A DNA stretch of 64,000 bases. Origin: Brevibacillus humidisoli (GTDB lineage Bacteria; Bacillota; Bacilli; Brevibacillales; Brevibacillaceae). A program made the position numbers and the translations under genes. The DNA is taken from positions 62,001 to 126,000 of the forward strand of contig NZ_CP087263.1 of assembly GCF_020923435.1 (NCBI RefSeq), given 5' to 3'. The notes under the pieces are model-generated. The model saw only the letters and a program-made list of their open reading frames with translations, was not told the DNA's origin and did not search any database. Shown here piece after piece: positions 1 through 64,000 of the stretch; position 1 is the stretch's first letter; each line of letters starts with the position of its first letter.

Positions 1-18
1 TGATGGGCTGTGGTACGT

Positions 19-690
19 CTACAGAGCTACCACCTGACCGCTCTTCTGCTCGTACTCCTGCAACCATTGCACCAATTTCCGGGCTACGATAGATGGGTCC
101 GTACCAGTCGTCTGCATATCTGTCCTCATCACACCTGGATTTAGCACATTGGCTGTGATGCCGTTTTGCGCCTCTTCCTCCTGCACCGTGTAGGTCAAGG
201 TCTCAATCGCCGCCTTGCTGGCGCTGTACGATCCAAACCCGACACCGCCTGTTTTGGCCAAGCTGGACGTCAAACTGATGATTTGTCCGTGTTTTTGCTC
301 TCTCATCACAGGGATGCATGCCTTTGTCATGAAGAAAACACTGTTTACATTATTGATGAATTGATAGTCCCAAGATTCCTTCGATGTTTCCGCAAGCAGG
401 TAATTCTCGTACAAGGCTGCGTTGTTGATCAAAACATCAATCCGGCCAAAACGGGCGATCGTTTCCTGGACAAAGTGATCCGCGACAGCCTCATGAGAGA
501 TGTCTGCTACTGCAACATAGGCATTTTTCTGCAGAGCATACAGCTCACTTTGAAGTCGCTTCACTTTGGCTGTCGACAGATCGCATGCGGCAATGTTTGC
601 TCCAGCTTGTGCCAGTAAAAGCGCTGTCTCTCTCCCCAAACCGGCTCCTGCACCTGTAATGATAACCACCTGATTTTGTACAGCTCCCAT
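19..690 (-). CDS. SDR-family oxidoreductase
   Basis: This 223-residue protein is a classical short-chain dehydrogenase/reductase. The N-terminal Rossmann motif reads TGAGAGLG, the NNAA motif follows mid-protein, and the catalytic Ser plus SYSASK (YxxxK) are present. It should reduce or oxidise a carbonyl/alcohol with NAD(P)H in the cytosol; the substrate cannot be told. I chose the ATG at 690 because GGGAGTG lies about 8 bases upstream; a GTG at 699 would overlap that ribosome site. It is transcribed away from the Rrf2 gene next door. The closest family description is 3-ketoacyl-ACP reductase-like SDR. Confidence 0.85.
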   Translation of the reverse strand: MGAVQNQVVIITGAGAGLGRETALLLAQAGANIAACDLSTAKVKRLQSELYALQKNAYVAVADISHEAVADHFVQETIARFGRIDVLINNAALYENYLLAETSKESWDYQFINNVNSVFFMTKACIPVMREQKHGQIISLTSSLAKTGGVGFGSYSASKAAIETLTYTVQEEEAQNGITANVLNPGVMRTDMQTTGTDPSIVARKLVQWLQEYEQKSGQVVAL

Positions 691-942
691 CCGAATCACT
701 CCCGTTAACAGAATATTTGTATGATTGCTCTCATTTTAAAATAAAAGTAATCTTATCGGAATACCCTATTATGTTTTTTTTACATCGCTTTGGGTTCATT
801 TGATCTCAGGGCACACATCCTTGCCTCGGAAAAATGCCTGCCATCTGGGAGGCGTAAAGCTGAGTTGACGTCTGCAGGTGTGACGAAAGGGGCTCTCATC
901 TAGGACTGCAGCCGTTTTGCCGCATTATCTGCTTGAGGCAGG

Positions 943-972
943 TTGACAAACAGACTTAATTGTAACTAAAAT
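943..972 (+). promoter_or_regulatory. Sigma-A type promoter of the Rrf2 gene
   Basis: TTGACA at 943-948 and TAAAAT at 967-972 are separated by 18 bases. The -10 box lies inside an inverted repeat (961-979), so a protein bound there would block the promoter. Between the SDR start at 690 and this promoter I see no gene, only A+T-rich sequence that presumably holds the divergent SDR promoter. Confidence 0.7.
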
Positions 973-979
973 GGTTACA
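961..979. promoter_or_regulatory. Operator 1, TGTAAC-N7-GTTACA
   Basis: The dyad TGTAACTAAAATGGTTACA overlaps the -10 region of the Rrf2 gene. The same half-sites with the same 7-base spacing occur at 1485-1503 and 1565-1583. The position fits autorepression by the Rrf2 regulator, which is inference. Confidence 0.7.
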
Positions 980-1042
980 GATTAAAGGTAGGCGCGTATT
1001 TCCATGTGTCGTCTCCCATCTCTATACCAGGGGGTGAATACA

Positions 1043-1465
1043 TTGACGATTAGCAGCCGGTTTTCCGTCGCCGTCCACATCCTGTCTCTACTTCATTTTT
1101 GCAAGGATGAACGTCCGACGTCCGAATTCATCGCTGGCAGTGTCAACACCAATCCAGTCGTTGTCAGGCGGATCATGGGGATGTTGAGCAAGGCGGGGCT
1201 GATCAAGACGAGTCAAGGGGTGCCTGGAGCCACATTGGCCTGTCCGATCGGGGATATCACGATGCTGGATGTGTACCGTGCCGTTCAGGCTGATCAGGAC
1301 GAACTGTTCGCGATGCACGACCATCCCAATCCCAGTTGTCCAGTTGGCCGCACGATCCAGAAATCACTGGACGTGGTCTTTTCCCATGCGCAGCAGGCAA
1401 TGGAAAACGAGCTGGCAAACGTCACGATTGAACAATTCTGCTCCGATATGGCCCGACATATGTAG
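1043..1465 (+). CDS. Rrf2-family transcriptional regulator (YwnA-like)
   Basis: The 140-residue protein has the Rrf2 winged helix-turn-helix (RFSVAVHILSLL, then NPVVVRRIMGMLSKAGLI) and the wing GVPGATLA. It lacks the three-Cys Fe-S cluster of IscR/NsrR; only Cys residues near 'LACP' and 'PSCP' are visible, so it resembles the YwnA branch, which does not bind an Fe-S cluster. The TTG start is chosen because GGGGGTGA lies just upstream (1030-1036). Three matching operator dyads surround the gene and the next gene, so it most likely represses both and is relieved by an electrophile, quinone or oxidant. That signal is inferred from the neighbour. Confidence 0.8.
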   Translation: MTISSRFSVAVHILSLLHFCKDERPTSEFIAGSVNTNPVVVRRIMGMLSKAGLIKTSQGVPGATLACPIGDITMLDVYRAVQADQDELFAMHDHPNPSCPVGRTIQKSLDVVFSHAQQAMENELANVTIEQFCSDMARHM

Positions 1466-1484
1466 TCGTTTTTTTCGGACTTCT

Positions 1485-1503
1485 TGTAACAAAAGGTGTT
1501 ACA
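1485..1503. promoter_or_regulatory. Operator 2, TGTAAC-N7-GTTACA
   Basis: TGTAACAAAAGGTGTTACA repeats the half-sites and spacing of operator 1. It lies between the Rrf2 gene and the QorB-like gene, 80 bases before operator 3 (start to start), so it may help control the downstream gene. Confidence 0.65.
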
Positions 1504-1564
1504 GAATCTCGTGCACTCCATTCTTGCCAAAAAATCGTGCAAGGATCACTTTTTTTCTCTCACA

Positions 1565-1583
1565 TGTAACTGAAACAGTTACA
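1565..1583. promoter_or_regulatory. Operator 3, perfect dyad TGTAACTG-AAA-CAGTTACA
   Basis: This is the most symmetric of the three sites (8-base arms, 3-base centre). It lies 28 bases before the start codon of the QorB-like gene, where bound protein would block transcription or its start. Confidence 0.7.
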
Positions 1584-1611
1584 TAAATGCCTATGAAAAG
1601 GGGGACATAAC

Positions 1612-2487
1612 ATGTCTATTGTCGTTACCGGTGCAACCGGTCAATTGGGAAGTTTGGTCGTCCACCACTTGTTGAAGAAGGATGTTCCGGCAGGTGAAAT
1701 CGCCGTTGTTGCCCGACGCCCGGAGAAGGCATCCGCGCTCGCTGCGTTGGGGGTTGAGGTGCGCTACGGTGATTACGATGATGCGGCTTCACTGAAAAAG
1801 GCTTTTGCCGGAGCGTCCAAGCTTCTGCTGATCTCCGCTCCGTCGCCGGACAACACGCTGCGCATTCGCCAGCACGCCACGGCAGTTGAGGCGGCCAGGG
1901 ATGCCGGCGCTGGCTATATCGTCTATACGGGACTTGCTTTCGCCGAAAAACTGCAAACAGGATTGGAGCATGTGCACTTGGCTACCGAGTATGCATTGCG
2001 TACTACGGGGATTCCGTTCACAGTGCTGCGCAATGGTTTTTACACAGACCTGTTCGTTGACAAGGAGGCATTGCAGGCCATCATCGAGCGGGGGGAGATC
2101 GTCACCTCTGCGGAGAACGGCAGGCTGAATACAGCTACCCGCAACGATCTGGCCCTTGCAGCCGCCAACGTGCTGACCAGTGAGGGACATGAGAACAAGT
2201 TTTACGAACTGGCCAGCCCCAGCCCGTGGACCTTTGACGATCTGGCGGCCGCTCTATCCGAAGTATCGGGCAAAACAGTCGTTCATCGTTCAGTCTCAGC
2301 GGAGCAAGCGGTTCAGGAGATGATTCGCGCTGGCGTTCCCGAAGGAGCGGCTTCCTTTATGGTACACGTCGTATACCATGCCGTCTCGGAAGGTCAGTTT
2401 GGATATGCCTCACAAGATTTGCAGAATCTGATCGGCGAGGCCATCACTCCACTCCAAGAAGCCGTACGGCATACCCTGCAAGACTAG
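1612..2487 (+). CDS. QorB/NmrA-like NAD(P)-binding oxidoreductase
   Basis: This 291-residue protein starts with MSIVVTGATGQLG, the Rossmann GxxGxxG motif of the atypical SDR/NmrA group, and continues as in quinone oxidoreductase 2 (QorB, YtfG): 'VVARRPEKASALAALGVEVRYGDYDD' type spacing and 'LLISAPSPDN'. Family members reduce quinones or act as redox sensors. AAAGGGGGACATAAC gives a good ribosome site. It follows the Rrf2 gene and shares its operator sequence, so the pair looks like a repressor and its electrophile-detoxifying target. Substrate is unproven. Confidence 0.8.
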   Translation: MSIVVTGATGQLGSLVVHHLLKKDVPAGEIAVVARRPEKASALAALGVEVRYGDYDDAASLKKAFAGASKLLLISAPSPDNTLRIRQHATAVEAARDAGAGYIVYTGLAFAEKLQTGLEHVHLATEYALRTTGIPFTVLRNGFYTDLFVDKEALQAIIERGEIVTSAENGRLNTATRNDLALAAANVLTSEGHENKFYELASPSPWTFDDLAAALSEVSGKTVVHRSVSAEQAVQEMIRAGVPEGAASFMVHVVYHAVSEGQFGYASQDLQNLIGEAITPLQEAVRHTLQD

Positions 2488-2603
2488 TTAAATAAGTACG
2501 ATCCCTACTGCCCTCGGCGTCGGCCCGCTTCATCATTTGTGAGCCAGAGACCGCCAGCGATTCGTCTTCAAGATGAATGGCGCGAATGAAGCCAGCATAC
2601 GGA

Positions 2604-2645
2604 AAAACACCTCCCGAGTCGTCTAAGATTTCGAGGAGGTGTTTT
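2604..2645 (+). terminator. Intrinsic terminator after the QorB-like gene
   Basis: AAAACACCTCC (2604-2614) pairs with GGAGGTGTTTT (2635-2645) across a 20-base loop. The run of A on one side and T on the other would let it work in both directions. No gene is seen between 2488 and 2772. Confidence 0.6.
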
Positions 2646-2772
2646 GTTATGGGAACAAGTTCCGACAATATTATTGCAATCCAGACGTGATCGGAAAAGG
2701 GTTAACGAAAAAAATGTCGAAATGTGCAATTGCCAGTATTCATCTGGCAATCCGATACGAGGAAGTAAGCGA

Positions 2773-5700
2773 ATGAACAACAAGCGGGTCGTTCTACTAT
2801 CTATTACAGTGGTCACCCTTCTGTTCCTGTTCGTGGTCGTCAACGCGCTGCTGGACACAACTGGATCTCATACGGCCCGACAAGGTGTGCTCGATCTGCG
2901 GGACTGGGACTGGCAGGAGCGAGGGACGGTAACGGTGAGAGGAGAATGGCGGTTCTATCCACAGCAGTTGATTGACTTGTCTCCTGAAAAAGTGACGGAA
3001 TCATCAGTCTTTATACAGCTGCCTGGAACGTGGAGTGAACAGGATCCGGCAGGACGGCAGCTGCCACCATTCGGTTACGGTACCTACCGCCTGCAGATTC
3101 TGCTGGACGAGGAACTGTCCGGACAGACTTTTGCTATTTATGTACCGTCTGTCTCTGCCGCGCACAAGTTGTTCGTCAACGGAAAGCTGGCAGGGGAGAG
3201 CGGCGTTCCGGCAGCGAGTACAGATCTCTATCAGGCCCGGATGGTACCGTATGTCGCCTATCAGGAAATAGCAGGGACGCAGGTTGAACTCCTGATACAA
3301 ACCGCCAATTACGACCGCTCCTTTGGCGGTGGAATGAATCGCCCCATCGTGTTTGGTGTGCCTGCTGAGGTAAACAAGGAACACACGTATTCGCTCGTGC
3401 TCGAAATGACGACCATTATTATGCTGTTGTTGTTTGCCCTTTATTTCTTGCTGGTTTACATCTATCAGTCGGCGCGGAACGATTGGCGTTACGTGATCTT
3501 TTTCTGCTTATCAGCCGCACTTTACATCTCGATTCGCGGGGAGCGGTGGCTCTATTGGCTCTGGTCAGGCATCCCCGACGCTTTGGCTGTCAAGCTGTTG
3601 ATGCTGAGTGGGACAGGTGTCGGATTATTCATGCTACTGTTTATCTGCAGGCGTTACCGGCCATACACCCATCCACGAGTGCTGCAGGTGCTGCTGTGGG
3701 CTGTGTGCGGACTGGGGATCACCTATGTCATCGGCAGTGTCCCTTTGATCACAAACATCCTCTGGCTCTCGGTAGCCCTGCAGGTGGCGATGACACTCTA
3801 CACACTCTGCGTATTGTTGAGGGCGGCACTGAACAGTGGCAAAGAGACGATTTACGAGTTTGTGATGATTTTGTGTTTTGTCGCAGCCGGATTGACCGAT
3901 ATTCTGAATATATGGGGGATTCAGGAGCCGAATCATCTGTGGTCGCTGCAGATATTGACGTTTGCGGTCGTTATGTCTCTGATGATCGTCTATCGCTTTG
4001 TTCAGACGCTTTACCGCCTGGAGACGTCGTCTGGCGAATTGCTGCGAATGGACCGGATGAGGGATGAATTCCTGGCTCATACATCCTACGAACTGCGCAC
4101 ACCTTTGCATGCAGTAATCAACGTCGCCCAATCGCTGTTGGAGAGTAAGCACAAACAGCCAATCGTCCAGCAAACAGAAGATATAAAGTTGATTGTCACC
4201 GTAGTTCGGCAATTGGTTCGTCGGCTGGATGACTTGCTTGACTGGTCTCAATTACGTGCGGGGACCGTGACGATTCAGCCTCATGTAGTCCATCTGCCCA
4301 GTCTGGTCTCAAGCCTCTTGGATGTACTGCGTCATGTCGTTCCAAAAACTGAGGTACAGCTGGTCAACCAGGTTCCATCCGACCTTCCACCTGTCGTGGC
4401 TGACGAACAGCGACTGACACAGATCCTGAGCAATCTGCTGCACAATGCGTTAAAACATACCAAGCAAGGTACCATCACCGTATCGGCTCAATCATCAGGC
4501 TCCATGTTGGAGATTCGAGTGTCCGATACAGGCAGCGGCATTCCCCATGGAAAGCAGGAGGGTCTCTTTGACGCCTATGAGCAGGCTGTTCCGTCAACCC
4601 TTTTTCCATACGGGACGGGGATGGGGCTTAGTATCACCAAGAAACTGGTCGAACTTCAGGGTGGCACGATTCGCGTCAGCTCCTCTCTCGGACAAGGAGC
4701 AACGTTCACCTTTACCCTGCCCATCGCCGGAGCAGATCATCGCCAATTGCTGCCTTCGATGGCAGCAGAGGAACTGGCTGCGGTGATTACAGATCAGGCG
4801 GAATGTCTGGCACCGACCGCGTTTGGCAGCAGGGATGACAAAGGGGATGCCAATATTCTGATTGTCGACGATGACCCTATCAATCTGATGGTTCTGCGAA
4901 ACCTGCTGGAACTGGATCATCATCAGGTAGCGATCGTCTCCACAGCAAATGAGGCGTTGGAAGAGCTGCACCGACTAGGAGGCTGGGAACTGGTCATCCT
5001 GGACTTGACGATGCCGGAGATGTCCGGCTTTGAGATTTGCCGCAGGATTCGAGAACAATACTCGTTGTTTGAACTGCCGGTCTTGATGCTGACGGCTGAC
5101 GGACAAACAGACGATGCGTTGGCGGCATTTGCGGCCGGAGCAAACGACCTGCTTACCAAGCCGGTCGAATCTGCAGAACTGAGAGCACGTGTGCGCACCA
5201 TGCTGCAGATGAAACGATCGGTTGCTGACAAAATCCGCATGGAACTGGCGTTTTTACAAGCGCAAATCAGACCCCATTTTCTGTTTAATACCCTTAACTC
5301 CATCGCTGCCCTCAGCGAGGAGGACCCGGATCAGATGAGGGAGTTGCTTACCGAATTCGGTCGCTATTTGCGGGAAAGCTTTCGTTTTGAGAACCTGCAG
5401 CCGTTTGTACCGCTGGAGCGGGAACTTCAGTTGGTACGGTCGTACCTGCACATCGAACAAATCCGTTATGAGGACAGGCTGCGAGTACAGTTTGACCTGC
5501 CGGACAACCTGCGCTACCGGATTCCTCCGCTGACGATTCAGCCGATCGTAGAGAACGCCGTGCGTCACGGGATCATGAAGCGTCCGGAGGGAGGAGAGAT
5601 TCACATTCAGGTGAAAGAAGAAGAGGACAGTCTGGTAATCACGGTACGTGATAATGGGGTGGGGATTCCCCCCGACAAGATGGTGGCTTTGATGAAAGAC

Positions 5701-5862
5701 GAACCAACGGGAGGCATCGGGCTGAAGAACATCAACCGTCGGATGAAGCAATTGTTCGGCCACGGCATGTCCATTCACAGTACTCCTACAGTTGGAACAA
5801 CCATCAGCATTCGATTACCGAAAGCAGAGGTGGCAGGAGATGAGAGCGATACTGGTCGATGA
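2773..5862 (+). CDS. 7TMR-DISM hybrid sensor kinase with two kinase modules
   Basis: The 1029-residue protein has an N-terminal membrane helix, an extracellular DISM-type sensor domain (about 30-205), seven membrane helices (about 215-400), a HisKA/HATPase module (about 425-665), a receiver domain (about 692-815, phospho-acceptor Asp744), and a LytS-type His_kinase segment (IRPHFLFNTLNS, His835) with a second HATPase (DNGVGIP, GGIGLKNINRRM). In the first HisKA box the expected SHELRTPL reads SYELRTPL, so the phospho-acceptor His is Tyr439; its ATP site (DTGSGIP, GTGMGLS) looks intact. The ATG at 2773 follows AGGAAGT and precedes the membrane helix; the frame is open further upstream but without a good start. 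It overlaps the response regulator gene by 23 bases and is presumably its partner. Confidence 0.85.
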   Translation: MNNKRVVLLSITVVTLLFLFVVVNALLDTTGSHTARQGVLDLRDWDWQERGTVTVRGEWRFYPQQLIDLSPEKVTESSVFIQLPGTWSEQDPAGRQLPPFGYGTYRLQILLDEELSGQTFAIYVPSVSAAHKLFVNGKLAGESGVPAASTDLYQARMVPYVAYQEIAGTQVELLIQTANYDRSFGGGMNRPIVFGVPAEVNKEHTYSLVLEMTTIIMLLLFALYFLLVYIYQSARNDWRYVIFFCLSAALYISIRGERWLYWLWSGIPDALAVKLLMLSGTGVGLFMLLFICRRYRPYTHPRVLQVLLWAVCGLGITYVIGSVPLITNILWLSVALQVAMTLYTLCVLLRAALNSGKETIYEFVMILCFVAAGLTDILNIWGIQEPNHLWSLQILTFAVVMSLMIVYRFVQTLYRLETSSGELLRMDRMRDEFLAHTSYELRTPLHAVINVAQSLLESKHKQPIVQQTEDIKLIVTVVRQLVRRLDDLLDWSQLRAGTVTIQPHVVHLPSLVSSLLDVLRHVVPKTEVQLVNQVPSDLPPVVADEQRLTQILSNLLHNALKHTKQGTITVSAQSSGSMLEIRVSDTGSGIPHGKQEGLFDAYEQAVPSTLFPYGTGMGLSITKKLVELQGGTIRVSSSLGQGATFTFTLPIAGADHRQLLPSMAAEELAAVITDQAECLAPTAFGSRDDKGDANILIVDDDPINLMVLRNLLELDHHQVAIVSTANEALEELHRLGGWELVILDLTMPEMSGFEICRRIREQYSLFELPVLMLTADGQTDDALAAFAAGANDLLTKPVESAELRARVRTMLQMKRSVADKIRMELAFLQAQIRPHFLFNTLNSIAALSEEDPDQMRELLTEFGRYLRESFRFENLQPFVPLERELQLVRSYLHIEQIRYEDRLRVQFDLPDNLRYRIPPLTIQPIVENAVRHGIMKRPEGGEIHIQVKEEEDSLVITVRDNGVGIPPDKMVALMKDEPTGGIGLKNINRRMKQLFGHGMSIHSTPTVGTTISIRLPKAEVAGDESDTGR

Positions 5863-6988
5863 TGAACGATTGGCGCTAAACAGTCTGGGAAAACTGCTGC
5901 AAGAGGTTGACGAGCTTGAGATTGTCGGCAAATACCAGGACCCGCGACTTGCTCTGGAAGAAGCGGTCCGCATCAAACCTGATGTTGTCTTTCTCGATGT
6001 AGAGATGCCTGGGTTGAACGGCATCGATGCTGCGGAGCGGCTGCTACGCTTCTTGCCCAATGCAGACGTTGTTTTTGTCACGGGATTTGACGAGTACGCT
6101 GTAAAAGCGTTTGAACTGAATGTGCTTGACTATATATTAAAACCGGTACGCCGAGACAGGCTGGTCAAAACTGTTCACCGAATTGTCAAAAGACGGGGAG
6201 AGACTGCCACAAACGTATCGGCAGGATCCGGGATGATCCGCTGCTTCCAGTCGCTGCAGTATGAGACCGCCTCGCGCGGCCTGGAGGCGATTCGCTGGCG
6301 AACCGCCAAAGCACAGGAATTGTTTGCTTATCTGCTGTACCGACGCGGTCAGCCGGTGCGCAAGGATGCGCTGCTTGAACTGTTTTGGCCGGACACTGAT
6401 TGGAAGAAAGGATTTACCCAGTTATACACGACCGTATATCAGATTCGGAAAACGCTCGAAGCTTTGGGGACGGGAATGCGAATCGACAACTGTGATGATA
6501 GTTACCTGCTCATCCTGAATGATGTGAAGTTGGATGTGGAAGAGTGGGAGAGGGAGATTCGCAAAGCGATTCCCATAACGGCGGAGACCTTGCACGAACA
6601 CCTGCGGCTGCTAGAGCTCTACCGCGGCGATTACCTGGCCGATTACGACTATCTGTGGGCGGAGAGTGAGCGGGAGCGGTTGCGAGCGCTTTGGTTGCAG
6701 CATGCGTTGCAACTGGCTGAGTATCTGATCGAGTATGGAAAGTTTGCCAATGCATTAGCCATCTGTCATCGTATTATCTATTTCCATCCACATGTAGAGG
6801 AAGGCTATTTTACGCTGATGCGGCTATACGATAGATTGGGTGATCGGGATTCCGTGGAACAGCAGTACCATAAACTGGTCAAAATGCTGGAGGAGGAGTT
6901 TGGAGCCGAACCTCATCCATCGATACAGCAGTGGTTCAGGCTCTGGAAAAAAGAAAAAGGGACTTACAATCCGAAACGATTGGTATGA
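5840..6988 (+). CDS. SARP-type response regulator (REC + winged helix + BTAD)
   Basis: The 382-residue protein begins with a receiver domain (AILVDDE, phospho-acceptor Asp53 in VVFLDVEMPG, Lys in YILKPV). A winged-helix DNA-binding domain (about 145-240) and a BTAD/TPR-like activator domain (about 250-375) follow, as in the DnrI/AfsR family. The ATG at 5840 lies inside the end of the kinase gene, so translation is probably coupled. It should be phosphorylated by that kinase and act on DNA. The targets are unknown; the Pel locus starting 0.6 kb downstream is a guess from position only. A terminator overlaps its stop codon. Confidence 0.8.
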   Translation: MRAILVDDERLALNSLGKLLQEVDELEIVGKYQDPRLALEEAVRIKPDVVFLDVEMPGLNGIDAAERLLRFLPNADVVFVTGFDEYAVKAFELNVLDYILKPVRRDRLVKTVHRIVKRRGETATNVSAGSGMIRCFQSLQYETASRGLEAIRWRTAKAQELFAYLLYRRGQPVRKDALLELFWPDTDWKKGFTQLYTTVYQIRKTLEALGTGMRIDNCDDSYLLILNDVKLDVEEWEREIRKAIPITAETLHEHLRLLELYRGDYLADYDYLWAESERERLRALWLQHALQLAEYLIEYGKFANALAICHRIIYFHPHVEEGYFTLMRLYDRLGDRDSVEQQYHKLVKMLEEEFGAEPHPSIQQWFRLWKKEKGTYNPKRLV

Positions 6989-7014
6989 CAGCAGCACGCT
7001 GTCATACTTTTTTT
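6983..7014 (+). terminator. Intrinsic terminator of the kinase-regulator operon
   Basis: A perfect 10-bp stem (GTATGACAGC / GCTGTCATAC) with loop AGCAC is followed by seven T. The stem contains the TGA stop codon of the response regulator gene. Confidence 0.92.
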
Positions 7015-7132
7015 CTGTTCAGAAATTGTTCAGTACGGGCAAGTAAGATGAGAGGCATGTTCGTTGGCGGGTGTGCCTATGGTCCTGCCCTGATCGGGTG
7101 CATCACAGTTAGTTTTGCGAAGGAAAAGAGGT

Positions 7133-7513
7133 ATGAACGTGAAGACGGTCATGATCGTCGACGACGCTACTTTCATGCGGAGAATTTTGCGTGAAATCGT
7201 CGAAGGGATCGGTCTGCAGGTCGTGGCTGAAGCGGAAAATGGCGAAGAGGCAGTCAAGTTATTTCGGGTCTATCGTCCTACTTTGGTGACGATGGATCTC
7301 ACCATGCCTGTCATGGACGGTATGACAGCGCTAAAGAAGATCGTGGAGATCGATCACAGGGCTACCATTGTTGTTTGTTCGGCGCTAGGACAGCGAGATA
7401 TTGTGATCCAGTCAATCGCCGCAGGGGCCAGAGACTTCATCGTGAAACCACTGCAGGAAGATCGGGTGCGACATACGATTCAAAACGTTTTAGAGATGGG
7501 CAGCGGTTTTTAA
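7133..7513 (+). CDS. CheY-like single-domain response regulator
   Basis: The 126-residue protein is a receiver domain only: IVDDATFMRRIL at the N-terminus (acidic pair), VTMDLTMPVMDG with the phospho-acceptor Asp, VVCSALG (Ser in the Thr/Ser position), and IVKPLQ with the conserved Lys. It has no output domain, so it must act by binding a partner, as CheY does at the flagellar motor. The ATG at 7133 follows AGGAAAAGAGGT. It stands alone after the terminator of the preceding operon and converges with the hydrolase gene. No chemotaxis gene is adjacent. Confidence 0.85.
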   Translation: MNVKTVMIVDDATFMRRILREIVEGIGLQVVAEAENGEEAVKLFRVYRPTLVTMDLTMPVMDGMTALKKIVEIDHRATIVVCSALGQRDIVIQSIAAGARDFIVKPLQEDRVRHTIQNVLEMGSGF

Positions 7514-7572
7514 GGGACACGACGATGGCCCTGCGACGTTGCGGTGGAGGATGAATAGAGAACCGTCAGCCG

Positions 7573-8616
7573 CTATTCGGCAAACTGCGTATCGGCAGGA
7601 AAGTTGTAGTAATGTTCTCCAGTTAAGGAATGAAGCCGAAAACCGGCACGGGAGAAATCCTGATCCTCGTATTTGGACAAGTAGCTTACGTTTGTGGTGT
7701 GGTAGTCTCGGAAGTTGTTGATGTACGGAAAAAAGCGAACCACATCTGCGGTCGGTCCGGAGCCCGAGTACTCTTCCGGTGCAACACCATACGCATCTAG
7801 TGAAAATACGCCTGCGGCAACTTCATTCATTCGGAAAAATTTACGAACGGCTTGCTTTGAGTATGTAGCGTAGTCCACTTCACTCACAGACATCAACCGA
7901 ATGCCAAGTTGTTCGCGATACCGCAAAGCTTTGTCTATTTTTTCGCGGAAGGAAGAACGAAACGTACTCGGACTGCCCGATGTGGTGATGTCAGTAGCCA
8001 GCAGAAAATTTTCAAACAGGTAGATGTCCCGGCTGTCGAGGGCAGTTGGTTCTCCAGTGGGATTCCACTCTGGATGGACCGCACTCCCCAGTACATCATC
8101 CGGGTTCCAGGCGTTGACAAATACGGGCATGTCAAGCGTGTGTATGTATCGGACAATCTCGTTCAATCGGGCCCGGGAGACGTCGTAGTCAAATCCGGCA
8201 CAATCGAGAAAGATCCCATCTGCTCCAAGCTTTTTCCACTGACGGGCTTTGGTCTTCAGTGTTTCGGCCGAATGACCGGTAGATACCGCTAGATCGATAT
8301 ATCCGAACAGACGAGCCGCCTGGTTTCGTTCGTGGATCAGGCGAAAGATCGTTTTGGTAGAGCGATACTGACGGTGTCCCGGTTCCTCCAGGCCTTCGCC
8401 AAATACCAATACATCGTAAGCAGCTAGAATTTCGGCTGCTTTATGCTCATCCCAGACCTGGTTGACGCCTTTGGGTGAGCCATAGTAGATGAGCAGTCTG
8501 TAACCTGCTTCAGCATCAGTATTGTCGGCAGAAGCAGTTGTTGGATGGGACATGGCTGTCGACCACAACAAGAGAAGCATCGACATAGATAGGACCGCTG
8601 TCCGAATTGTTTTCAT
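7573..8616 (-). CDS. Secreted GH114-like polygalactosaminidase-type hydrolase (PelA-hydrolase-like)
   Basis: The 347-residue protein has a cleavable signal peptide (about 1-30, ending near ASA). The body resembles the TIM-barrel family of endo-alpha-1,4-polygalactosaminidases: LIYYGSPKG, FGYIDLAVSTG, and the acidic motif GADGIFLDCAGFDYD that should carry a catalytic Asp. Ega3 and the PelA hydrolase domain cut galactosamine-containing polymers. It is divergent from the Pel operon, whose deacetylase lacks a hydrolase domain, so it probably supplies that function as a separate exported enzyme for trimming or releasing Pel. AGGAGG precedes the ATG by 8 bases. Family placement is by motif reading, not by search. 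Confidence 0.7.
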   Translation of the reverse strand: MKTIRTAVLSMSMLLLLWSTAMSHPTTASADNTDAEAGYRLLIYYGSPKGVNQVWDEHKAAEILAAYDVLVFGEGLEEPGHRQYRSTKTIFRLIHERNQAARLFGYIDLAVSTGHSAETLKTKARQWKKLGADGIFLDCAGFDYDVSRARLNEIVRYIHTLDMPVFVNAWNPDDVLGSAVHPEWNPTGEPTALDSRDIYLFENFLLATDITTSGSPSTFRSSFREKIDKALRYREQLGIRLMSVSEVDYATYSKQAVRKFFRMNEVAAGVFSLDAYGVAPEEYSGSGPTADVVRFFPYINNFRDYHTTNVSYLSKYEDQDFSRAGFRLHSLTGEHYYNFPADTQFAE

Positions 8617-8668
8617 CGCATAAGCCTCCTAGCAGAAACGTGTTGACGACAAGGGAGGAAACCAGCGC

Positions 8669-8698
8669 TGGACTGATAGGCCAGGTTGATTCTATTAT
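8669..8698 (+). promoter_or_regulatory. Possible promoter of the pel operon
   Basis: TGGACT (8669-8674) and TATTAT (8693-8698) are 18 bases apart, with a start expected near 8705, about 90 bases before the first gene. The match to the -35 consensus is only partial. Confidence 0.4.
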
Positions 8699-8793
8699 AG
8701 TCAGCTCCTGTTAGGAATGCCAGACAATCCTTAGGAGGGAGAAAACGTGCTGTTGATTGGTAAGAGAGAAAGAAGCTATCGGGGGTATGATCA

Positions 8794-10965
8794 ATGAATG
8801 TCCTGATTACCGGAGGGTATGGTTTTATCGGCTCCGCAGTTGCCGAACGATTTTACAAGGAAGGACATCGGATTTACATCATTGATAATCTGTCTGCGGG
8901 ACGGCGCGAACACGTAACCGTTCCCCACAAATTTTATCAACTCAATGTGGAAGATCAGGCGTGTGAAGAAGTGTTTCGCAGTGTTGCCTTTGACGTCGTC
9001 ATCCACCTGGCAGCACAGACGCAGGTTACCTCGTCCCTGGAGCAGCCGCTGACGGACACTCGCACCAACATACTGGGTTTGGTAAACATGTTGAACTGTG
9101 CACGGCTGCATAAGGTTGGGAAGTTTATTTTGGCCTCGTCGGCGGCGGTATATGGGGAGGGCAGCCTGCCTGCGAAAGAGGAGGACCCGTGCAAGCCTCT
9201 CTCCCCTTATGGAACCAACAAACAGTTAGGGGAAGTGTACTGCCAAAAATGGCAGGAAATCTACGGGCTGGAAACACTCTGCCTGCGCTTTGCCAACGTG
9301 TACGGACCGAGACAGGGAAGCCGCGGGGAAGGGGGAGTCATCTCCGTATTTTTGCAACAGGTACGCGACGAAAAACCGCTGACGATCTACGGGGACGGAA
9401 GTCAGACCCGTGATTTTATTTACGTAGATGATGTGGCTGATGCCATCTACCGTGGTGCTACCAACAGTGCAAGCGGGATTTACAATGTCTCCAGTGGTGT
9501 TGAGGTAAGTCTTCACGATTTGATTGAGGCGATTCGTTCATTTGCCGTGGTTCCCGACGTCGTCTATCGCGAAGGGAGAGAAGGGGAGATACTGCGCTCG
9601 TGTCTGGACAACACGCGACTGAAGCAGGAGCTGGATTGGATACCTCTCTATACGCTGCAGGAAGGGTTGGCCCAGACATATGAATGGGTATGCAGGCAAG
9701 AAGCGGCTGCAGCCAGTCAGGAAGCGCCCGTTCCCCGGGAGACGCCGAAATGGCTTTCAGTTGTTCGGCCATTCGTGGAGAATGCACTCGCGTTTGGAGT
9801 GGTGTTTCTGCTCTCCCGTGATCAAAGCGGATATTTTTATCAGACCATTTTTGACTATAAATTGATCTATATTTTGCTGATGGCCTTGTTCTACGGTTCG
9901 CGACAGTCTTTCCTGTCGTCGCTGGCTGTTATCACGTTGTACGTGACGGACAGTCTGGACAACGGCCGTGACTGGGGAGCACTGCTGTACGACCCGGAAA
10001 CACTGTTCGTGGCGGCGTTGTATCTATTTTTTGGACTAGCTGTCGGATTTATGACGGATAAGCACAAAAAGGAACTGCAGTTCGCACGCAACGAGCTGCA
10101 TGTTGAACAACAGCGCTATCGACTGCTGATGGATGTGTACAAAGATACCCGCAGCGTCAAGGAAGCCCTGCAAAAGCAGGTGCTGACCAACCGGGACAGC
10201 CTTGGGAGACTCCAGTCGATCGTCGCTGAACTGGAGAGTCTGGAGCCAGAAGAGGTGGTTAGCGCTTCTGTAACCGTGCTGGAAAACGTACTCGATTCAA
10301 ACAGGATCTCCGTCTATTCTGTTTCCCAGACAGGCTACATGCGGCTTTTGTTGAAGTCAAACGCACCTGAATTCCAACTGCCGCGCACGCTCCATCTCAA
10401 TGACGCGCCAGCGTTAGCGACGGTTGTCGGCAAACAACGTCTTTGGGTGAACAAAAACCTGACTCCTGAGCTGCCGATGTATGCTGCACCGATCGTGCAC
10501 GATGGAGAGACAGTGGCGATCGTCTGCCTGCACGACCAAACATTTGAACGATTTACGCTCTACCATGAGAACCTGTTTAAAGTAGCGGTCGAACTGCTCT
10601 CCCGCTCGCTGTCCCGTGCCTTTACCTACGTGTCTGCGACAGGGATGGAGCGATACGTTGAGGGAACGGCGATTCTGCAGGAAGCAGTGTTTCGAGAAGT
10701 GGTTCGCAGCAAGCTGAAAGCCAAAGAACGCTCTCAGGCCGACTTCACGCTTCTGGCCGTTCAGACGGCAGAGGTGGAAGTGAAAAAAGTGGCCGAGCGA
10801 GTGATGCAGCAGATGCGCGACACCGATTATATGGGTATGATGGAGGGGCGTCTGGTGCTGCTTTTATCCAACACCGGAGCAGCAGAAGCACAGTCAGCGA
10901 TCGAACGGCTGCAGCGAAACGGGATTGTCACCGAACCGTTCAGCGGAGGGGTGACCTATGCTTGA
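8794..10965 (+). CDS. pelD: UDP-sugar epimerase fused to PelD (c-di-GMP receptor)
   Basis: The 723-residue protein joins two Pel functions. Residues 1 to about 305 are an extended SDR epimerase (ITGGYGFIGS, Tyr139-x3-Lys143 in PYGTNK), like GalE/PelX, which makes UDP-GalNAc from UDP-GlcNAc. Residues about 320-425 are membrane helices, followed by a coiled region, a GAF domain and a degenerate GGDEF domain, as in PelD. The GGDEF active site is lost (EGRLV), but the inhibitory-site motif RDTD (Arg675, Asp678) is kept; in PelD this binds cyclic di-GMP and switches on polymer synthesis. It is the first gene of the operon and overlaps the next by 8 bases. The start follows GGGGGTATGA. Confidence 0.82.
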   Translation: MNVLITGGYGFIGSAVAERFYKEGHRIYIIDNLSAGRREHVTVPHKFYQLNVEDQACEEVFRSVAFDVVIHLAAQTQVTSSLEQPLTDTRTNILGLVNMLNCARLHKVGKFILASSAAVYGEGSLPAKEEDPCKPLSPYGTNKQLGEVYCQKWQEIYGLETLCLRFANVYGPRQGSRGEGGVISVFLQQVRDEKPLTIYGDGSQTRDFIYVDDVADAIYRGATNSASGIYNVSSGVEVSLHDLIEAIRSFAVVPDVVYREGREGEILRSCLDNTRLKQELDWIPLYTLQEGLAQTYEWVCRQEAAAASQEAPVPRETPKWLSVVRPFVENALAFGVVFLLSRDQSGYFYQTIFDYKLIYILLMALFYGSRQSFLSSLAVITLYVTDSLDNGRDWGALLYDPETLFVAALYLFFGLAVGFMTDKHKKELQFARNELHVEQQRYRLLMDVYKDTRSVKEALQKQVLTNRDSLGRLQSIVAELESLEPEEVVSASVTVLENVLDSNRISVYSVSQTGYMRLLLKSNAPEFQLPRTLHLNDAPALATVVGKQRLWVNKNLTPELPMYAAPIVHDGETVAIVCLHDQTFERFTLYHENLFKVAVELLSRSLSRAFTYVSATGMERYVEGTAILQEAVFREVVRSKLKAKERSQADFTLLAVQTAEVEVKKVAERVMQQMRDTDYMGMMEGRLVLLLSNTGAAEAQSAIERLQRNGIVTEPFSGGVTYA

Positions 10966-11854
10966 ATTAGCCTTGATCGTCTATTACCTATTGGTCTGCC
11001 TCTATCTCGTTTGGCTGTTTCGGAAGCGGGATGGCGCTCGAGGCGGTTTGGCTGCGATCACATGTCTGATACCACTGGCCGGTCTGCCGCTCGTACTGAT
11101 CGCAGGACGTTCGGAAAGAAAAGCGAGAGAATCCGATCCGGAACGATTTGCTGAATTGACCGAGATCATACCAATGTTGGATCTGCCTGACAAAGTGGAT
11201 CTAGCCAAAGAATCGGCGATCGTTCCGCTGGAGGAAGTACTGGTCGTCAACGATTTCCAGACGCGCCGCCGGATCATACTGGATGCACTCAAGGAAGATT
11301 CGCTTGAATTGGTGCCGTTTCTGGCTAAAGCCGTTCGCAACGAAGACACGGAAACTTCGCACTATGCGGTGACAGCGATGGTGGAGATGAAACGGACCAT
11401 GATGACACAACTGCAGCGCTGCTCTGTCGCCTACGAACAGAATCCAGATGATCTGACCGTGCTATCTGAGTATGCCAATACTCTGCAACGATACCTAAAC
11501 AGCCGACTGATGGATGCTGAGACAGAACGTACTTACCGCTTTCTGCAGGCGGATGTGCTGGATCGGTTGTGCAAGCAACCTGGATGTGAAGAGGAACGAT
11601 GGGCAGAAAAAATAGAGTGCGAATTGATGCTGCATCGATATGACCTGGCGGAAAAGGCATGTGAGCGGTTTCTGGAGATGCATCCTGATTCGGAGCTGTC
11701 ATATGTGATGACCTTGAAGCTCTACTACACACTGCGAGCGGGAAATAAGTTCGTGAGGATGATGGAACAGTTGAAACAATCGCCGGTAAAAGTGTCGCAC
11801 GATACGCTGCAATTGATCAGATACTGGGATCAGGGTGTTCAGAATGCTCGTTAG
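10958..11854 (+). CDS. pelE: PelE-like membrane TPR protein
   Basis: The 298-residue protein has two N-terminal membrane helices (about 3-20 and 30-50) and a cytoplasmic helical repeat region (about 90-295, TPR-like: 'AYEQNPDDLTVLSEYA', 'CERFLEMHPDSELSYV'). Size, topology and position between PelD and the deacetylase match PelE, which joins PelD, PelF and PelG in the inner-membrane synthase complex. It overlaps pelD by 8 bases and the next gene by 11, so translation is coupled. Sequence similarity in PelE is low, so the name rests mainly on context. Confidence 0.72.
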   Translation: MLELALIVYYLLVCLYLVWLFRKRDGARGGLAAITCLIPLAGLPLVLIAGRSERKARESDPERFAELTEIIPMLDLPDKVDLAKESAIVPLEEVLVVNDFQTRRRIILDALKEDSLELVPFLAKAVRNEDTETSHYAVTAMVEMKRTMMTQLQRCSVAYEQNPDDLTVLSEYANTLQRYLNSRLMDAETERTYRFLQADVLDRLCKQPGCEEERWAEKIECELMLHRYDLAEKACERFLEMHPDSELSYVMTLKLYYTLRAGNKFVRMMEQLKQSPVKVSHDTLQLIRYWDQGVQNAR

Positions 11855-13688
11855 ATCGCAATCTCTCAAACGGATCATCGTACTACTCGCGTTTGTCCTG
11901 CTGTTAACTCTGTTGATGCATATGTCACGCTCCGATATCCTCCTGCAATTGAACCAGTATGGAACGGCCGAAGAACAGTCAGCCGAGATAGCTCCACGAG
12001 ATGCGCTGACGGCGGATGAGTGGAAGCGCATGAATCAGGCAAGGCTGATGGTTCTGTACGAACCGGGCAATCCGTCGAGTGAAAAGATCACCCATAATGT
12101 GGAGCAAACACTGATCAGCATGAAGAAATCGTACCGCCTCGCCGAAGTTGGCGGTGAACGGCCTGACCTGCAGCAGGTGGATGCGATTATGGTGACTTTT
12201 TCCGATCTGTCTCTGCTGGGAGAGCTAGGCTGGCTGGACCGTTATGTGGCCGAAGGGGGACACGTATTGTTTGCGACTGTTCCCGATTTAAACGATGCAT
12301 TTTACACGATCTACCGCAAGCTAGGAATTCTGGAGATCGGTGCGTATCTGGAAGCAAATGTTATTAACCTGCACACCAACATCTTGATTGGACATGCTGG
12401 TGATACATTTGTCGATCCGAACCTGCCAAATGAGATTCTGCGGGTAAAACTGGCAGACAGCAGCCGGGTCCATGCGACCGCGGAGAATGGAGTGCCGCTT
12501 GTCTGGGAGGCACCATACGGGAAGGGATCTTTTCTGATATGCAACGGGACGATGCTGCTGGATACGGCCAGCCGCGGTTTACTGGCTGGTGCGCTTGGGA
12601 TGATGCTGCCGGATTTTATCTACCCGGTGATTAACACTAAGGTTATGTACATCGATGATTTCCCAGCGCCCTTCCCATTAGGAACAAACCCGTCCATCTA
12701 TCGAGAGTACCAGCTCGATTTGCCGCAGTTTTACAAAAAGGTGTGGTGGCCGGACATGATACGGCTGGGGCAAGCCTACGATCTGGTCTATACAGGGGCG
12801 CTGATTGCCACCTACGAGGATGACGTGACGCCCCCCTTCGACTGGCAAAACGATGCCGATCTGGCCAATCTGATCCTCTACGGACGTGAATTGCTCAAAG
12901 AAGGCGGGGAGATCGCCGTTCATGGATACAATCACCAATCGCTCACCACGACCAGGCGTATCTCGTTTGCGTTTGGCTACAACCAGTGGTCTAGCATAGA
13001 TGAGATGACGCAGTCGCTGCGTGCAGTGCGGGAATATATCGAGGCGGCATTCCCCCACTATCGTTTGCGTACTTATGTCCCGCCTTCCAACGCATTAGGT
13101 CCGGAAGGGCGCGAAGCAGTCAAAGAGGCCCTGCCGGATGTACGCGCCATCTCCTCCCTCGCTGGAGAAGATGGTCGGAATCTGTCCTACCTGCAGGAAT
13201 ACGGAGTTGCGGAGGATGGCATTGTCGAAATGCCGCGAATCACCTACGGATACTGGATCGGAGCATATGAACAGTGGAGCATGGCCAACGCCGTTACGGT
13301 ATGGGGCGTCTTTTCTCACTTTGTTCACCCGGACGATATCCTTGATCAAAAACGCAGCGAGGGCAAAGGGTGGTCGGAATTGTACGCCGACTTTGAGCGT
13401 TTTGTCGCCTTGGTCCATGAGCGGCATGGCTGGCTGCGCAGCATGACGGCGGCCGATGCCAGCGTGCAGGTGAAGCGATGGGCGCTGAGCAAACCCGTCT
13501 TTGAATATCGACCGGACGGAGTATACGGGTACGTGAACAACTTTACTGGTGAACTGTATTTTGTGCTGCGCTCGGACAGAACGTTTGCCAAAGCAAATAA
13601 CTGCAAAGTCTTGCGGATTGACGAAGGTGTCTATCTGGTGCGGGCACAGCAGGAAACATTTTCGATTGAATGGACTGAAGAAGGATGA
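11844..13688 (+). CDS. pelA: Membrane-anchored PelA-type polysaccharide deacetylase (DUF2194)
   Basis: The 614-residue protein has one N-terminal membrane anchor (about 10-28) and a large outer domain. A CE4-like metal site is visible: MYIDDFPAP (Asp271, Asp272) and HGYNH (His360, His364). It corresponds to the deacetylase part of PelA, which removes N-acetyl groups from the nascent GalNAc polymer to make it cationic. No glycoside hydrolase domain is seen, unlike the two-domain PelA of Pseudomonas; a separate hydrolase gene lies upstream. The ATG at 11844 follows AGGGTG by 6 bases; a GTG at 11835 is an alternative. The stop overlaps the pelF start as ATGA. Confidence 0.78.
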   Translation: MLVRSQSLKRIIVLLAFVLLLTLLMHMSRSDILLQLNQYGTAEEQSAEIAPRDALTADEWKRMNQARLMVLYEPGNPSSEKITHNVEQTLISMKKSYRLAEVGGERPDLQQVDAIMVTFSDLSLLGELGWLDRYVAEGGHVLFATVPDLNDAFYTIYRKLGILEIGAYLEANVINLHTNILIGHAGDTFVDPNLPNEILRVKLADSSRVHATAENGVPLVWEAPYGKGSFLICNGTMLLDTASRGLLAGALGMMLPDFIYPVINTKVMYIDDFPAPFPLGTNPSIYREYQLDLPQFYKKVWWPDMIRLGQAYDLVYTGALIATYEDDVTPPFDWQNDADLANLILYGRELLKEGGEIAVHGYNHQSLTTTRRISFAFGYNQWSSIDEMTQSLRAVREYIEAAFPHYRLRTYVPPSNALGPEGREAVKEALPDVRAISSLAGEDGRNLSYLQEYGVAEDGIVEMPRITYGYWIGAYEQWSMANAVTVWGVFSHFVHPDDILDQKRSEGKGWSELYADFERFVALVHERHGWLRSMTAADASVQVKRWALSKPVFEYRPDGVYGYVNNFTGELYFVLRSDRTFAKANNCKVLRIDEGVYLVRAQQETFSIEWTEEG

Positions 13689-15115
13689 AGATTTGTATCA
13701 TTGCCGAAGGTTCGTATCCTTACATTACCGGCGGAGTCTCCAGTTGGATCCACACCCTGATTCGTTCCATGCTCCAGCATGAGTTTATCATTTACGCAAT
13801 TGGGGCTGAACAGCGGTATCGCGGCAGCTACAAGTACGAGCTGCCAGCCAACGTGGAACGGGTAGAAGAAGTGTTTCTCGACTCCTTTCATTTGGAAGAG
13901 AATCGCTGGGGGCGTACCTACAAGACCGGTGAACAAGAACGGGCGGCTCTGCAGTCTTTGATTGCCGGGGACAATGAGACAGACTGGGATCAACTGTTCC
14001 GTACGCTGCGCGATGAAAAGTGGCGAACCTCGACAGAGTTTTTGATGAGCCGCGATTATTTTGATCTGTTGAGTGAGTTGTGCCGAGTGCGATTTGAACA
14101 ACTGCCGTTTACCGAGATGTTTTGGACCGTGCGCTCGATGCTGCTGCCACTGGTCCAGCTGATCCGTCGCCCTTTGCCGGAAGCCGATCTGTACCATGCC
14201 GTATCGACCGGTTATGCCGGCGTGATCGCCAGCCTTGGCAAACACCTCTATCAAAAGCCAATGCTGCTGACCGAGCACGGCATCTATTCGCGTGAGCGTG
14301 AAGAGGAGATCATCAAGGCGGACTGGGTAAAAGGGTATTTCAAGGATCTCTGGATTCGCTACTTTTATGGATTATCGCGTTGTGCCTACCATTATGCCGA
14401 TCAAGTGGTTACGTTGTTTGAACGGAATCGGGAGATTGAGGTAGAGTTAGGCTGCCCGGAGTCCAAAATCTCCATTGTTCCGAACGGTATCAAGGTGGAA
14501 GAGTATTTGGACCTTCCTAGCAAACCAGAAGAAGACAAGATGATTCAGATCGGGGCGATCGTCCGCGTCGTGCCGATCAAGGATATCAAAACGATGCTTT
14601 ACAGTTTTGCGGCCGTCAAGCGAGAGGTACCGAATGCGACGTTCACGATCATGGGGCCGCATGACGAGGATCAGGAGTATTACCGTGAGTGCATCGATTT
14701 GGTCAGGATACTGGAACTGGAGGATGTTGCGTTCACCGGAAGCGTTGATGTCAAACAGTATCTCGGCCGGATGGATATCATCGTCCTAACCAGCATCAGC
14801 GAAGGACAGCCGTTGGCCGTACTAGAAGCGATGGCGGCGGGCAAACCGGTCGTAGCCACCGATGTCGGCAATTGCCGGGAGATGCTGTACGGCAGTGAGG
14901 CGGACCGTGCATACGGACGTGCGGGAACGGTGGTCCCGGTGCTGGACGATCAAGAGATTGCCAAAGCGATCATCGCATTATGCGACAGCAAGACGGATCG
15001 TCAGGTGATGGGAATGAACGGGCGCCGACGGGTGATGAACGCATACACCCATGAGTTGTTTATCGATCGGTATGAATCGCTGTACATGTCGCTCGGATTA
15101 GCATTGAGGAGGTGA
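13685..15115 (+). CDS. pelF: PelF glycosyltransferase (GT4-type)
   Basis: The 476-residue cytosolic protein begins MKICIIAEGSYPYITGGVSSWIH, the PelF signature with the nucleotide-sugar glycine loop. The C-terminal half has the GT-B donor site (IVRVVPIKDIKTML, SEGQPLAVLEAMAAGKPVVATDVGNCREM with the EX7E pattern). PelF polymerises UDP-GalNAc and hands the chain to PelG. It follows the deacetylase gene by a 4-base ATGA overlap, and its recognisable sequence anchors the identification of the whole locus. Confidence 0.93.
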   Translation: MKICIIAEGSYPYITGGVSSWIHTLIRSMLQHEFIIYAIGAEQRYRGSYKYELPANVERVEEVFLDSFHLEENRWGRTYKTGEQERAALQSLIAGDNETDWDQLFRTLRDEKWRTSTEFLMSRDYFDLLSELCRVRFEQLPFTEMFWTVRSMLLPLVQLIRRPLPEADLYHAVSTGYAGVIASLGKHLYQKPMLLTEHGIYSREREEEIIKADWVKGYFKDLWIRYFYGLSRCAYHYADQVVTLFERNREIEVELGCPESKISIVPNGIKVEEYLDLPSKPEEDKMIQIGAIVRVVPIKDIKTMLYSFAAVKREVPNATFTIMGPHDEDQEYYRECIDLVRILELEDVAFTGSVDVKQYLGRMDIIVLTSISEGQPLAVLEAMAAGKPVVATDVGNCREMLYGSEADRAYGRAGTVVPVLDDQEIAKAIIALCDSKTDRQVMGMNGRRRVMNAYTHELFIDRYESLYMSLGLALRR

Positions 15116-15123
15116 ACGGAGAC

Positions 15124-16545
15124 ATGGCTGGAATTGGATTTCAACTAAAGCGGCTGTTTGAGCGGGAAGGCTTGATGGGGCAGATCCAGGCGATTTCGTA
15201 TGCTTCGTTGGTGACGGTTGGTCCTATGCTTAGCTGCATCATCGCTGTAGCGATTATCCACTGGATGCTGGTGAGTGACAATGCTCCTTATGTTTCCCGA
15301 GAAGTGTTTACGGCGGGCATCGCCTATGCCTTTGCCTTTTCGTTTGTGATCACATCGCCGTTTTCGATGTTTCTGACTCGCTTGGCGTCCGATCTGCTGT
15401 ACGAAAAACGATACGACCAGCTTCTGCCTACCTTTTATCGGTATCTGCGGATTACGCTTCTCTTTGGCTGCGTACCTGCGCTTTTGTTTGTGTGGTGGAC
15501 ACCACTGTCGATCGCCGAAAAAGTTTCTTTGTTCGTGCTGTACATGGAATTGAACCTGGTCTGGATTGAAGTTGTATACGTGTCAGCGATGAAAGCGTAT
15601 CGTTCTATAGCCTACTCCTTTCTGGGCGGCATGACGTTGGCAGTAGCTCTGGTATGGATATACATGGAGTGGGCTGGTGCTGCGGTCTCGGCAGCCGGTT
15701 TGCTGACGATGATGGCAGCTGGGTTCTTTTTGATTGCTGCGACACTGCTGCGGGCGATCGAACGTTTCTTCCGTACGCCTGAATCACCCGCCCTGCCTCC
15801 ACTGCGCCAGGACCTTCAGCGGTACCCTTCCCTGCTGGGGATTGGTTTGTTTACCGGACTGTGCATGTTTTGGCACCAGTTTGCGCAGTGGATCTTTCAC
15901 GGGACCTGGTTGGCAGACGCATTTCTCGTCAAGCCGGAATACGATGTGGCCGTCTTTTATGCCGTGCTGTCCGTTTTGCCGACACTCGTCTGGTTTGTCG
16001 TGTCTGTCGAGACATCGTTTTATCCGAAGTTCCGTCAGTATTATGATGCGATACTTGGGAAGGGAACGATACTGGATATTGACCGGGCCAGGCAGGAGAT
16101 GCACAAGGTGCTGATTGGCGAGTTAGGCAAGCTGATGGGGATCCAGCTTGTCTTTTCCCTGATCTCCGTCGCCTGCGGGATCCGCTTTTTGCCGTATATC
16201 GGCTTTACCGCCCAACAGGTGGACACGTTCAACATCCTGGTGATGGCCTTTTACGTCTACGTGATGACCAGTGTGGTCCTGCTGCTCTTGCTCTATTTTG
16301 ACGATCGACTGGGTGCGCTCAGCCTCTCGGCGCTGTTTTTTGCGGCCAACCTTGCGGCATCCTGGCTGCTGCGAGACGAACAGTACCAAGGGCTGCCGCT
16401 GTTTGTCGCCTCTTTTCCGGTACTGGCCGTTACGCTGGGCAGGCTGGTCTATCGGTTGCGTCGTCTGCATTACGCAACGTTTAGCGCTCAGCCCCTGCAC
16501 AACCGCAAGAGAAAGCTGGAGCAGAAGCGTGAGTCGGCGGGATGA
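15124..16545 (+). CDS. pelG: PelG polysaccharide transporter (MOP family)
   Basis: The 473-residue protein begins MAGIGFQLKRLFEREGL, the PelG signature, followed by about twelve membrane helices and a basic C-terminus. PelG belongs to the Wzx/MATE-like flippase superfamily and moves the Pel chain across the membrane together with PelD and PelE. The ATG at 15124 is preferred because GAGGAGGTGA ends 8-9 bases before it; a GTG inside that ribosome site opens the frame at 15112. It follows pelF directly. Confidence 0.92.
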   Translation: MAGIGFQLKRLFEREGLMGQIQAISYASLVTVGPMLSCIIAVAIIHWMLVSDNAPYVSREVFTAGIAYAFAFSFVITSPFSMFLTRLASDLLYEKRYDQLLPTFYRYLRITLLFGCVPALLFVWWTPLSIAEKVSLFVLYMELNLVWIEVVYVSAMKAYRSIAYSFLGGMTLAVALVWIYMEWAGAAVSAAGLLTMMAAGFFLIAATLLRAIERFFRTPESPALPPLRQDLQRYPSLLGIGLFTGLCMFWHQFAQWIFHGTWLADAFLVKPEYDVAVFYAVLSVLPTLVWFVVSVETSFYPKFRQYYDAILGKGTILDIDRARQEMHKVLIGELGKLMGIQLVFSLISVACGIRFLPYIGFTAQQVDTFNILVMAFYVYVMTSVVLLLLLYFDDRLGALSLSALFFAANLAASWLLRDEQYQGLPLFVASFPVLAVTLGRLVYRLRRLHYATFSAQPLHNRKRKLEQKRESAG

Positions 16546-16602
16546 GCGACCGACGGGCAACTGACTTGGAAGCGAGTTATAGTAGAAGAAAGGAGGAGCA
16601 AA

Positions 16603-18318
16603 ATGGCTCGATCATCTCGAAATATACGGCCTCTTGTCTGGCTGCTGCTGATCGCTATCATCATCGGCGGATGTCAGCCAGCGGAGCCAGATCAGCAGCC
16701 GCAACCTGTCACCTCTCAGATGGATGAAAACGGAGAGTACACCCCCAAGCTAGTGGAAAACCGACTGGTATATGAGGACGACCAGCCTGACACCATCGCT
16801 CACTTGTACGTGACGGTGACAGATGATAATCTCACCGCCGAGCAACCGTTTACCTGGGCACAGCTAAACAAGATCTCCAATGTAGAAGAAAAAAAGAAGG
16901 CAGGGAAACTGAATGTGATCGTTCAGGAAGGGACGGCGGAGGGGCCCGAGAGTGGTTTGTTCGGCTATGACGCCTCCCATCCCAATGCAACGATTACGGT
17001 GCGCGGCGCATCGTCGCTGAGGCGAGCGCAAAAGTCGTACAAGATCAAACTATTCGACAGTGCCGGCTACTGGCGGAATCACCAGACGATCAACCTGAAC
17101 AAACACGTGTCAGACTTTTCTCGAATGCGCAACAAACTTAGTTTTGACTACTTTACCAAGATTCCGCATATGACCAGTTTGCGGACGCAATTCGTCCACC
17201 TCCATGTCAGGGACATGACAGGAGGCGGTCCAGCCCAATTCGTAGATTACGGGTTGTTTACGCAGATTGAGCATCCCAACAAATCGTTTTTGCGGATGCA
17301 CGGACTCGATCCGTATGGCCACTTGTACAAGGCCAGCTTTTTTGAGTTTCTCCGCTACCCTGATCAGTTGAAGCTGGCAGACGATGCGGGCTACGACAAG
17401 GAAGCGTTTGAATCGATTTTGGAGATCGATGGCTCCAACGATCACTCCAAGCTGCTGCAGATGCTGGACGATGTAAATGACATGGGCAAGGACTTTGACG
17501 AAGTCTTCGAGACACACTTTGACCGTGACAACTTTTTGACCTGGATGGCGGCCAACATCCTGATGGACAACATCGATACCAACTCCCAGAACTTTTTCCT
17601 CTACTCACCGCTTAACTCCCAGAAGTGGTTTTTCCTGCCGTGGGATTACGACGGGACGTGGGGGTACTTTGAAACGTACGGGCAGAAGCCAGGACGACGT
17701 GCACCATGGCAGCGCGGCATCGCCAACTACTGGGGAAGCGTGTTGCAAAAGCGATTCTTCAAAAACCCGGAAAACGTGCAACAATTGGTGGACAAGGTGG
17801 AGGAGTTGAGCCAGATCATCACGCCCGAAGAGAACCGGCGCCTGATCGAGACTTACAAGCCGATTGTCTCCTCCTATGTCCGGCGGGCTCCTGACGTCGG
17901 CTATCTGCCTGGTCCGCTAGATCTGTACGATGAAGAGCTTCAGCGGATCATCGAGCAGCCGCCGGAAAACAAGCGGAAGTTTATCGAGAGTCTGCAAAAT
18001 CCGATGCCATTCTTCCTGGGCGATGTCCGGCAAGAGCAAGGGAAACTGACCTTTAACTGGGATCCGTCGTACGATTTCCAAGGTGACGATGTGACGTACC
18101 ACTTCCAATTGGCCAAAGAACCAACCTTTGCCCGACCGCTGGTAGACCGGGACGGGCTGACGGGAACGACTTTGCAGTTGGACGCGATGGAACAGGGACG
18201 TTACTTTTGGCGCGTGATTGTTACGGATGCACAAGGGAACAGCATGTCCGCGTTTGATACGTACCGCAGTCAAGATGACGTGTATCATCACGGGGTTCGA
18301 GAGTTTTACGTGGAGTAA
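16603..18318 (+). CDS. CotH kinase-like lipoprotein
   Basis: The 571-residue protein has a lipoprotein signal (IIIGGC, Cys24) so it is anchored outside the membrane. The CotH domain spans about 65-420: 'VRGASSLRRAQKSYKIKL', 'DNIDTNSQNFFLYSPL', 'FLPWDYDGTWG', matching the atypical protein-kinase fold of spore coat CotH with its metal-binding Asp motifs. A fibronectin/Ig-like region follows (about 470-570, 'LTFNWDPSYDFQGDDVTYHFQLA'). It is separated from pelG by 57 bases with its own ribosome site (AAAGGAGGAG). CotH phosphorylates coat proteins in spores; here the partner is unknown, and phosphorylation of a surface polymer or protein is inference. Confidence 0.85.
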   Translation: MARSSRNIRPLVWLLLIAIIIGGCQPAEPDQQPQPVTSQMDENGEYTPKLVENRLVYEDDQPDTIAHLYVTVTDDNLTAEQPFTWAQLNKISNVEEKKKAGKLNVIVQEGTAEGPESGLFGYDASHPNATITVRGASSLRRAQKSYKIKLFDSAGYWRNHQTINLNKHVSDFSRMRNKLSFDYFTKIPHMTSLRTQFVHLHVRDMTGGGPAQFVDYGLFTQIEHPNKSFLRMHGLDPYGHLYKASFFEFLRYPDQLKLADDAGYDKEAFESILEIDGSNDHSKLLQMLDDVNDMGKDFDEVFETHFDRDNFLTWMAANILMDNIDTNSQNFFLYSPLNSQKWFFLPWDYDGTWGYFETYGQKPGRRAPWQRGIANYWGSVLQKRFFKNPENVQQLVDKVEELSQIITPEENRRLIETYKPIVSSYVRRAPDVGYLPGPLDLYDEELQRIIEQPPENKRKFIESLQNPMPFFLGDVRQEQGKLTFNWDPSYDFQGDDVTYHFQLAKEPTFARPLVDRDGLTGTTLQLDAMEQGRYFWRVIVTDAQGNSMSAFDTYRSQDDVYHHGVREFYVE

Positions 18319-18340
18319 AGGCGGGGGGGAGTCTGGCGAT

Positions 18341-19048
18341 ATGCAAAAGTTCGGAAAAAAACTGCGTCATGAGCTAAAGTATTATCTGCACCGGCATGAA
18401 GTGGCGGGGCTGCGTGACCGCGTGCGGCATCTCCTGCCGCTCGATTCCCATTCGGTCAGCGCTGAGGGGTATCACATCCGCAGTCTCTATTTTGACAACA
18501 TGCACGAAAGTGCCCTCTACGACAAGATCAATGGAGTGTTCCAGCGAAAAAAGTATCGCATCCGCATCTACAACGTGAGCGATCGGGTGATCAAGCTGGA
18601 ACGGAAAAGCAAATGGAATGAATACGTGATGAAAGAGTCGGCGGATCTGACCCGCGAGCAGGTGGAGCGTCTGTTGAACGGCGAAATCGACTGGTTGGGC
18701 AGCAGCGGACATCCCTTGATGAGCGATTTCTACCGTGACTTGAAGCACGAAGTGATGCGTCCTTCGGTGATTGTTGACTACACTCGGGAAGCGTACGTGG
18801 ACGAGTTGACCAATTCCCGTATCACGTTGGACAAGGGTCTGGCGGCAGCGTTTCACGCCGTTGATCTGTTCGACCCCGAACTGCCGGTGTGGGACGTGAT
18901 CGAAGGACCGCGCACCATCCTGGAGGTCAAGTATGATCGTTTTATCCCGAGCAACATTCGGGCCCTGCTCCAATTGTCAGCCCATAACCGCTCGACGATC
19001 TCCAAATACGTCCTCTGCAAGGAAAGGCAAAAAGTATACAGCTATTAG
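18341..19048 (+). CDS. VTC-domain polyphosphate polymerase-fold protein
   Basis: The 235-residue protein is a single VTC domain (triphosphate-tunnel fold): RHELKYYL, VRHLLPLD, IRSLYFDN, KYRIRIYN, KLERKSKW, and the C-terminal ILEVKYD. The alternating basic and acidic residues line the tunnel that binds nucleotide, polyphosphate and metal in yeast Vtc4. The frame opens far upstream inside the CotH gene, but GGGGGGAG before the ATG at 18341 and the start of similarity there set the start. It lies between CotH and DUF4956 genes, a combination seen in other bacteria. Whether it makes polyphosphate or transfers phosphate to a partner is not known. Confidence 0.85.
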   Translation: MQKFGKKLRHELKYYLHRHEVAGLRDRVRHLLPLDSHSVSAEGYHIRSLYFDNMHESALYDKINGVFQRKKYRIRIYNVSDRVIKLERKSKWNEYVMKESADLTREQVERLLNGEIDWLGSSGHPLMSDFYRDLKHEVMRPSVIVDYTREAYVDELTNSRITLDKGLAAAFHAVDLFDPELPVWDVIEGPRTILEVKYDRFIPSNIRALLQLSAHNRSTISKYVLCKERQKVYSY

Positions 19049-19099
19049 ATGGCAGGTGGCGGCGGGCATACCGCCGCACAGGTCAGGAAGAGGTGGATC

Positions 19100-19780
19100 A
19101 TGGACGGACTGATCAATTTTCAGGATATCTTTAAGAAAAGTGTGTTAAACCTAGAGTCGTTTCAGACGATATCGCTGCTCGATACGCTGTTAGGACTGCT
19201 GATTTCGTTTCTGATCGGCATGTTTATCTATTATGTCTATCGGGTTTGTTTTCGCGGCGTCGTCTATAGCCACAATTACAATATCACGTTTGTCTTGATG
19301 ACGATTATCACCGCACTAATCATCATGACGATCAGCACCAACATCGTGCTGTCGCTGGGGATGGTCGGCGCCCTCAGTATCGTGCGTTTCCGGACAGCGG
19401 TCAAAGATCCGATGGATATCGTCTACATGTTTTGGTCCATATCGGCAGGGATCGCGGTGGGGGCGAAGATTTACCCGATTGCGATCATCGGCTCACTGGT
19501 TGTCGGCGCTACGATCTGGTGGCTTTCCCGTCGGCGGGACAAGACTGCACCATACCTGCTGATCCTCCATTACGAGGATATGGCGGAGGAAGAAGTAAAA
19601 CGGCAAGTGCGCAAGATCAACGCTGTGTTAAAGTCGAAGACGATTCGCAAAGGCGTGACCGAACTAACGGTGGAGATGCGCATACGCGACGACAACACAG
19701 CCTTTGTCAACGAGATCTCCAGCATCGAAGGGGTCAGGGATGTCGCGCTCGTAAGCTACAATGGCGAATACGCCCAGTAG
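19100..19780 (+). CDS. DUF4956 membrane protein
   Basis: The 226-residue protein has four predicted membrane helices (about 28-48, 65-85, 88-105, 125-150) with the conserved loop LSLGMVGALSIVRFRTAVKDP between them, diagnostic of DUF4956. The C-terminal 70 residues form a soluble alpha/beta domain. The ATG at 19100 follows GGAAGAGGTGG. DUF4956 genes are commonly next to VTC-domain genes, and the pair probably forms one membrane machine. Its role in the Pel locus is unknown. Confidence 0.82.
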   Translation: MDGLINFQDIFKKSVLNLESFQTISLLDTLLGLLISFLIGMFIYYVYRVCFRGVVYSHNYNITFVLMTIITALIIMTISTNIVLSLGMVGALSIVRFRTAVKDPMDIVYMFWSISAGIAVGAKIYPIAIIGSLVVGATIWWLSRRRDKTAPYLLILHYEDMAEEEVKRQVRKINAVLKSKTIRKGVTELTVEMRIRDDNTAFVNEISSIEGVRDVALVSYNGEYAQ

Positions 19781-19791
19781 AGAATAAGCAG

Positions 19792-19835
19792 AGTATCGCT
19801 TTTCCTCCAGTCGCTCCTTCCGGATAAGCGATACT
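19792..19835. repeat. Short hairpin sharing sequence with the 54.35-54.60 kb palindromic element
   Basis: AGTATCGCTT (19792-19801) pairs with AAGCGATACT (19826-19835). The loop contains TTCCTCCAGTCGCTCCTTCC, which combines pieces found in the left and right arms of the large element at 54350-54601. It could serve as a terminator for the pel operon, but no T run follows. A second stem (GTCCGCC near 19858 with GGCGGAC near 19893) lies just after it. Confidence 0.55.
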
Positions 19836-19951
19836 TCCCGGCGACCTTTTGCCTAGAGTCCGCCGACTGTCTGCCATTACGCGGTCGACACTGGCGGACG
19901 CAGCGGAAAAACGATATGCTAAAAGCAGCAATTCGTTAAAGGAGGGACGCC

Positions 19952-20152
19952 ATGCCGTTCTGGTTGGTTCTGGTGTTGGTCATCGGCGGATTGTTTTTGC
20001 TCGGCTTTCTCTACGATTTTGCGGCAAAGAGGAAGAAATGGCGAACAGACTTTACAGAAGAACCGCAGCAGCAGTTGAGCACCTCACAGCGGGTCTACAA
20101 TGAACTGAGTTTGCAGCAATCTCTGCGGAATTCCGATCACCACAACAGCTAA
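19952..20152 (+). CDS. Small single-pass membrane protein
   Basis: The 66-residue product has one N-terminal membrane helix (LVLVLVIGGLFLLGFLY) followed by a basic stop-transfer (AAKRKKWR) and a polar Gln/Ser-rich tail. AAAGGAGGGACGCC before the ATG is an excellent ribosome site, which supports a real gene. I do not recognise a family. It lies between the pel operon and the next small gene. Confidence 0.65.
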   Translation: MPFWLVLVLVIGGLFLLGFLYDFAAKRKKWRTDFTEEPQQQLSTSQRVYNELSLQQSLRNSDHHNS

Positions 20153-20224
20153 GCGGACATTTGTCGATTCCCTTCCCTTGGCCTATAATGGAAGCAGAGA
20201 CTGTTGGAGGGGGATTGGAAAGAG

Positions 20225-20575
20225 ATGAAGATCCTGTCTGTCACAGGAGAGAGCGTGCCGCCCGGCAAAGGCGGGTCGCCGTCGGACACGTTTGACCGAT
20301 CGATCGCAACTTACGAGGATGGGGGGCAGACCAAGACGCTGACCGTCACCTACGTCCGCTACTTTGCCAGACTGTTGGCTGAGAGAGGGATATATGATGA
20401 GGAGCAAGCAGGGGTTGCGGTAAACAAACTGGCTGCCGTCCTCTTTTTGGAAAAGCACCCGGCTCCGAAGGAATCACGCCATTATTTTAACGATGCGGAC
20501 GCGTTTATGGCTTTATTCGAAGGGTTTTCTCTTGAACCGTTTCGTGCGAAGTACGGACATCTCGCCCTTGCGTAA
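20225..20575 (+). CDS. Small hypothetical protein
   Basis: This 116-residue soluble protein has no motif I recognise. It has a Gly/Ser/Pro-rich stretch (ESVPPGKGGSPSDTF) and an acidic, helix-prone C-terminal half. GGAGGGGG lies about 10 bases before the ATG, and a clear terminator overlaps the 3' end, so it looks like an independent short transcript. Confidence 0.6.
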   Translation: MKILSVTGESVPPGKGGSPSDTFDRSIATYEDGGQTKTLTVTYVRYFARLLAERGIYDEEQAGVAVNKLAAVLFLEKHPAPKESRHYFNDADAFMALFEGFSLEPFRAKYGHLALA

Positions 20576-20594
20576 ATAATGCGCAAGGGTTTTT
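20565..20594 (+). terminator. Intrinsic terminator
   Basis: CCCTTGCG (20565-20572) pairs with CGCAAGGG (20582-20589), followed by TTTTT. It includes the stop codon of the small gene. Confidence 0.88.
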
Positions 20595-20710
20595 CCATTT
20601 TTTGCACAGACTAGAGAGAGAATGTCCACAAAACGTACACAGTGTTTTGCCTCCATATAGATTATAATTATTATAAATAAGACCGATCTGGATCAGGGGT
20701 GAGTGCGTAG

Positions 20711-21463
20711 ATGAAGAAGAAAAGCGGAGTGCTGATCATAGGACACGGTTCAAGCAGCGCCTCTTGGGTACAACTGGTAGATCACGCGGTCGATCAGCTT
20801 GATCTGCCGGTTCCGGTTGTGGCCTGTTTTCTGGAACTGGTGGAGGGACGTCTGATTGAAGACGGCATCCGTCAACTGGAGCGGGAAGGGGTAGAGCGGA
20901 TCATCGCTGTGCCGCTATTCGTGGCCTCAGGCAGCACCCATATCGATGAGATTGGCTATATGCTGGGCGCCCTGCAGCTGGCTGAGCCGGAAGAAGATTG
21001 GGAGCGTATCGAGACGGATGCGGAGATTGTCTACTGTCCACCGATGGATGACCATCCGTTGATCGAAGAGATCGTACTGGAGCGGGCCAAGGAGCTCTCC
21101 GCTGATCCAGCTTCGGAAGTGGTGATGCTGGTTGGTCACGGGGCAGACGAAGGGACAAACCACCTCCGCTGGGAACGGCTCCTGCAGCGGTTGGCAGTGG
21201 CTGTCCGCGAGCGCGGCGGATTCAAAGGAGCGACTTATGGCACCCTTCATCCCGACAATCTGCACAAGCGGGCCCGTGCGGTCACACGTAAAAACCGCGC
21301 GTTGATCGTACCGCTTTTTCTCAGCGAGGGGTATTTCACCCAACAAGTTATCCCGTCACGTCTGGAGGGGTTGCCGTACACCTACAGCGGCAAGACTTAC
21401 CTGCCGCACCCCCATGTGAGTGATTGGATGCAAGATGTAATCAAGCAAGTCCTGCAGGCATAG
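20711..21463 (+). CDS. CbiX/SirB-like sirohydrochlorin chelatase
   Basis: The 250-residue protein is two tandem CbiX-like halves. Each begins with the same motif (IIGHGSS at 9-15; LVGHGADEG around residue 142), with the metal-ligand His in each. Such proteins insert Co2+ or Fe2+ into sirohydrochlorin in cobalamin or siroheme synthesis. The gene is solitary with its own A+T-rich upstream region (20640-20680) and terminator, so metal specificity cannot be read from neighbours. No Ni- or Co-binding His-rich tail is present. Confidence 0.85.
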   Translation: MKKKSGVLIIGHGSSSASWVQLVDHAVDQLDLPVPVVACFLELVEGRLIEDGIRQLEREGVERIIAVPLFVASGSTHIDEIGYMLGALQLAEPEEDWERIETDAEIVYCPPMDDHPLIEEIVLERAKELSADPASEVVMLVGHGADEGTNHLRWERLLQRLAVAVRERGGFKGATYGTLHPDNLHKRARAVTRKNRALIVPLFLSEGYFTQQVIPSRLEGLPYTYSGKTYLPHPHVSDWMQDVIKQVLQA

Positions 21464-21487
21464 AAAAAAGGAAGAGTTGGCCGGGTT

Positions 21488-21532
21488 GACCGCTGTCAGG
21501 CACGCGATTGGTGTCGACAGCGGTCTTTTTTT
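21488..21532 (+). terminator. Intrinsic terminator after the chelatase gene
   Basis: A perfect 10-bp stem (GACCGCTGTC 21488-21497 with GACAGCGGTC 21516-21525) is followed by seven T. Confidence 0.92.
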
Positions 21533-21555
21533 ATCGGCAGATCCTTGCCAAAGCT

Positions 21556-22041
21556 CTATAACACAGAGATATAAATGTCAACTTGACTGTTTTGAGGATC
21601 GGCACACCGCTCGTCATATACTTCAAAATCTGTGGCGAATGCTCTTTTATTCGTTTTTGACCATTCCCAGATATGCTGCCAAGCTTCCACCACAATCTCT
21701 TGAACAGGTCCTATTCTTGTCGTAAAGACCACGTAATTCGATTCTGGTATGGAGTAGCTTTTCATGCCGTTCGCAATATGGTCAACTGCCGTCACCTCAG
21801 TCCCTAAAGCAAACGTATAAGAGCCCGTTTCGTCCGATTCGTAGTCCGTGTAGACAGCCAGGATTGTGGCGTCTTTTTTATGAGGGATTTGGTCGAGTAT
21901 GTGTTCCTGATAGAAACGCTGCCATTGTGCCGGGATTACTCCTTCCCCTTTCATTTCAGCCTCATTTGTGGTGGTAGCAGGTGTTCCGACGAAGAGGAAG
22001 GATTGCCTGCTGCTCTTTCTTTCTTGTATGGTGTGTGACAA
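21556..22041 (-). CDS. GyrI-like / AraC effector-binding domain protein
   Basis: The 161-residue protein is a stand-alone GyrI-like small-molecule-binding domain: IPAQWQRFYQE near the middle, ILAVYTDYESDETGSYTFALG, YVVFTTRIGPV, WQHIWEWSKTN and FEVYDERC match the 'effector-binding domain' family found at the C-terminus of AraC regulators. These bind or hydrolyse hydrophobic compounds, or inhibit gyrase. The TTG start is chosen because GGAGGT lies 7 bases before it. No DNA-binding domain is present. Confidence 0.8.
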   Translation of the reverse strand: MSHTIQERKSSRQSFLFVGTPATTTNEAEMKGEGVIPAQWQRFYQEHILDQIPHKKDATILAVYTDYESDETGSYTFALGTEVTAVDHIANGMKSYSIPESNYVVFTTRIGPVQEIVVEAWQHIWEWSKTNKRAFATDFEVYDERCADPQNSQVDIYISVL

Positions 22042-22208
22042 TGAAGCGACCTCCTTTTGGCGATATCAAGTCCTCTACATCAATTCGTCTCATAGTCTCT
22101 CGATCCTGCTGCTGGAACAGGAATCATCAGGTTCGTCCGACAGATGTCGTCATCATCACAGTAACGACTATGGCAACGACTGTGCAGATCGGCACTCACT
22201 GCTTGGCT

Positions 22209-23656
22209 CTATTCTTTTTCATTGAGGATATAACGCAGCGTGCGTTTGGAAATCCCCAACTTGTCGCTCAGCAGAGCACGATCCCCATCAGTCTCTGCGA
22301 GCCCCTGTCGGATCACTCGACGGCCCACTTCCCCTTCCAATCGCCTGATTCGTTCCAGCAGCCGAGGGAAATCGATCTGGTCCACAGAGCCGATGCGCGC
22401 CGTGACCGTATGGACAAACCTGGCAGCTTCCTGCTCAACAAAGCATTCAAAAGCATCTGGCGGGCACTCCATTGACGGGGCAGGTGAGGCGTCCCTTCTC
22501 TCCTGCAAAAGCTGTGCGGGGAGGTGCTCGACCCGCAGCACCGGCGAGTCGTGGAGCGCCATCGCCTGGTTTACCACATTGAGCAGCTGCCTTACGTTGC
22601 CGGGCCAGTCGTATTGCTGCAGCACCTGTACCGCTGCCGGGTCGATCCGGCAAGCATCGTTTGATTTTTTCTGCAGATAGTGGTTGACGATGAGCGGAAT
22701 GTCACCCGGTCTTTTCCGCAAAGCGGGGATAGTCAGCTTGACGCCCTCCAGCCGATACAACAGATCAGCCCGGAACCGCCCTAGCTCTACTTCCCTCTCC
22801 AGATTGCGATTGGTCGCGGAGATAAACCGGATGTTGCCTTTCAGTGTCTGTTCACCGCCGATCCGCATAAACTCTCCTGTCTCCATGACGCGAAGCAGCT
22901 TGGCTTGAATCGTCGCCGGCGCTTCTCCAATCTCGTCGAGAAAAAGCGTTCCTGAATCGGCCAACTCAAAAAATCCTTTGCGACCCTTGATCGCGCCCGT
23001 AAATGCTCCTTTTTCATGTCCGAACAATTCGCTTTCCAACAGGGTCTCCGGTATGGCAGCGCAATTCATCGCAATAAACGGCGCTTGGGCACGCAAGCTG
23101 GCGCCGTGCAAAAAGCGGGCCATCAGTTCTTTGCCTGTGCCCGTCTCTCCTTCGATCAGGACATTGATCGCTTTTTTGGCCAGTTTGTCGGCAACGGACA
23201 TCACGGTGGCCATCGGACTGTCATCAGCATAGATCATGCCGTAGCTGACAGCTTGTCGGGTGATCAGGTCATGCTGGGGATGGGAGTGATCCAAGACGGA
23301 AAAGATCGCTTGTTCCAAGTCGTCCAGATTGTCAAACGGCTTTTCCAGATAATCCCGAGCGCCCGACTGGATTGCTGTGACGGCAGACTTGATCGTACTG
23401 TAGCCGGTCATGACGATGACCTCACAGGCAGGACATGCCGCTTTGATCGCTGGCAGCAAGTCCAATCCATTCGCATCGGGCAGTTTCAAATCGATCAAGG
23501 CCAGATGATACGGGAATGGGCGCGTCTCCAGCAGCCGGTAGACGTCCCGTCCGGAGTGGGATACCGTTACCTCACAGTTTTTGGCCTGCAAAAAATAGGA
23601 AAAAACGATGTGACTTCTACTTCGTCATCGACGACGAGTACGTTCAGTTTATTCAC
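22209..23656 (-). CDS. Sigma-54-dependent response regulator (NtrC family), frameshifted
   Basis: The main open frame (22209-23591) encodes a receiver domain lacking its first residues (phospho-acceptor Asp in LALIDLKLPD), an AAA+ domain (GETGTGKE Walker A, GAFTGA sigma-54 contact, GTLFLDEIGE) and a C-terminal Fis-type helix-turn-helix (LLSDKLGISKRTLRYIL). The missing start is found in another frame: GTG at 23656 gives VNKLNVLVVDDEVEVTSFF. The frames would join if the A6 run at 23600-23605 (T6 on the coding strand) had one more base. The true start overlaps the sensor kinase by 8 bases. It should activate the divergent alcohol dehydrogenase operon from the -24/-12 promoter at 26251. The shift may be mutation, phase change or sequencing error. 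Confidence 0.85.
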
Positions 23657-24941
23657 TCGCATTCTCCTCGTTTGCGTAGTTTGGCAAAAGCAGGGTAAAG
23701 GTGCTGTACGCTCCTGCTTCGCTTTCAACCGTTACCATTCCTCCATGCGATTCAGCGATCCCCAGACTAACGGACAGACCCAATCCGGTACCTTTCCTCG
23801 CTGCCTTGGTCGTATAAAAGGGCTGAAAGATCTGCGAAAGGGACTCTTGTTCAATGCCTACGCCGTTATCGTGCACTGATACCCCGACATAGGATCGATC
23901 GGCTGTCACATGGCAAAATGATGAGATGGTGATGACGGGATTGGGTACGTCCTGCAGCGCGTCACGGGCGTTGAGCAGCAGGTTGATCAAGATCTGTTCA
24001 ATCTGATGCCGGCTGCCCTGGAACAAGAGTGGTTCAGCTGACAGTTGTTTGGAGATGGAGATGCCTGAGACCTTCAGTTGGTAGCCGATCAGAACCAGGA
24101 CGTCTTCAATCAGCTCGTTGACGGACAAACATTCAAAGTGGTACTCCTCCTGGCGGGAAAAGGTTAGCAGATTTTGAATGATCTTTTTGCAGCGTACGCC
24201 GCATTGATAGATATCTTTTGTCATCTGCTGCAGGGGATCGGACGGCAACTGACGCAGCAATAGCTGAGCGTTGCCCAGAATCGCGGTCAGCGGGCTGTTC
24301 AGCTCATGGGCGACACCTGCCGCCATCTCCCCGATGGCAGCCATTTTGGCGGACTGGACCAGTTGGGCTTCAATTCCTACTTTTTTGCTCACATCTTTAA
24401 ATAGCAGAATGTTTTCCACTGACACCTCGATGTGCTCGGCGATTTGACGAAACAGGATGAGCTGCTCCTCGTCCTCCTGCTGTGGTCGGGTTGCCTGCAG
24501 CAGGGTGAGAAAACCGAAGCTGCGCTGCAAACGGCTTTGCAGCGGGACAGAGACCATATGCCAATCGAGGTAAGCAGGCTGCAGGATGTCATGCAGTTCC
24601 TCTACGGATGAGGGTGCTTCCCGATTGGATGGGACGGTGATGGGGACATGCGTCCAAGACTGCTGCTGTCGCTGGGAAGCAAATAAAGCTAGGCTGCCGC
24701 CTTCCATCAGGGTGAGGACGAATACGTCAAACGAGAGCAGTTGATTGAGCTGTTCGGCCAAATAAGCACTGACGTCGGCCCAGTCGGCGTTGATCCGGAT
24801 CTTCGTCAGTTGATTGATAATCTCCAACTGCTTGTTCTTTTTCTTCATTTCTTCCACTACGTAGTTTAGTTCTTTGTAGTAGCTTTTGCGGGAGGAGCGA
24901 ATGCCTGTCAACTTTTCCAACAGTTCCTGTTTGGGATGCAA
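23649..24941 (-). CDS. Soluble GAF-containing sensor histidine kinase
   Basis: The 430-residue protein has no membrane helix. A coiled coil (about 20-45) leads into a GAF-like sensor domain (about 45-195), then HisKA with phospho-acceptor His in VAHELNSPLTAI and HATPase (LLLNARDAL, DNGVGIE, GTGLGLSVSLG). It should phosphorylate the sigma-54 regulator whose start it overlaps. The TTG start follows GGAGGG by 7 bases, placed immediately after the Fe-ADH stop. The signal is likely intracellular, possibly an alcohol, aldehyde or redox cue given the flanking dehydrogenases; that is inference. Confidence 0.85.
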   Translation of the reverse strand: MHPKQELLEKLTGIRSSRKSYYKELNYVVEEMKKKNKQLEIINQLTKIRINADWADVSAYLAEQLNQLLSFDVFVLTLMEGGSLALFASQRQQQSWTHVPITVPSNREAPSSVEELHDILQPAYLDWHMVSVPLQSRLQRSFGFLTLLQATRPQQEDEEQLILFRQIAEHIEVSVENILLFKDVSKKVGIEAQLVQSAKMAAIGEMAAGVAHELNSPLTAILGNAQLLLRQLPSDPLQQMTKDIYQCGVRCKKIIQNLLTFSRQEEYHFECLSVNELIEDVLVLIGYQLKVSGISISKQLSAEPLLFQGSRHQIEQILINLLLNARDALQDVPNPVITISSFCHVTADRSYVGVSVHDNGVGIEQESLSQIFQPFYTTKAARKGTGLGLSVSLGIAESHGGMVTVESEAGAYSTFTLLLPNYANEENASE

Positions 24942-24953
24942 GTCGGTTCCCTC

Positions 24954-26102
24954 CTACAGTGCTTTGAGAAACAGTTCCCTGACATCGTCTACACTCATGT
25001 CGCGGGGATTGGTGGCCATACAGACGTCGTTGATCGAATGGCGGCTGATCAGCTCGATCTGTTCTTCACACAGTCCCAATGCGGACAGCCTGACGGGAAT
25101 ATCGAGGTCGGAAGCCAGTTCTTTGACCGCCTTCATCGCCAGGCGGGAGGCATCGTGCAGACTTCGTCCGGATACGTTTTCTCCCAGCGCCTCTGCCATG
25201 TTTTTGTATTTCTCGGGAGCGGCCAGATAGTTGAACTCCAATAGATACGGCAGCAGGATCGCGTTGATCTCGCCGTGCGGGGCATCGATCAGCCCGCCGA
25301 TCTGGTGCGACATCGCATGTACCGCCCCCAGGATCGCGTTGGAGAAGGCCAGCCCTGCCTGCAAACTGGCCATGGCCATCGCCCGCTTTGCCTCCATGTT
25401 GTACTGGCTGGCCGCTGACGGGCGTAGATGCTGAGCGATCAGCCGCATCGCCTGTAGGGACAGCACTTCTGTCAGCGGAGTGGCAGCCAGCGAGATGTAC
25501 GATTCGATCGCATGGCTTAACGCATCTATGCCGGTGTTGGAGGTTAACCGCCTGTCTTTGGTCATCAAGGTTTGCGGATCAATAATGGCAATATCAGGGA
25601 TTAGCGATTTTGATATTATGGTTATTTTTGCCTTGCGTTCTGAATATACAATAATCGAGAACTGCGATACTTCGGAGCCTGAGCCGGCGGTAGTCGGGAT
25701 CATCACCATCGGTGGAAGTGGATGGGATATTTTGTCTACTCCCTCATACTCCAGGATGCTGCCCCCATTTGTCGCCAGCAGGGCGATTGCTTTGGCTGCA
25801 TCCAGCACACTGCCGCCGCCAACTCCGACGATCGCATTACACTCATGGACAAGGTATTCAGCAAGGCCAGAGTGAACTTCGAAATCTTTAGGATTGGGGG
25901 TGACATCGGTCCACAGATGGTAGTCGAGATGGCTCAGCCGCAGGTAATGGATCACCTGCTCCACCCAACCGGCAGCGACCACGCCGGGATCGCTGACTAG
26001 AAACACCTTTTTTGCTCCCAGCCTGCCCAGACACTCTCCGACTTGGCTGATCGACTGATCGCCAAAGATGATTTCCGGGGCCATGAACTTGGAAACTTTC
26101 AT
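24954..26102 (-). CDS. Iron-containing alcohol dehydrogenase
   Basis: The 382-residue protein is a group III Fe-ADH: GGGSVLDAAKAIA for nucleotide binding, TTAGSGSEVSQFSII, and the metal ligands in DALSHAIESYIS, HAMSHQIGG and APHGEINAILLPY. It oxidises or reduces primary alcohols with NAD. The frame is open to 26315, but the ATG at 26102 (MKVSKFMAPEIIFG) with AAAGGGTGA just upstream is the start. It is the first gene of a minus-strand operon with the kinase and regulator, and shares the 26.1-26.3 kb control region with the divergent Zn-ADH. Confidence 0.9.
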   Translation of the reverse strand: MKVSKFMAPEIIFGDQSISQVGECLGRLGAKKVFLVSDPGVVAAGWVEQVIHYLRLSHLDYHLWTDVTPNPKDFEVHSGLAEYLVHECNAIVGVGGGSVLDAAKAIALLATNGGSILEYEGVDKISHPLPPMVMIPTTAGSGSEVSQFSIIVYSERKAKITIISKSLIPDIAIIDPQTLMTKDRRLTSNTGIDALSHAIESYISLAATPLTEVLSLQAMRLIAQHLRPSAASQYNMEAKRAMAMASLQAGLAFSNAILGAVHAMSHQIGGLIDAPHGEINAILLPYLLEFNYLAAPEKYKNMAEALGENVSGRSLHDASRLAMKAVKELASDLDIPVRLSALGLCEEQIELISRHSINDVCMATNPRDMSVDDVRELFLKAL

Positions 26103-26162
26103 ATGCTCACCCTTTTTTTGAAAGATTGTAATACAGGCGATGGGCGATTCCAAAGGACAAAA

Positions 26163-26203
26163 TTTTGGCCGACGAGCCGAATATTTGGCCGCATGGCCGT
26201 AAA
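26163..26203. promoter_or_regulatory. Tandem upstream activator sites
   Basis: TTTGGCCG-ACGA-GCCGAA (from 26164) and TTTGGCCG-CATG-GCCGTAA (from 26184) repeat the same partial dyad exactly 20 bp apart, two helical turns. They lie about 50-90 bases upstream of the -24/-12 promoter, a usual place for enhancer-binding proteins; the adjacent NtrC-type regulator is the natural candidate. Confidence 0.65.
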
Positions 26204-26250
26204 AATGTCCCGATGAAGAAAGCGCTATCATTATTTTCGCACAATTGTAA

Positions 26251-26267
26251 TTGGTATGTATATTGCA
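26251..26267 (+). promoter_or_regulatory. Sigma-54 (-24/-12) promoter of the Zn-ADH/ALDH operon
   Basis: TTGGTATGTATATTGCA matches the sigma-54 consensus with GG at 26253-26254 and GC at 26265-26266, exactly 10 bases apart. Transcription would start near 26278, about 40 bases before the alcohol dehydrogenase start. Confidence 0.85.
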
Positions 26268-26319
26268 AAAATGATCACAGCGAGTGGCCACATCATCTTT
26301 ATTAAGGAGGAGCATGTGT

Positions 26320-27333
26320 ATGAAAGCTGCTGTTGTGAATCGTTTTCATGAAAAACTGGAAGTCAAGGATGTACCCGTTCCCGAGATCGGGTACGGAGAA
26401 GTGCTGGTGCGCATCAAAGCCTGCGGAGTATGCCATACCGATCTCCACGCTGCACACGGAGATTGGCCGGTCAAGCCAAAGCTGCCGCTGATCCCCGGTC
26501 ACGAAGGCGTGGGAGTCGTGGAAAAGGTGGGCCAAGGTGTGACATCGCTACAGGTTGGGGACCGCGTGGGGATTCCCTGGTTGTATTCGGCTTGCGGCGA
26601 ATGCGATTACTGTCTGACCGGATGGGAGACCTTGTGCCAACGTCAAGAGAACGGCGGATACTCTGTTGACGGCGGATATGCCCAATACTGCAAGGCACCG
26701 GCTGCTTATGTGGCCCGGATTCCCGACGGACTGAGTGATGTGGATGCAGCCCCGATTCTGTGCGCCGGCGTGACGACCTACAAAGCGCTGAAGTTGGCCG
26801 AGCTGGCGGCAGGAGAATGGGTCGCCATCTACGGGATTGGCGGGCTGGGACACCTGGCGCTGCAGTATGCCAAGGCGATGGGCTATCACGTCATCGCTGT
26901 CGATATTCATGAGGAAAAGCTGAAGTTGGCCAAAGAGCTGGGGGCAGACCTGACCGTGAACGGGGCAGCCACTGATCCGGTGCAGGAAATCGTCAAGCAG
27001 ACAGGCGGTGCTCATGCTGCCGTCAGTGTCGCTGTGACCAAAAAGGCGTTTGAGCAAGCGTATCGTTCCGTACGGCGCGGCGGAACACTGGTCGTGGTCG
27101 GACTGCCAAACGACGAATTGCCGATCCCGATTTTTGACACCGTTCTCAATGGCGTCGCTGTCAAAGGCTCCATCGTGGGGACCAGAAAAGATATGCAGGA
27201 AGCACTTGATTTTGCGGCACGAGGGAAAGTGAAGGCGATGATCGAAACACAGCCATTGGACAACATCAACGAGGTGTTCCAGCGGATGGAACAGGGCCAG
27301 ATAAACGGTCGAGTCGTGTTGACGATGGATTAA
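26320..27333 (+). CDS. adhP: Zinc-dependent alcohol dehydrogenase (AdhP/AdhT type)
   Basis: The 337-residue protein is a medium-chain dehydrogenase. The catalytic zinc site is in [17 protein letters not shown] and GHEGVG; the structural zinc site is [15 protein letters not shown]; the NAD fold reads [15 protein letters not shown]. It oxidises ethanol and other primary alcohols to aldehydes. AAGGAGG at 26304-26310 sets the ATG at 26320 rather than the one at 26314. The gene is first in an operon with aldehyde dehydrogenase, so alcohols would be taken to the acid in two steps. Confidence 0.92.
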
Positions 27334-27367
27334 AACGAAGAAAATCGCAAACAGAGGAGGATGTCTG

Positions 27368-28888
27368 ATGATCTACGAACAGCCCGGGCAACCTGGCAGC
27401 AAGGTCGCATATCGCAGCCGCTACGAGAACTATATCGGAGGTGAGTGGGTACCACCGGTCAAAGGGGAGTACTTCGAGAACGTTTCTCCGGTAAACGGCA
27501 AGGTATTTTGCGAAGTGGCCCGCTCTACAGCGGAGGACATCGAAAAGGCGCTGGACGCCGCCCATGCGGCGAAAGAGGCTTGGGGAAAAACATCACCGGC
27601 AGAGCGTGCCGCTATCCTGAACAAGATAGCCGACCGGATCGAGGAAAACCTGGAGATGCTGGCGGTGGCCGAGACATGGGACAACGGCAAACCGATCCGG
27701 GAAAGCCTGGCCGCCGACATCCCGCTTGCCGTCGATCACTTCCGTTATTTCGCCGGTGTCATCCGTGCGCAGGAGGGGAGCATCAGCGAGATCACGCACG
27801 ATACTGTGGCCTACCACTACCATGAGCCGTTGGGTGTCGTGGGTCAGATCATCCCCTGGAACTTCCCGCTGCTGATGGCCACATGGAAGCTGGCGCCTGC
27901 CCTAGCCGCGGGCAACTGCGTCGTGCTGAAACCGGCGGAACAAACCCCGGCCAGCATCATGCTGCTGATGGAGCTGATCGGCGATCTGCTGCCGCCCGGA
28001 GTGGTCAACGTGGTCAACGGGTTTGGCATTGAAGCAGGAAAGCCGCTGGCGACGAACAAGCGGGTAGCCAAAGTAGCCTTTACCGGTGAAACGACGACCG
28101 GTCGGCTGATCATGCAGTACGCATCGGAAAACATCATCCCGGTAACTTTGGAGTTGGGCGGCAAGTCTCCGAATATCTTCTTCGAGGACGTCTTTACCCA
28201 GCAGGATGCGTTTGCGGACAAAGCATTGGAAGGGTTTACGCTGTTTGCTCTCAACCAGGGCGAGGTCTGCACCTGCCCATCCCGCGCCTTGATCCAACAG
28301 AGCTTCTATCATGATTTCCTCGATCGGGCGGTGGAGCGAACCAAGCAGATCAAACAGGGCAACCCGCTGGATACGGAGACGATGATCGGCGCCCAGGCTT
28401 CCAACGATCAGCTGGAGAAAATCTTGTCCTACATCGACATCGGACGGCAGGAGGGAGCAGAACTGCTGATCGGCGGCGAGCGCAATGTCCTGCCCGGTGA
28501 CCTGGCCGAGGGGTATTACGTCACGCCAACGATCTTCGCGGGGAACAACAAGATGCGCATCTTCCAGGAGGAGATATTTGGACCAGTCGTCTCGGTTACC
28601 TCTTTCCGTGATTTCGACGATGCGCTGCAAATCGCCAACGATACCCTGTACGGTCTGGGAGCAGGTGTCTGGACCCGGGATATGAATACTGCCTACCGGA
28701 TGGGACGAGGCATCCAGGCAGGACGCGTCTGGGTCAACTGCTACCACGACTATCCGGCGCACGCCGCATTTGGCGGCTACAAGCAGTCCGGCATCGGACG
28801 CGAGACGCACAAGATGATGCTGGAGCATTACCAGCAGACCAAGAACCTGCTGGTCAGCTACAGTCCCCAGGCACTTGGCTTCTTCTAA
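27368..28888 (+). CDS. NAD-dependent aldehyde dehydrogenase (AcoD/ExaC-like)
   Basis: The 506-residue protein is a full-length [38 protein letters not shown] with the general-base Glu, and catalytic Cys301 in [11 protein letters not shown]. The double-Cys CTC and long C-terminus ending [12 protein letters not shown] are typical of the acetaldehyde dehydrogenases AcoD/ExaC/AldB. It starts 34 bases after the Zn-ADH gene with AGAGGATGTCTG upstream. The DUF779 gene follows at once, a pairing typical of this ALDH group. Confidence 0.92.
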
Positions 28889-28910
28889 GGGCGGAGAGGA
28901 TACATCCGAG

Positions 28911-29279
28911 ATGGATACGCGAAAAGTGATTGTGACCGATGAGGCGCTCGCTTACATCGAAAAATTGAAAGCTGCGCACGGCCCGCTGATGTTTCATCAG
29001 TCGGGCGGCTGCTGCGATGGCAGTGCGCCGATGTGCTATCCGCAGGGCGAGTTTCAGGTAGGCCAGCAGGACGTCTACCTGGGGGAGATCGGTGGTTGTC
29101 CTTTTTACATTGGGGCCACTCAGTACGAGTACTGGAAGCATACCCAGTTGATCATTGACGTGGTGCCTGGCAGGGGGAGCGGTTTCTCGCTGGAAGGGCC
29201 GTTGGGCATTCGTTTTCTGACGCGTTCTCGTTGTTTTACAGACGAGGAGTGGGCGGCGATTGCTGCTGAGCAGGGGTGA
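28911..29279 (+). CDS. DUF779 protein
   Basis: The 122-residue protein has the DUF779 Cys-rich motif SGGCCDGSAPMCYP near the N-terminus and a further Cys in GGCPFY. The family is almost always encoded next to AcoD-type aldehyde dehydrogenases, as here, and its molecular role is unknown; the Cys cluster suggests metal binding or a redox partner. The ATG at 28911 follows GGAGAGGA. Confidence 0.85.
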   Translation: MDTRKVIVTDEALAYIEKLKAAHGPLMFHQSGGCCDGSAPMCYPQGEFQVGQQDVYLGEIGGCPFYIGATQYEYWKHTQLIIDVVPGRGSGFSLEGPLGIRFLTRSRCFTDEEWAAIAAEQG

Positions 29280-29308
29280 GCGCTCTTCGCTGAGAGGATA
29301 AATGACAA

Positions 29309-29333
29309 ACCGCCAGGGGAACAGCCTGGCGGT
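29309..29333 (+). terminator. Terminator-like hairpin of the alcohol/aldehyde operon
   Basis: ACCGCCAGG (29309-29317) pairs with CCTGGCGGT (29325-29333). Only a broken T run follows, so strength is uncertain. Confidence 0.6.
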
Positions 29334-29365
29334 GCTTTGCTTTATCCGGGAGAGTGGGGGCGCAA

Positions 29366-29572
29366 AGAGAAAAACAGGTGGGCTCCGCTCGTGCCAGTGC
29401 CTGCGGGGAAGCCGGGGTGACCGTCTCCGCTCCAACAAAACGGCATGGCGGCCAAAAGCCCTCAAAGGGCGAAGGCAGTTCAGGGGAGCAGTTGGCCGCC
29501 AAGCGTGTGCCGCTTTGTTTCCGCTCCGACTCTGTGGGCACTGCCAAGGCTATCGCTCACCTGTTTTTCTCT
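29366..29572 (+). mobile_element. MITE-like inverted-repeat element, copy A
   Basis: A 207-bp non-coding element is bounded by perfect 15-bp inverted repeats, AGAGAAAAACAGGTG at 29366-29380 and its complement at 29558-29572. Copy B (57937-58141) carries the same sequence in reverse orientation with scattered differences. Similarity runs some 40 bp past the right end (TGCGCTTCG, ACGCAACA). Any open frames across it are incidental. No transposase is seen in the window. Confidence 0.75.
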
Positions 29573-29627
29573 ATGCGCTTCGCGACTTTTACTTGTGTAC
29601 GCAACAGTTCTTTTCATGGCATTCTTT

Positions 29628-29684
29628 ATCCTTGCGTGCGTATCTTGTCCTTGCATGCGCATCATTTCCTTGCATGCAACTTGT
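29628..29684. repeat. Three tandem 19-bp repeats
   Basis: CCTTGCGTGCG, CCTTGCATGCG and CCTTGCATGCA start at 29628, 29647 and 29666, each followed by a T-rich spacer. They lie in a gene-free stretch (29280-29889). Confidence 0.55.
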
Positions 29685-29693
29685 CTGTAATCT

Positions 29694-29739
29694 AAAAGCT
29701 CCACAACTCCCTCTTTTTTTGGGGGAACGTGGAGCTTTT
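29694..29739. terminator. Bidirectional terminator-like hairpin
   Basis: AAAAGCTCCAC (29694-29704) pairs with GTGGAGCTTTT (29729-29739). It lies downstream of the minus-strand DMT exporter gene and could end that transcript. Between 29740 and 29889 I see nothing. Confidence 0.65.
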
Positions 29740-29889
29740 CTAACGTATCGTGTTGATGAGTATCTGCAATGAATATCTGGGTTGCGGCTTCTGCATGTCG
29801 ATGGTGTCGATGGCGACAAGCGCTGTGCGTTTTTTTGCTTGTGGCTTCCTACAGATGGATTAGCTACTATGCCCGTGGATTAGCTAGGC

Positions 29890-30831
29890 CTATGCCCCAG
29901 CCTCTGCTTTTGGGGTTTTGGGTCCCATCGGCAAGCGGCTGCCGAAGCGGGCTACCAGGACTCCGCCGATGATCAGCAAGGCTCCGGTGATTTGCGCAAA
30001 GGTCACCGCTTCGTCGAGCCAGATCGCGCCTGACAGGAGTGCAAAGACAGGGGGCAGGTTGCCGTACATTGCCGTACGGGTACTGCCGATTTTTTGCAGT
30101 CCCCAGTTCCAGATCAGGTAGCAGATGGCGATGGCGAACATGCCAGAGAAGACCAGGCCGCCCCAGCCCACAGCGGTGATTGCTGTCCAGTCCTGCTTCA
30201 TCAGACTGGGTGCTGAGACGAACAGCAGCGGGATCGTGCCCAGCGTCATCGTATAGGTAGAGAACTCCAATGGTGTGTAGCCTGCCAGCCACTTTTTGGA
30301 GAGTGCGGTGTAGAGGCCCATCACCAATCCGCCGCAGACGATCAGCACATCGCCAACGAAGTGTTTGGACGAGAAGAACTGAACCCCTGACTGGGAGGCG
30401 AACACCAGCAGAATCCCGATGAATGAGCAGACAAGGCCGGTCCAGATGTACCACCGGGATCGTTCCGTTTTGAGCAGGATGCTGACCCAGGCGACATGGA
30501 TCGGGATCGTCGCCAGCAGGATAGCGGTATTGCCGGCCGTGGTCAGATTGGTGCCCTCAATAAATAGATACTGGTACAGGGTATGACCCAGCATGCCCAT
30601 GGCGAACAGACCGGGGATGTCGGCCCAGCGCCAACTGCGCTGCCGCTGCACAAGCAGGAGCAGGATCCAGCTGATCAGAGAAGCCAGCAGGAAACGGACA
30701 CTATTGAACGGCAAGGTGAGAAACCCGGATCCAAGCGACAACTTTACAACTGTTGCGTTTACACCCCAGGTGATTGCGACAAAAATAAGCAGGAAGTCAA
30801 CGCCTTTCAAAGAAGATGATGGTGATGACAA
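29890..30831 (-). CDS. EamA/DMT-family permease
   Basis: The 313-residue protein has about ten membrane helices arranged as two EamA repeats: FLLIFVAITWGVNATVVKLSL at the start, and CYLIWNWGLQKIGSTRTAMYGNLPPVFALL with LDEAVTFAQITGALLIIGGVL in the second half. Such proteins export or exchange small metabolites. The TTG at 30831 has GGAGGT 7 bases upstream; an ATG at 30846 is the alternative. It is divergent from the ABC exporter operon. Confidence 0.82.
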   Translation of the reverse strand: MSSPSSSLKGVDFLLIFVAITWGVNATVVKLSLGSGFLTLPFNSVRFLLASLISWILLLLVQRQRSWRWADIPGLFAMGMLGHTLYQYLFIEGTNLTTAGNTAILLATIPIHVAWVSILLKTERSRWYIWTGLVCSFIGILLVFASQSGVQFFSSKHFVGDVLIVCGGLVMGLYTALSKKWLAGYTPLEFSTYTMTLGTIPLLFVSAPSLMKQDWTAITAVGWGGLVFSGMFAIAICYLIWNWGLQKIGSTRTAMYGNLPPVFALLSGAIWLDEAVTFAQITGALLIIGGVLVARFGSRLPMGPKTPKAEAGA

Positions 30832-30932
30832 GCAGCATACCTCCATGGATAAACCTTTTTTGAAACCCATGTACGGGAAACATCGTATCACTGAAAAGGA
30901 GATCCGACAAGGCTGGAAGGAGTGGCAACTGC

Positions 30933-31661
30933 ATGATAGAGGTAAACCAGGTGACAAAACGGTTTGGAGAGTTTGTCGCCGTCCACGATCTGTCGTTTTC
31001 GATACAATCGGGTGAAGTGCTCGGTCTGCTGGGAGAGAACGGGGCAGGCAAAACAACCACGATGCGGATAATGGCCACCGTGATCGCGCCCACGTCGGGC
31101 GACATTGCAGTGGAGGGCTTTTCCGTTCGCAGCCAACCGATGGAGGTGCGCAAACGAATCGGCCTGTTGTTCGGCGGTGATGTCGGTTTGTACGGGAGAT
31201 TGACAGCGCGGGAAAATATTCGTTACTTTGGCCATTTGTACGGCATGGACGAACGGACATTAGAGCAGCGAGTCGATCATCTCAGTCAGGCGCTGCAGAT
31301 GGGGGAATATATCGACCGCCGGGTGAATGGCTTTTCACGAGGCATGAAGCAAAAGGTGGCGATTGCCCGCTCGCTCGTCCACGATCCGCAGGTGATCCTG
31401 CTCGACGAACCGACGACTGGTCTTGATGTGAGCGCCGCCAGCGTGTTTCGCAACTTGATTGCCGATCTGCGGCAGACGGGCAAGACAATTCTCTTTTCCA
31501 GCCACAACATGGGCGAGGTAGAGAAACTGTGCGACCGCGTGGTGATCATGCAGAGGGGGCGCCTCCGCTTTACGGGGACTGTGTCGGAATTGAAGCAGGA
31601 CTATCATAACGATGATTTGGATGAGATCTTCATGCAGGTAGTGGGAGGAGAGAGGCGATGA
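30933..31661 (+). CDS. natA: ABC transporter ATP-binding protein (NatA-like)
   Basis: The 242-residue protein is an ABC ATPase: Walker A GENGAGKTT, degenerate signature NGFSRGMKQK, Walker B VILLDEPTTGLD and the switch His in FSSHNMGEV. The order of motifs and GLLFGGDVGLYGRLTARENI resemble NatA of the sodium exporter NatAB. It overlaps the permease gene by ATGA. A multi-substrate or sodium exporter role is inferred from the family. Confidence 0.85.
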   Translation: MIEVNQVTKRFGEFVAVHDLSFSIQSGEVLGLLGENGAGKTTTMRIMATVIAPTSGDIAVEGFSVRSQPMEVRKRIGLLFGGDVGLYGRLTARENIRYFGHLYGMDERTLEQRVDHLSQALQMGEYIDRRVNGFSRGMKQKVAIARSLVHDPQVILLDEPTTGLDVSAASVFRNLIADLRQTGKTILFSSHNMGEVEKLCDRVVIMQRGRLRFTGTVSELKQDYHNDDLDEIFMQVVGGERR

Positions 31662-32842
31662 AGAGACAACAGATCTGGCTGGTGTTTCGCAAGGAGTTTA
31701 TCGATCTGTTGCGCGACCGCAAGACCTGGATCGGCGCATTTGTGATCCCGATCGTCGTCATCCCGCTGTTGTTTCTGCTGATCGGCTCTTCGATGAGCAG
31801 TGTGGAAGAGGAGGCCCGGTCAGACATTCCTCTGGCCGTGCGCGGGGCAGCCGACCACCCGCTGATCGAGCAGTTGCTGCAGCAGCCGGGGACCCGTCTG
31901 GTGCAGCAATCTGATCCTTTGGCTGCGCTCCAGCAGGGGGAGATTCGGGCTGTCATCCAGGTGCCGGATGATCTGGAGCAGCGATTGGCGGACGGTGACA
32001 CGACCCAGGTGAAACTCTGGTACGATCCGTCCAATCAAAAGTCGGCCTACGCGCGGGATGTGGTGGAAGAGGCGATTGACCAATATGAACGGCAGGTGGT
32101 GGCGGAACGACTGGAGAGAGTCGGATTGACCCTGCAGACGATCCAACCAATCGAGACGACGGTGGAAAGCGTAGCTTCCGACGAGCGGATCACCGGCAGT
32201 ATGCTTGCGTCGGTCATTCCGCTGATGCTGCTGCTTTCCCTCGCTTCCGGCGGCATCCCGGCAGCCACGGATCTGGTGGCGGGAGAAAAAGAACGCGGAA
32301 CCATGGAGGCGTTGATCGCTTCCCCTGTCTCACCCAGTAGTCTGTTGACGGCCAAACTGTTTGCGGTCATGCTGATGAGCGGCGTCAGTGCGCTGGCCTC
32401 CCTGATCAGCCTGTCTACTGTGCTTGCCTTTTCCCCGCTGGGGATGGAGCAGGCAAACTTCTCGCTCGGCTTTTTGCAGCCCGCGACGATCGCCCTGCTG
32501 CTGCTGATGCTGCTCCTGCTGGCCGCCTTTTTTGCCGGACTGGAGTTGGCGATCAGTACGATGGCCAGGTCGTTTAAGGAAGCACAGACGTACATGACCC
32601 CTGTCGTGTTCCTGGCGATGGTGCCAGCTTACATGCTGATGCCGATCAACCCGGTGGACATCCCGCTGATCTACTATCTGCTGCCGGCATTTAACGGGAT
32701 GGCGATCTTTAAAGAAGTGTTTTACGGCGTGGTCGAGCCGCTGCACGCGCTGCTGGTAGTAGCTTCTTCGCTGGTTTATGTGGTGCTGGTGATTTGGCTG
32801 GCGGCACGCTTCTTTCAAAAAGAGAGCTTGCTGGTCAAGTAG
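31658..32842 (+). CDS. natB: ABC-2 type permease (NatB-like)
   Basis: The 394-residue protein has an N-terminal membrane helix (IGAFVIPIVVIPLLFLLIGS), a large outer domain (about 45-185) and five to six C-terminal helices with the signature AATDLVAGEKERGTMEALIASPVSPSSLL. This layout is typical of NatB and related ABC-2 exporters. It forms the channel for the adjacent ATPase, to which it is translationally coupled. Confidence 0.85.
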   Translation: MKRQQIWLVFRKEFIDLLRDRKTWIGAFVIPIVVIPLLFLLIGSSMSSVEEEARSDIPLAVRGAADHPLIEQLLQQPGTRLVQQSDPLAALQQGEIRAVIQVPDDLEQRLADGDTTQVKLWYDPSNQKSAYARDVVEEAIDQYERQVVAERLERVGLTLQTIQPIETTVESVASDERITGSMLASVIPLMLLLSLASGGIPAATDLVAGEKERGTMEALIASPVSPSSLLTAKLFAVMLMSGVSALASLISLSTVLAFSPLGMEQANFSLGFLQPATIALLLLMLLLLAAFFAGLELAISTMARSFKEAQTYMTPVVFLAMVPAYMLMPINPVDIPLIYYLLPAFNGMAIFKEVFYGVVEPLHALLVVASSLVYVVLVIWLAARFFQKESLLVK

Positions 32843-32991
32843 AGTGGTGCGGATGGGCTGGACTAGGCTGCGGCAGGTGTAGTAGAATGGCAGGTAAAAA
32901 CAAGACTACGGGAAAAATCATGCAGCATCTGGCAAAACACAGGCCGATGGTGTTCCCACCCCCGGTAGTCAACAGGGAAGGTAGACCAACC

Positions 32992-33885
32992 GTGAGTTCA
33001 TTCTACGCAGGCAGTTTTTTTGTGCTTATCTCGGCGGCAGCTTTTGCGATGATCCCCATCTTTGCACTGTACGCCTACGAGGGCGGGGTCAGCGTTGCGA
33101 CGCTGCTGTTTCTCCGCTTTCTGATCGCAGGCGTACTTTTCTTTTCCTATCTGTTTGTCAAAAAGTCGGGCCGCCTCAAGCTGACACCGCAGCAGTTGAT
33201 TCATCTGCTGCTGCTCGGCTGTTTTTTTTACACGATGCAGTCGATCCTGTACTTTTCTTCAGTTGCTTATATCCCGGCTTCATTGGCTGCTCTGCTGCTC
33301 TATACCTTTCCGATCTACGTCTCGATTCTCTCCTATCTGGTCGATCGGGAGCCGATCAATGGCAAGACGATTACCTCGATTCTGATCTCGATGAGCGGAC
33401 TGGCGTTGGTATTGGGAACCTCGTTTGGCGAAGTGGAGATCGTCGGGGTACTGCTGGCGCTGGGAGCGGCTGTTAGCTATGCCCTATACATCGTGCTGGG
33501 CAATCGGACGGTGCAGCATCTGCCGCCGTTGGTGGTGAGCGGCTATGTGTCGCTGTTTGCCACCTGTTCGCTGTTTGTGGTCGGCTTGGCTACAGGCGGG
33601 CTAGCCTTGTCGTTTGCGCCAAGCGCGTGGTGGGCCGTGCTGGGAGTAGCCGTTGTTTGTACGGTGATCGCCTTTTTTACCTTTTTTCGGGGACTGTCGC
33701 TGGTCGGTTCGACGCGGGCATCTGTGCTCAGCATGATTGAGCCGGTGGTGACCAGTCTCTTCTCCGCGCTGCTGTTCGCGGAGCGGCTCAGTTGGCTGCA
33801 GATGATGGGAGGGGCGATCGTGCTGATCGGTGCGTCGCTGATCGTCACCGCACGGGAACAGGCCAAGGTGGAACAGAGCGGGTAG
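32992..33885 (+). CDS. EamA/DMT-family permease
   Basis: The 297-residue protein has ten membrane helices in two EamA repeats (FFVLISAAAFAMIPIFALYAYEGG; FFRGLSLVGSTRASVLSMIEPVVTSLFSALLFAERL). The frame opens at 32794, but AAGGT nine bases before the GTG at 32992 and the start of the first helix favour that start. It follows the NatAB-like operon by 149 bases. Substrate unknown. Confidence 0.82.
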   Translation: MSSFYAGSFFVLISAAAFAMIPIFALYAYEGGVSVATLLFLRFLIAGVLFFSYLFVKKSGRLKLTPQQLIHLLLLGCFFYTMQSILYFSSVAYIPASLAALLLYTFPIYVSILSYLVDREPINGKTITSILISMSGLALVLGTSFGEVEIVGVLLALGAAVSYALYIVLGNRTVQHLPPLVVSGYVSLFATCSLFVVGLATGGLALSFAPSAWWAVLGVAVVCTVIAFFTFFRGLSLVGSTRASVLSMIEPVVTSLFSALLFAERLSWLQMMGGAIVLIGASLIVTAREQAKVEQSG

Positions 33886-33989
33886 CTGACATCATTGATT
33901 GCTATCCTTTTTGCTATTTCTCTTATGCTATCCCGAATACGTTAGTCGAATAACAGTTGCCATGCATGTGGAGAAGGAGTGAGTGAACG

Positions 33990-34472
33990 ATGCCGATCAA
34001 TCGGGTGAGGGATTATGTAGCAGCTCATGATCCGTCGATCGTGCCGATCGAGTTTGCAGAAGAGACCAAAACGGTGGAAGACGCTGCACGCGTGCTGGGC
34101 GTGGAACCGGGGCAGATCGCCAAGTCGATCCTGTTTCGTGCGGGAGAACAGTATGGCTTGTTTGTCGCGGCAGGTGATGTAAAGGTGAGTGCAAAAGTGG
34201 TCAAAGCACTGCTGGGTGGCAAACCGCGGATGGCCAAGCCGCAGGAAGTGGAGGAAGTGACCGGTTTTCGCGTCGGCGGGGTTTGCCCGTTTGCGCTGGC
34301 ACAAGAGGTGCCGATCTTTCTGGACGAATCGATGAAACGGTTTTCGACGGTGTACACTGCGGCGGGGACGGCCAACTCGGTGCTGCCGGTCAGTTTTGCG
34401 CAGTTGCAGGAGATCACAGGCGGGACCGTGGTGGAGATGCAGCAGGATCAGCAGGTGCGGGTGGATACATAG
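33990..34472 (+). CDS. YbaK/EbsC-family aminoacyl-tRNA deacylase
   Basis: The 160-residue protein has the YbaK/ProX editing fold: AARVLGVEPGQIAKSILFR with the conserved Lys, FVAAGDVKVSAKVVKALLG, and GFRVGGVCPFAL with the GxxPF-type substrate loop. Such proteins hydrolyse mischarged tRNAs, for example Cys- or Ala-tRNA(Pro). GAAGGAGTGAGTGAACG lies before the ATG. The gene appears solitary. Confidence 0.88.
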   Translation: MPINRVRDYVAAHDPSIVPIEFAEETKTVEDAARVLGVEPGQIAKSILFRAGEQYGLFVAAGDVKVSAKVVKALLGGKPRMAKPQEVEEVTGFRVGGVCPFALAQEVPIFLDESMKRFSTVYTAAGTANSVLPVSFAQLQEITGGTVVEMQQDQQVRVDT

Positions 34473-34516
34473 ATTAGGCGTTGATACCGGGAATGAATAT
34501 GAAATCGCAAGTAACT

Positions 34517-34538
34517 GGCTGCCCGACTTTTGGCAGCC
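34517..34538 (+). terminator. Terminator-like hairpin after the YbaK gene
   Basis: GGCTGCC (34517-34523) pairs with GGCAGCC (34532-34538) and is followed by TCTTT, a weak T run. Confidence 0.5.
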
Positions 34539-34718
34539 TCTTTGCGTTCCATTCCCACCGAGTTCTGCTGAGCTTTATCAGATCGTAAAAAAGTGTTATG
34601 ATTTGATTGTTGGAATATAGTAAAATTGCTACATATATTTCTAATCGCAAACGTGAATGGAAATGGTTTTCGGCATTTCGATCGGCAAACCATAAGGCTC
34701 AAGGAGGATGCAAAGGAA

Positions 34719-35045
34719 TTGAATCTGGAACTGCAGCAGTTTAAAGCTGATTTTTTTAAAGCGCTGGCTCACCCGCTGAGGATTCGGATTATCGAATTGT
34801 TGCGGGATGGGGACAAGTATGTCAATGAGCTGCAAGCTCATATGGAAGTGGAGAGTTCGATCGTATCGCAGCAGTTGGCTATTTTGCGTGCAAAAAATAT
34901 TGTGGTTGGCGTGAAAGAGGGGAACAAAGTGGCATACTCGGTCAAAGACCCTGCGATTTACGAATTGCTGGCAGTAGCCAAGAAAATGTTCCACAATCAT
35001 CTGAGCGATACGATTTCTCTGCTCAATCAGATGAATGCGGATTGA
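34719..35045 (+). CDS. ArsR-family transcriptional regulator
   Basis: The 108-residue protein has the ArsR winged helix: FFKALAHPLRIRIIELL, YVNELQAHMEVESSIVSQQLAILR (recognition helix), IVVGVKEGNKVAYSV (wing). It lacks the Cys-x-Cys metal motif of classical ArsR. The TTG at 34719 follows AAGGAGG by 11 bases and fits where similarity begins; the frame is open upstream without a good start. It lies 88 bases before the SulP gene, a pairing common in Bacillales, and probably controls it. Confidence 0.82.
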   Translation: MNLELQQFKADFFKALAHPLRIRIIELLRDGDKYVNELQAHMEVESSIVSQQLAILRAKNIVVGVKEGNKVAYSVKDPAIYELLAVAKKMFHNHLSDTISLLNQMNAD

Positions 35046-35133
35046 ACGCAGCTACGTCAACATGATGGTGTTATCAAGGAGCAATCCAGGTATGAGTTCG
35101 TGGAGTAGAAACTACACAGACAGGTGATGAGCA

Positions 35134-36696
35134 GTGTATAAGAATTTGCACCAGGAACTATTGTCCGGTATTACCGTTGCCGTTGTCGCTCTCCCGTTGG
35201 CACTGGCGTTTGGAGTGGCAGCCACGGGCTCACCGGAAGGGGCTATTGTTGGTCTATATGGAGCGATCTTCACCGGTTTCTTTGCCGCATTGTTCGGAGG
35301 AACTCCGGCTCAGGTGACGGGTCCGACCGGGCCGATTACCGTCGTCATCACGGCCGTAATCGCGGAGTACGGCCTCGCGTACGCGCTGGTGGCGACTGTA
35401 CTTGCGGGGCTGTTCCAGATATTGTTTGGATTACTCCGGTTGGGGGATTACATCCGCTTTATTCCACAGCCTGTCATCAGCGGATTTATGAATGGGATAG
35501 CCATCATCATTATCATGACCCAGATGCAGACGATCGAAAGCGGTCTGTTGATTGTCATCATCACGATCATGATCATGCTGCTCTCCAGTCGATATATCAA
35601 GGTGATACCTGGCAGCTTGGTCGCTCTGCTCGCAGGAACAGGCTTGGTCTTGTTATTGGGACCTTATCTGCCGCAAACATCGTTTTCCCTCCCGTTTTTG
35701 GGTGAGCTTCACTTGCTCAAACAGATAGAGCTGATTGGCCCGATTCCCACCGGATTGCCGCAATTGCATCTGCCAGGCTGGGAGCCTGAGATCCTGATCC
35801 AACTGATCTCCCCGGCCATCACCATTGCCGTATTGGGGTCGATCGACTCGCTTCTAACATCGGTAGTGATGGACAATATAACCGGACGAAAACATAACAG
35901 CAATAAGGAGTTAATCGGACAGGGCATCGGGAATGCCATCTCCGGTTTATTCGGGGGACTGGCAGGAGCAGGAGCCACTGTCCGGTCGGTGGTAAATGTG
36001 AAGAGCGGGGGAAGAACAGCCGTTTCCGCCATGGTGCACAGCGTCATTTTGCTGCTGTTCATGCTGGTGCTTGGCTCGTTTGTCAGTGAAATCCCGCTTG
36101 CTGTGCTGGCTGGCATTCTCGTGGTAACCGGGGTATCGATGTTTGACTACGAGAGTTTGCGAGTGCTGCGCAGCGAGCCAAAATCGGATGCGGCAGCGAT
36201 GCTGATCACGATGGTCCTGACCGTCATGGTGGATTTAATGGTTGCGGTTGGCGTCGGGGTTGTCCTGTCTTCTCTGCTGTTTATGAAACGGATGAGTGAA
36301 GAGGGCGTATCCATCACGCGAGAATCGGTGGAAGCAAACGAGGAAATCACGCTGTTTTCGCTTCGAGGGCCCCTGTACTTTGGCTCATGCAGCCGGTTAA
36401 CGGATGAGGTGACGAAGGTTGACTCCCGATTTGTCATCCTGGATATGAGCGATGTCTCCGTGATCGATGCATCGGGAGCGCTCGCGTTAGGGCAGATCAG
36501 CGGAAAAGTGAGAGAAAAAGAAAGTACGCTGATCCTTACTGGAGTGAAAGAAAATGTTCGGGCCCGGTTGGAAAAGATGAAGGTATTGGAGAAGATTGGG
36601 TCAGAGTATGTGTTTGAATCATGGGATAAGGGTGTGCATTTTGTTGAAGAGAAATGCGCAGTGCGTCCGAGTACGGGATTTGCCGGGCTCTATTAA
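35134..36696 (+). CDS. SulP-family anion transporter with STAS domain
   Basis: The 520-residue protein has about eleven membrane helices, the SulP motif near PLALAFGVAATGSPEGAIVG, the TGPTGPITVV segment and GLFGGLAGAGATVRSVVNVKSGG, followed by a C-terminal STAS domain (about 395-500, VILDMSDVSVIDASGALALG). SulP proteins carry sulfate, bicarbonate or other anions; substrate is not determined here. The GTG start follows AGGTGATGAGCA. The ArsR gene upstream suggests transcriptional control. Confidence 0.88.
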   Translation: MYKNLHQELLSGITVAVVALPLALAFGVAATGSPEGAIVGLYGAIFTGFFAALFGGTPAQVTGPTGPITVVITAVIAEYGLAYALVATVLAGLFQILFGLLRLGDYIRFIPQPVISGFMNGIAIIIIMTQMQTIESGLLIVIITIMIMLLSSRYIKVIPGSLVALLAGTGLVLLLGPYLPQTSFSLPFLGELHLLKQIELIGPIPTGLPQLHLPGWEPEILIQLISPAITIAVLGSIDSLLTSVVMDNITGRKHNSNKELIGQGIGNAISGLFGGLAGAGATVRSVVNVKSGGRTAVSAMVHSVILLLFMLVLGSFVSEIPLAVLAGILVVTGVSMFDYESLRVLRSEPKSDAAAMLITMVLTVMVDLMVAVGVGVVLSSLLFMKRMSEEGVSITRESVEANEEITLFSLRGPLYFGSCSRLTDEVTKVDSRFVILDMSDVSVIDASGALALGQISGKVREKESTLILTGVKENVRARLEKMKVLEKIGSEYVFESWDKGVHFVEEKCAVRPSTGFAGLY

Positions 36697-36818
36697 AACA
36701 TGAGGCACTTGTAGGCCTACGGAAGGCCAAAGGAATGGGTAGCTTTGCAGCCATTACTGACGGCTTTGACTTGATCTTATGGGCCCAATGAGGTAAAAGG
36801 TCAGTTTCAAAAACATGT

Positions 36819-36875
36819 AAAAAGCCTGCTGATCGGCCGGATTCCAGGAAGATCCGCCGTTCAGCAGGCTTTTTT
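36819..36875. terminator. Bidirectional terminator between SulP and glucokinase genes
   Basis: AAAAAGCCTGCTGA (36819-36832) pairs with TCAGCAGGCTTTTTT (36861-36875). The A and T runs on the two sides suit both converging genes. Confidence 0.85.
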
Positions 36876-37846
36876 CACTTTCCGATCTGTTGTTCATGCA
36901 CCAACCACGCAGCCCCGATCACCCCGGCATCGTTGCCCAAGATGGCAGGCACGATCTCACACGATTCAGCAGCATGGCTAAAGGTATAGCGTCGAAACTC
37001 CTCCCTGACGCGCTCAAACAGAAAGTCGCCCGCAGCGGCTACTCCCCCGCCGATCACAATCTTGCCGGGATTGAGGATATTGGCCAAATGGGAGAGGCCG
37101 AGCCCGAGGTAATAGGCGGCATCATCAACGACCTTGACTGCAGCGGCATCTCCCGCCTTGGCAGCATCAAAGACGTCTTTGGCCGTCAGCGCCCCGTTTT
37201 GCTCCAGGACGGCAGCCAATGTCTCGCTCTTTCCTTCTGCAGCTACCTGGGTCCCTTCACGAATAATCGCCGTGGCGGATGCGAATGTCTCCAAACAACC
37301 GGTGCGGCCGCAGTTGCAGAGCGGGCCGCCTGCTGGCACGACGGTCACATGCCCGATCTCGCCGCCCACGCCGCGCACACCGTGGATGATCCGACCATTG
37401 GCGATCACGCCTCCGCCTACGCCGGTCCCCAGCGTGATCGCCACCATGTCTTTGGCCCCCTGACCGGCACCGCGCCACATCTCCCCGAGCGCTGCCGTGT
37501 TGGCATCATTGTCGACCGAGATGGAAAGGCCGCTCAACTGCTCCAGCTTTTGTTTGAGCGGGACACTTTTCCAGTAGAGATTGACCGCTTCATGGACGCT
37601 GCCCGTCGCTTCATCGACCGGTCCGGGAACTCCGATCCCGATGCCGGCGAGGCTGCTGCGCTGCTGCCCTTCCTCCGCCAACAGCTGGTCAATCGTCTCC
37701 ATCATCCTGCCGATCACGCGGTCCGCTCCCTCTGTTACCGGAGTCGGCACCTGTGTCTTGCGCAGGATGTCCCCCTCCATCGTCAACAGAGCAGCTTTAA
37801 TCGCAGTCCCTCCAAGATCCACCCCTGCGATCATCGTTTGCGCCAT
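36875..37846 (-). CDS. glcK: ROK-family glucokinase
   Basis: The 323-residue protein has the ATP motif GVDLGGTAIKAALL, the substrate motif with VDNDANTAALGE, and the ROK zinc signature CNCGRTGCLE, preceded by GEIGHVTV with the zinc His. It phosphorylates glucose to glucose-6-phosphate. The ATG at 37846 follows GGGAGAGG by about 6 bases; upstream ATGs are less suited. It converges with SulP. Confidence 0.9.
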   Translation of the reverse strand: MAQTMIAGVDLGGTAIKAALLTMEGDILRKTQVPTPVTEGADRVIGRMMETIDQLLAEEGQQRSSLAGIGIGVPGPVDEATGSVHEAVNLYWKSVPLKQKLEQLSGLSISVDNDANTAALGEMWRGAGQGAKDMVAITLGTGVGGGVIANGRIIHGVRGVGGEIGHVTVVPAGGPLCNCGRTGCLETFASATAIIREGTQVAAEGKSETLAAVLEQNGALTAKDVFDAAKAGDAAAVKVVDDAAYYLGLGLSHLANILNPGKIVIGGGVAAAGDFLFERVREEFRRYTFSHAAESCEIVPAILGNDAGVIGAAWLVHEQQIGK

Positions 37847-38007
37847 AACCATCCTCTCCCACCGTTTCATTCCATTACGTCTTATATTACCATAAGTTTT
37901 GTACAGGAACATAGCGAATATTCAGAGCAGGCATAGCAATTCCCAAAGTGGGAAATACAGGATATGATGGAGAGAGAACGAAACAGATTGACGGAAGGGA
38001 GGGTCAT

Positions 38008-38898
38008 ATGATCCGAGCCAGATTAATATACAATCCTTCATCAGGACGAGAAGTGGTGCGACGACGGCTGCCTGACATTCTGGACTTTCTGGAGGAAGCA
38101 GGCTTTGAGACGTCCTGTTATGCGACGAAGGGAAAAAACGATGCGACAAAAGAAGCGGAGCGTGCGGTGGCCCGCGGATTCGATGTGGTGATCGCTGCAG
38201 GGGGAGACGGCACGATCTACGAAGTGGTGAACGGCATCGCGGAGAAAAAACATCGCCCCTCTCTCGGAATCATCCCATGCGGTACCAGCAACGACCTGGC
38301 ACGAGCTCTCAACATCCCGCGCTCGATCGGTCAAGCGTGTGAGATCATCACGAACGGACGAACCAAACGGATCGATCTGGGACGAGTAAACGACCGATAT
38401 TTTATCAACATCGCAGGCGGCGGTTCCTTTACTGAACTCACCTACGAAGTGCCAAGCAAGCTAAAGACGATGCTGGGACAGCTCGCCTACTACGTCAAGG
38501 GAATTGAAAAACTGCCGTCCATCCGACCAACGCGGATGCGCCTGCAGACCCGCGACAAGGTAGTGATCGACGATGAGATCATGCTATTTCTCGTCGCCAA
38601 TAGCCATTCCGTAGGCGGCTTTCATCGATTGGCGCCAAGCGCTGACCTCTCCGACGGACTGCTGGACTGTCTGGTGCTGAAAAAAACCAGCCTGCCCGAC
38701 TTTGTACGGCTGGCCACAATGGCGATCAAGGGAGATCATATCAAGGATCCCAATATTCTCTACTTCCAGACCGATTATCTAAAGGCCGTCGCTCCCGAAT
38801 CGGAAAACGTACAGTTGAACCTGGACGGTGAACTGGGCGGCCGGCTCCCCTGCGAGTGCCGGGCGCTGCGGGGACATTTGGAAGTGTTTGTGCCGTAG
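38008..38898 (+). CDS. dgkB: Diacylglycerol kinase (DgkB/YegS type)
   Basis: The 296-residue protein begins with RARLIYNPSSGRE and contains the nucleotide loop AAGGDGTIYEVVNG and GIIPCGTSNDLARAL, typical of soluble diacylglycerol kinases. It returns diacylglycerol from lipoteichoic acid synthesis to phosphatidic acid. The ATG follows GGAAGGGAGGGT. In Bacillales the dgkB gene commonly precedes an RlmCD-type methyltransferase gene, as here. Confidence 0.9.
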   Translation: MIRARLIYNPSSGREVVRRRLPDILDFLEEAGFETSCYATKGKNDATKEAERAVARGFDVVIAAGGDGTIYEVVNGIAEKKHRPSLGIIPCGTSNDLARALNIPRSIGQACEIITNGRTKRIDLGRVNDRYFINIAGGGSFTELTYEVPSKLKTMLGQLAYYVKGIEKLPSIRPTRMRLQTRDKVVIDDEIMLFLVANSHSVGGFHRLAPSADLSDGLLDCLVLKKTSLPDFVRLATMAIKGDHIKDPNILYFQTDYLKAVAPESENVQLNLDGELGGRLPCECRALRGHLEVFVP

Positions 38899-39223
38899 GG
38901 TGACGGGTTTTGAGAGGATTAAGAGCTGAGAGGATACGAACATGCTGCTGTATGATTCGTTTTTCTACACAGCAGATGGTATAGTGAATGGAGAGAAACG
39001 GTGGAGGGAACGGAGAAGGATAGCGTCACAGGTGGGTGTTTTCCTTTTTTATCTACCCGAGAAAGTTAACCTTCGGGAAGCCTTCGCGAACCTTCGCGAA
39101 CCTCCGCCGCTAACGCGATAAGGAATGATGGTATAAGAAAAACTTCGGCGTTCACCGCCACTGGGCAAGAATGGGCGACGCCGAGTTTTCTCATGTTTTT
39201 GGACAAAAGGAGCAGACAGAAGA
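38899..39223. other. dgkB-rlmD intergenic region with hairpins
   Basis: CTGCTGT near 38945 pairs with ACAGCAG near 38971. At 39068-39108 CCTTCGGGAAG is followed by two CCTTCGCGAA repeats. GAAAAACTTCGGCGT (39137-39151) pairs, with two bulges, with ACGCCGAGTTTTC (39178-39190), a terminator-like stem. I see no gene here. Confidence 0.55.
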
Positions 39224-41197
39224 GTGGCCAAGCCGAAAAAGCGAAAGCAGACGACGGAATTGAATAGTGGGAAGCGGGCAAAGCAGACGGGTAAAAGAGA
39301 AGCGGATCGAAGGCAGGCGAATCGAGCGCGAATGGATCGCATGCAAACGGATCGCTCGCAAACCGACCGGACGCAAACGGATCGAACGCAGGCTAACCGG
39401 ACACAAACGGTGCGTATGCAAGATGATAGAACGCAAGCCGGTGGAACACAGGCTACTGGCAGTAGAAAAGAGCGGTTGAGCTCGGACCAACTGCGCCAAG
39501 CAGATCAATCAGCCAAAAGGCTGGTTAGAGAAAAGGATAGCGCGCGACCCGGCCCCAAACAGGACAAAACGAAACGAAACCGAAAGGGAGGGGTTGTTGG
39601 CGCAGCCGCTGTCAGCGGAAGATCTGCCAGCAAAGCAGCTGCCAGTAGAGCAGATGCCACTCGAACAGCTACTACTAACACACCGGGAGTCATCGTTCAG
39701 AAGGAAACGCCAAACCTCCCTGTCTCGGTCGGGCAGATCATCGAGCTGGATGTAACCGGTCTGACCCATGATGGAGCAGGTGTCGGCCGATACGAAGGCT
39801 ATACGCTGTTCATCCCGCAGGTACTGGCTGGTGAGCGGGTGCGGGTGCAGGTGGAGCATACCAAAAAGAAGTACGGCTTTGCCAAGCTGCTGGAGATCCT
39901 CAAACAGGCGGAGACCCGTGTGGCGCCTCCTTGTCCGGTATTTGACCGCTGCGGCGGCTGTTCCCTGCAGCATTTGGATTATGGGGAGCAGCTGCGGCAT
40001 AAGCGGCAGATCGTGGTGGATAATCTGCGACGGATCGGCCGGTTTTCCGTGGCGGGGGAAGACGACCAGCGAGACAACGGTGCGCCCGGGCAGATGGGGG
40101 ATCAGGTCGGACAGCGGAATGGACAGCAAACTGAACAGCAAACTGAACAGCAAACTGAACCTGCACCCCCTGTCATCGTCCATCCCACGATCGGCATGGA
40201 TGAGCCGTGGCGTTATCGCAACAAAGCGCAGGTACCGATCGGTGAGCAGGACGGCGGATTGGTTGGCGGTTTTTACGCAGAACGCTCCCATACGATTGTC
40301 GACATCGACCAATGCCTGATTCAAAATGAAGCCAGCGACGCCATTGTAGGAGTGGTAAAGCGGATGGCTGCCCGAGTGGGTATTACTGCTTACGACGAAG
40401 TGAACCATACCGGACTGCTGCGTCACGTGGTGACCAAGGTGGGCGTGAGGACAGGCGAGATCATGGTCGTGCTGATCACCACGGAAGAATTTATCCCCAA
40501 CCGGGAACTGCTGATCGAAGCGATCCGCCAAGAAGTATCCGGCGTTGCCAGCATCGTGCAGAATATAAATCCGGAGCGGACCAATGTGATCTTTGGGAAC
40601 AGCACCATCACCCTATGGGGAAGTGACGTGATCTACGATTACATTGGACCGATCAAGTTCGCTATTTCGGCTCGCTCGTTTTACCAGGTCAATCCCACAC
40701 AGACGGAGATTTTGTACGGGAAGACGTTGGAGTATGCGGGGCTGACAGGCGAGGAGAAGGTGATTGACGCGTACTGCGGCATCGGGACGATCTCGCTGTT
40801 CTTGGCGCAAAAGGCGGGCCACGTCTATGGTGTGGAGATCGTGCCGGAGGCGATTGCCGATGCTCGTCGGAATGCGGAGCTAAATGGTGTAGCGAACGCG
40901 ACGTTTGAGGTGGGAGCGGCAGAGCATGTGATTCCGGCGTGGAAGGAGCAGGGGATTACACCGGATGTGATTGTGGTCGATCCGCCACGCAAAGGGTGTG
41001 ACGAAGCGCTGTTGGCGACGATTCTGCAGATGAGGCCGAAGCGGGTGGTGTATGTGTCCTGTAATCCGGCGACGCTGGCGCGTGATTTGAAGGTGTTGGC
41101 GGATGGGTATGTGGTGGAAGAGGTGCAGCCGGTGGATATGTTCCCGCATACGGGGCATGTGGAGTGCTGTTCACTGTTGGTAAGGAAAGACCAATAG
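39224..41197 (+). CDS. rlmD: RlmD/RlmCD-type 23S rRNA (uracil-C5) methyltransferase with repeat-rich extension
   Basis: The 657-residue protein has a roughly 165-residue basic, low-complexity N-terminus made of pentapeptide-like repeats (DRxQT), then a TRAM domain (about 168-225), the Fe-S motif CPVFDRCGGC, and the methyltransferase domain (DAYCGIGTISLFLA for AdoMet, DPPRKGCDEALL, catalytic Cys in YVSCNPATLARDL). It methylates uridines in 23S rRNA. An additional linker near 290-315 contains three QQTE repeats. Bacillales homologues are about 450-480 residues, so the N-terminus is an unusual extension. The GTG start follows AAAAGGAG by about 11 bases; a start near the TRAM domain is not excluded. 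Confidence 0.88.
   Translation: MAKPKKRKQTTELNSGKRAKQTGKREADRRQANRARMDRMQTDRSQTDRTQTDRTQANRTQTVRMQDDRTQAGGTQATGSRKERLSSDQLRQADQSAKRLVREKDSARPGPKQDKTKRNRKGGVVGAAAVSGRSASKAAASRADATRTATTNTPGVIVQKETPNLPVSVGQIIELDVTGLTHDGAGVGRYEGYTLFIPQVLAGERVRVQVEHTKKKYGFAKLLEILKQAETRVAPPCPVFDRCGGCSLQHLDYGEQLRHKRQIVVDNLRRIGRFSVAGEDDQRDNGAPGQMGDQVGQRNGQQTEQQTEQQTEPAPPVIVHPTIGMDEPWRYRNKAQVPIGEQDGGLVGGFYAERSHTIVDIDQCLIQNEASDAIVGVVKRMAARVGITAYDEVNHTGLLRHVVTKVGVRTGEIMVVLITTEEFIPNRELLIEAIRQEVSGVASIVQNINPERTNVIFGNSTITLWGSDVIYDYIGPIKFAISARSFYQVNPTQTEILYGKTLEYAGLTGEEKVIDAYCGIGTISLFLAQKAGHVYGVEIVPEAIADARRNAELNGVANATFEVGAAEHVIPAWKEQGITPDVIVVDPPRKGCDEALLATILQMRPKRVVYVSCNPATLARDLKVLADGYVVEEVQPVDMFPHTGHVECCSLLVRKDQ
39320..39454 (+). 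repeat. In-frame 15-bp tandem repeat (9 units)
   Basis: Nine 15-base units run in frame through the rlmD extension, for example GATCGCATGCAAACG (39335-39349), GACCGGACGCAAACG and AACCGGACACAAACG. They encode variations of Asp/Asn-Arg-x-Gln-Thr. Units differ at several positions, so the array is old or under selection for its charge pattern. Confidence 0.85.
40124..40159 (+). repeat. Three 12-bp tandem repeats in rlmD
   Basis: CAGCAAACTGAA occurs three times without change, encoding Gln-Gln-Thr-Glu repeats in a linker that interrupts the methyltransferase. Perfect identity suggests recent slippage. Confidence 0.85.
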
Positions 41198-41214
41198 TTG
41201 AGATGTATTGGCGT

Positions 41215-41245
41215 AGCAGAGGGATTCAAGATTCCTCTGCTTTTT
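41215..41245 (+). terminator. Intrinsic terminator of rlmD
   Basis: AGCAGAGG (41215-41222) pairs with CCTCTGCT (41234-41241), followed by a T run. Confidence 0.9.
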
Positions 41246-41417
41246 ACTTACTATTAGACTGGTAATGTGTGTTAAAATTTGTTAAACAGTCTGTATCTAA
41301 CGCTACAATACTCTTTACTAATAAAAACGGAGCAGATAAAAGTGCATCTATTAATTGCGAAGGGAAATGTTTTACCAAGACGGAATTAATCCATGCCAAT
41401 AATGCAGCAATTGGCGA

Positions 41418-41470
41418 GTTGTTGATTTAGAGATTTACAGTATTCTAAAGCACGAGTAACAATCGAATTA
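41418..41470 (+). pseudogene. 3'-end remnant of a GNAT acetyltransferase gene
   Basis: These 53 bases match the 3' end of the acetyltransferase gene at 44141-44193 with only a few changes (shared core GAGATTTACAGTATTCTAAAGC). Nothing of the 5' part remains. The rest of 41246-41566 holds no gene I can support. Confidence 0.75.
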
Positions 41471-41566
41471 GGAGTCAATAGATTTGACGGCATGTAACAT
41501 AAAGGTCGGCAAAAGAGGTGTACTCCTTGGTACAGATTATTGGAATGGTGAAGGAAGGGAGGGAAT

Positions 41567-42169
41567 ATGATGACGAGAGATCGTTTAGCAGAAGCTATTC
41601 GCCTGCGGGAAGAGGGACGGGCCAAGCAAGACCAAGCGATTCTAAAGGAAGCCAGAACGCTTCTTTTAGAGTTGGCCGCAGCTTACCCTGATGACGCGGA
41701 GATCCTTTTTCAGACTGGAGTGGCTCATGACAACTCCGGTTTAGGGTCAGAGGCCGTGCCGTATTATCTGCGTGCCCTTGAAGTCGGGCTCTCGGGACCG
41801 GACTTTGAGAGATGCTTGCTCGGTCTGGGAAGCACGTATCGCTATTTGGGAAACTACGAGCAAGCGGAGGAAATACTGCGGCGAGGCGTGAAAGAGTTTC
41901 CGTATAACCGAGCGATCCAGGTCTTACTCGCGATGACTCTGTACAATACGGAGCGTTACAAGGAAGCGATGGAAATCGTTTTGACCAGTTTGTTGGAGAC
42001 CACAAATGATGAGAAACTTCAATATTTCAAACGAGGGCTACTGTACTATGCCACGCATCTCGATGAAAAAATCGTCTTGAGCAGCAAGTTTGCACGCTCT
42101 GTCGCTTCCAGACATGTGGAGTGTCGCTCGCTGTTGGTAAGGAAGGATAATCAAATGGAGATGTATTGA
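41567..42169 (+). CDS. TPR protein with a tail borrowed from an RlmD-type gene
   Basis: The 200-residue protein is a helical-repeat protein: 'AIRLREEGRAKQDQAILKEARTLL' start, AEILFQTGVAHDNSGLGSEAVPYYLRAL and NYEQAEEILRRGVKEFP are TPR units. The last about 16 residues (HVECRSLLVRKDNQ...) repeat the C-terminus of the neighbouring RlmD (HVECCSLLVRKDQ), and the DNA (42113-42168) matches rlmD's 3' end (41156-41210). The natural C-terminus thus appears replaced by the end of a deleted RlmD paralogue. GGAGGG precedes tandem ATG codons. Function unknown; TPR proteins bind partners. Confidence 0.8.
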   Translation: MMTRDRLAEAIRLREEGRAKQDQAILKEARTLLLELAAAYPDDAEILFQTGVAHDNSGLGSEAVPYYLRALEVGLSGPDFERCLLGLGSTYRYLGNYEQAEEILRRGVKEFPYNRAIQVLLAMTLYNTERYKEAMEIVLTSLLETTNDEKLQYFKRGLLYYATHLDEKIVLSSKFARSVASRHVECRSLLVRKDNQMEMY

Positions 42170-42180
42170 TGGTATTTAGA

Positions 42181-42206
42181 TGAGGGGATATTACCCCTCA
42201 ATTTTT
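42181..42206 (+). terminator. Intrinsic terminator
   Basis: TGAGGGG (42181-42187) pairs with CCCCTCA (42194-42200), followed by ATTTTT. It lies just after the TPR gene. Confidence 0.85.
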
Positions 42207-42521
42207 ATGATCATTTCGTCGAAAAATAACCCTCTCATAGAAGCAATAATATATTCGTGTTGGCTGTCCAGAGGAGTGTGCGATACCTTATTCAACGTCT
42301 GGAAATGGTATTTATATGGAATATCCTATAACTACATGTTTAAGCAGATATATTGTTCCACGTAAACAACAATTATTGCAAAATAAACAACGAATGAGCG
42401 ATATAGTTAATAAATCAACAAACTTAGAAACAAGTAATGCGACCCACAAGCTTTTGTAATGGTTGCTCCGCGAATGAGGCGCTACGAGAAGGTTTAAACG
42501 GTCGAGACTGGAGGAGAAGAC
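42207..42521. other. A+T-rich intergenic region with a short open frame
   Basis: A 47-codon frame from about 42316 (ATGGAATATCC) to 42459 is the only possible coding stretch; it has no clear ribosome site and no family I can name. The region is poorer in G+C than its neighbours and may be the remains of inserted DNA. Confidence 0.35.
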
Positions 42522-43283
42522 ATGAGCGGGGATACAAAACTGATTCGATTGATAGAAGAGCTCGCGGCCAACGGTTGGCCTGCATACATCCAGCAGACGC
42601 TGGGAGCGTGGAGGCTGCGGGCAAATATGGATGTAACGAAGCGAGCGAACAGTGTGTATACGAGTGGCCCTTTTCCTGAGCATGGGGAATGGCTGGACAT
42701 TGTAGAGGACTTCTATAGGAGGCGATCGCTTTCGCCCTGTTTCCATATCAGCGAGACGTCACCAGCCGAATTGGATGGCATCCTGGATTCTGCTGGCTAT
42801 CGTAAGGACTCCGCATGTTTTACGATGGTCGCATCATGCGGGGAAGTGATGGACCGCTCCGTGGAGTCTGATCTGTTTACTTCTGAGTTTGCGGGAGAGG
42901 CAAGCAGTGAGTGGATTCATGCTTTTATCCGCCTAGAAGGATACTCGCCGGGTCGCTATGAGGGGTATGTGCATATTTTTTCCATGATTGGTCCCAAGAA
43001 GGCGTTCGTCATTCTGCGTGAGCATGGGGAATTAATCGCGCTGGGCACTGCCGTAGTGGAGAGAGGTTGGGCTGGTCTGAGTAATATTGTTGTTGCCCCC
43101 GAACACCGCGGAAAAGGGGCAGCGATTGCTCTACTCCGTTCTCTTGCAGATTGGTCTTTGCGGAATGGTGCAGATCAACTGTACTTACAGGTCTTAAAAG
43201 ATAATTCACCTGCCTTATCGCTCTATCGCAAAATGGGGTTTACTCCTTTGTATGAATACCATTACCGACTGTTAGATACGTAA
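42522..43283 (+). CDS. GNAT-family N-acetyltransferase
   Basis: The 253-residue protein has an N-terminal half of unknown substrate role and a C-terminal GNAT domain: AGLSNIVVAPEHRGKGAAIALLRSLADWS is the acetyl-CoA pyrophosphate loop (R/QxxGxG/A type) and LYLQVLKDNSPALSLYRKMGF is the conserved C-terminal motif. GGAGGAGAAGAC precedes the ATG. It would acetylate a small molecule or peptide amine. It is the first of several acetyltransferase genes in this accretion zone. Confidence 0.85.
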   Translation: MSGDTKLIRLIEELAANGWPAYIQQTLGAWRLRANMDVTKRANSVYTSGPFPEHGEWLDIVEDFYRRRSLSPCFHISETSPAELDGILDSAGYRKDSACFTMVASCGEVMDRSVESDLFTSEFAGEASSEWIHAFIRLEGYSPGRYEGYVHIFSMIGPKKAFVILREHGELIALGTAVVERGWAGLSNIVVAPEHRGKGAAIALLRSLADWSLRNGADQLYLQVLKDNSPALSLYRKMGFTPLYEYHYRLLDT

Positions 43284-43621
43284 GAGAGTGACTCAAAACT
43301 CAAAAATAGTTATCCGGTATTTGTTATGATCGATTGCGTGAATGGAGCCAAAGGGAATCTTTCCTGAAGTCATGAGAGAGTAAACATGCACCAGTGTGTC
43401 TGCTTTTTTATCAAACCTTTCGATTACTAAACTCTGGAAGGGGTTTTGAATCCCTTTGAAGAACATTTGTTGGTGGGGAATTCTGGGGATATTACTGTGA
43501 TACGATTGGCTACTCTTCATTACCGGAACCCTCACGGGATCTGACTGACAAGGAGAGGGAAATGCAAAATCGATTTGCACATACCGATAAAAAAAGGTCG
43601 TCAACCTAGAAAGGATCATAC
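43284..43621. other. Intergenic region without a recognisable gene
   Basis: A 108-codon minus-strand frame (43293-43619) spans nearly the whole gap, but its product matches no family I know and its upstream sequence shows no convincing ribosome site. It may be decayed coding DNA. Confidence 0.3.
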
Positions 43622-44197
43622 ATGGATACGAACATTGTTTTTAGCGAGTTTCCAATCATAAAATCTGATAGCCTAGTCCTGAAAAAGATTGATGTGAGCC
43701 ATCTGGAAGACGTTTATGAGATCTACAGCAATGACACTGTGTTTCAACATTGCGGGATCATCCCGAAACATAATAAAGAGACGGTTAAGACGATGATCGG
43801 CCATTTTGAAAGGGATTATCGTAAAAAGTCAAGGGTGAAGTGGGGTATTTTCTGCAATACCGAAACCGATAAACTGGTTGGTATCATGGAAGCATTTGAT
43901 TTTAATCAAAAGGTAAACATGGTGACGATCGGTTACTTTTTGGCGGAATCGTATTGGGGAAATGGAATTGCTACAAATGCGCTCAAAGCATTGATCGGAT
44001 TTCTCTTTGATGATGTCAACGTAAACAGAATTCAGGCTGAAGTGATGCCTGCAAACGAAGGATCAAAGAAAGTGTTAGGGAAGAACGGGTTTGTCAAAGA
44101 AGGTACATTAAGACAAGCATCATTCTGGTCGGGTAAGGGTGTTGTTGATTTGGAGATTTACAGTATTCTAAAGCATGAGTATCAATCGAATAAGTAA
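43622..44197 (+). CDS. RimJ/RimL-type GNAT acetyltransferase
   Basis: The 191-residue protein has the RimJ/RimL layout: DSLVLKKIDVSHLEDVYEIY at the start, IGYFLAESYWGNGIATNALKALIGFLF as acetyl-CoA loop, and NRIQAEVMPANEGSKKVLGKNGF near the end. It probably acetylates a protein N-terminus or an antibiotic. A fragment of a near-identical gene end is found 2.7 kb upstream (41418-41470). Confidence 0.88.
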   Translation: MDTNIVFSEFPIIKSDSLVLKKIDVSHLEDVYEIYSNDTVFQHCGIIPKHNKETVKTMIGHFERDYRKKSRVKWGIFCNTETDKLVGIMEAFDFNQKVNMVTIGYFLAESYWGNGIATNALKALIGFLFDDVNVNRIQAEVMPANEGSKKVLGKNGFVKEGTLRQASFWSGKGVVDLEIYSILKHEYQSNK

Positions 44198-44249
44198 TCA
44201 ACGTTCACTTCCCACGTAAGTGCACTCTTGTATGGAATCACAACGGATT

Positions 44250-44573
44250 TCAATACGATTTGCTTGGCTCTTGTATAGCAAAATGGGTAATGGCACGTAC
44301 TGCTTCTGTTACATATCCTTGTTTTGCACAAGAGGTACGTACCCAATACCCAATCTCAAACTTGCGTGAGTGCCAATCGATTCGATGAAGACCGCTGCTG
44401 CCCACGATTTGGCCGGTCTTTTTTAATATGAGAAGCAATCTAAGGTCTGTACGTTCCAAACATTGCAGTCGAGCCTGTCGGATATTGGATTCGGACGCTT
44501 CGATTGTTAGAATGGTTTCTGCCCATGGCATCCACGGACGTAATTCATCGATGCTCTGTCCGTAAATATTTCC
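44250..44573 (-). pseudogene. Truncated GNAT acetyltransferase
   Basis: The open minus-strand stretch encodes the middle of a RimJ/RimL acetyltransferase (SIDELRPWMPWAETI, GLHRIDWHSRKFEIGYWV, GYVTEAVRAITHFA). A stop at 44574-44576 cuts off the N-terminus, and the C-terminal third after the acetyl-CoA loop is replaced by a short unrelated tail (QEPSKSY). Between it and the Nudix gene a 22-codon minus-strand fragment (MLGFLYEGFDKKE...) is left unassigned. This is gene debris. Confidence 0.75.
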
Positions 44574-44712
44574 TTACGGTTTCGACGAAAGTGTTCCTGC
44601 TAGATTTCAACAGCGGCAATAGCAGCAGCTTCTTTTTTGTCGAATCCTTCATAAAGGAATCCCAACATTTCTCCAGTGTCAGTAGTCCAGTTAAGAAAGG
44701 AAAGGAAAAAGC

Positions 44713-45144
44713 ATGATGGCTCAAAACAGGATTGGACTTCCCCGGTTAGGTGTAGGGGCAGTCATTACGAACGAACAAAATGAGATCCTATTGGTGCTCC
44801 GCAATAGGAACCCGGAAAAAGATACGTGGAGCATCCCAGGAGGCAAGGTGGACCCTTACGAAACTCTCGAGCATTGCGTCATACGAGAAGTGAAAGAAGA
44901 GGTAAATCTTGACGTTGAGGTAAAGGGTCTGCTCTGTATGGCGGAAACGATTCGACCTGAAAGCGAGGAACATTGGGTTTCGGCCATATATGAAGTGACT
45001 GTAAAGAGTGGGGAAGCTCGCAATATGGAGTCAGACGGGGCGATTGCAGACCTGAAATGGGTTCGCCTTGATCAGCTCCCAGCAAACCTGGCGTGTTTCA
45101 CTGTGCCTGCTATCGACCATTTGATAAACCAAAGCAATCGGTGA
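44713..45144 (+). CDS. Nudix hydrolase
   Basis: The 143-residue protein carries a complete Nudix box, GGKVDPYETLEHCVIREVKEE (Gx5Ex7REUXEEXGU pattern) within a full-length domain. Nudix enzymes hydrolyse nucleoside diphosphates linked to other groups, such as oxidised dNTPs or ADP-ribose. AAGGAAAAAGC precedes the ATG at 44713; a second ATG follows directly. It lies among acetyltransferase genes with no clear operon partner. Confidence 0.88.
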   Translation: MMAQNRIGLPRLGVGAVITNEQNEILLVLRNRNPEKDTWSIPGGKVDPYETLEHCVIREVKEEVNLDVEVKGLLCMAETIRPESEEHWVSAIYEVTVKSGEARNMESDGAIADLKWVRLDQLPANLACFTVPAIDHLINQSNR

Positions 45145-45248
45145 CCGGCACTCAACTGAGGAGATGTACATGCGTGCCGAGGATCGGAATGGTCGACAAT
45201 TTCGGCTGATGGCGTTCCTGATCGTTCGGACAATGACTCATCTTGGCA

Positions 45249-45277
45249 TTGAACGTATGGAGGAACATAGATATAAT
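45249..45277 (+). promoter_or_regulatory. Promoter of the GNAT attenuator transcript
   Basis: TTGAAC (45249-45254) and TATAAT (45272-45277) are 17 bases apart, a near-consensus sigma-A promoter. The start near 45284 gives an untranslated leader of about 270 bases before the acetyltransferase. Confidence 0.8.
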
Positions 45278-45311
45278 AGAAGAACTTGGGGGAACAAAAG
45301 GGGGATCCGTT

Positions 45312-45416
45312 GTGAAAAAAAGATCGCTGCGTACATTAGCGAAAGGCATCGGATACTCCACTGCCGTTTTCTTCGATTCTCATATCCACGGGATACGTAT
45401 GTCCAAATACGGATGA
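45312..45416 (+). CDS. Leader peptide 1 (34 residues)
   Basis: GTG at 45312 has GGGGGA six bases upstream (45300-45305) and follows the promoter by about 35 bases. The product starts MKKRSLRTLAKGIGY, basic then mixed, with no known family. Its TGA overlaps the ATG of leader peptide 2 as ATGA, so ribosomes that finish it can go straight into the second frame. I infer it serves to load ribosomes on the attenuator. Confidence 0.55.
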   Translation: MKKRSLRTLAKGIGYSTAVFFDSHIHGIRMSKYG

Positions 45417-45484
45417 AGCGGTATGTTCCTGGGATTCCAAGGATACAGGTGGATAAACGCCACAGGCCGCTTTCCCTGTGGTGA
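45413..45484 (+). CDS. Leader peptide 2 (23 residues)
   Basis: The frame MKRYVPGIPRIQ...SLW starts by overlap with leader 1 and ends with TGA at 45482-45484, inside segment 2 of the attenuator. Codons 17-18 coincide with segment 1. A ribosome stalled there would free segment 2 to form the antiterminator. It has no ribosome site of its own, which fits coupling. Function as a regulatory peptide is inference. Confidence 0.5.
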   Translation: MKRYVPGIPRIQVDKRHRPLSLW

Positions 45485-45526
45485 TAGCGAACCGACTCGT
45501 CACCACAGAACGTCTGTGGTGTTTTT
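45460..45526 (+). promoter_or_regulatory. Transcription attenuator with mutually exclusive hairpins
   Basis: Segment 1 CCACAGG (45460-45466) pairs with CCTGTGG in segment 2 (45475-45481). Segment 2 CTGTGGTGA (45476-45484) pairs with segment 3 TCACCACAG (45500-45508). Segment 3 CACCACAGA (45501-45509) pairs with segment 4 TCTGTGGTG (45513-45521), which is followed by TTTTT. Thus 1:2 and 3:4 can coexist (off), while 2:3 prevents the terminator (on), as in trp-type attenuators. Confidence 0.75.
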
Positions 45527-45555
45527 CATTTTCCATGAAAAGGAGAGGATTTCGC

Positions 45556-46122
45556 ATGAAACTGCAAGGAAAAGCGATCAATGTCGCGTTGTTGGAGGAG
45601 TCGGATGTCGAACAGTTGCTGCGCCTTGAAGTAAACAATAAAGATTATTTTCAACAATTCACCGCTCTGCGCCAACCGTCCTTCTACACCTATGAGGGAC
45701 AATGGGAGCGAGTGCACACGGCATTGGACATGATCGCGCAAGACAAGGGGTATTTTTTTCTGATTCGTTTGAACGGCGGCTCGGAGCAAGTGATTGGGGA
45801 AGTGATTCTGACGGAAGTCATGCGGCATAACTTACAAAGCTGCTGGATCGGCTATGTTCTCGATCAAGCCCACGGCGGCAAAGGCTATATGACGGAAGCG
45901 GTGAAGCTGGTTGTCGATTATGCATTCAAGGAGCTGGACTTGCACCGGATTGAAGCCGGAGTGATGCCGCATAATATTCCTTCGATGCAGGTGTTGTTGA
46001 AAGCTGGTTTCCACAAGGAAGGGATCGCCCGCAAAAACGTGAAAATCAATAATCGTTGGGAGGATCATCAGACGTTGGCAATTGTCAGGGAGGAGCCGGA
46101 GGAAGTGGCGGAGCACGGTTGA
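45556..46122 (+). CDS. RimJ/RimL-type GNAT acetyltransferase under attenuation control
   Basis: The 188-residue protein begins MKLQGKAINVALLEESD and shows the RimJ/RimL motifs CWIGYVLDQAHGGKGYMTEAVKLVVDYAF and LHRIEAGVMPHNIPSMQVLLKAGF. The ATG follows AAAAGGAGAGG. A promoter, two leader peptides and a terminator/antiterminator pair lie directly upstream, so expression should depend on ribosome movement. That kind of control is usual for antibiotic-resistance genes, so a translation inhibitor may be the substrate or inducer; this is inference. Confidence 0.85.
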   Translation: MKLQGKAINVALLEESDVEQLLRLEVNNKDYFQQFTALRQPSFYTYEGQWERVHTALDMIAQDKGYFFLIRLNGGSEQVIGEVILTEVMRHNLQSCWIGYVLDQAHGGKGYMTEAVKLVVDYAFKELDLHRIEAGVMPHNIPSMQVLLKAGFHKEGIARKNVKINNRWEDHQTLAIVREEPEEVAEHG

Positions 46123-46298
46123 GATGTAAGGAGGTCAGCGGAGATGAGTAGGAAACGAGCCTGCAAGGAGTTGAGGGGGATCGAACTGTCGTTCAATACA
46201 ATATGAAAATTTTTACATATTACTCAGATTCTTGGGAGGTGCGGTGGTTTTTATGTCGAATTGAAGTTGGGTGAATAAAGTAATGTAGGGGGGCAACC

Positions 46299-46928
46299 AT
46301 GATTTATCTACTCTTGTTTTTCGCAATAGCAGTTCTTGCATTGTTAATATACTACCAAACAACTTTCCGAATTCGTAGAACCAAGTCACCTGAGCACGAT
46401 TACGATCCATTAAAAATTGATATCAATGATATCGATCGAATGGTGGACGGATCAGAATTTGAAATCTATCTTTATCGTCTTTTTTTAGCTTTAGGCTATT
46501 CCGGTGTATACAAAACCGTAGGGAGCGGAGATTTTGGTGCTGATCTGGTTTTCCAGGATCGTACTGGGACTAGAAACGTCATCCAAGCGAAACGTTATGG
46601 GGTAAATAATCCAGCTGGGATTCATGCTGTACAAGAAGTTTTTGCCTCGATGAGATATTACAAAGCGAAGAAGGCAATTGTCATCGCTACCACTAATTTT
46701 ACACGATCGTGCGAAACACTCGCAGGTATTAACCATGTGAGATTGTTGGACCGTGAAGAATTAATAGACATAATTGATGCTTTTAAGCAAGGTGACATAC
46801 ATCGAGCGAAAGATATCATTGAAGAAGAACCAAGAGTAATCTTAGAGTCCTGGTCTGAGTATAATGATCCAGCATTAGAAATAAAGAAGGATAAAAAAGC
46901 TGAAAAGGCGATCCGTAACATATACTAA
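46299..46928 (+). CDS. Membrane-anchored Mrr-type restriction endonuclease
   Basis: The 209-residue protein starts with a membrane helix (IYLLLFFAIAVLALLIYY) and carries an Mrr_cat nuclease domain (about 45-165). The PD-(D/E)xK-type active site is visible as GSGDFGADLV (Asp) and VIQAKRY (QxK), with an upstream Glu in GSEFEIYLYRLF. A charged tail follows. GGGGGG precedes the ATG. The next gene, a large SF1 helicase, starts 71 bases later with no terminator between, so they look like one operon. Both are richer in A+T than the flanks. Role in phage or plasmid defence is inferred from the nuclease-helicase pair. Confidence 0.82.
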   Translation: MIYLLLFFAIAVLALLIYYQTTFRIRRTKSPEHDYDPLKIDINDIDRMVDGSEFEIYLYRLFLALGYSGVYKTVGSGDFGADLVFQDRTGTRNVIQAKRYGVNNPAGIHAVQEVFASMRYYKAKKAIVIATTNFTRSCETLAGINHVRLLDREELIDIIDAFKQGDIHRAKDIIEEEPRVILESWSEYNDPALEIKKDKKAEKAIRNIY

Positions 46929-46999
46929 ACGATTGATTTGAAGACTAGTAAGAGTTGTTTAAGTGCAAAGAAATGGAAAATTGAAGCAGGGTGGATTAA

Positions 47000-49900
47000 A
47001 TGGAAAGTGTACACAATCTTTTGAGCTACTGGTACAAATTAGAGTTTTTCTCTCCGTTTTTACCTGAAGTAACAAATGATACAAAATATATAAATGCACA
47101 CAGGAAGGAAGTGGTATGGCTAGCAAAAACTGATCCGAAGTATACGTATGACGTGTACATGGGTAATATTAAATCCCAGGACTTGATCGATAAATTGGTA
47201 GAGTTTTATAACGGCGAAGACGACACAGTAGAACCAGATAATTCAAAATCATGCGTTTGTGCCTTCAAAGTAACGTATGATGGAAGATATATTGTGAATT
47301 CTTTTTCAATCTCCACCTATGTGTGGGCGTTTTCCAAAATCATTTCAGAGAAGAATCTCATGGCGGAATTAAAAACGTCAGAGATTGATAAATTGAATAA
47401 TGAGATTAACGATATCTTGGTATCGATAAATACTCCGCTGCAATACAAAGATTTGTTACACATATACGGTATCGTTACGGAAAAGATATCTCTTACATTC
47501 ATCGACAATCCCTTCAGTGCCATTATTAATCGAAAGTTCGCTAAAAAGGGAAAAAATGCGAAAGAAATCAATGGTGCACATGAAGACGATCAAGATATTG
47601 ACACTGATACGAGTACAGATATGATGCAAAGCTTCTATGTTTCGGATATTGATATGATCAAACGCAATATTCGGTCTGATGATACAATCCTACGATTTAT
47701 AGAAGCTTTAAAAAAACCAGAAGATAATCGAGTGGAAATAGATAAGAACATTTCTGAGATGCAAAAGTGGTTATCACCTGAGAAGTATCCTGTTGCCAAA
47801 TGGCCTTCAAAACATAGTCCTAGTCTGATGCAACAACTGGCGATAAATATAGCGATATCAGAAGATGGATATCCAGGTAGTATCTTTTCTGTTAATGGAC
47901 CGCCGGGCACTGGGAAAACGACCCTATTAAAGGAAGTCATAGCATCTAATGTGGCAGAAAGGGCACTATTGTTGAGTGAGTATAATAGGCCGGACGATGC
48001 TTTCAGAAAATATAAATTTTCCGAGTCGGAGAGTGAATACTTAAAGCATTATTACATACCAGATGAAGCACTTATAAAGTTTGGGATTGTTGTTGCGTCT
48101 AATAATAATGCAGCAGTTGAGAACATTTCCAGAGAGCTCCCCACTGCTAAAGATGTGAAGCATTCAAATACAGATCTTTTTGATATTGAGAAAAACGACG
48201 CTACTTATTTTTCTGATATCGCAAATATGCTTATAGGAAATGATCAGCAATGTTGGGGGCTTATTTCTGCACGTCTTGGCAAAAAATCCAATATCGATGA
48301 GTTGAAACAAGCCCTTTGGTTTAACAAAGAGGTTAATTTACAGAAGCTTTACAAAGATGAGGTACCTGACTGGGATCAGGCTAAAAACATTTTCAGAAAA
48401 AAATATTCAGAAGTGATCGAATACCGTAAGCAAATTGGAGAAGCCGTTGAAAAAGTTAACAATCACAAACGATTTGTGACGGACTGTGAAATTGCGTTCG
48501 AAAGAATGGTCACATCGAGAAGCAAGTTAGATGAGTTGCAGAAACTGTTGGATAAGCAACTCATACAACAAACTCAATTACAGAAACAGATGGGTGGAGT
48601 CCAAGAAAATGTTCGTTTACTTGAAAGCAGACTCCCATGGTATAAAAAGTGGCTCCCCTTTTTCTTCAAAAACGACCCAATTTTAATAGAAGTGAAAAAA
48701 TCCAAACAAATTCTAGATCAACTAACAATTTATCTCACCAAAATCAATACCAAAATCGGCACCTTGAATAATCAAGTAGAAGAAATAAGGACCAATTACG
48801 AAAGCGCCAAAACCGATTATCAAGAAAAAGAGAGGTTAGTTGATCGTTCAAATCAACAGATGATGCGTATCCAAACGCAATTTGGGAAAAATTTTGCAGG
48901 TGAAGACTTTTGGAAGGAGATCGAAAGTAACCAACAATCTCAAGAATCTTGTCCGTGGACAGACAAAAAATACGATACCCTCAGAGAAGAACTCTTTTAC
49001 TATGCGATAATGCTCCATAAATCATTTATCCTGAATTCAAGATGTACAAAACAAAATTTGAATTGTCTAGTAAACATGTGGAGCAACAATTTTTCGGAGA
49101 AGGATAAGGTCTCAGCGTTCGCTCATTTGATGAATACACTGTTCCTTGTCATACCCGTGGTGTCGACTACATTTGCATCGGTTACAACATTTTTGCAGTA
49201 TGTGGGCAAAAAACAATTAGGAATGTTAGTCATTGATGAAGCGGGCCAGGCTACTCCTCAATCTGCGTTAGGAGCACTGTGGCGTACCAACAAGGCGATT
49301 GTTGTTGGTGATCCTCTGCAAGTAGAACCCGTTATGACAATTCCGAAGGAACTCTCCAAGAGGTTTGCTGAGGAGTTTGCAATAGAGGAACCGTATAAGT
49401 CACATGAGATCTCGGTGCAAGTATTAGCTGACAACATAAATCCCTACGGTGGATACCGAAAATATAATGATACGCATATGTGGCTCGGTTGTCCCCTAGT
49501 GGTACACAGAAGATGCCTAGACCCAATGTTCTCCATCTCTAATGAAGTGGCATATAACAATCGTATGTTTATTGCGACAAGAGTGCTAAATTCTGGCATA
49601 AATCTTTTGCTTAAGGAGTCTGTATGGATAGACATTGCCGGAAAAGAGATCGGGAACAAAGACCATTATGTACCGGAGCAAGGGGAAAAGGTACTTGAAA
49701 TGGTCTTACAAGCTTTTTCAGTACAAAATGGATTACCTCAAATCTATATTATTAGTCCTTTTAAATCTGTTGCAAGAAATATAAAAATCCTTCTAAAGAA
49801 GGGCCTTTACAAACATTGTGCAGCAATTGCTAAAAATGAAATAGATGATTGGGTAGAAAAGTCTTGTGGAACAGTTCACACATTTCAGGGAAAGGAAGCT

Positions 49901-50098
49901 AATGAGGTGATATTCGTCCTTGGTTGCGATGACAAGAGCGGCGCAAGAGCAGCGCAGTGGGCCGGGAAGAAGCCTAATATACTGAATGTTGCTGTGACCA
50001 GAGCAAAGTATCGGTTAGCAATTATTGGCGACAGTAAATTGTGGACCAAAGTTCCCAATTTTGATGTTGCGTATAAGAAATTGTGCGAAGAGTTGTAA
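47000..50098 (+). CDS. Large SF1 (DNA2/NAM7/UPF1-like) helicase
   Basis: The 1032-residue protein has a unique N-terminus (1 to about 285) and a helicase core of superfamily 1: Walker A GPPGTGKTT near 300, Walker B LVIDEAGQATP near 743, GDPLQVEPV (motif III), VHTFQGKEANEV (motif V) near 960 and NVAVTRAKYRLAIIGD (motif VI) near 1000. A long coiled coil (about 470-550 and 570-620) is inserted between motifs I and II, as in other large defence-type helicases. It shares an operon with the membrane Mrr nuclease. Codon use is A+T-rich, suggesting transfer. It would unwind or translocate on nucleic acid; the substrate is unknown. Confidence 0.87.
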   Translation: MESVHNLLSYWYKLEFFSPFLPEVTNDTKYINAHRKEVVWLAKTDPKYTYDVYMGNIKSQDLIDKLVEFYNGEDDTVEPDNSKSCVCAFKVTYDGRYIVNSFSISTYVWAFSKIISEKNLMAELKTSEIDKLNNEINDILVSINTPLQYKDLLHIYGIVTEKISLTFIDNPFSAIINRKFAKKGKNAKEINGAHEDDQDIDTDTSTDMMQSFYVSDIDMIKRNIRSDDTILRFIEALKKPEDNRVEIDKNISEMQKWLSPEKYPVAKWPSKHSPSLMQQLAINIAISEDGYPGSIFSVNGPPGTGKTTLLKEVIASNVAERALLLSEYNRPDDAFRKYKFSESESEYLKHYYIPDEALIKFGIVVASNNNAAVENISRELPTAKDVKHSNTDLFDIEKNDATYFSDIANMLIGNDQQCWGLISARLGKKSNIDELKQALWFNKEVNLQKLYKDEVPDWDQAKNIFRKKYSEVIEYRKQIGEAVEKVNNHKRFVTDCEIAFERMVTSRSKLDELQKLLDKQLIQQTQLQKQMGGVQENVRLLESRLPWYKKWLPFFFKNDPILIEVKKSKQILDQLTIYLTKINTKIGTLNNQVEEIRTNYESAKTDYQEKERLVDRSNQQMMRIQTQFGKNFAGEDFWKEIESNQQSQESCPWTDKKYDTLREELFYYAIMLHKSFILNSRCTKQNLNCLVNMWSNNFSEKDKVSAFAHLMNTLFLVIPVVSTTFASVTTFLQYVGKKQLGMLVIDEAGQATPQSALGALWRTNKAIVVGDPLQVEPVMTIPKELSKRFAEEFAIEEPYKSHEISVQVLADNINPYGGYRKYNDTHMWLGCPLVVHRRCLDPMFSISNEVAYNNRMFIATRVLNSGINLLLKESVWIDIAGKEIGNKDHYVPEQGEKVLEMVLQAFSVQNGLPQIYIISPFKSVARNIKILLKKGLYKHCAAIAKNEIDDWVEKSCGTVHTFQGKEANEVIFVLGCDDKSGARAAQWAGKKPNILNVAVTRAKYRLAIIGDSKLWTKVPNFDVAYKKLCEEL

Positions 50099-50506
50099 TC
50101 TGTCCAGTTTTAAAACATTAGCTATGGCATGGCAATATCGTTTCTTTAACAATAAACCTACCCAGTGTAGAGTGGATATCGTGATACTTCAATGGAAAGG
50201 GGCTAAAAAGGCCCCTATAAGCATAGAGGATGGGATGATGGGGCGAGATAAACATTCCGCAGGAGGGAATCATACGCAGGCATTACATAGGAATCATTTT
50301 TTTATGGAGAACCATACCGTCCAGGAAACTTTTACATGTAGATTCGCAGTTGTTGCAGCAGCTTTTTCACGTACATTCGTATGATTTGCGGGCCAGCTAC
50401 CGGAACTTGTGTTGCACTAAGGTGTTGCAGGCCCACGGTAAGGAACAACTGTCCGTGAAAAATGTACGAAAATAAACATTCACTCACGCACAAGGAGACC
50501 ACGTCC
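50099..50506. other. Intergenic region with possible leader structure
   Basis: AGGGGC and GCCCCT flank a short A-rich loop near 50197-50218, possibly ending the helicase transcript. TTTTTCAC (50363-50370) and GTGAAAAA (50455-50462) could pair across 84 bases, and CACGG/CCGTG (50434-50457) pair locally. A 48-codon frame from 50238 has no recognisable product. No gene can be supported. Confidence 0.4.
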
Positions 50507-51049
50507 ATGAAACATCTATACATCGTCCGTCACTGCCAAGCAGAAGGACAATCCGCCGCCGCCAAGTTAACCGATGCGGGACGGCAACAAGCAGACCAAC
50601 TTGCCGAATTCTTATCAGATAAACATATCGATCATATCGTTGCTAGCCCGTACGAGAGAGCTTACCGCAGCATAACACCCTTAGCACAAAAACTTGGTCT
50701 AAAGGTCGTACTGGATGATCGCCTGACGGAGAGGGTGTTATGTAGTGAAAATCGCCCCGATTGGCGCGATATGCTTCAAAGAACATACGATGATCTCGAC
50801 TTGTGTTATGAGGGCGGGGAGTCCAGTAACACGGCTATGCGTCGTGCTGTTTCCGTGATGATGGAAGTTCTCAATCGTGACCACAAAAACGCTGTTATCG
50901 TATCACGCGGCAACCTGATGTCGCTGATGCTAAAGCATTTTGATCACCGGATTGGCTTCAGCGAGTGGGAAGCCATGTCTAATCCTGATGTATACCGTAT
51001 CGCCTTCATCGACGATGCTACCAGCATCGAGCGAATGTGGAGAGAATAA
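50507..51049 (+). CDS. Histidine phosphatase-family protein lacking the second catalytic His
   Basis: The 180-residue protein has the histidine phosphatase start MKHLYIVRHC with nucleophile His9 (RHC in place of RHG) and the ASPYERAYRS motif. The second conserved His, normally in VSHG, is Arg134 in IVSRGNLMSL. The rest of the fold is intact, so this looks like a single-base change (CAC to CGC) in a formerly active enzyme or a regulatory relative. AAGGAGACC precedes the ATG. It is a solitary gene. Confidence 0.85.
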   Translation: MKHLYIVRHCQAEGQSAAAKLTDAGRQQADQLAEFLSDKHIDHIVASPYERAYRSITPLAQKLGLKVVLDDRLTERVLCSENRPDWRDMLQRTYDDLDLCYEGGESSNTAMRRAVSVMMEVLNRDHKNAVIVSRGNLMSLMLKHFDHRIGFSEWEAMSNPDVYRIAFIDDATSIERMWRE

Positions 51050-51107
51050 GAGAACGTCGTATTGTATGAAGAGAGTGACAACGTGTTCACCGCTTCTCCT
51101 CACTTTC

Positions 51108-51148
51108 TGTGATCCTCGTCACTCCTTCGCTCCCGGCCAATGTATACA
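51108..51148 (+). promoter_or_regulatory. FNR/CRP-type site and promoter of the hemerythrin gene
   Basis: TGTGA-TCCTCG-TCACT at 51108-51123 matches the FNR/CRP dyad TGTGA-N6-TCACA at nine of ten half-site bases. A TATACA -10 box lies at 51143-51148. With a start near 51155, the site is centred about 40 bases upstream, where class II FNR/CRP activators bind. Two Crp/Fnr genes lie within 2 kb. Confidence 0.65.
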
Positions 51149-51187
51149 CTACCCTTGAAGCATATAACCAGTAAGGAGTGAGCAGGA

Positions 51188-51739
51188 ATGAAGGCACCCG
51201 GATATAAACCCAAACTTGACCTAAGAGATTGGCAACCGGTAAAAAAAGAAGAATACGAGCAGATTTTATCCATTATTTCCCCTGAACTTCACTCTTTTGT
51301 CGAGGAGCACGCAGCGCTAAGCCAGCTGATGGATAAGGTAAGAGAGGGCTATGACGAGACGGTCTACCAACAAGCGTTGCACGAGATAGAGACAGAATTG
51401 GAGCAGCACTTTCTGTATGAAGAACGCTTTATCCTGACACGGCTGAAAAGCTATTTTGCCACAGAAGAGGTGGGTCCTGTAAGGAAACTGCTACAGGAGC
51501 ATCGCATCATCCGCAACCATTACCAGGATGCGGCTTATCTATTTGCCAACCGGGAGACGGACAATCCTGGCCCGGATCTGATCCAAAAAATGAACCTGCT
51601 CGCCTATCTGCTGAAAAAGCATATCGAAAAGGAGGACCACTACTTTTTCCCGATGGTCAGCCTCATTCTCAGCCAGGAAGAAAAAGCGGCGATTGCGGAA
51701 GAGGTGACAGAGGCATACTTGCGTCGTGCAAAAGCATAG
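51188..51739 (+). CDS. Hemerythrin HHE-domain protein
   Basis: The 183-residue protein is a four-helix HHE cation-binding domain: SFVEEHAALS, ELEQHFLYEERF, LLQEHRIIRNHY and LKKHIEKEDHYFFP supply the His and Glu ligands for a di-iron site. Such proteins bind O2 or NO or repair damaged iron centres. The upstream FNR-type site suggests induction when oxygen falls. It converges with the Crp/Fnr genes. Confidence 0.88.
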   Translation: MKAPGYKPKLDLRDWQPVKKEEYEQILSIISPELHSFVEEHAALSQLMDKVREGYDETVYQQALHEIETELEQHFLYEERFILTRLKSYFATEEVGPVRKLLQEHRIIRNHYQDAAYLFANRETDNPGPDLIQKMNLLAYLLKKHIEKEDHYFFPMVSLILSQEEKAAIAEEVTEAYLRRAKA

Positions 51740-51847
51740 CAAATCGCTAGGTCTTCAGTTTTTGGTCTAGGCTAGGGGAAACTCAGCCAGTCTGCATACC
51801 TAGCCTGCGCCTTCTATGTTACAGTCGCACCGTCCACAAATGGAAAA

Positions 51848-51873
51848 CTCCTCCGCGATAAATAACGGAGGAG
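51848..51873 (-). terminator. Terminator of the Crp/Fnr gene
   Basis: CTCCTCCG (51848-51855) pairs with CGGAGGAG (51866-51873). Read on the minus strand it is followed by TTTTCC, fitting the end of the regulator transcript. Confidence 0.65.
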
Positions 51874-51934
51874 CAACGATTATAGCAATAATTTATTCGT
51901 CCAGGGCACAGACCGTTTTATTACGGATAGCGCC

Positions 51935-52552
51935 TCAACAAACCAACTCCTTCAACCGGTCCACATCTACCACCCGAATCTTGCTCCGGCTCGACAGCTC
52001 AATCAACCCCTGCTGCCGCCACTTCTGCAAGATCTTGTTCACCGTGATCCGCGATGTATCGATATACCGGGCAAACGAGGTCTGGTCAATCGGAACATTC
52101 TCGTTTTCGTGGACGGTGGTCAGCTTGATCAAAAAGTTGGCCATTTGCTGCTCGATCGGGCTGTCCTGGAAAGCGATGATCTCCGCCAGCAAGCGTACTT
52201 TATAGATCTGTGAGTTGGTAAAGATGATGGCGGCGTGGGGATGATCCTGGCAGACGCGGGAGAGTGCTTCATCGGAAAAAAAGTATAGCACCGAGGAGCA
52301 TGTGGTGATCGCGGAGGTGAGATAGGTCCCTTTGTAAGCGCCATGCTCACCTGACAACCCGCCAGTCGGAACATAGTCAATCGTGCGTTCATGCCCGTTA
52401 TCGGACAACAGCGTGATTTTCAAACCGCCCTTGTCCAGATAGTAAAAGCCTCTGCCGCGCTCGCCTTGGCGGTAGACGACGGTGTTTTTACTCAATTCCA
52501 GTTTCTTGCCATACATCAAAAACGGAGTCCATTTGTAGCGCAGGTTTGACAT
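51935..52552 (-). CDS. Crp/Fnr-family regulator 1
   Basis: The 205-residue protein has an N-terminal cyclic-nucleotide-type beta-barrel (VVYRQGERGRGFYYLDKGGLKI) and a C-terminal winged helix (FARYIDTSRITVNKILQKWRQQGLI, recognition helix TSRITVNKIL). It lacks the N-terminal Cys cluster of Fnr, so it does not carry the classical Fe-S sensor. The ATG at 52552 follows GGGTGAT by 6 bases. It is followed by a second Crp/Fnr gene on the same strand, 50 bases upstream. It could control the hemerythrin or the aromatic-degradation genes; direct evidence is lacking. Confidence 0.87.
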   Translation of the reverse strand: MSNLRYKWTPFLMYGKKLELSKNTVVYRQGERGRGFYYLDKGGLKITLLSDNGHERTIDYVPTGGLSGEHGAYKGTYLTSAITTCSSVLYFFSDEALSRVCQDHPHAAIIFTNSQIYKVRLLAEIIAFQDSPIEQQMANFLIKLTTVHENENVPIDQTSFARYIDTSRITVNKILQKWRQQGLIELSSRSKIRVVDVDRLKELVC

Positions 52553-52602
52553 GATGATCACCCTTTTCAGTGGTTTACCGTGCATGTCGTTACAGCTGGC
52601 AG

Positions 52603-53250
52603 CTATACAGATTTTGCTGTCTGGGTGTCCATTTGCGGCGCTTGCAGCAGATCGGGTCGCTTGATGACAAAGCGGCGATTCCTGATCTCGACGATGCCGT
52701 CTTCTTTCCATTGTTTCAGGATCTTGTAGACAGTGATCCGGGTGAGACCGGCGCAGTCGGCCAACTCTTGCTGGGTGAGGGGCACTTCATAGTTTTTAAA
52801 CTCCTCGCAGATATTGAGCAGCAGGCGGGCCACTTGCTCCTCGGAAGTAAGCGCCTTCATATTGATCGCATGCAGGAGAATGCGCATTTTTTGGCTAACC
52901 GTCTGGGTAAACAGAGACAATAATTCAGGCCGTACCTTCAGCATCTCTTGGAATTGTTCGCAGGAAAAATGGTAGACAACCGTGTTTTTGACGGCGATGG
53001 CGGTGGTGAAGTGCGTCTGTTGGTCCGTCGATTGGACTCCGAGGATTTGACCGGGCACGACGATGTTTAACATGCGTTCTCTGCCTTTTACCGTGGAGCT
53101 GACGATCTTGACCAAGCCTTTATGCAGATAGTAGAATCCTTCTCCCATCGTTCCTTGTTCGTAGATAACCGTTTTGCCTTTGAAAAATTGTCTGGTGCCG
53201 TAATTCAGGAATGTCTCCCACTTCACGTCGGTTTCAAACGGGGATACCAC
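52603..53250 (-). CDS. Crp/Fnr-family regulator 2
   Basis: The 215-residue protein has the same layout as its neighbour: effector barrel (VIYEQGTMGEGFYYLHKGLVKI) and winged helix (LTQQELADCAGLTRITVYKILKQWKEDGIV). The two share the residues GFYYL.KG but differ widely elsewhere, so they are diverged paralogues and not a recent copy. No Fe-S Cys cluster is seen. GTG at 53250 follows AAGGAGTGATCGATT. It lies between the other regulator and the chemoreceptor-like gene, near the aromatic catabolic cluster. Confidence 0.87.
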   Translation of the reverse strand: MVSPFETDVKWETFLNYGTRQFFKGKTVIYEQGTMGEGFYYLHKGLVKIVSSTVKGRERMLNIVVPGQILGVQSTDQQTHFTTAIAVKNTVVYHFSCEQFQEMLKVRPELLSLFTQTVSQKMRILLHAINMKALTSEEQVARLLLNICEEFKNYEVPLTQQELADCAGLTRITVYKILKQWKEDGIVEIRNRRFVIKRPDLLQAPQMDTQTAKSV

Positions 53251-53323
53251 AATCGATCACTCCTTACAACATAGATGTTGATTTCCGAAGGTGACGGATA
53301 CGCAATGGCGGACATTTTCCCGG

Positions 53324-54160
53324 CTAGGCTTGGGTGGTTGTTTTGATTTGCGACATTTGTTGGAGTAGGATGGATTCCTCGGTAACCTCTTGAATCGCAG
53401 AAGCCAACTCGATAATTCCTTCTGTTTGCGCCTTGGACAGATTCTTGGAGTCAAGCGCCATCTCCGATATGGCGGACATCTCGGTTTGCAGTGCGGAGAG
53501 GTGCTCTGCGATTTGCTTCGCCAAATCGCCTGACATGGTGGCCAGGCGGCGCATTTCTTTGGCGACAATGGTAAAGCCTTTGCCGTGTTCACCGGCACGC
53601 GCGGCTTCGATCGAGGCGTTCAAGCCTAGAATTTCCGATTGCTTCGCGATCTGGGAGATTGACTGCAGCACAGAAGACGTAGCCTGCACCTGCTGCAGCA
53701 TGTTGGTCATGACGTGGTATTGTTTTTCACTATGGGAAGATAATGCTTCCGCACCATCTCGCATCATCTGGGATTGTGCGTTTACTTCCTCTACGATGGC
53801 AGACAAATGCTCGGCTATCTCGGCCAGTTTATTTTGCCTGTCCATACTGACGCCAAAGACGAGGGAGCCTGTGACTTTACCGTCTTCCAGTATGGGAAGT
53901 CCGCCAGCCACATACGCCACACCGTAAACAGATGAGTCCATCACTTTGCTGATGGCTTCGCCTTGACGCATGACGATATGGGCGAGACTGCCCTCTTTGA
54001 TCGGATCCTCAGGGGATAGTCCAAAACGCAGGCTCTTTCCCGGCAGATAGGCCAAAAATTTCTCGGTATCCGTTACACCTAATGTAAAATCATCTTCAAA
54101 GCATAAAACCATCCCGTGCATCAAGGACGATACTTTTACGACATTTTGCAGTAGGTTCAT
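53324..54160 (-). CDS. Soluble methyl-accepting chemotaxis-type protein
   Basis: The 278-residue protein has a small N-terminal sensor domain (about 1-120, GVAYVAGGLPILEDGKVTGSLVFGVS) and a C-terminal signalling coiled coil with the MCP hairpin motif SEILGLNASIEAARAGEHGKGFTIVAKEMRRLA. There is no membrane helix, as in YfmS-type soluble receptors of Bacillus. It would modulate CheA. The ATG at 54160 follows GGAGGAG. Its place beside the aromatic-degradation genes suggests it may sense the substrate; inference. Confidence 0.87.
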   Translation of the reverse strand: MNLLQNVVKVSSLMHGMVLCFEDDFTLGVTDTEKFLAYLPGKSLRFGLSPEDPIKEGSLAHIVMRQGEAISKVMDSSVYGVAYVAGGLPILEDGKVTGSLVFGVSMDRQNKLAEIAEHLSAIVEEVNAQSQMMRDGAEALSSHSEKQYHVMTNMLQQVQATSSVLQSISQIAKQSEILGLNASIEAARAGEHGKGFTIVAKEMRRLATMSGDLAKQIAEHLSALQTEMSAISEMALDSKNLSKAQTEGIIELASAIQEVTEESILLQQMSQIKTTTQA

Positions 54161-54323
54161 TCCCTCATACTCCTCCATGAGTCACAATCATTGTAAGCGA
54201 ATACATATCGAAATTTTCAGAACTGACCGGTTATCGCTATTATATAAGAGAAAAAGAAATCTTTACAGTACAAAAGGGCATGTTTCAGAAAAAACCAGAA
54301 ATCATGTTAACTGGTTTACAGTC

Positions 54324-54627
54324 ACGCGATCGGGATGATCGCTTCAGCCTGTAGACAAAGGGGCGGAGCGGGGGAGAGTAGCTCTTTTCCTCCATTCGCT
54401 CCGTTGCCAACCAGCGAGGAAGTGGGACTGTCCGCTGCGCCAGTCCGAAGCGGGCGGTCGCAAAAAGTGGTCATCGCTACGATGTGCCTCAGGGTTGCGC
54501 CCGAAAGCCCCCGCTTCGGACTGGCTCCGCTGAGTTGGTTGGCAAGAGTCGCTCCTTCCGGAAAAGAGCTACTCTCCGCCTGTACCGAGGTTTTGTCTAC
54601 ACGCAAACGCGATCGGGATGATCGCTT
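54324..54627. mobile_element. Long palindromic element flanked by 21-bp direct repeats
   Basis: Nested inverted arms run from TGTAGACAAA (54350-54359) to TTTGTCTACA (54592-54601): GAGAGTAGCTCTTTTCC pairs with GGAAAAGAGCTACTCTC, TTGCCAACC with GGTTGGCAA, and CCAGTCCGAAGCGGG with CCCGCTTCGGACTGG. A 21-bp direct repeat (54324-54344 and 54607-54627, containing GCGATCGGGATGATCGC, itself a small hairpin) flanks it. The right copy is followed by T6 and looks like a working terminator. The element codes for nothing evident. It lies in the 0.7-kb gene-free stretch before the TRAP genes. Confidence 0.75.
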
Positions 54628-54799
54628 TTTTGTTTTACCCGGAATAAAAAAATCGCTTCTAACGTTAATGACTTTACATTCGCTTGTTTCACGTTTTAGT
54701 AAAATGAGTTTTGAAATTATGAAATAGAGGGATTGTTCCAAAAATTCAATACTGACAGAGCGGGAACAGGCACTGGATGCTGCATTCGTTTTGCGCGAT

Positions 54800-54833
54800 C
54801 GGTTACGACAGTTTTTGTGGACCGGTTACGACA
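54800..54833. promoter_or_regulatory. Direct repeat CGGTTACGACA upstream of the TRAP operon
   Basis: CGGTTACGACA occurs at 54800-54810 and again at 54823-54833, 23 bp apart. Both lie within 60 bases of the TRAP solute-binding gene, suggesting a regulator site; no factor can be named. Confidence 0.45.
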
Positions 54834-54857
54834 TGTAGAAAATGGAGGGGTAGTCAG

Positions 54858-55900
54858 ATGAACAAGTTTAAAAAATGGGGCGTTTCTCTGTTGTCCGCTT
54901 CGCTGGCGATTCTGATGACAACAGCTTGTAGCAGCGGTGGGACTTCCAGTCAGCCTACGGCATCACAGCCGGCCGCATCAGGCGGAGATTCCAAGCCGAC
55001 CTATACCTTCAAGTTGGCGCACATTACACCGCCAAGCACATGTGGCATTTGGCAGCCGAACAGTTTAAAGAAGAGCTGGACAAGCGTTCCGATGGCCGGA
55101 TGAAGCTGGAGATCTATCCTTCTGGTCAATTGGGTACGGAAGCTGACATGGTCCAACAGATCGCTTCTGGTTCTGTCGATTTCGGTTTTATCACGGCGGC
55201 GTATTTGAGTTCACGCTCTCCCTCATTTGCCGCTTGGTTTACACCGTATGCTTTTAAAGATCTGCAGGCGGCAAATGAAGCGCGCGATACGGAGATTGCC
55301 AAAAAAATACTTGGTACGTTGGACGAACAGGGATTGGTCGGCCTCGACTACTTGTTTGCGGGTCAGCGTGTGATGCTGTTTAAAGACAAGCATGTCACCA
55401 AGCCGGAGGACATGGCTGGACTGAAGCTGCGGGTGACGCCAAGCCCTCCCCTGACAGATTTCTATCAGTCGACAGGTGCCTCCACGGAAGGCATTCCGCT
55501 TCCAGAGGTGTATTCAGCGGTGCAGATGGGCGTGATCGATGGGATGGATATGGACCTTGACGCCACCATTACGAACAAATACTACGAAGTGGTCAAATAC
55601 GGGGCAGTGACGAATCACATGGTGTGGCCTGCTGTCTCGATCGTAAACAAGTCCACCTTCGACAAGATGCCCGAGGAGGATCAGCAGATTATCCGGGAAG
55701 CGATCGCCGCTGCGGCCAACTATTCGGCGACGACGCGAGCAGGGCAGGAAGAAGAGTTTAAAAAAGAACTGAGTGACAAAGGGATGACGATCTATGAGAT
55801 CGATCCAGCCTTGTTTGCTCCCCATATGAAATCATTTGATGAGAAATACGGGCCGACTGACCCCCTGATTCAAGAGTTTATTGACACATTCCGCAAATAG
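54858..55900 (+). CDS. dctP: TRAP transporter solute-binding lipoprotein DctP, frameshifted
   Basis: The protein starts with a lipoprotein signal (ILMTTAC) and a Ser/Gly/Pro linker, then YTFKLAHITPPS, after which the frame shifts. The rest, from HMWHLAAEQFKEELDKRSDGRM to TFRK, runs in another frame and contains the DctP motifs KPEDMAGLKLRVTPS and GIPLPEVYSAVQMGVIDGMD. One base, probably C, is missing near 55037 (AGC-ACATG instead of AGC-CACATG). Repaired, it would be 347 residues. It should bind an organic acid outside the cell for DctQM. The shift is either a real mutation that disables uptake or a sequence error. Confidence 0.85.
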
Positions 55901-55920
55901 ACAGCTAAGGGGAGAAACGG

Positions 55921-56400
55921 ATGAAAGCATTGAGCAACCACATTTCTACGATAGAAAAATATCTTGCCATTGTGCTCATGTTTGCGATGGCTGTCATTGT
56001 TGCGCTGGCCGTTCTGTTTCGCTACGTGCTGAATGCTCCGTTGTCATGGGCGGGGGAAGTATCCGTGTTCTTGTTGATCTGGGTTAGCTTTATCGGCGGC
56101 AGCCTGGGACTGAAATACAAGTCCCAGGCCGCTGTTACCATCATCATCGACTATGTGTCGGCGAGGGCAAAGCGTATCATCGCCATCATTGCCCATCTGT
56201 TGATGCTGCTGTTTTTGATTTTGCTGCTTTACTACAGCTATACGTGGGTGCTCTCGCCAGGCGTTGCTTTTCAACGATCGAGCGCCATCCTGCTGCCGAT
56301 GTGGATTCCGTTCAGCGCTGTTCCGATCGGCTTGACGTTTGCCGGGATCCATCTCTTGTCCAATCTGGTTGATCTGTTTCGAGAGGAGGACGTCCAGTGA
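55921..56400 (+). CDS. dctQ: TRAP transporter small permease DctQ
   Basis: The 159-residue protein has four membrane helices (about 12-32, 42-60, 82-108, 125-147) and the DctQ motif RYVLNAPLSWAGEVSVFLLIW. It pairs with DctM for sodium- or proton-driven import. GGGGAGAAACGG precedes the ATG, and it overlaps DctM by 4 bases (GTGA). Confidence 0.88.
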   Translation: MKALSNHISTIEKYLAIVLMFAMAVIVALAVLFRYVLNAPLSWAGEVSVFLLIWVSFIGGSLGLKYKSQAAVTIIIDYVSARAKRIIAIIAHLLMLLFLILLLYYSYTWVLSPGVAFQRSSAILLPMWIPFSAVPIGLTFAGIHLLSNLVDLFREEDVQ

Positions 56401-57680
56401 CCTCGTTGGTCGTAATCTGCTTTTTTCTTTTTTTGTTGATGGGCATCCCGATCTCGCTGGTTCTGGGCATGATCACCCTCGTCTACTTCTTGCTCGTTGG
56501 CAACACGGCGCTGCTCTCCTCTACGCCGATGCGCTTGTTTTCCGGATTGGAGAATTTCGGCTTGCTGGCGATTCCGCTGTTCATGCTGGCCGGGGAGTTG
56601 ATGAACGGCGGCGGCATCACCACCCGACTGGTCCAATTCGCCAAAGTGTTTGTTGGACATGTACGCGGAGGGTTGGCCTATGTCACGATTGTGTCCAACA
56701 TGTTTCTCGCCTCGATCTTAGGCTCGGCCAATGCGCAGGCTGCGATGATGAGCAAGGTGATGGTTCCTGAGATGGAAAAGGAAGGCTACAAAAGGGAGTA
56801 TTCATCTGCTTTAACCCTTGCCTCGTCGATCGTAGCTCCGATCATTCCCCCTAGCATGATTTTTATCATCTACGGGACACTATCCGGCACATCGATCGGC
56901 GGATTGTTCATGGCCGGCATCATTCCCGGCATCATCTATGGGATCGGTTTCCTGTCGCTGATCGCTTATGTCGGCTATAAGCAGAATTTCCCGAAAAGCC
57001 AACGTGCCACAGGAAAAGAAATGCTAAGGAGTACGGTGCATGTCTTGCCCGCGCTGCTCGTCCCATTTATCATTATTTTCGGGATCTTGAGCGGAGCATT
57101 TACCGCGACCGAATCAGCAGCGATCGCCTGTGTCGTCGCGTTCCTGGTAGGAGCTTTCCTGTATAAGGAACTACACGTGAAAAAAATGCCGCAGATTCTG
57201 GTCAACACTGTAATCAGTACGGCGACCGTAACATTTCTGATCGCGATGGCCAACATTTTTGGCTGGATGATTGCCTTCGAACAAATTCCGCAAATGATCG
57301 CCAATGCGATGCTGTCCATATCCGACAATCCTTTTGTCTTCCTGCTGCTGGTCAATCTGTTGCTGCTGCTTCTTGGCATGGTGTTGGATGGAATTGCTGC
57401 GTTGATCATCCTGGTACCGGTGTTGATGCCACTGGTCACCGCCTTTCAGATCGATCCGATTCATTTCGGTGTGATTATGTGCATCAACCTGACGATTGGC
57501 CTCTTGACACCGCCCGTTGGCACCGGACTGTTTATCGTGTCCTCGATTGCCCAGGTGCGATTTGAACAGTTGGTCAAGGCGACAATGCCATTCTTGCTGA
57601 TGGCCATTTTGGTTCTCTTTGTCATCACCTATTGGGAAGATGCTGTTTTGTTGATTCCCCGGATGTTGGGATTGTCCTAG
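56397..57680 (+). CDS. dctM: TRAP transporter large permease DctM
   Basis: The 427-residue protein has about twelve membrane helices and the DctM motifs FMLAGELMNGGGIT, ASIVAPIIPPSMIFIIYG and VILVPVLMPL-like segment LIILVPVLMPL. It forms the channel of the importer. GTG start overlaps dctQ. The cluster encodes aromatic degradation, so anthranilate or a related acid is the likely cargo; inference. Confidence 0.9.
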   Translation: MTSLVVICFFLFLLMGIPISLVLGMITLVYFLLVGNTALLSSTPMRLFSGLENFGLLAIPLFMLAGELMNGGGITTRLVQFAKVFVGHVRGGLAYVTIVSNMFLASILGSANAQAAMMSKVMVPEMEKEGYKREYSSALTLASSIVAPIIPPSMIFIIYGTLSGTSIGGLFMAGIIPGIIYGIGFLSLIAYVGYKQNFPKSQRATGKEMLRSTVHVLPALLVPFIIIFGILSGAFTATESAAIACVVAFLVGAFLYKELHVKKMPQILVNTVISTATVTFLIAMANIFGWMIAFEQIPQMIANAMLSISDNPFVFLLLVNLLLLLLGMVLDGIAALIILVPVLMPLVTAFQIDPIHFGVIMCINLTIGLLTPPVGTGLFIVSSIAQVRFEQLVKATMPFLLMAILVLFVITYWEDAVLLIPRMLGLS

Positions 57681-57715
57681 CTGAGCTAGTTCATATCCGG
57701 AGCGGGTCTGGAGCA

Positions 57716-57753
57716 GGCTGGTTGGAAGAACGTTTCCAGCCAGCTTGTTTTTT
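57716..57753 (+). terminator. Intrinsic terminator of the TRAP genes
   Basis: GCTGGTTGGAA (57717-57727) pairs with TTTCCAGCCAGC (57733-57744), with one bulge, followed a few bases later by TTTTTT (57748-57753). Confidence 0.7.
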
Positions 57754-57936
57754 GTCTGGCAACGAAGGCTTCGGCAGCGCCAATAGCCTTACGATGCGAA
57801 TCGATAAACACCCGCATTGGACTGTTTTGCAGCAAAGCGTGAGAAGAACAATCGCCTTGTGTCTGGATTTGAGAAGAAGATTTCGGACGTACGCAAAGAA
57901 ATGTTGCGTGCGCAAGCAACTGTCTCGAAGCGCAAT

Positions 57937-58141
57937 GAGAAAAACAGGTGTGCGAAAGCCTTGGCAGTGCCCACAGAGTCGGAGCGGAAACAAAGCGGTA
58001 CACGCTTGGCGGCCAACCGCTCCCTGAAATCCCCCCGCCCCTTGAGGGCTTTTGGCCGCTGTACCGCTTTGTTGGAGCGGAGACGGCCATCCCAGCTTCC
58101 CCGCAGGCACTGCCACGAGCGGGAGCTCACCTGTTTTTCTC
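57937..58141 (-). mobile_element. MITE-like inverted-repeat element, copy B
   Basis: This 205-bp copy is bounded by 14-bp inverted repeats (GAGAAAAACAGGTG at 57937-57950, complement at 58128-58141). Read on the minus strand it follows copy A (29366-29572) closely, including CTGCGGGGAAGC, GTCTCCGCTCCAACAAA and TTGGCCGCCAAGCGTGT. It lies between the TRAP terminator and the monooxygenase promoter, where it codes for nothing evident. Confidence 0.75.
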
Positions 58142-58255
58142 TTTGAGCCCCCACTTCGCTCGTCCAAGAAAAAGGACCGCAAGGATGTCTTTTCCCCTCC
58201 CAGCTTTTCACAACAATGCCGATTCGAAAAATCAGCTGAAAACGTTAAGCGGGCT

Positions 58256-58285
58256 ACAATTTTCAAAATTGTTGGATATTATAAT
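58256..58285 (+). promoter_or_regulatory. Promoter and palindromic operator of the anthranilate-degradation operon
   Basis: ACAATTTTCAAAATTGT (58256-58272) is a perfect 17-base palindrome lying where the -35 box should be; TATAAT follows at 58280-58285. With a poor -35 under the palindrome, an activator binding there or a repressor is likely. Which regulator is unknown; two Crp/Fnr genes are 5-6 kb upstream. Confidence 0.6.
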
Positions 58286-58339
58286 GCAATCAGATGACCG
58301 ATAAAACACTTCAATCCAAGGACACAGGGAGGGATCGCT

Positions 58340-59833
58340 ATGGGAATCCGCACAGGCGACCAGTACATCAATGCTTTGAAATCCCGGCAGCCAGAGATAT
58401 GGCTGCAAGGGCGAAAGGTGACAAGTGTGTGCGACGAGGCTGTGTTCCAACAGCCAATCCGTGAGATAGCCAAGCTGTACGATATGCAGCACGATCCAGA
58501 GTATCAGGAGCAGATCACGCACATCTGTGAAGAGACGGGCGAAAGAGTAAACAACGCCTTCCTGGTCGTGAAAAGCCCAGAGGATTTGCAGGCACGCAGG
58601 GCGCTGTACGAAGCCTATGCCAAAGCCACATTTGGACTGATGGGCAGAACACCTGACTTCCTCAATATTGTGCTCACTTCACTGTACTGCAACGCTTCTT
58701 TCCTGGAAAAATACGATCCGCAATGGGCGGAAAATGTGAAGAACTACTTCAAGTATATTCGCGACAATGACCTGTTTTTGACCCACGCGATTATCAATCC
58801 GCAAAATGACCGCAGCAAATCCTCGCATGAACAGCAGGATATGTTTACCCATCTGGGCGCGGTCAAAGAGACTCCGGAAGGTTTGGTGGTGAGAGGGGCA
58901 AAAATGCTGGCAACCCTCGCCCCGATCACGGATGAAGTGATCATCTACTCCTTCCCAGGGTTTAAACCGGGGGACGAGCGGTATGCTCTCGCGTTTGCGC
59001 TGCCGATTGACACGCCGGGACTGCGGATCATTTGCCGTGAGCCAATGCAGGATGGCATCCGTTCGGTGTATGACCATCCGTTGGCATCGCGGTTCGAGGA
59101 GATGGATGCCGTCCTCGTCTTCAACGACGTTTTGGTTCCATGGGACCGCGTATTCTTGTACAACAACGTGGAAGCGGCCAACCTGTTGTATCCCAAAACG
59201 GGCATTGGCCAACAACCGGCCCATCAGACTGGCGTAAGAGGGCTGATCAAGCTGCAATTCGCCACAGAAGTAGCGGTCCGTCTGGCTGACTCTATCGGGG
59301 TGGATGTCTATCTCAATGTACAAAATGATTTGGGAGAACTGATCCAATCACTGGAATCGATCAGGGCATTGTTGCGGACCGCTGAGCAAGAGTACGACAT
59401 CCTGCCGTCAGGGGAACTGATGCCAGGGTATGTGCCGCTGGAGACGATTCGCGGGTTGCTGCCCAAGATGTATCCGCGGGCGATCGAAGTGATGCAGATC
59501 ATCGGAGCGGGCGGGCTGCTCATGTCTCCGACCGATGCCGATCTGGAACATCCGGTGTTGGGCGAAGAGATGGAGAAGTACTACGTTGGCCGGGATGGCA
59601 TTTCCGGCAAAGAGCGGGTGCGATTGTTCAAGCTGGCCTGGGATCTGTGCGGGGAAGCGTTCGGGCAGCGCCTGCTGCAATACGAGCGGTATTATACAGG
59701 CGACCCGATCCGCAAGCGGGCGATTTTCTACAACAATTACAAGCGCATCCATGCGTTTTCACTGGTAGACGACGCACTCAGTGTGTATCAGGGAAAAGAG
59801 GAAAATCAGGCCAAGTCACTGCTGCATAAGTAA
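58340..59833 (+). CDS. HpaB-type flavin monooxygenase, probable anthranilate 3-monooxygenase
   Basis: The 497-residue protein belongs to the 4-hydroxyphenylacetate 3-monooxygenase large-subunit family (FADH2-dependent): [63 protein letters not shown] and [23 protein letters not shown]. In Geobacillus thermodenitrificans NG80-2 an enzyme of this family, with its flavin reductase and FAD synthetase, converts anthranilate to 3-hydroxyanthranilate. The same partners follow here, and the later genes use 3-hydroxyanthranilate, so that reaction is the best inference. AGGGAGGG precedes the ATG. Confidence 0.87.
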
Positions 59834-59865
59834 GCGGCGGCAGGTCCTGTCAGGAGGTGGAGGGG

Positions 59866-60414
59866 ATGAAGGTATACGTAGACGAAACGCCGGACTTGTC
59901 CCGCTCGGTGATCGCTATCGGCGCTTTCGATGGGGTGCATCGGGGGCACCAGGCGGTGATTCGCCAAGCAGTGAAGCACAGCAAGATGCTGGGTGTGCCA
60001 AGCGTTGTCTATACGTTTGATCCTCCTCCTCGCCACTATTTCCAGTCAGCTCGCATTTTGACCACAGTGGAAAAAAAGCTGGAACTATTAGCGAGACTGG
60101 AGCCTGATTATGTGGTGATTACCCGTTTCGACCATCGTTTTACGATGCGACGTGCCGACGATTTTATCGATGAGTTGGGGAGCATGAATCCCTTGGAAAT
60201 CTCGGTGGGGGAGGATTTCCGGTTTGGACGAGATCGCGAAGGCGACGTTCATGTGCTTGCGCGGCATTTCAAGGTGCGTGTGACGAAGCCGGTCTGCTGT
60301 TCTGATGGAAATCCAATCTCATCAACGAGAATCCGTCACTTGCTCTCCATGGGCGACATACAGCAATCCTTCACCCTGTTGGGGTGGTCAACCAAAAGGA
60401 GGGAATCCGTGTGA
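59866..60414 (+). CDS. FAD synthetase (single-domain, RibF-like)
   Basis: The 182-residue protein is the FMN adenylyltransferase domain: IGAFDGVHRGHQAVI (HxGH nucleotide motif) and the STRIRHLL motif near the end. The C-terminal riboflavin kinase domain of ordinary RibF (about 310 residues) is absent. It makes FAD from FMN and ATP, presumably to feed the adjacent reductase and monooxygenase. AGGAGGTGGAGGGG precedes the ATG at 59866. Its stop overlaps the next start (GTGA). Confidence 0.87.
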   Translation: MKVYVDETPDLSRSVIAIGAFDGVHRGHQAVIRQAVKHSKMLGVPSVVYTFDPPPRHYFQSARILTTVEKKLELLARLEPDYVVITRFDHRFTMRRADDFIDELGSMNPLEISVGEDFRFGRDREGDVHVLARHFKVRVTKPVCCSDGNPISSTRIRHLLSMGDIQQSFTLLGWSTKRRESV

Positions 60415-60974
60415 AACTGCTAGGGATCGCCGGCACGATGATCGGAGCCAAAACCAGCATCATCGTGCAGAAAGTCCTTGATGAAGCAAAGAAGCTAGCT
60501 CCCGACATGGAAGTAGAGCTGCTTGACTTGCGCGATTATCAGATGTCACTGGTAGACGGACGCGATCCGTCCACTTACCCGGACGATACGAAAAAGGTGA
60601 TCGACATCGTCTCTTCGGCTGATTGCTATATCATTGGAACACCGATTTTCCAAGGCTCGATGACAGGCGCTTTGAAGAACTTGTTTGATCACATTCACCC
60701 GCAAGCTCTCCGCAACAAGGTGATGGGCTTTGTAGCCAACGGCGGGACCTATCAGCACTATCTGGTGGTTGAAAACCAGTTGAAGCCGATCGCCGGCTAT
60801 TTCCGTGCCTATGTGGCACCTGGTTTTGTGTACGCCCACACCGATCATTTTAATCAGCAGAACGAGATCGTTGACGAAGAAGTGTTGAGCCGCATCGCCA
60901 ATCTGGCCCAGGAAGTAGTCCTCATGCAAAAAGCGTTGAAGACTCCTGACGGCGTGACCCATGCCAATCGTTGA
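60411..60974 (+). CDS. NAD(P)H-dependent flavin reductase
   Basis: The 187-residue protein has the flavodoxin-like fold of NADPH-dependent FMN/FAD reductases: KLLGIAGTMIGAKTS for phosphate binding, IGTPIFQGSMTGALKNLFDH and FVANGGTYQHYLVVENQLKP. It would supply FADH2 to the monooxygenase. GTG at 60411 follows AAGGAGGGAATCC and overlaps the previous stop. The gene order monooxygenase, FAD synthetase, reductase matches a complete hydroxylase system. Confidence 0.87.
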   Translation: MKLLGIAGTMIGAKTSIIVQKVLDEAKKLAPDMEVELLDLRDYQMSLVDGRDPSTYPDDTKKVIDIVSSADCYIIGTPIFQGSMTGALKNLFDHIHPQALRNKVMGFVANGGTYQHYLVVENQLKPIAGYFRAYVAPGFVYAHTDHFNQQNEIVDEEVLSRIANLAQEVVLMQKALKTPDGVTHANR

Positions 60975-61170
60975 ACTGAAGCTCCTCGAGGGAAGGGATC
61001 AGGAAGTAAAGGAGCGGTTGATGGAAAACGTAGCGAAAACCGTCTCGGAAACGCTGGAGGTATCGCCTGAGCGTGTCAGGGTCCTCCTGTATGAACTTCC
61101 CTTGACACACTGGGCGATTGGCGGGGAGACGGCAGCAAAGAGGCGGAAGGAAAAAACTATACGGGAGTGA
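60961..61170 (+). CDS. 4-oxalocrotonate tautomerase-family protein
   Basis: The 69-residue protein begins MPIVELKLLEGRDQEVKERLMENV, with the catalytic Pro exposed after Met removal, and keeps the basic VSPERVRVLLYEL segment. It would tautomerise 2-hydroxy- or 2-amino-muconate-type acids late in the meta-cleavage path. It overlaps the reductase stop by 14 bases. Confidence 0.9.
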   Translation: MPIVELKLLEGRDQEVKERLMENVAKTVSETLEVSPERVRVLLYELPLTHWAIGGETAAKRRKEKTIRE

Positions 61171-61175
61171 TGGGA

Positions 61176-61712
61176 ATGGCAATGGTACCACCGATCAATC
61201 TGTGGAAGTTTATCGAGGAGCACAAAGATCAGCTCAAGCCTCCGGTCAATAACAAGATGATTTGGAAAGATGCCGAATTGATGGTGATGCTGTTGGGCGG
61301 GCCGAACAAGCGGCGCGACTTCCACATCGATCCGTCTGAGGAAGTGTTCTATCAACTCAAAGGGGACTGCTACGTCGAGATTATCAATGAACAGGGCAAG
61401 CGGGAAGTGGTCACGGTGCGGGAAGGGGAAATGTTCTTGCTGCCGGCCAATGTGCCGCACTCGCCCCACCGGGTAGCCGATACGATTGGTCTCGTGATTG
61501 AGCGCAACCGAAAACAGGGCGAGCTGGAGGATTTCGCCTGGTTCTGCGACAACTGCGACCATGAGATGCACCGTGCGACGATCCAATTGACCAATATTGA
61601 AGTGCAGGTAAAAGAAGCGATCCAAGCGTTTAACGGGAGCCTGGAGCTGCGCACGTGCAAGAACTGCGGACACGTCATGCCGCCGGAAGCGAGTGAGTGG
61701 AAATGCGAGTAG
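61176..61712 (+). CDS. nbaC: 3-hydroxyanthranilate 3,4-dioxygenase
   Basis: The 178-residue protein is a cupin extradiol dioxygenase. Iron ligands are His50 and Glu56 (DFHIDPSEEVFY) and His95 (NVPHSPHR). Two CxxC pairs, CDNC and CKNC, near the C-terminus form the second rubredoxin-like metal site of bacterial enzymes. It opens 3-hydroxyanthranilate to 2-amino-3-carboxymuconate semialdehyde. I prefer the ATG at 61176, eight bases after GGGAG; three earlier start codons exist in frame. Confidence 0.93.
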   Translation: MAMVPPINLWKFIEEHKDQLKPPVNNKMIWKDAELMVMLLGGPNKRRDFHIDPSEEVFYQLKGDCYVEIINEQGKREVVTVREGEMFLLPANVPHSPHRVADTIGLVIERNRKQGELEDFAWFCDNCDHEMHRATIQLTNIEVQVKEAIQAFNGSLELRTCKNCGHVMPPEASEWKCE

Positions 61713-62707
61713 ATTTCCACACCCATATCATCCCGGAGGATTTGCCCAACATGGCGGAGCGCTTCCAGGGAGATCGCTGGCCGGTCCTGCATCGGACATG
61801 TGCATGCGGTGCCAACATCATGGTCGGCGGAAAAGTGTTCCGTGAAGTAACAGATCAGGTGTGGGACCCGATGAAGCGGATCCAGGACATGGAGCGGGAA
61901 AAGGTGGACATGCAGGTGCTCTCCCCGATTCCCGTCACCTTCTCCTATTGGGCGTCGGCAGAGGAAGCGGAAGTGATGGCCCGCATCCAGAATGATTTCA
62001 TCGCCGAAACCGTCAAACAACATCCGAACCGTTTTATCGGACTGGGCACAGTTCCCTTGCAGCATACGGAGACGGCGATTCGGGAGATGGATCGCTGCAT
62101 CCACGAACTGGGCCTGAAAGGGATCGAGATCGGCACCAACGTAAACGGCAGCAACCTGGATGATGCCGCTTTGATGCCGTTTTTTGAGATGTGTCAGGAG
62201 TGGGACGTGCCGCTGTTTGTTCACCCGTGGGAGACCTTGGGCAGAGAGCGGATGCCTCGCCACAACCTGATGTATACCGTGGGGATGCCAAGCGAAACAG
62301 CGCTAGCCGCAGCTAGTCTGATCCTGGGCGGCGTGATTGAGAAATACCCGCGCTTGAAGATTTGTTTTGCCCATGGCGGGGGATCGTTCCCATATATCCT
62401 GCCGCGTCTGGATCAAGGTTGGAAAGTGTGGCCGCATCTGCGGATGATTGAACAACCACCTAGTCATTATGCCAAGAATTTCTACTTTGATTCGCTGAAC
62501 TACGACCCGCTCAACATCCAGTACATGGTGAATCGCTTCGGCGATGATCGGATCATGATGGGATCAGACTATCCCTTCCTGCTGCGGGAGATTCCTCCTG
62601 GCGAGGTGATCGATCAGGCGTTGGAATTAACGGAAGAACAAAAGCGGGCGATGCTGGGAGAAAATGCACTCCGCTTTCTGAATATGAGCGAGATGAAGGT
62701 GCGATGA
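61703..62707 (+). CDS. nbaD: 2-amino-3-carboxymuconate 6-semialdehyde decarboxylase (ACMSD)
   Basis: The 334-residue protein is an amidohydrolase-fold decarboxylase: RVDFHTHIIP (His6, His8 metal ligands), PLFVHPWE, FAHGGGSFPYILPRLDQGW and MMGSDYPFLL with the active-site Asp. It removes CO2 from the dioxygenase product to give 2-aminomuconate semialdehyde. The ATG at 61703 is within the end of the dioxygenase gene; a GTG at 61697 is possible. It is coupled to the next gene by ATGA. Confidence 0.93.
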   Translation: MRVDFHTHIIPEDLPNMAERFQGDRWPVLHRTCACGANIMVGGKVFREVTDQVWDPMKRIQDMEREKVDMQVLSPIPVTFSYWASAEEAEVMARIQNDFIAETVKQHPNRFIGLGTVPLQHTETAIREMDRCIHELGLKGIEIGTNVNGSNLDDAALMPFFEMCQEWDVPLFVHPWETLGRERMPRHNLMYTVGMPSETALAAASLILGGVIEKYPRLKICFAHGGGSFPYILPRLDQGWKVWPHLRMIEQPPSHYAKNFYFDSLNYDPLNIQYMVNRFGDDRIMMGSDYPFLLREIPPGEVIDQALELTEEQKRAMLGENALRFLNMSEMKVR

Positions 62708-63171
62708 CGATGACCAACCCTACAGCGACACCAGAACAGCGACTGCAGGAACTCGGCTTCACACTGCCTGCGCCGCGGCAGGCGGCCGGCAATTATGTCG
62801 GCTGCGTGCGCGTCGGGAACCTGCTCTTTATGGCCGGTCAAGGCACAGATCAGTATCGCGGCAAGCTGGGCCAGGATGTAACGATCGATGTGGGCTATCA
62901 GGCCGCCAGACAGTGCATGCTCAATCTGTTGGCCGTAGTCAAACAAGAGATTGGGGAACTAAGCAAGGTGAAACGGATCGTCAAGCTGCTTGGGTTTGTC
63001 AACAGCGACCCCGATTTTACGGATCAGCCCAAGGTCATGAACGGAGCGTCCGACCTATTGGTCGAGATTTTTGGTGATAAAGGAAAGCACGGACGTTCAG
63101 CAGTAGGCATGGCTCAACTTCCGCACAATAACGCGGTTGAAGTAGAGATGATCCTGGAAATTGAGGAGTAG
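62704..63171 (+). CDS. nbaF: RidA/YjgF-family deaminase, probable 2-aminomuconate deaminase
   Basis: The 155-residue protein is a RidA-fold protein (LGFTLPAPRQAAGNYVGCVRVGNLLFMAGQG, VKRIVKLLGFVNSDPDFTDQPKVMNGASDLLVEIFG, RSAVGMAQLPHNNAVEVEMI). The final Arg/Pro motif is kept as the family requires. In 3-hydroxyanthranilate pathways a RidA-type enzyme removes the amino group of 2-aminomuconate; position supports that here. It overlaps the ACMSD stop. Confidence 0.82.
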   Translation: MTMTNPTATPEQRLQELGFTLPAPRQAAGNYVGCVRVGNLLFMAGQGTDQYRGKLGQDVTIDVGYQAARQCMLNLLAVVKQEIGELSKVKRIVKLLGFVNSDPDFTDQPKVMNGASDLLVEIFGDKGKHGRSAVGMAQLPHNNAVEVEMILEIEE

Positions 63172-63181
63172 GAGGATTCCC

Positions 63182-64000
63182 ATGAGTCAGACTACACAGG
63201 AATACCTGAAAAAAGTAAAAGACGCCAAGCTCTTTATTGATGGAGCATATGTGGATGCCAGCTCCGGCGAGACATTTGACACGATCGACCCTGCTACCAA
63301 TCGCAAGCTGGCCTCGGTAGCAAAGGCGGGCGAACAGGATGTCAACCGGGCGATTGAAGTGGCCCAACGCACCTTTGCAAGCGGCGTCTGGAGCAACATG
63401 CCCGTTGAGGAACGAGCGCGCATCCTCTGCAGAATGTCCGACCTGGTCATGGAACGAGTAGAGGAATTGGCTGTTGTGGAGACCTTGGATGTAGGCAAAC
63501 CGATCAAGGAAAGCCAGGGCTTCGACATTCCGCGGGCTGCTGCCAACCTGCGTTTCTTCGCGGAAATGGCTAAATATCTGGTGCACGAACATTACCACAT
63601 GCACAACTTCATGTCGTATGCCAAATATGCTCCTGCCGGTGTCACCAGCCTGATCATCCCGTGGAATCTGCCGTTTATGCAGATGACCTGGAAAGCGTCA
63701 GCGGCACTGGCGGCCGGCAATACGGTCGTGGTAAAACCAGCCTCTTATACGCCGCTGAGCGCCGTGATGCTCGGCGAGATCGCCAACGAGGCCGGCCTGC
63801 CGCCCGGGGTGCTGAACATCGTGACTGGGCCAGGGGGAACGGTCGGTACGGCGATGACCACTCATCCTTATGTACGCCGGATTTCGTTTGTCGGTGAGAC
63901 CAAGACAGGCAAAACCGTGATGGAGGCGGCTGCTTCTCAGTTGATCCCCGTCTCGCTTGAATTAGGAGGAAAATCGGCCAATATCGTCTTTGAAGATGCC
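63182..64000 (+). CDS. nbaE: Aldehyde dehydrogenase, probable 2-aminomuconate semialdehyde dehydrogenase (partial)
   Basis: The first 273 residues of an ALDH are present; the gene runs off the window. The sequence shows AKLFIDGAYVDASSGETFDTIDPAT, IIPWNLPFMQMTWKASAALAAGN and SLELGGKSANIVFEDA with the general-base Glu. The catalytic Cys would lie beyond the end. It should oxidise 2-aminomuconate semialdehyde (or the 2-hydroxy analogue) with NAD+. GGAGGATTCC precedes the ATG. Later pathway genes are expected just outside. Confidence 0.85.
   Translation, partial: MSQTTQEYLKKVKDAKLFIDGAYVDASSGETFDTIDPATNRKLASVAKAGEQDVNRAIEVAQRTFASGVWSNMPVEERARILCRMSDLVMERVEELAVVETLDVGKPIKESQGFDIPRAAANLRFFAEMAKYLVHEHYHMHNFMSYAKYAPAGVTSLIIPWNLPFMQMTWKASAALAAGNTVVVKPASYTPLSAVMLGEIANEAGLPPGVLNIVTGPGGTVGTAMTTHPYVRRISFVGETKTGKTVMEAAASQLIPVSLELGGKSANIVFEDA

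Follow-up and report, generated by a model that had tools for sequence, protein, structure and literature searches.

VTC-domain proteins and DUF4956 membrane proteins are almost always encoded together, and they accompany outward-facing CotH-family kinases at loci that lie mostly far from the Pel genes; judging from the genomes sampled, this coupling appears to be new. The position of the three genes behind a pel operon, as in the window (the 64,000 nucleotides of Brevibacillus humidisoli DNA that were analysed), is an arrangement already described in other bacteria. The order of the genes, the retention of catalytic residues, the pairing of VTC with DUF4956, the co-occurrence with signal-bearing CotHs and natural fusions are all read from the sequences; on these grounds, we tentatively suggest that the trio may be a general cell-surface phosphorylation module, which would here serve Pel.

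In the window, the pel genes follow the order pelD-E-A(DA)-F-G, with the accessory genes contiguous behind pelG (Table 1). The gaps between pelG, cotH, the VTC gene and the DUF4956 gene are of 57, 22 and 51 bp, respectively. The open reading frames and the Pfam and NCBIfam matches thus bear out the preliminary description, in which the three genes were said to follow pelG in the same direction with short gaps. The N-terminal SDR domain of PelD covers residues 3-232 (PF01370, E 3e-61, Pfam scan). No DUF4832 gene was seen behind the trio, the downstream gene that was scanned (20204-20575) being without a Pfam match.

Table 1 Pel genes and accessory genes of the window
Feature	Position	Strand	Basis
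pelD, N-terminal SDR/epimerase domain and GAF domain	8794-10965	+	Pfam; SDR and C-terminal parts also via HMM
pelE-like (weak TPR)	10958-11854	+	Position; TPR_14 E 0.0013, below cut-off
pelA deacetylase part (DUF2194)	11835-13688	+	PF09960 E 7e-150
pelF glycosyltransferase	13685-15115	+	PelF NF038011 E 6.8e-120 (NCBIfam)
pelG exporter/translocase	15112-16545	+	PF16933 E 1.2e-118
CotH-family kinase, predicted lipoprotein, 571 aa	16603-18318	+	PF08757 E 7.5e-61
VTC-domain (polyphosphate-polymerase fold) protein, 235 aa	18341-19048	+	PF09359 E 2.1e-39
DUF4956 membrane protein	19100-19780	+	PF16316 E 4.7e-11; alternative ATG at 19049

The preliminary description had also considered a stop of transcription between pelG and cotH. 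No + strand site is listed there by the terminator scan, the overall yield of which is at chance level (10 found vs 10.1 expected). In the promoter scan (16 found vs 8.7 expected overall), a single weak + strand site falls within the beginning of cotH (16634-16661, 9 of 12), so cotH may be separately transcribed. The window pelG and cotH share one frame and are separated by a single TGA; read-through of this stop codon was rejected, since the frames are spread 9/9/6 over 24 split loci.

The N-terminus of the window CotH exhibits a hydrophobic stretch followed by a lipobox-like IGGC. The protein aligns to the solved CotH 5jd9 (E 9.9e-14) and presents the catalytic-type residues Asp325, Asn330 and Asp348, with Asp325 being conserved in 122/124 and Asp348 in 123/124 sequences of the alignment. 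Both aspartates stand opposite conserved aspartates of 5jd9, through which they probably correspond to D228 and D251, given as the catalytic aspartates of Bacillus subtilis CotH in the excerpted text of PMC7821199.

The VTC protein is the sole VTC match in its genome, which also encodes PPK1, and its family profile matches yeast Vtc4 (3g3q, E 1.4e-21). Neither a signal nor a membrane domain was found in it, and PF09359 is the only domain on the 237-aa stretch scanned, with no SPX or other domain. The catalytic basic residues and metal-binding glutamates of the VTC/TTM domain are present: 14 alignment positions, including R73, R75, E87, K89, R149, R160 and E195, are identical in 149/149 sequences, and K13, D52, S221 and K222 are kept in 148/149. 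In yeast Vtc4, R264, R266 and E426 are the residues mutated to impair the enzyme, according to the excerpted text of PMC9911596. A degenerate VTC protein devoid of enzymatic activity was rejected because of this conservation. Together with the PelG-CotH fusions described below, the catalytic residues of VTC and CotH support a system concerned with phosphate, in which a kinase lies outside the membrane and a polyphosphate-polymerase fold inside it, as proposed in the preliminary description.

The DUF4956 protein comprises long hydrophobic helices and a C-terminal ACT-like domain (AF2 model, pLDDT 85.7). In the predicted structure, this domain gives Foldseek matches to MgtC C-terminal domains; the Pfam MgtC family is matched weakly by 24/48 DUF4956 proteins (best E 1.9e-4), the window protein not being listed. 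To our knowledge, MgtC is not an established polyphosphate channel. A known channel was rejected as the identity of DUF4956, since the fold matches are soluble proteins or domains among the matches listed (50 of 1398).

We searched a phylum sample of 398 genomes, a class sample and 14 named controls. VTC and DUF4956 match the identical 64 of the 398 genomes, spanning 34 families of one phylum, as well as the same three of the 14 controls; in Corynebacterium glutamicum and the archaeon Methanosarcina acetivorans, both named controls, the CotH, VTC and DUF4956 families all match. Within the 398 genomes, VTC is found within 3 kb of 73 of the 74 DUF4956 matches, and the remaining one is located at the end of a contig, as is the VTC gene of the same genome. 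The 75 neighbourhoods that were fetched contain 76 VTC frames, since one VTC gene is split into two; DUF4956 shares the strand of VTC for 73 and is at 100 bp or less for 69, with a median gap of 10 bp. Some locus counts rely on crude gene calling (longest non-overlapping open reading frames) and are therefore undercounts, whereas the pairing and Cthe_2159 counts used all open reading frames. Genes of response regulator/histidine kinase type also recur beside VTC, forming a cluster with 70 genes from 34 loci, of which two members were typed by Pfam.

The presence of VTC follows the type of CotH. CotHs were regarded as signal-bearing if a 12-residue stretch near the N-terminus had a mean hydropathy of at least 2.0; G376 (1.93) was included by eye, G415 through its PelG-CotH fusion, and G337 and G461 despite another CotH copy devoid of signal, while G176 was omitted as its match is below the cut-off. 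On this basis, VTC is present in 59 of the 60 genomes with a signal-bearing CotH in the two samples combined, the exception being the draft genome G072, which encodes a CotH lipoprotein, and in only one of nine genomes with cytoplasmic spore-type CotHs alone. In the phylum sample, 49 of 50 such signal-bearing genomes have VTC, and CotH does not adjoin VTC in 11 of these 49. The class sample adds ten signal-bearing genomes, five of which, chosen for PelG, already had a VTC result; among the nine CotH genomes newly tested, all five signal-bearing ones have VTC and all four spore-type-only ones lack it. The signals of these genomes were not strictly read ahead of the VTC result; their open-frame lengths were known beforehand.

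These observations could be explained as follows. The cytoplasmic VTC protein would polymerise polyphosphate from ATP at the membrane, and DUF4956, its constant membrane partner, would either anchor it or pass the polyphosphate outward. Lipid-anchored CotH, located outside where ATP is scarce, would use this polyphosphate to phosphorylate a client. Since CotH is found at PelG, and fused to it in some species, the client in pel operons may be nascent Pel or one of the export-complex proteins. What we infer is that polyphosphate is the product, that it passes outward, that it serves as the phosphate donor, and which client is modified. In its most novel form, in which VTC-DUF4956 is a prokaryotic polyphosphate synthase-exporter supplying the phosphoryl donor outside the cell and signal-bearing CotHs are polyphosphate-driven extracellular kinases phosphorylating nascent Pel as it leaves PelG, we consider this reading unlikely; if true, it would constitute an ATP-independent extracellular phosphorylation system.

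The main evidence against polyphosphate as donor comes from Streptococcus intermedius, for which no phenotype was described upon deletion of the VTC gene SIR_1593 (PMC12345266). In the same study, deletion of SIR_1594 (CotH) lowered Pel, and deletion of SIR_1592, which we equate with DUF4956 from its description as the DUF4956 name is not used there, raised it. A single linear donor pathway is expected to give like phenotypes, and these mutants differ. The resemblance of the DUF4956 model to MgtC would also count against a donor role, as would the soluble proteins or domains among its listed fold matches, the use of ATP by characterised CotH, the CotH lipoprotein of the VTC-negative G072 and the PPK1 of the window's genome. 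The opposite Pel changes of the cotH and DUF4956-type mutants and the MgtC resemblance fit a regulatory module. In this case, CotH would phosphorylate one of the proteins that make up the Pel export complex, drawing on traces of ATP outside the cell or on a different donor, while the MgtC-like DUF4956 and VTC tune Pel through phosphate or ATP status and no polymer is exported. The recurrent response regulator/histidine kinase type genes point in the same direction, as does the regulation through protein phosphorylation suggested by Whitfield 2020 (PMC7112168). Nevertheless, such a module leaves the link between the CotH signal and VTC unexplained and gives no reason for the retention of the VTC catalytic residues, and we regard it as possible, though less likely than not.

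A further point against the donor reading is that CotH is absent in 14 of the 64 VTC-DUF4956 genomes, which indicates that feeding a kinase is not the module's only role. In 12 of these 14, the DNA fetched around VTC includes a gene of Cthe_2159 type, and 18 of 63 genomes have Cthe_2159 but no CotH in that stretch. These counts are from our own profile, with Pfam confirmation (PF14262) in three loci, the candidate of G292 being an opposite-strand 415-aa frame found by our own profile only. In other VTC-DUF4956 genomes, the Cthe_2159 protein thus appears to take the place of CotH. As PF14262 is annotated as carbohydrate-binding and polyanions could in principle bind polycations, VTC-DUF4956 might instead provide surface polyphosphate that bridges cationic Pel or calcium, with CotH and Cthe_2159 holding the polyphosphate and kinase activity being secondary. 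The near-invariant kinase residues of CotH, which are unexpected for a mere binder, and the lack of Pel at most CotH-type loci sampled make this unlikely.

With regard to Pel, pelG is found within 8 kb of only three of the 78 VTC matches in the 398 genomes, based on 13 typed PelG places that omit weak or fragmentary matches (G040, G281, G336, G352, G391 and one of G265), and a module restricted to Pel was rejected on this ground. Most copies of the VTC module show no pel genes in the stretch read, which is a short contig in some cases, and 12 copies without pel nearby keep the order CotH-VTC-DUF4956. As to how often the trio follows pel, a check suggested in the preliminary description, VTC lies at most about 4 kb downstream of pelG in 12 of the 26 PelG genomes of the class sample. 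Both VTC and CotH are lacking in eight of the phylum-sample genomes that have PelG, and likewise in a relative of the same genus, G446, in which pel is present. SDR-type PelDs occur without the trio in L109-L112 and L198. Neither the association of the trio with pel nor that with SDR-PelD is strict.

At pel-linked loci, the order PelG-CotH-VTC-DUF4956 is constant except in L161 and L188, and among the 50 full-length PelG rows that were fetched, ten are natural PelG-CotH fusions, all of them retaining the lipobox cysteine. In the PelG tree (L199 labelled by hand as having the trio, its VTC being hidden by an antisense open reading frame; L161 and L188 labelled as lacking it although fetched as VTC loci), the fusion most likely arose once (100/99 support), so these would not be ten independent events. 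The scarcity of VTC near pelG and the pel genomes devoid of VTC and CotH are compatible with an independent trio that is functionally unconnected to pel and only happens to lie behind it in certain lineages, which is very unlikely given the fusions in ten loci, the constant gene order and the altered Pel and aggregation of S. intermedius mutants of two trio genes (PMC12345266). The interpretation put forward in the preliminary description is supported in part: its link to Pel was already published in 2020 and examined by gene deletion in 2025 (mBio, PMC12345266), and the module is not specific to Pel.

The phosphate supply of extracellular bacterial kinases is an open question: ATP is the phosphate donor of characterised CotH, and the source of ATP for the spore kinase is termed unanswered in the excerpted text of PMC7821199. 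The near-strict coupling of signal-bearing CotH with VTC-DUF4956 gives a testable answer, the PelG-CotH fusions point to a place of action in Pel biofilms, and DUF4956, a domain of unknown function, gains a constant partner.

Compared with the spore-coat CotH of Bacillus (5jd9), the window CotH belongs to the same kinase family and exhibits the same catalytic Asp/Asn positions, but it is longer, extending C-terminally past the kinase domain, and predicted to be lipid-anchored, whereas spore-type copies have no signal and usually occur without VTC. The eukaryotic VTC complex (Vtc4 with Vtc1/Vtc3) shares the VTC/TTM catalytic domain, the same conserved residues and the combination of a polymerase with a membrane partner. 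Its polymerase subunit carries an SPX domain and its own membrane domain, unlike the window VTC, and the DUF4956 partner did not match this complex in either sequence or fold. In NELoc-2 of Clostridium perfringens (PMC2879425), a VTC gene, a gene for a membrane protein of about 226 aa, named tubulin there, and cotH are clustered with a glycosyltransferase gene; our locus L041 resembles it in order and sizes, a likeness based on sizes and names only. No Pel genes are reported in NELoc-2, where a resolvase gene and another VTC pair are also present. In S. intermedius SIR_1594-1592, as in the window, CotH, a polyphosphate-polymerase domain and a membrane protein with transmembrane and ACT parts are found behind pelG; the three-gene synteny was not found outside Pel loci in PMC12345266, whereas most copies reported here have no pel nearby. 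The Gram-positive pel operon of Whitfield 2020 (PMC7112168), in which cotH-PPP-DUF4956(-DUF4832) accessory genes follow pelDEADAFG, has the same gene content and order as the window, including the N-terminal SDR of PelD and CotH-VTC(PPP)-DUF4956 behind pelG. DUF4832, a further accessory gene of streptococci and clostridia, is optional, being replaced in bifidobacteria and not seen behind the window trio. That accessory set was described in streptococci, clostridia and bifidobacteria, whereas the window-type loci found here belong to Paenibacillus, Cohnella, Exiguobacterium and other Bacilli.

As the preliminary description had stated, the genes for CotH (a kinase-family predicted lipoprotein), VTC (with a polyphosphate-polymerase fold) and DUF4956 (a membrane protein) follow pelG in the same direction and with short spacing. 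A terminator scan, which overall performed at chance level, listed no plus-strand site in the pelG-cotH interval, and a weak promoter-like site was found within the start of cotH. VTC has a single match in this genome, which also encodes an ordinary polyphosphate kinase (PPK1) elsewhere. In the window, the SDR/epimerase domain of PelD has a glycine-rich start, TGGYGFIG, and contains a YGTNK stretch, both of which we take to be motifs of this domain. The position of the PelA-hydrolase-like gene of bacilli is occupied by a divergent protein of 347 aa whose N-terminus is signal-like. It matched no PDB sequence, and in Pfam nothing rose above the cut-off (AP_endonuc_2 TIM barrel at E 0.05).

Features of the pel locus, in window positions
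Feature	Position	Strand	Basis or spacing
Complete pel operon, Gram-positive type	8794-16545	+	ORFs, Pfam, NCBIfam
PelD with SDR/epimerase domain	8794-10965		
CotH	16603-18318	+	57 bp after pelG
VTC	18341-19048	+	22 bp after CotH
DUF4956	19100-19780	+	51 bp after VTC
347-aa protein	7573-8616	-	

In the phylum sample, profile searches matched VTC and DUF4956 in the identical 64 of 398 genomes, which represent 34 families; the Fisher value for this co-occurrence is not a true probability, because related genomes are not independent. The same three of 14 named controls carry both (Bacteroides ihuae, Corynebacterium glutamicum and Methanosarcina acetivorans). VTC lies within 3 kb of 73 of the 74 DUF4956 hits, the lone exception being at a contig end, as is the VTC of that genome. 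Five of 78 VTC hits lack a DUF4956 hit at this distance, including the one at that contig end and two halves of one broken gene. Among the 76 VTC frames of 75 fetched neighbourhoods, DUF4956 is co-stranded with VTC in 73 and within 100 bp in 69 (median gap 10 bp). One locus (L105, genome G308) exhibits a second, seemingly decayed copy, with VTC split in two frames and a DUF4956 remnant alongside. Genes of response regulator and histidine kinase type, which fall in one sequence cluster with two members typed by Pfam, often flank the pair, frequently divergently (L031-L105).

The third gene is more variable. Of 63 genomes, the window's own left out, 37 have CotH in the fetched neighbourhoods, five alongside Cthe_2159 (annotated as carbohydrate-binding); 18 have Cthe_2159 without CotH, and eight have neither. 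CotH occurs anywhere in the genome in 50 of the 64 VTC genomes, and for 12 of the remaining 14 the fetched stretch includes a gene of the Cthe_2159 type; these Cthe_2159 counts come from our own profile, with Pfam confirmation in three loci. The CotH of L059 bears lamin-tail domains.

CotH matches were obtained in 56 of the 398 phylum genomes, of which G176, below the cut-off, was dropped from the tally. A copy with a hydrophobic N-terminus is present in 49 of the 50 genomes with both CotH and VTC, the exception, G066, having only a 352-aa spore-type CotH (without signal). All 42 VTC-linked copies have this N-terminus, and signal-bearing CotH unlinked to VTC is found in 11 genomes, one of which (G376), just below the hydrophobicity cut, was counted by eye. 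Of five CotH genomes without VTC, four have signal-less copies only and one, G072 (a draft, 93% complete), has a lipoprotein. The class sample of 86 genomes yielded 21 CotH genomes, 14 of them new: VTC is present in 10 of 10 with signal-bearing CotH, five of which had been tested earlier for VTC after selection by PelG, and in none of four with spore-type CotH only. Over both samples, VTC accompanies signal-bearing CotH in 59 of 60 genomes versus one of nine with the spore type only, against a phylum-wide VTC frequency of 64 in 398.

The tie of the trio to pel, when followed across genomes, stood only in part. Of the 26 PelG genomes in the class sample, 12 carry VTC downstream of pelG at a distance of about 4 kb or less; in the phylum sample, only three of 78 VTC hits are within 8 kb of PelG. 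PelG is above the cut-off in 13 of the 398 phylum genomes, eight of which have neither VTC nor CotH, and a relative of the same genus (G446) likewise has pel without either. From 80 named loci fetched with VTC, 71 VTC genes were classified, the window's included, and 24 are near PelG. On the VTC tree, 34 pel-linked copies cluster without forming one clade (seven changes, at least three forced by well-supported branches). Elsewhere, the trio stands beside GT2 glycosyltransferases or DHHW/AlgX-, MBOAT- and, weakly, bactofilin-like proteins (L041, L083, L101), or among apparently housekeeping neighbours (L163, L190), in most non-Pel loci in the order VTC-DUF4956-CotH. The Streptococcus intermedius order occurs without PelG in the stretch read at 12 loci, some on short contigs. 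Pel would be one client of the module.

Among pel loci, one genome (L207, G455) has two, one with the trio and the other without VTC nearby. Tandem CotH genes lie between pelG and VTC at L063, L115, L122, L126 and L182. Pel operons with SDR-PelD at L109-L112 have no trio; the frame behind pelG is 714-1194 aa, and that of L110, the one scanned, had no Pfam match.

PelG and CotH form a single open frame of 1029-1088 aa in 10 of 50 full-length PelG rows fetched (L117-L121, L130, L131 and three further genomes), which is not a prevalence because the loci were selected by VTC or PelG. The fusions form one clade (support 100/99). All 10 junctions retain the lipobox cysteine together with a basic and a hydrophobic stretch, and nine fit the lipobox motif used (L196 has LFAC), a pattern suggestive of continued export or lipoprotein processing of the CotH part. 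The fusion ties CotH to the PelG exit.

Judging from their residues, VTC and CotH look like active enzymes. An alignment of 149 VTC proteins has 14 invariant positions and a further four kept in 148. A profile of the family matches yeast Vtc4 (3g3q, E 1.4e-21), in which R264, R266 and E426 were substituted to impair the enzyme (PMC9911596); the residue matching rests on a printed alignment. In CotH, Asp325 (122/124), Asn330 (116/124) and Asp348 (123/124) face conserved residues of the solved CotH 5jd9 in the alignment. Three rows deviate at either Asp: L066 is truncated, and L135 and L182 are two-CotH loci. At L182, catalytic residues are changed in one of the two copies. Arg96 and Arg98 of DUF4956 are invariant (141/141) at the end of one long helix of the predicted structure, where we infer that they may line an anion path. 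The C-terminal domain of DUF4956 is similar to the MgtC one (2lqj, E 7.9e-4, among the best 50 of 1398 fold matches), and 24 of 48 members weakly match Pfam MgtC.

These observations are consistent with a module for surface phosphorylation: VTC-DUF4956 would be a membrane polyphosphate polymerase pair, whose phosphate would reach CotH outside the membrane or, alternatively, other surface proteins such as Cthe_2159. We hold this full mechanism only tentatively, as somewhat improbable overall; we are much surer of the VTC-DUF4956 partnership and of the link between VTC and signal-bearing CotH. The main evidence against the mechanism comes from S. intermedius, in which each of the three genes was deleted singly (2025, mBio, PMC12345266): the available text describes no change for the VTC mutant. 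Next come the VTC genomes without CotH and the opposite effects of the CotH mutant (less Pel) and the SIR_1592 mutant (more Pel); in both mutants, aggregation in 10% sputum medium fell by more than 50%. We equate SIR_1592, a TM plus ACT protein, with DUF4956, a name absent from the available text.

The same paper also reports having found no synteny of the three genes beyond the Pel locus, a statement that the non-Pel loci contradict. In the literature listings and passages covered, largely the main text of openly accessible articles, there was no report of the VTC-DUF4956 pairing, of the coupling of signal-bearing CotH to VTC or of the PelG-CotH fusion. The NELoc-2 locus of Clostridium perfringens (2010, PMC2879425) comprises VTC, a membrane protein called tubulin, CotH and a glycosyltransferase. 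Whitfield 2020 (PMC7112168) places genes for CotH, a poly-phosphate polymerase, DUF4956 and DUF4832 next to pelDEADAFG in streptococci and clostridia, with a variant set in bifidobacteria; it proposes a possible role of CotH in regulating Pel and links the set to the SDR domain on PelD. The SDR domain of the window PelD resembles the Brevibacillus type of that study, which is there termed possibly functional.
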